Assembly: GCA_041486365.1 (NCBI GenBank)
Contig: JBGPLH010000219.1
Coordinates: 1-5,736, forward strand
Direction of reading: 5' to 3'
Source: JBGPLH01 sp041486365 [NCBI: Thermodesulfobacteriota bacterium]
Lineage (GTDB): Bacteria > JAUYMQ01
DNA length: 5,736 bases
A program made the position numbers and the translations under genes. The notes under the pieces are model-generated. The model had not been told where the DNA came from, made no database searches, and was given only the letters and a program-made list of their open reading frames with translations. Of this stretch, positions 1 through 5,736 are shown piece after piece (positions within the stretch are counted from its first letter, which is position 1; every line of letters starts with the position of its first letter).

Positions 1-117
1 CCCCGGCTTCGCCGGGGACCTCTGATCAGATTCTCTCGGCCCCGGCTTCGCCGGGGACCTCTGATCAGATTCTCTCGGCCCCGGCTTCGCCGGGGACCTC
101 GGGTCAGAATTTGTCGG
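1..117. repeat. Tandem 39-bp hairpin repeat, three copies
   Basis: Three head-to-tail units occupy 1-39, 40-78 and 79-117; a fourth copy begins at 118 (CCCCGGCGG) and then degenerates. Units 1 and 2 are identical. Unit 3 differs at about five positions, all outside the hairpin. Each unit starts with ccccggcttcgccgggg, a 7-bp perfect stem closing on a TTC loop. Units 1 and 2 also carry the palindrome CTGATCAG. The array touches the window edge, so its full copy number is unknown. The period is 13 codons and several frames stay open through it, but no coding signal favours any frame. It is most likely an intergenic REP-like or terminator-like array. It is not a CRISPR, because the stretches between hairpins are conserved rather than unique. 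Confidence 0.85.
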
Positions 118-131
118 CCCCGGCGGAACCG

Positions 132-160
132 TTGACTTCCCCGGTTCCCTGGGCTAGCGT
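132..160 (+). promoter_or_regulatory. Putative sigma70-type promoter of tatA
   Basis: TTGACT (132-137) matches five of six -35 consensus bases. Exactly 17 nt later TAGCGT (155-160) keeps the three most conserved -10 positions (T, A and final T). Transcription would start near 167 and leave a leader of roughly 120 nt before tatA. The spacing is ideal but the -10 box is weak, so this is a prediction from two hexamers only. Confidence 0.4.
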
Positions 161-285
161 GACGCCAGAAACCCCGCGCGAATCGGGAGCTTCGGGCGCC
201 GGCAACGGGCCCCTCCGGTTTCGGGATCAGGTGGCGCGGAGCCATTCACCGGCGCGGGGAAGGTCCCTTGGAGAAGGGGGTCGCC

Positions 286-522
286 ATGGCCGTCATCGGC
301 GGCGTCTTCGGACTGGGCGTCCCGGAGCTGCTCATCATCCTCGTGATCATCCTGGTCATCTTCGGGGCCGGAAGGCTTCCGGAGATCGCGGGATCGCTGG
401 GTAAGAGCATCAAGGCTTTCAAGAAATCGACGAAGGAGCCCGACGAGATCGACGTGACGGCGAAACCACCGTCGAGCACCGACACCCGCGAGAAGGTCGA
501 GAAGCCGCCCCAGTCGGGATGA
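286..522 (+). CDS. tatA: Sec-independent protein translocase subunit TatA
   Basis: TatA is a small inner-membrane protein that oligomerises with TatBC to carry folded twin-arginine-signal proteins across the cytoplasmic membrane. The 78-residue product has the whole family pattern: a short N-terminus with F8-G-x-G, then P13-E14 leading into a hydrophobic helix (about 13-26). A hinge G27-A-G-R-L-P32 follows, then an amphipathic helix (33-47) with the typical [11 protein letters not shown] motif, and a charged, probably disordered tail. Start choice: ATG 286 has a purine-rich AAGGGGG (274-280) five bases upstream. An in-frame TTG at 268 would add six residues (MEKGVA) and has its own GGGGAAGG, so it remains possible. 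TatB is less likely because the hinge and tail are TatA-like and the protein is short. No tatB or tatC lies in the window, so this copy is either unlinked or the rest is upstream of base 1. Confidence 0.93.
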
Positions 523-549
523 GCGCGGGCAGGCAATTGATGACACGGC

Positions 550-578
550 AAGGGCCGGTCGCCATGCGATCGGCCCTT
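550..578. terminator. Bidirectional hairpin terminator between converging genes
   Basis: AAGGGCCGGTCG (550-561) pairs with CGATCGGCCCTT (567-578) across a five-base CCATG loop. This gives a 12-bp stem with a single G-T wobble. It lies in the 88-bp gap between the tatA stop (522) and the stop of the minus-strand zinc-ribbon gene (611), where a shared terminator is expected. The downstream T tract is short on the plus strand (TTTCGATT) and poor on the minus strand, so efficiency as an intrinsic terminator is uncertain even though the hairpin is clear. Confidence 0.65.
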
Positions 579-610
579 TCGATTCCGGGACATCCCTCTT
601 CGCCGCCCGC

Positions 611-2077
611 TCAGTCCGCCCGGCGGACCTCGAATCGCACGTCCGCCTGCCAGGTGGGCTGCGGGGCAAAGAGAATCAGGAAGCCGCTCTGCCCCTCCGC
701 GGGCAGGGGCGTCGTCGAGGTGAGACTGCCGGAATCCGCATCGAGCTTGCCGGAGAGGGCGGCAAGCGGGCCGAGCCGCGCCGTGCGGCGCTGAAGCGCG
801 CGACCGCTCCGATCGACGAGCACGCCGTCGAGGACCCAGGCTCCCTTCGGCGGCGCCGACCAGCGCGCCCTGCCGGTGACGACGTACAGCGGCGCGGCGC
901 CCTGGCGCCCGACACGGCGGCCTGAAAGATCCTCGAGCCGCAGCGCTGCCTCGCCGCGCGCCGCGCCCCCGGGCCGCACGACCGCGGGGGTCCGCGCGAG
1001 CGGACCTTCGGGAGCGTAGAGCGTGAGCGCGCTCACAAGGGCGATCAGCAAACCGACCGCGAGTGACCCGGCGAGCGTGGCGATGGGGGGCAGGCGGAGC
1101 GGCGGCCGTATCGGGCGCCCGGCCGACGGCATGGGGAGCGAGAGCGACGCATCCGTGAGGATCAGGGGGCGCTTGGCGCTCCGCAGCGCGGACGGGTGCG
1201 CGCGAGAGAAGGCCCTCTGGGCGACATGCGGTCTCGATCCCGACGCGGGCCCGCCCTCGACATGCTGGTCCGAGCCGGGCGAGAGCCGACTTTCAAGGGG
1301 CTGTCCCTGGCTGGGGGAGTGGGGACTCTGGGAAGACACGGGCCGGGCCAGCTCCAGTACGGACTCGGCGTTCGCCCCCGGTTCCGAGAACGCTTGCTGG
1401 ACTTTACTCGGGGAGGCGTCCCGTCCCCCCCTCATCTTGGGCCGCTCCATGTCGAGCTCGAGGGGCTCGCTCTCCCGCGGGCCCTCCACCTCTTCGCTCG
1501 CCCTCAGGGCGTCGTCGACGGAAGCGGGCCTGCTCTCCGTGAAGGAGAGGTGATCCCAGTCGAAGTCCTCGCTCCTCTCCCTGGGATCGCTCGCGGCGAG
1601 CCCGACGATGGGAATTGGCTCCGGAGGAGATCCGTCCGCATCGACGTCGGACGGCGCACCGAAGAGATCTTCCGCGCGCCCGGACCGCTTTCCCCCTTCC
1701 CCCTGGTTCATCTCGGGGGCTGCGGGCGCCTCCGGAGCGCGAAGGGCCGCATCGACCGCACGATCGATCTCGTCGGGATCGAGCGGCCCGATGGGAGTTT
1801 CCACCGAAGGCGCGCCGAAGACCACTTCCTCCGGCGCGGGCGCATTGGCGGCGGACCCGTCAGCGAACTCGGCGACGAACTCGGCGACGGACTCGGCGGC
1901 GGACTCGGCGGCGGAAGCAGGGGACTCGATCGACGCCGATTCGGCCTCCGCGGGTGAGAGCGGTTTCAGCTCGAAGGTGTGCTGGCACTTCGAGCAGCGC
2001 AGCTTCACCCCGGCGGACCGTAGGCGCCTGCCATCGAGCTTGAAGCGCGTGTGGCAATTTTCGCAGGAGACGATCAT
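611..2077 (-). CDS. Zinc-ribbon, single-pass membrane protein with DUF3426-like C-terminus
   Basis: The 488-residue product begins with a zinc ribbon of the MJ0042 type: C5-x2-C8, then C28-x2-C31, in a context typical of that family (TRFKLDGRRL... KLRCSKCQHTF). Residues 40-325 are an acidic, Pro/Ser/Ala-rich linker of low complexity, probably disordered. One membrane helix follows (about 332-354), with Arg-rich flanks before it, which places the zinc ribbon and linker in the cytoplasm. The C-terminal domain (about 375-488) contains LYVVTGRARW, a GVLVDRSGRAL segment and a final FEVRRAD. This beta-rich pattern resembles the DUF3426 domain that often pairs with this ribbon in Deltaproteobacteria; that match is from memory. 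Function is unknown; membrane-anchored sensing or scaffolding is a guess. ATG 2077 is chosen because the ribbon starts immediately after it. Its Shine-Dalgarno is weak (AGCGGAA). It converges with tatA and diverges from the ATPase operon. Confidence 0.85.
   Translation of the reverse strand: MIVSCENCHTRFKLDGRRLRSAGVKLRCSKCQHTFELKPLSPAEAESASIESPASAAESAAESVAEFVAEFADGSAANAPAPEEVVFGAPSVETPIGPLDPDEIDRAVDAALRAPEAPAAPEMNQGEGGKRSGRAEDLFGAPSDVDADGSPPEPIPIVGLAASDPRERSEDFDWDHLSFTESRPASVDDALRASEEVEGPRESEPLELDMERPKMRGGRDASPSKVQQAFSEPGANAESVLELARPVSSQSPHSPSQGQPLESRLSPGSDQHVEGGPASGSRPHVAQRAFSRAHPSALRSAKRPLILTDASLSLPMPSAGRPIRPPLRLPPIATLAGSLAVGLLIALVSALTLYAPEGPLARTPAVVRPGGAARGEAALRLEDLSGRRVGRQGAAPLYVVTGRARWSAPPKGAWVLDGVLVDRSGRALQRRTARLGPLAALSGKLDADSGSLTSTTPLPAEGQSGFLILFAPQPTWQADVRFEVRRAD
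1865..1912. repeat. 12-bp tandem repeat inside the zinc-ribbon gene
   Basis: Four consecutive 12-bp units lie here: two of GAACTCGGCGAC, then two of GGACTCGGCGGC (plus-strand reading). On the coding minus strand they give residues 56-71 of the linker, AAES twice then VAEF twice. Because the unit is a multiple of three, copy-number change by slippage would alter linker length without breaking the frame. Confidence 0.8.
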
Positions 2078-2101
2078 ATTCCGCTGTCGCGCATGAGCAG
2101 G

Positions 2102-2117
2102 GCCGGCAAGCGCCGGC
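2102..2117. repeat. Short GC hairpin in leader of zinc-ribbon gene
   Basis: GCCGGC occurs twice (2102-2107 and 2112-2117) around a four-base AAGC loop, giving a 6-bp GC-only stem. It lies about 25 nt upstream of the minus-strand start at 2077, so it would fold in that gene's leader if transcription starts further upstream. In DNA this rich in G and C such a hairpin can arise by chance. Confidence 0.3.
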
Positions 2118-2166
2118 AGGCCCCCGGGCAGGGGTTTCCCCCCGGATTCCCCAATTTCGCCGATGG

Positions 2167-2205
2167 CCTTATGGATCGGTCGCTGTTGCCGGATTCTTTA
2201 TAAGG
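2167..2205. promoter_or_regulatory. Inverted repeat with TATA-like box in divergent intergenic region
   Basis: CCTTAT (2167-2172) and ATAAGG (2200-2205) form a 6-bp inverted repeat with 27 bases between the arms. An inner CGG (2177-2179) and CCG (2189-2191) could pair as well. The right arm overlaps TTTATAAG (2197-2204), the only AT-rich patch near the operon and a candidate -10 box about 50 nt before the first ATPase start. The hexamer 17 bases upstream (TCGGTC) is a poor -35, so either an activator or an alternative sigma factor is involved, or this is not the promoter. Confidence 0.3.
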
Positions 2206-2253
2206 ACGCCTCTCCGACCGCGTGGGCCGCCGAGGGGTTCAGGGGATGGCACG

Positions 2254-3279
2254 ATGGCAGCTTCCCTCCTGGACATGCGCCTTCTGCTCGTCACGGGGAA
2301 GGGCGGCGTCGGGAAAACCACGGTCTGCGCCTCCCTGGCGCTCCAGGCCGCCAAGCGCGGAAAGCGCGTGCTCCTCGTGGAGGTGGCCCCCCGCGAGCAC
2401 TTCACCCGGCTCCTGGGCGCACCGGAGGGCGGCCACACCGAGCACCCGGTCGCCGAGAACGTCTGGGCGCTCAACCTCGACCCGGTGCTCGCGCTGGAGG
2501 AGTACCTCCAGACACAGCTTCACGTCCGGGCCGTCGTCCGGATGATCATGGGCAACCCGGTCTTCCGGCGGCTCGTGAACGTGGCCCCGGGCTGGCGCGA
2601 CCTCATCACGCTGGGTAAGGTCTGGCACCTCGAGCGCCAGCAGGATCCCCGCACCGGCCGCCCGAAGTACGACATCTTCATCGTCGACGCCCCCGCGACG
2701 GGGCAGGGGCTCGGTTTCCTGCGCACGCCCCAGGCCTTCGTCGAGGCGGTGCGGTTCGGCCCCGCCAAGACCCACAGCGAGTGGGTGCGTGACCTGATCG
2801 AGGATCCGGCGCGCACGCGGCTCATCCTGGTGACGCTCCCGGAGGAGCTTCCGGTGAACGAGACGATCGAGATGGCGCGCGCGCTGCGCGAAAGGATCCG
2901 GGTCCCCTTCGAGCACGTGGTGGTGAACGCCGTCGCGCCCAAGCTCTTCACCGACCGGGAGGCGAAGGAGCTCAGGGCGCTGGGGGAGGATAGGGATCGC
3001 TCGTCGCTCCTCGCATCCGCGCTCGGGGACGATGCGCGGCTCGAGGACCTGCTCGGCGCCGCCGACGCCGCGATGAGCCGGCGCGCGCTTCACGAGCATC
3101 ACCTCCGGCGCCTGCGTGCCCACCTCGGCCGCCCCGCCCGGGGCGGCGCCGCGAATCAGGCGGCGAAGACGCTGATCGAGCTCCCGTTCATCTACCGTTC
3201 GTCGCTCTCCATCGATGACCTGCGCGGCCTCGGGGAGATCCTCGAGACCGGTGGAAAGGGGCCCTCCGGTGCGACTTGA
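2254..3279 (+). CDS. Get3/ArsA-family ATPase, Rv3679 (BagA)-like subunit
   Basis: The 341-residue cytosolic P-loop ATPase has a full deviant Walker A, TGKGGVGKTT (14-23), with signature lysine K16 and catalytic-loop K21. After strand 2, where Get3 and ArsA have STDPA, it reads LVEVAPREHF (41-50), so the switch I aspartate is replaced by A45. Switch II is intact in part, VDAPATG (144-150) with D145. The later TLPEELPVNETIEM (194-207) matches the family's adenine-side loop. There is no CxxC zinc motif and no ArsA-type metal-site cysteines. From memory, mycobacterial Rv3679 shows the same GKGG(x)GK plus LLVEV pattern, so I place it in that group rather than with arsenite pumps. Start: ATG 2254 has AGGGGA (2241-2246) seven bases upstream; M8 is the alternative. 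Its end overlaps the next gene by 11 nt. Likely role: non-hydrolysing partner in a heterodimer that handles membrane-protein clients (inferred). Confidence 0.88.
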   Translation: MAASLLDMRLLLVTGKGGVGKTTVCASLALQAAKRGKRVLLVEVAPREHFTRLLGAPEGGHTEHPVAENVWALNLDPVLALEEYLQTQLHVRAVVRMIMGNPVFRRLVNVAPGWRDLITLGKVWHLERQQDPRTGRPKYDIFIVDAPATGQGLGFLRTPQAFVEAVRFGPAKTHSEWVRDLIEDPARTRLILVTLPEELPVNETIEMARALRERIRVPFEHVVVNAVAPKLFTDREAKELRALGEDRDRSSLLASALGDDARLEDLLGAADAAMSRRALHEHHLRRLRAHLGRPARGGAANQAAKTLIELPFIYRSSLSIDDLRGLGEILETGGKGPSGAT

Positions 3280-4468
3280 GTCGCTCCTCGAGGAGAAGCG
3301 GATCGTCGTGTGCTGCGGGAGCGGCGGCGTGGGGAAGACCACCATCGCGGCGGCCCTGGCGATCCGGGCCGCGGCGTCGGGGCGCCGCACGCTGGTGCTC
3401 ACCATCGATCCCGCGCGCCGGCTCGCCAACGCGCTCGGCGTCTCGGTGCTCGGCAACGAGGTGCGGAAGATCCCGCCGCGCAAGTTCGCCGCGGCGGGCA
3501 TCCCCCTGAAGGGGGAGCTGCACGCCATGATGCTGGACACCAAGCGCACCTTCGACGATATCGTGGAGCGCTTCGCGCCGAGCGAGGATATCCGCGACGC
3601 GATCCTCGGGAATGCGATCTACCAGCAGCTCTCCGACACCCTGGCGGGCAGCCGGGAGTACATGGCGATGGAAAAGCTCTACGAGCTCCACGCCGAGGGG
3701 GGCTACGACCTGATCGTGCTCGATACGCCGCCCACGAAGCACGCGCTGGATTTCCTCGATGCCCCCGACCGGATCATGGACTTTCTCGGCGGCGGCGTGG
3801 TGCGCCTCATGGTGAAGCCCTACCTGCTCGCGGGCCGGGTCGGCTTCAAGGTCTTCCGGCGTGGAGCATCGGGCGTCTTCTCCATCCTCGAGAAGGTGAC
3901 GGGAATGGAGTTCCTGAAGGATCTTTCGGACTTCATCCTTTCCTTCGAAGGGTTGTACGATGGGTTCCGGCAGCGGGCCCGGCGGGTGAAGGCGCTGCTC
4001 GGGCAGGAGGGGACCGGCTTCGTCCTCGTGACCGCTCCCGAGCGGCTCGTGCTGGAGGAGGCGATCTTCTTCTACGAGCAACTCGTGGCCCACAAAATGC
4101 GTGTGGACGCGGTCATCGTGAACAAGGTCCACCTGGCGGCCGGGCACCGGTTCCGCGACTCGGCCTCCCGGCGCCGCGCGCAGGAGTCGGAGGCCGCGCT
4201 GTCCCCCGAGCGGATCGGACGGCTCGCGGGACGGATGGCGGAGGCGCTGGGCGACCCGGCCTTTCGATCCACCGCGGAGAAGCTCCTGCGCAACCTGGTC
4301 CAGCACCAGGTGCTCGCGGGGATGGACGCCCGCAACATCGAGGTCCTGCGGGGGCCACTGGGCGACGGCGTGGGTTTCGTGGAGGTGCCGCTGCTTCCGA
4401 TCGACGTGCACGACTTCGAGGGACTCCAGCTCCTGAACGATCATCTGTTCCAGGCCCAGGCGGCCTGA
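3269..4468 (+). CDS. Get3/ArsA-family ATPase, Rv3680 (BagB)-like subunit
   Basis: The 399-residue P-loop ATPase starts RIVVCCGSGGVGKTTIAAAL (11-30). S18 stands where the signature lysine of GKGGVGKT should be, while K23 is kept. Switch I is intact: LTIDPARRLANALG (44-57) with D47. Switch II is LDTPPTKHALDF (151-162) with D152, and TAPERLVLEEA (255-265) is the adenine-side loop. GELHAMMLDTKRTFD and AGSREYMAMEKL strongly recall mycobacterial Rv3680 (from memory). Residues about 163-235 are helical and rich in hydrophobics, in the position where Get3 forms its client groove. GTG 3269 is chosen over the upstream in-frame ATG 3215 because GGAAAGG (3253-3259) sits before it and the extra 18 residues look non-native. 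The start lies inside the end of the preceding gene, indicating translational coupling. It probably forms a heterodimer with that product and supplies the working ATP site. Confidence 0.9.
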   Translation: MRLESLLEEKRIVVCCGSGGVGKTTIAAALAIRAAASGRRTLVLTIDPARRLANALGVSVLGNEVRKIPPRKFAAAGIPLKGELHAMMLDTKRTFDDIVERFAPSEDIRDAILGNAIYQQLSDTLAGSREYMAMEKLYELHAEGGYDLIVLDTPPTKHALDFLDAPDRIMDFLGGGVVRLMVKPYLLAGRVGFKVFRRGASGVFSILEKVTGMEFLKDLSDFILSFEGLYDGFRQRARRVKALLGQEGTGFVLVTAPERLVLEEAIFFYEQLVAHKMRVDAVIVNKVHLAAGHRFRDSASRRRAQESEAALSPERIGRLAGRMAEALGDPAFRSTAEKLLRNLVQHQVLAGMDARNIEVLRGPLGDGVGFVEVPLLPIDVHDFEGLQLLNDHLFQAQAA

Positions 4469-4484
4469 GGACCCGGACGGACCC

Positions 4485-5669
4485 ATGGCCCGCCAGATGC
4501 GAATCATCCTGTACACGGGCAAGGGAGGCGTCGGAAAGACAACCCTCTCGGCGATGACGGCCGTGCGCGCCGCGCAGCTCGGCCACCGCACGATCGTGAT
4601 CTCCACGGACGCCGCCCACAGCCTCGCCGACTCGCTGGACGTGCCGATCGGCCCCGAGCCCACGAAGGTGGCCGAGAACCTCTGGGCCCAGGAGCTCGAC
4701 GTGAACCGCGAGCTCTTCCTCCACTGGGACAAGATCCACCGGTACCTGACCGACTTCCTCCGGCGGCAGGGCTTCGAGGACGTGATCGCGGAGGAGATGG
4801 CCATCCTCCCCGGCATGGAGGAGCTCTTCAGCCTCCTCAAGCTCAAGGAGTACTCCGAGTCGGGGGAGTACGATCTCGCGGTGATCGACTGCGCGCCGAC
4901 GGGGAGCACCGTGCGCATGCTCTCCTTTCCGGAGGTGGCGGGCTGGTACATGGACCGGCTCTTCCACATCGAGAAGAAGATCATGAAGGCCATCAAGCCC
5001 ATGGCCGAGCGCATCGTGCGCGTGCCGCTCCCCACGGACGAGGTGTACGACAACGTCGAGCGGATCTACGGGCGGCTCAAGGGGATGAAGGAGCTGCTCA
5101 GCGATCCGCAGCACACCTCGATCCGGCTCGTGATCAACCCGGAGCGGATGGTGATCAAGGAGAGCCAGCGTGCCCTCACGTACCTCTCGCTGTACGGGTT
5201 CCCCGTCGACGCCGTCTTCGCGAACCGGATCCTCCCGCCCAGCGTCGACGACACGTACCTCGCGGGCTGGCGCGATATCCAGGCCGAGCACATGAAGACG
5301 GCGCACGCGTGCTTCTCACCGATCCCGATCTTCGAGGTTCCCATGTTCCCCCGGGAGATCGGCGGGCTCGAATTCCTCGCGGAGGCCGCACGGGGCGTAT
5401 TCAGCGAAGGAGACCCCACCGACGTCCACTACAAGGAGAAGGTGATCGAGATCGCCAAGAAGAACGGGGAGTACCGGATGAGCATCCACCTGCCCTTCGC
5501 GGAGAAGGGAAACGTGGAGCTGTGGGTGAAGGGGGACGATCTCACTATCCGGGTGGACCAGGTGAAGCGGTCGATCCGGCTCCCCCGGGCGCTCAGCGGC
5601 AGGGCCGTCCGGAGCGCGAAGCTCGAGAACGGGCGCTTCGCGATCATCTTCGAGGGAGGAGCCGGATGA
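4485..5669 (+). CDS. Get3/ArsA-family ATPase with C-terminal HSP20-like domain (Get3d-like)
   Basis: The 394-residue product has all ATPase motifs intact: Walker A TGKGGVGKTT (11-20) with K13 and K18, switch I STDAAHSL (40-47) with D42, switch II IDCAPTGST (134-142) with D135, and the adenine-side loop NPERMVIKESQRA (218-230). After the NTPase fold, residues 328-390 (GEYRMSIHLPF... VELWVKGDDLTIRV... LENGRFAIIFEG) form a small beta-rich HSP20/alpha-crystallin-like domain, as in Pfam ArsA_HSP20 and Get3d proteins. Only C136 and C276 are present, so there is no CxxC zinc clasp as in eukaryotic Get3. Start ATG 4485 follows the previous stop by 16 nt; its Shine-Dalgarno is weak (GAGGA at 4467-4471, distant), and M5 is an alternative. 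It can plausibly work as a homodimer, unlike its two degenerate neighbours. Role inferred: ATP-driven chaperone or targeting factor for hydrophobic clients. Confidence 0.92.
   Translation: MARQMRIILYTGKGGVGKTTLSAMTAVRAAQLGHRTIVISTDAAHSLADSLDVPIGPEPTKVAENLWAQELDVNRELFLHWDKIHRYLTDFLRRQGFEDVIAEEMAILPGMEELFSLLKLKEYSESGEYDLAVIDCAPTGSTVRMLSFPEVAGWYMDRLFHIEKKIMKAIKPMAERIVRVPLPTDEVYDNVERIYGRLKGMKELLSDPQHTSIRLVINPERMVIKESQRALTYLSLYGFPVDAVFANRILPPSVDDTYLAGWRDIQAEHMKTAHACFSPIPIFEVPMFPREIGGLEFLAEAARGVFSEGDPTDVHYKEKVIEIAKKNGEYRMSIHLPFAEKGNVELWVKGDDLTIRVDQVKRSIRLPRALSGRAVRSAKLENGRFAIIFEGGAG
5466..5654 (+). other. HSP20/alpha-crystallin-like domain of the third ATPase
   Basis: This encodes residues 328-390, separated from the NTPase core by a charged helix (about 315-327). 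It shows alternating strands with LPF, LWVKGDDLTIRVD and RSIRLPRAL, the last like the RxxxLP element of small heat-shock proteins. Known examples of this fusion are the Get3d-type proteins of cyanobacteria, Chlorobi and plastids. Confidence 0.75.
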
Positions 5670-5736
5670 CCGCCCGCAAACGGGAGGGCGTCTCCGCGTC
5701 GGTCGCGGAGATCGTGGAGGCGCGCTGGGAGGAGGG
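5666..5736 (+). CDS. Start of a fourth operon gene, product unknown (truncated by window)
   Basis: ATG 5666 overlaps the preceding TGA stop in an ATGA arrangement and has a strong GGGAGGAG (5654-5661) five bases upstream. Only 23 complete codons are visible, beginning MTARKREGVSASVAEIVEAR, a basic start leading into an amphipathic stretch. I do not recognise it. Its coupling to the HSP20-domain ATPase suggests it belongs to the same module. Confidence 0.7.
   Translation, partial: MTARKREGVSASVAEIVEARWEE

Follow-up and report, generated by a model that had tools for sequence, protein, structure and literature searches.

BagA and BagB of Mycobacterium tuberculosis (Rv3679-Rv3680; PDB IDs: 6bs3, 6bs4, and 6bs5) are Get3-fold ATPases encoded by adjacent genes; the solved entry 6bs3 bears the title 'ADP-bound bacterial Get3-like A and B in Mycobacterium tuberculosis'. 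ATPase activity is reported for the complex, and the ATP-binding motifs of both subunits are said to be required in the cell. Work on the pair reportedly includes studies by Hu et al. 2019 and Whitaker et al. 2020. Passages of two other papers connect the mycobacterial proteins with tolerance of glycerol and nitric oxide (PMC10597346) and with streptomycin survival screens (PMC12216072). For the wider Get3 group, passages of a Get3d paper (PMC10248533) describe how the second lysine of this type of Walker A motif, the signature lysine, crosses the dimer interface and aids catalysis, while in Get3 the switch-I aspartate orients the water for attack.

The window (i.e., the whole stretch of 5,736 nucleotides that was analysed) carries three adjoining genes on one strand, ORF1, ORF2, and ORF3 (Table 1), all with products of the Get3/ArsA fold, the first two being adjacent as in M. 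tuberculosis. ORF2 starts with GTG and overlaps ORF1 by 11 bases. The Pfam ArsA_ATPase scores of the three products (102.3, 111.2, and 310.9 bits, respectively) all lie above the gathering score of PF02374, the Get3/TRC40/ArsA superfamily (24.3 bits). On the 5' side of ORF1 there is a TatA-type gene, as well as a gene for a zinc-ribbon protein on the opposite strand.

Table 1. Positions of the genes, motifs, and active-site codons in the window
Feature	Position	Strand	Evidence
ORF1, BagA-like Get3/ArsA-fold ATPase subunit, 341 aa	2254..3279	+	Pfam ArsA_ATPase, NCBIfam, PDB, AlphaFold model
ORF1 P-loop GKGGVGKTT	2296..2322	+	codons read, aligned with homologues
ORF1 signature lysine K16 (AAG)	2299..2301	+	codon read
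ORF1 Walker-A lysine K21 (AAA)	2314..2316	+	codon read
ORF1 switch I, E43 and A45	2380..2388	+	codons read
ORF1 E43 (GAG)	2380..2382	+	codon read
ORF1 A45 (GCC), at the catalytic Asp position	2386..2388	+	codon read
ORF2, BagB-like Get3/ArsA-fold ATPase subunit, 399 aa	3269..4468	+	Pfam ArsA_ATPase, NCBIfam, PDB
ORF2 P-loop GSGGVGKTT	3317..3343	+	codons read, aligned with homologues
ORF2 S18 (AGC), replacing the signature lysine	3320..3322	+	codon read
ORF2 Walker-A lysine K23 (AAG)	3335..3337	+	codon read
ORF2 switch-I catalytic Asp D47 (GAT; predicted role)	3407..3409	+	codon read
ORF3, canonical Get3/ArsA ATPase, C-terminal ArsA_HSP20 domain	4485..5669	+	Pfam, TIGR00345

By their profile and structure matches, ORF1 and ORF2 are homologues of BagA and BagB, a pair already known in kind. 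The top NCBIfam match of ORF1 is BagA (NF053622, 160 bits against a cut-off of 400) and that of ORF2 is BagB (NF053621, 342 bits against a cut-off of 521); as both cut-offs are missed, the proteins are named BagA-like and BagB-like, outside the mycobacterial equivalogs. The top PDB matches are 6bs3_A for ORF1 (E = 1.3e-28) and 6bs3_B for ORF2 (E = 6.1e-71), and the AlphaFold model of ORF1 (pLDDT 90.4) also finds 6bs3_A as its top structural match (Z 31.4, 310 residues). Identity to the M. tuberculosis counterpart is approximately 45% for ORF2 and lower for ORF1. In a quick tree of 61 rows, the BagB and BagA clades have SH-aLRT values of 99 and 97, while the branch separating the five Get3/ArsA rows (ORF3, its relatives, and ArsA) from both is weak (SH-aLRT 46); the row of a natural BagA-BagB fusion, described below, groups with BagA, as expected from trimming that starts at its BagA half.

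Unlike in M. tuberculosis, a third Get3-like gene comes next in the window. Its product, ORF3, scores 73 bits with ArsA_HSP20 (Pfam) and 269.3 bits with TIGR00345, above the cut-off of 135, and its motifs show both the signature lysine and the switch-I aspartate intact; ORF3 is probably a neighbour that stands outside the predicted ORF1/ORF2 heterodimer. Relatives of ORF3 above 100 bits were found on other contigs only (L099/L102 and L100/L101), with none beside bagAB in flanks of approximately 1.5-5 kb, which are short enough for farther ORF3-type neighbours to escape detection. By-eye inspection of 14 loci showed no conservation of the bagAB gene neighbours and no functional clue among them.

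The peculiarity of the pair lies in the active-site residues. The first-pass annotation had placed K16 and A45 in ORF1 against S18 and D47 in ORF2, and all four codons are confirmed. The switch-I stretches (LLVEVAPREHF in ORF1 and LVLTIDPARRL in ORF2) align without gaps, which makes A45 the equivalent of D47. The M. tuberculosis proteins are alike in this respect: BagA (GKGGTGKST and VEVEGRQ) keeps the signature lysine and has lost the switch-I aspartate, as in ORF1, and BagB (GAGGVGKTT and TIDPAKR) has lost the lysine and keeps the aspartate, as in ORF2. The position of the lost aspartate is occupied by alanine in ORF1 and by glutamate in M. tuberculosis BagA. Signature lysine and switch-I aspartate are both kept in 5/5 control domains of the same fold (ORF3 of the window, two ORF3 relatives in L101 and L102, and each half of the ArsA in L103). 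With intact controls, and with the pattern recurring in hundreds of homologues and in the M. tuberculosis pair of known structure, the asymmetry of ORF1 and ORF2 exceeds chance.

The best explanation, with a probability of roughly 0.8, would be an obligate heterodimer of the BagA/BagB type whose only catalytic site, a composite one, lies at BagB; it is preferred because the signature lysine of BagA and the Walker lysine, threonine, and aspartate of BagB are invariant, and because of the co-occurrence, the copy numbers, and the fusion reported below. ORF1 and ORF2 would be ancient Get3/ArsA-fold paralogues that function only as a 1:1 heterodimer. Since the signature lysine of Get3-type proteins acts in trans, K16 of BagA is predicted to cross the interface of the closed, ATP-bound dimer into the BagB pocket, where the site would consist of this lysine, BagB's own Walker-A lysine K23, and the catalytic D47. 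The BagA pocket would receive no lysine from BagB (S18), and its own aspartate would be gone (A45); lacking both, it probably retains nucleotide and does not hydrolyze it. One ATP would thus be split per cycle, in every case at BagB, and the outcome would be an asymmetric clamp of the Get3 type. Hydrolysis at the BagB site, a nucleotide held by BagA, and the role of the pair are each what we infer from the residues and the fold. In BagA, E43 lies two positions ahead of the missing aspartate and might, as a guess, bind magnesium or nucleotide at the silent site. By its fold, the pair is presumably a chaperone or a targeting factor, not an arsenite pump. The reported requirement for both ATP-binding motifs in M. 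tuberculosis fits a lysine acting in trans, and is compatible with two active sites as well.

The residue survey covers 337 loci from a scan of contigs, genome searches, and picked regions, with profiles built from 22 BagA and 25 BagB rows. The sample is non-random, comprising the best 80 loci of the one scan, the best 5-30 per genome search, 40 loci hand-picked as divergent or multi-copy, and 20 second copies; its sequences are mutually related and weighted to Actinomycetota and Myxococcota. Deduplication leaves 238 BagA (6 unreadable at the motif) and 246 BagB sequences (2 unreadable). One locus that scored as BagA (L098) is actually an ArsA and was dropped, and sequences below the BagA score line of 150 bits are not counted.

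The signature lysine is found in 232/232 readable BagA and in 0/244 readable BagB sequences. The corresponding position of BagB holds serine (162), alanine (41), proline (24), threonine (12), leucine (3), glutamine (1), or glycine (1), i.e., lysine or arginine in none of the 244, whereas the Walker lysine, the threonine next to it, the switch-I aspartate, and the proline after the aspartate are each present in 244/244. These counts support the single complete composite site that had been proposed for the two proteins of the window. All four uncounted BagA-like sequences below 150 bits have the signature lysine as well: L154 (143 bits, GKGGVGRSS), the partner in L089 (121 bits, GKGGVGKTT, with aspartate at the switch position), and the broken sequences found in L060 and in L202. 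The other matches of 60-150 bits are either proteins of the ORF3 type or fragments that lack a P-loop.

The residues that would serve BagA's own site are less uniform. The Walker-A lysine position contains lysine in 222, arginine in 7, and serine in 3 of the 232 sequences, the last group (L250, L253, and L256) having the motif GKGGVGSST, with the Walker lysine absent and the signature lysine present. Aspartate occupies the switch-I position in 41/232; elsewhere E, N, G, A, H, S, T, R, V, Q, and K occur. The expectation that the lysine and aspartate losses would co-occur in every genome consequently failed on the aspartate, which is kept in these 41 of 232 BagA sequences, while the BagB lysine is missing in 244/244. 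BagA sites with the aspartate are less degenerate than that of ORF1; the one-site model survives, because without the BagB lysine the BagA site is incomplete, aspartate or not. As a defining feature of the pair, loss of the BagA aspartate is ruled out by the same 41 sequences. The fixed part of the pattern thus appears to be the missing lysine of BagB with the kept lysine of BagA, and the loss of the BagA aspartate looks like a later, variable decay.

Approximate FastTree trees, built with the motif columns excluded and read by the fewest changes, give a similar picture. Among 230 BagA sequences, the signature lysine requires 0 changes, the Walker lysine 8, and the switch-I position 49, of which 11 are between aspartate and any other residue; among 240 BagB sequences, the Walker lysine and the aspartate require 0 changes each and the signature position 51, all among non-lysines. 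The residues of the proposed composite BagB site are kept, and those of BagA's own site alone drift.

Two alternative readings can be weighed against this distribution. The pair might consist of pseudo-ATPases, with neither site hydrolyzing usefully and both nucleotides being structural parts of a static scaffold. No site carries a full residue set from one chain, and the solved entry 6bs3 is, by its title, ADP-bound, which is no sign of turnover here. This reading is nevertheless improbable: the Walker lysine, threonine, aspartate, and switch-II aspartate of BagB are unchanged in 240-244 sequences and the signature lysine of BagA in 230-232, while the residues of BagA's own site drift, and such selection on the composite-site residues points to catalysis, as does the ATPase activity reportedly seen with the M. 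tuberculosis complex. Less probable still is hydrolysis at both sites, in which E43 or a kept aspartate would substitute in BagA and some other BagB residue would replace the lysine. The BagA pocket is indeed not simply dead, since the Walker lysine is present in most sequences, and the switch-II aspartate and the adenine-site asparagine are almost always kept; glutamate is found at the position of E43 in 208/233 readable BagA sequences (L098 excluded), and some, as noted, have the switch-I aspartate. However, at least 12 residue types occur at the switch-I position, with the 49 changes given above, and the Walker lysine has been lost at least 8 times (serine in 3 BagA), a drift that indicates weak constraint for a working site; moreover, the BagB signature position offers no lysine or arginine in any sequence.

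The one-site heterodimer further predicts that the two proteins occur together. Searches of the same genomes used the BagB model with E values up to 1e-30 and the BagA model with E values up to 1e-40 or 1e-30, and of 445 genomes, 271 encode both proteins, 173 neither, and 1 a BagB fragment only, counts that agree with the obligate pairing put forward in the first-pass annotation and that, as the genomes are related, do not represent independent events. Both proteins are encoded by 136 of the 146 genomes of Myxococcota (the phylum of Anaeromyxobacter, G007), the 10 with neither being the same set with both models; by 7/7 in the L001 group (G005); by the same 98 of 246 in the phylum of the Thermoleophilaceae genome G001, where 148 have neither; and by 30 of 46 in the L013 group (G008), where 15 have neither and 1 has the fragment. 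In the G006 group, BagB is found in 1/2 genomes, and that genome also has BagA. The lone fragment, in G432, runs into a contig end, and BagA was not found in this genome. Copy numbers of BagA and BagB are equal in 259/272 genomes: in 128/136 of Myxococcota, compared with approximately 60 expected under shuffling, in 95/98 of the G001 phylum, in 7/7 of the G005 group, and in 29/31 of the G008 group. At four loci (L008, L027, L033, and L042) BagA is not adjacent to BagB, yet it is encoded on another contig in 4/4 of these genomes. BagB as a stand-alone protein was considered and rejected, given BagA elsewhere for 4/4 unlinked loci and the contig-end nature of the G432 fragment.

One genome (G358) contains a natural fusion of the two proteins (L241), a single open frame of 672 residues with a BagA half and a BagB half. 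The BagA half has GKGGVGKTT with tyrosine at the switch-I position, and the BagB half has GTGGVGKTT and TVDPAKRL, i.e., threonine at the signature position with the aspartate kept, so in its motifs the fusion preserves the complementary lysine/aspartate pattern. It is one case, with weak profile scores of 158 and 162 bits and a model of middling confidence (pLDDT 64.7, pTM 0.59). Both halves of this model can be superposed on closed ArsA (PDB ID: 9nbo; 473 residues, rmsd 4.5, Z 18.7), and the fit to open ArsA (PDB ID: 9nbl; 450 residues, rmsd 5.7) is somewhat poorer. That BagB forms a homodimer or has another partner, BagA being a separate, merely linked protein, is very improbable: the genes are unlinked at the four loci above and linkage alone does not force pairing, but there is no clear exception to co-occurrence in 445 genomes, copy numbers are matched, the fusion and the solved complex 6bs3 join the two proteins, and a BagB homodimer would be without any signature lysine.

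The novelty of the locus itself is modest, because ORF1 and ORF2 are related to a heterodimer that is already known and solved; what the analysis adds is that the one-site arrangement, as read from the homologues, is the rule across several bacterial groups. Full-text literature searches for the pair or for a one-site heterodimer, with most subscription papers outside their scope, found no paper that deals with the lysine/aspartate asymmetry. We lean slightly towards a broader reading, according to which BagA/BagB would constitute a widespread, strictly one-site class found in four or more groups of phylum rank. Lysine donor and catalytic subunit would have diverged once, before these groups parted, and the division would never have been undone (232 BagA and 244 BagB sequences), even though the positions that are not needed have changed dozens of times. 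The pair would then be an obligate, asymmetric Get3 machine, in which the dead site would act as a fixed nucleotide lever and one-sided ATP splitting would give the clamp a direction absent from homodimeric Get3.

If one site is catalytic and the lysine donor is fixed, the pair would be a natural single-site Get3 machine, with homologues in 271 of the 445 surveyed genomes, among them 136 of 146 Myxococcota. The long-debated roles of the two ATP events of Get3 would then become testable by single residue changes. For annotation, the results are a warning against reading either gene, BagA or BagB, as an ATPase that works by itself or as an anion pump.

Heterodimeric ABC exporters and SRP-FtsY likewise have a pair of nucleotide sites at a shared interface, of which one is degenerate or composite; these belong to other families, and the comparison with them is one of principle only. 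Get3/TRC40, the ATPase for targeting of tail-anchored proteins, shares with ORF1 and ORF2 the fold, the deviant Walker A motif, and the dimer architecture, and the ORF1 model matches closed Get3 structures with Z 25-28. Neither protein reaches the TIGR00345 (Get3/TRC40) cut-off of 135 bits (ORF1 105.2, ORF2 103.3), and the Get3 homodimer has both of its sites complete, whereas the pair of the window is a predicted heterodimer with one. In ArsA, the ATPase of the arsenite pump, two paralogous halves form a pseudo-dimer, an arrangement also modelled for the BagA-BagB fusion. The scores of ORF1 (66 bits) and ORF2 (58 bits) are below the TIGR04291 (ArsA) cut-off of 650 bits. The ArsA in L103 has the lysine and the aspartate in both halves; unlike these two complete halves, neither ORF1 nor ORF2 has the two residues together.

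The BagA/BagB pair has been duplicated as one unit in the Myxococcota genomes G126, G127, G136 and G148, each of which encodes four BagA and four BagB copies. A natural BagA-BagB fusion in a single frame was found in one genome (G358; locus L241, positions 1362-3377, minus strand), which also carries a separate BagA/BagB pair at a second locus, L240.

The glutamate E43 of the window's BagA-like subunit (codon 2380-2382), located two residues ahead of the lost catalytic aspartate, is kept in 208 of the 233 readable BagA sequences. The BagA genes of three loci (L250, L253, and L256) encode the motif GKGGVGSST, in which serine replaces the ordinary Walker-A lysine and the signature lysine is kept; their source genomes (G190, G272, and G315) contain three bagAB pairs apiece.

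Within the short flanks of the compared loci, none of the others has a gene of the ORF3 type, the third ATPase gene of the window, beside bagAB. By eye, positions 1-120 of the window show a unit of about 39 bases, rich in ccccggcttcgccgggg, that recurs head to tail in nearly identical copies.

Further genes of the window
Feature	Position	Location relative to bagAB
Protein with an MJ0042-type zinc ribbon at the N-terminus and a long middle part rich in Ala/Glu/Pro	611-2077, minus strand	
ORF3, ATPase of the canonical Get3/ArsA type, ending in an HSP20-like domain	4485-5669	directly after bagB

Genes for a putative PhaR-like regulator and a putative ParA-like protein (L010, positions 642-1241 and 1245-2012), recognized by eye, adjoin the Anaeromyxobacter bagAB pair.
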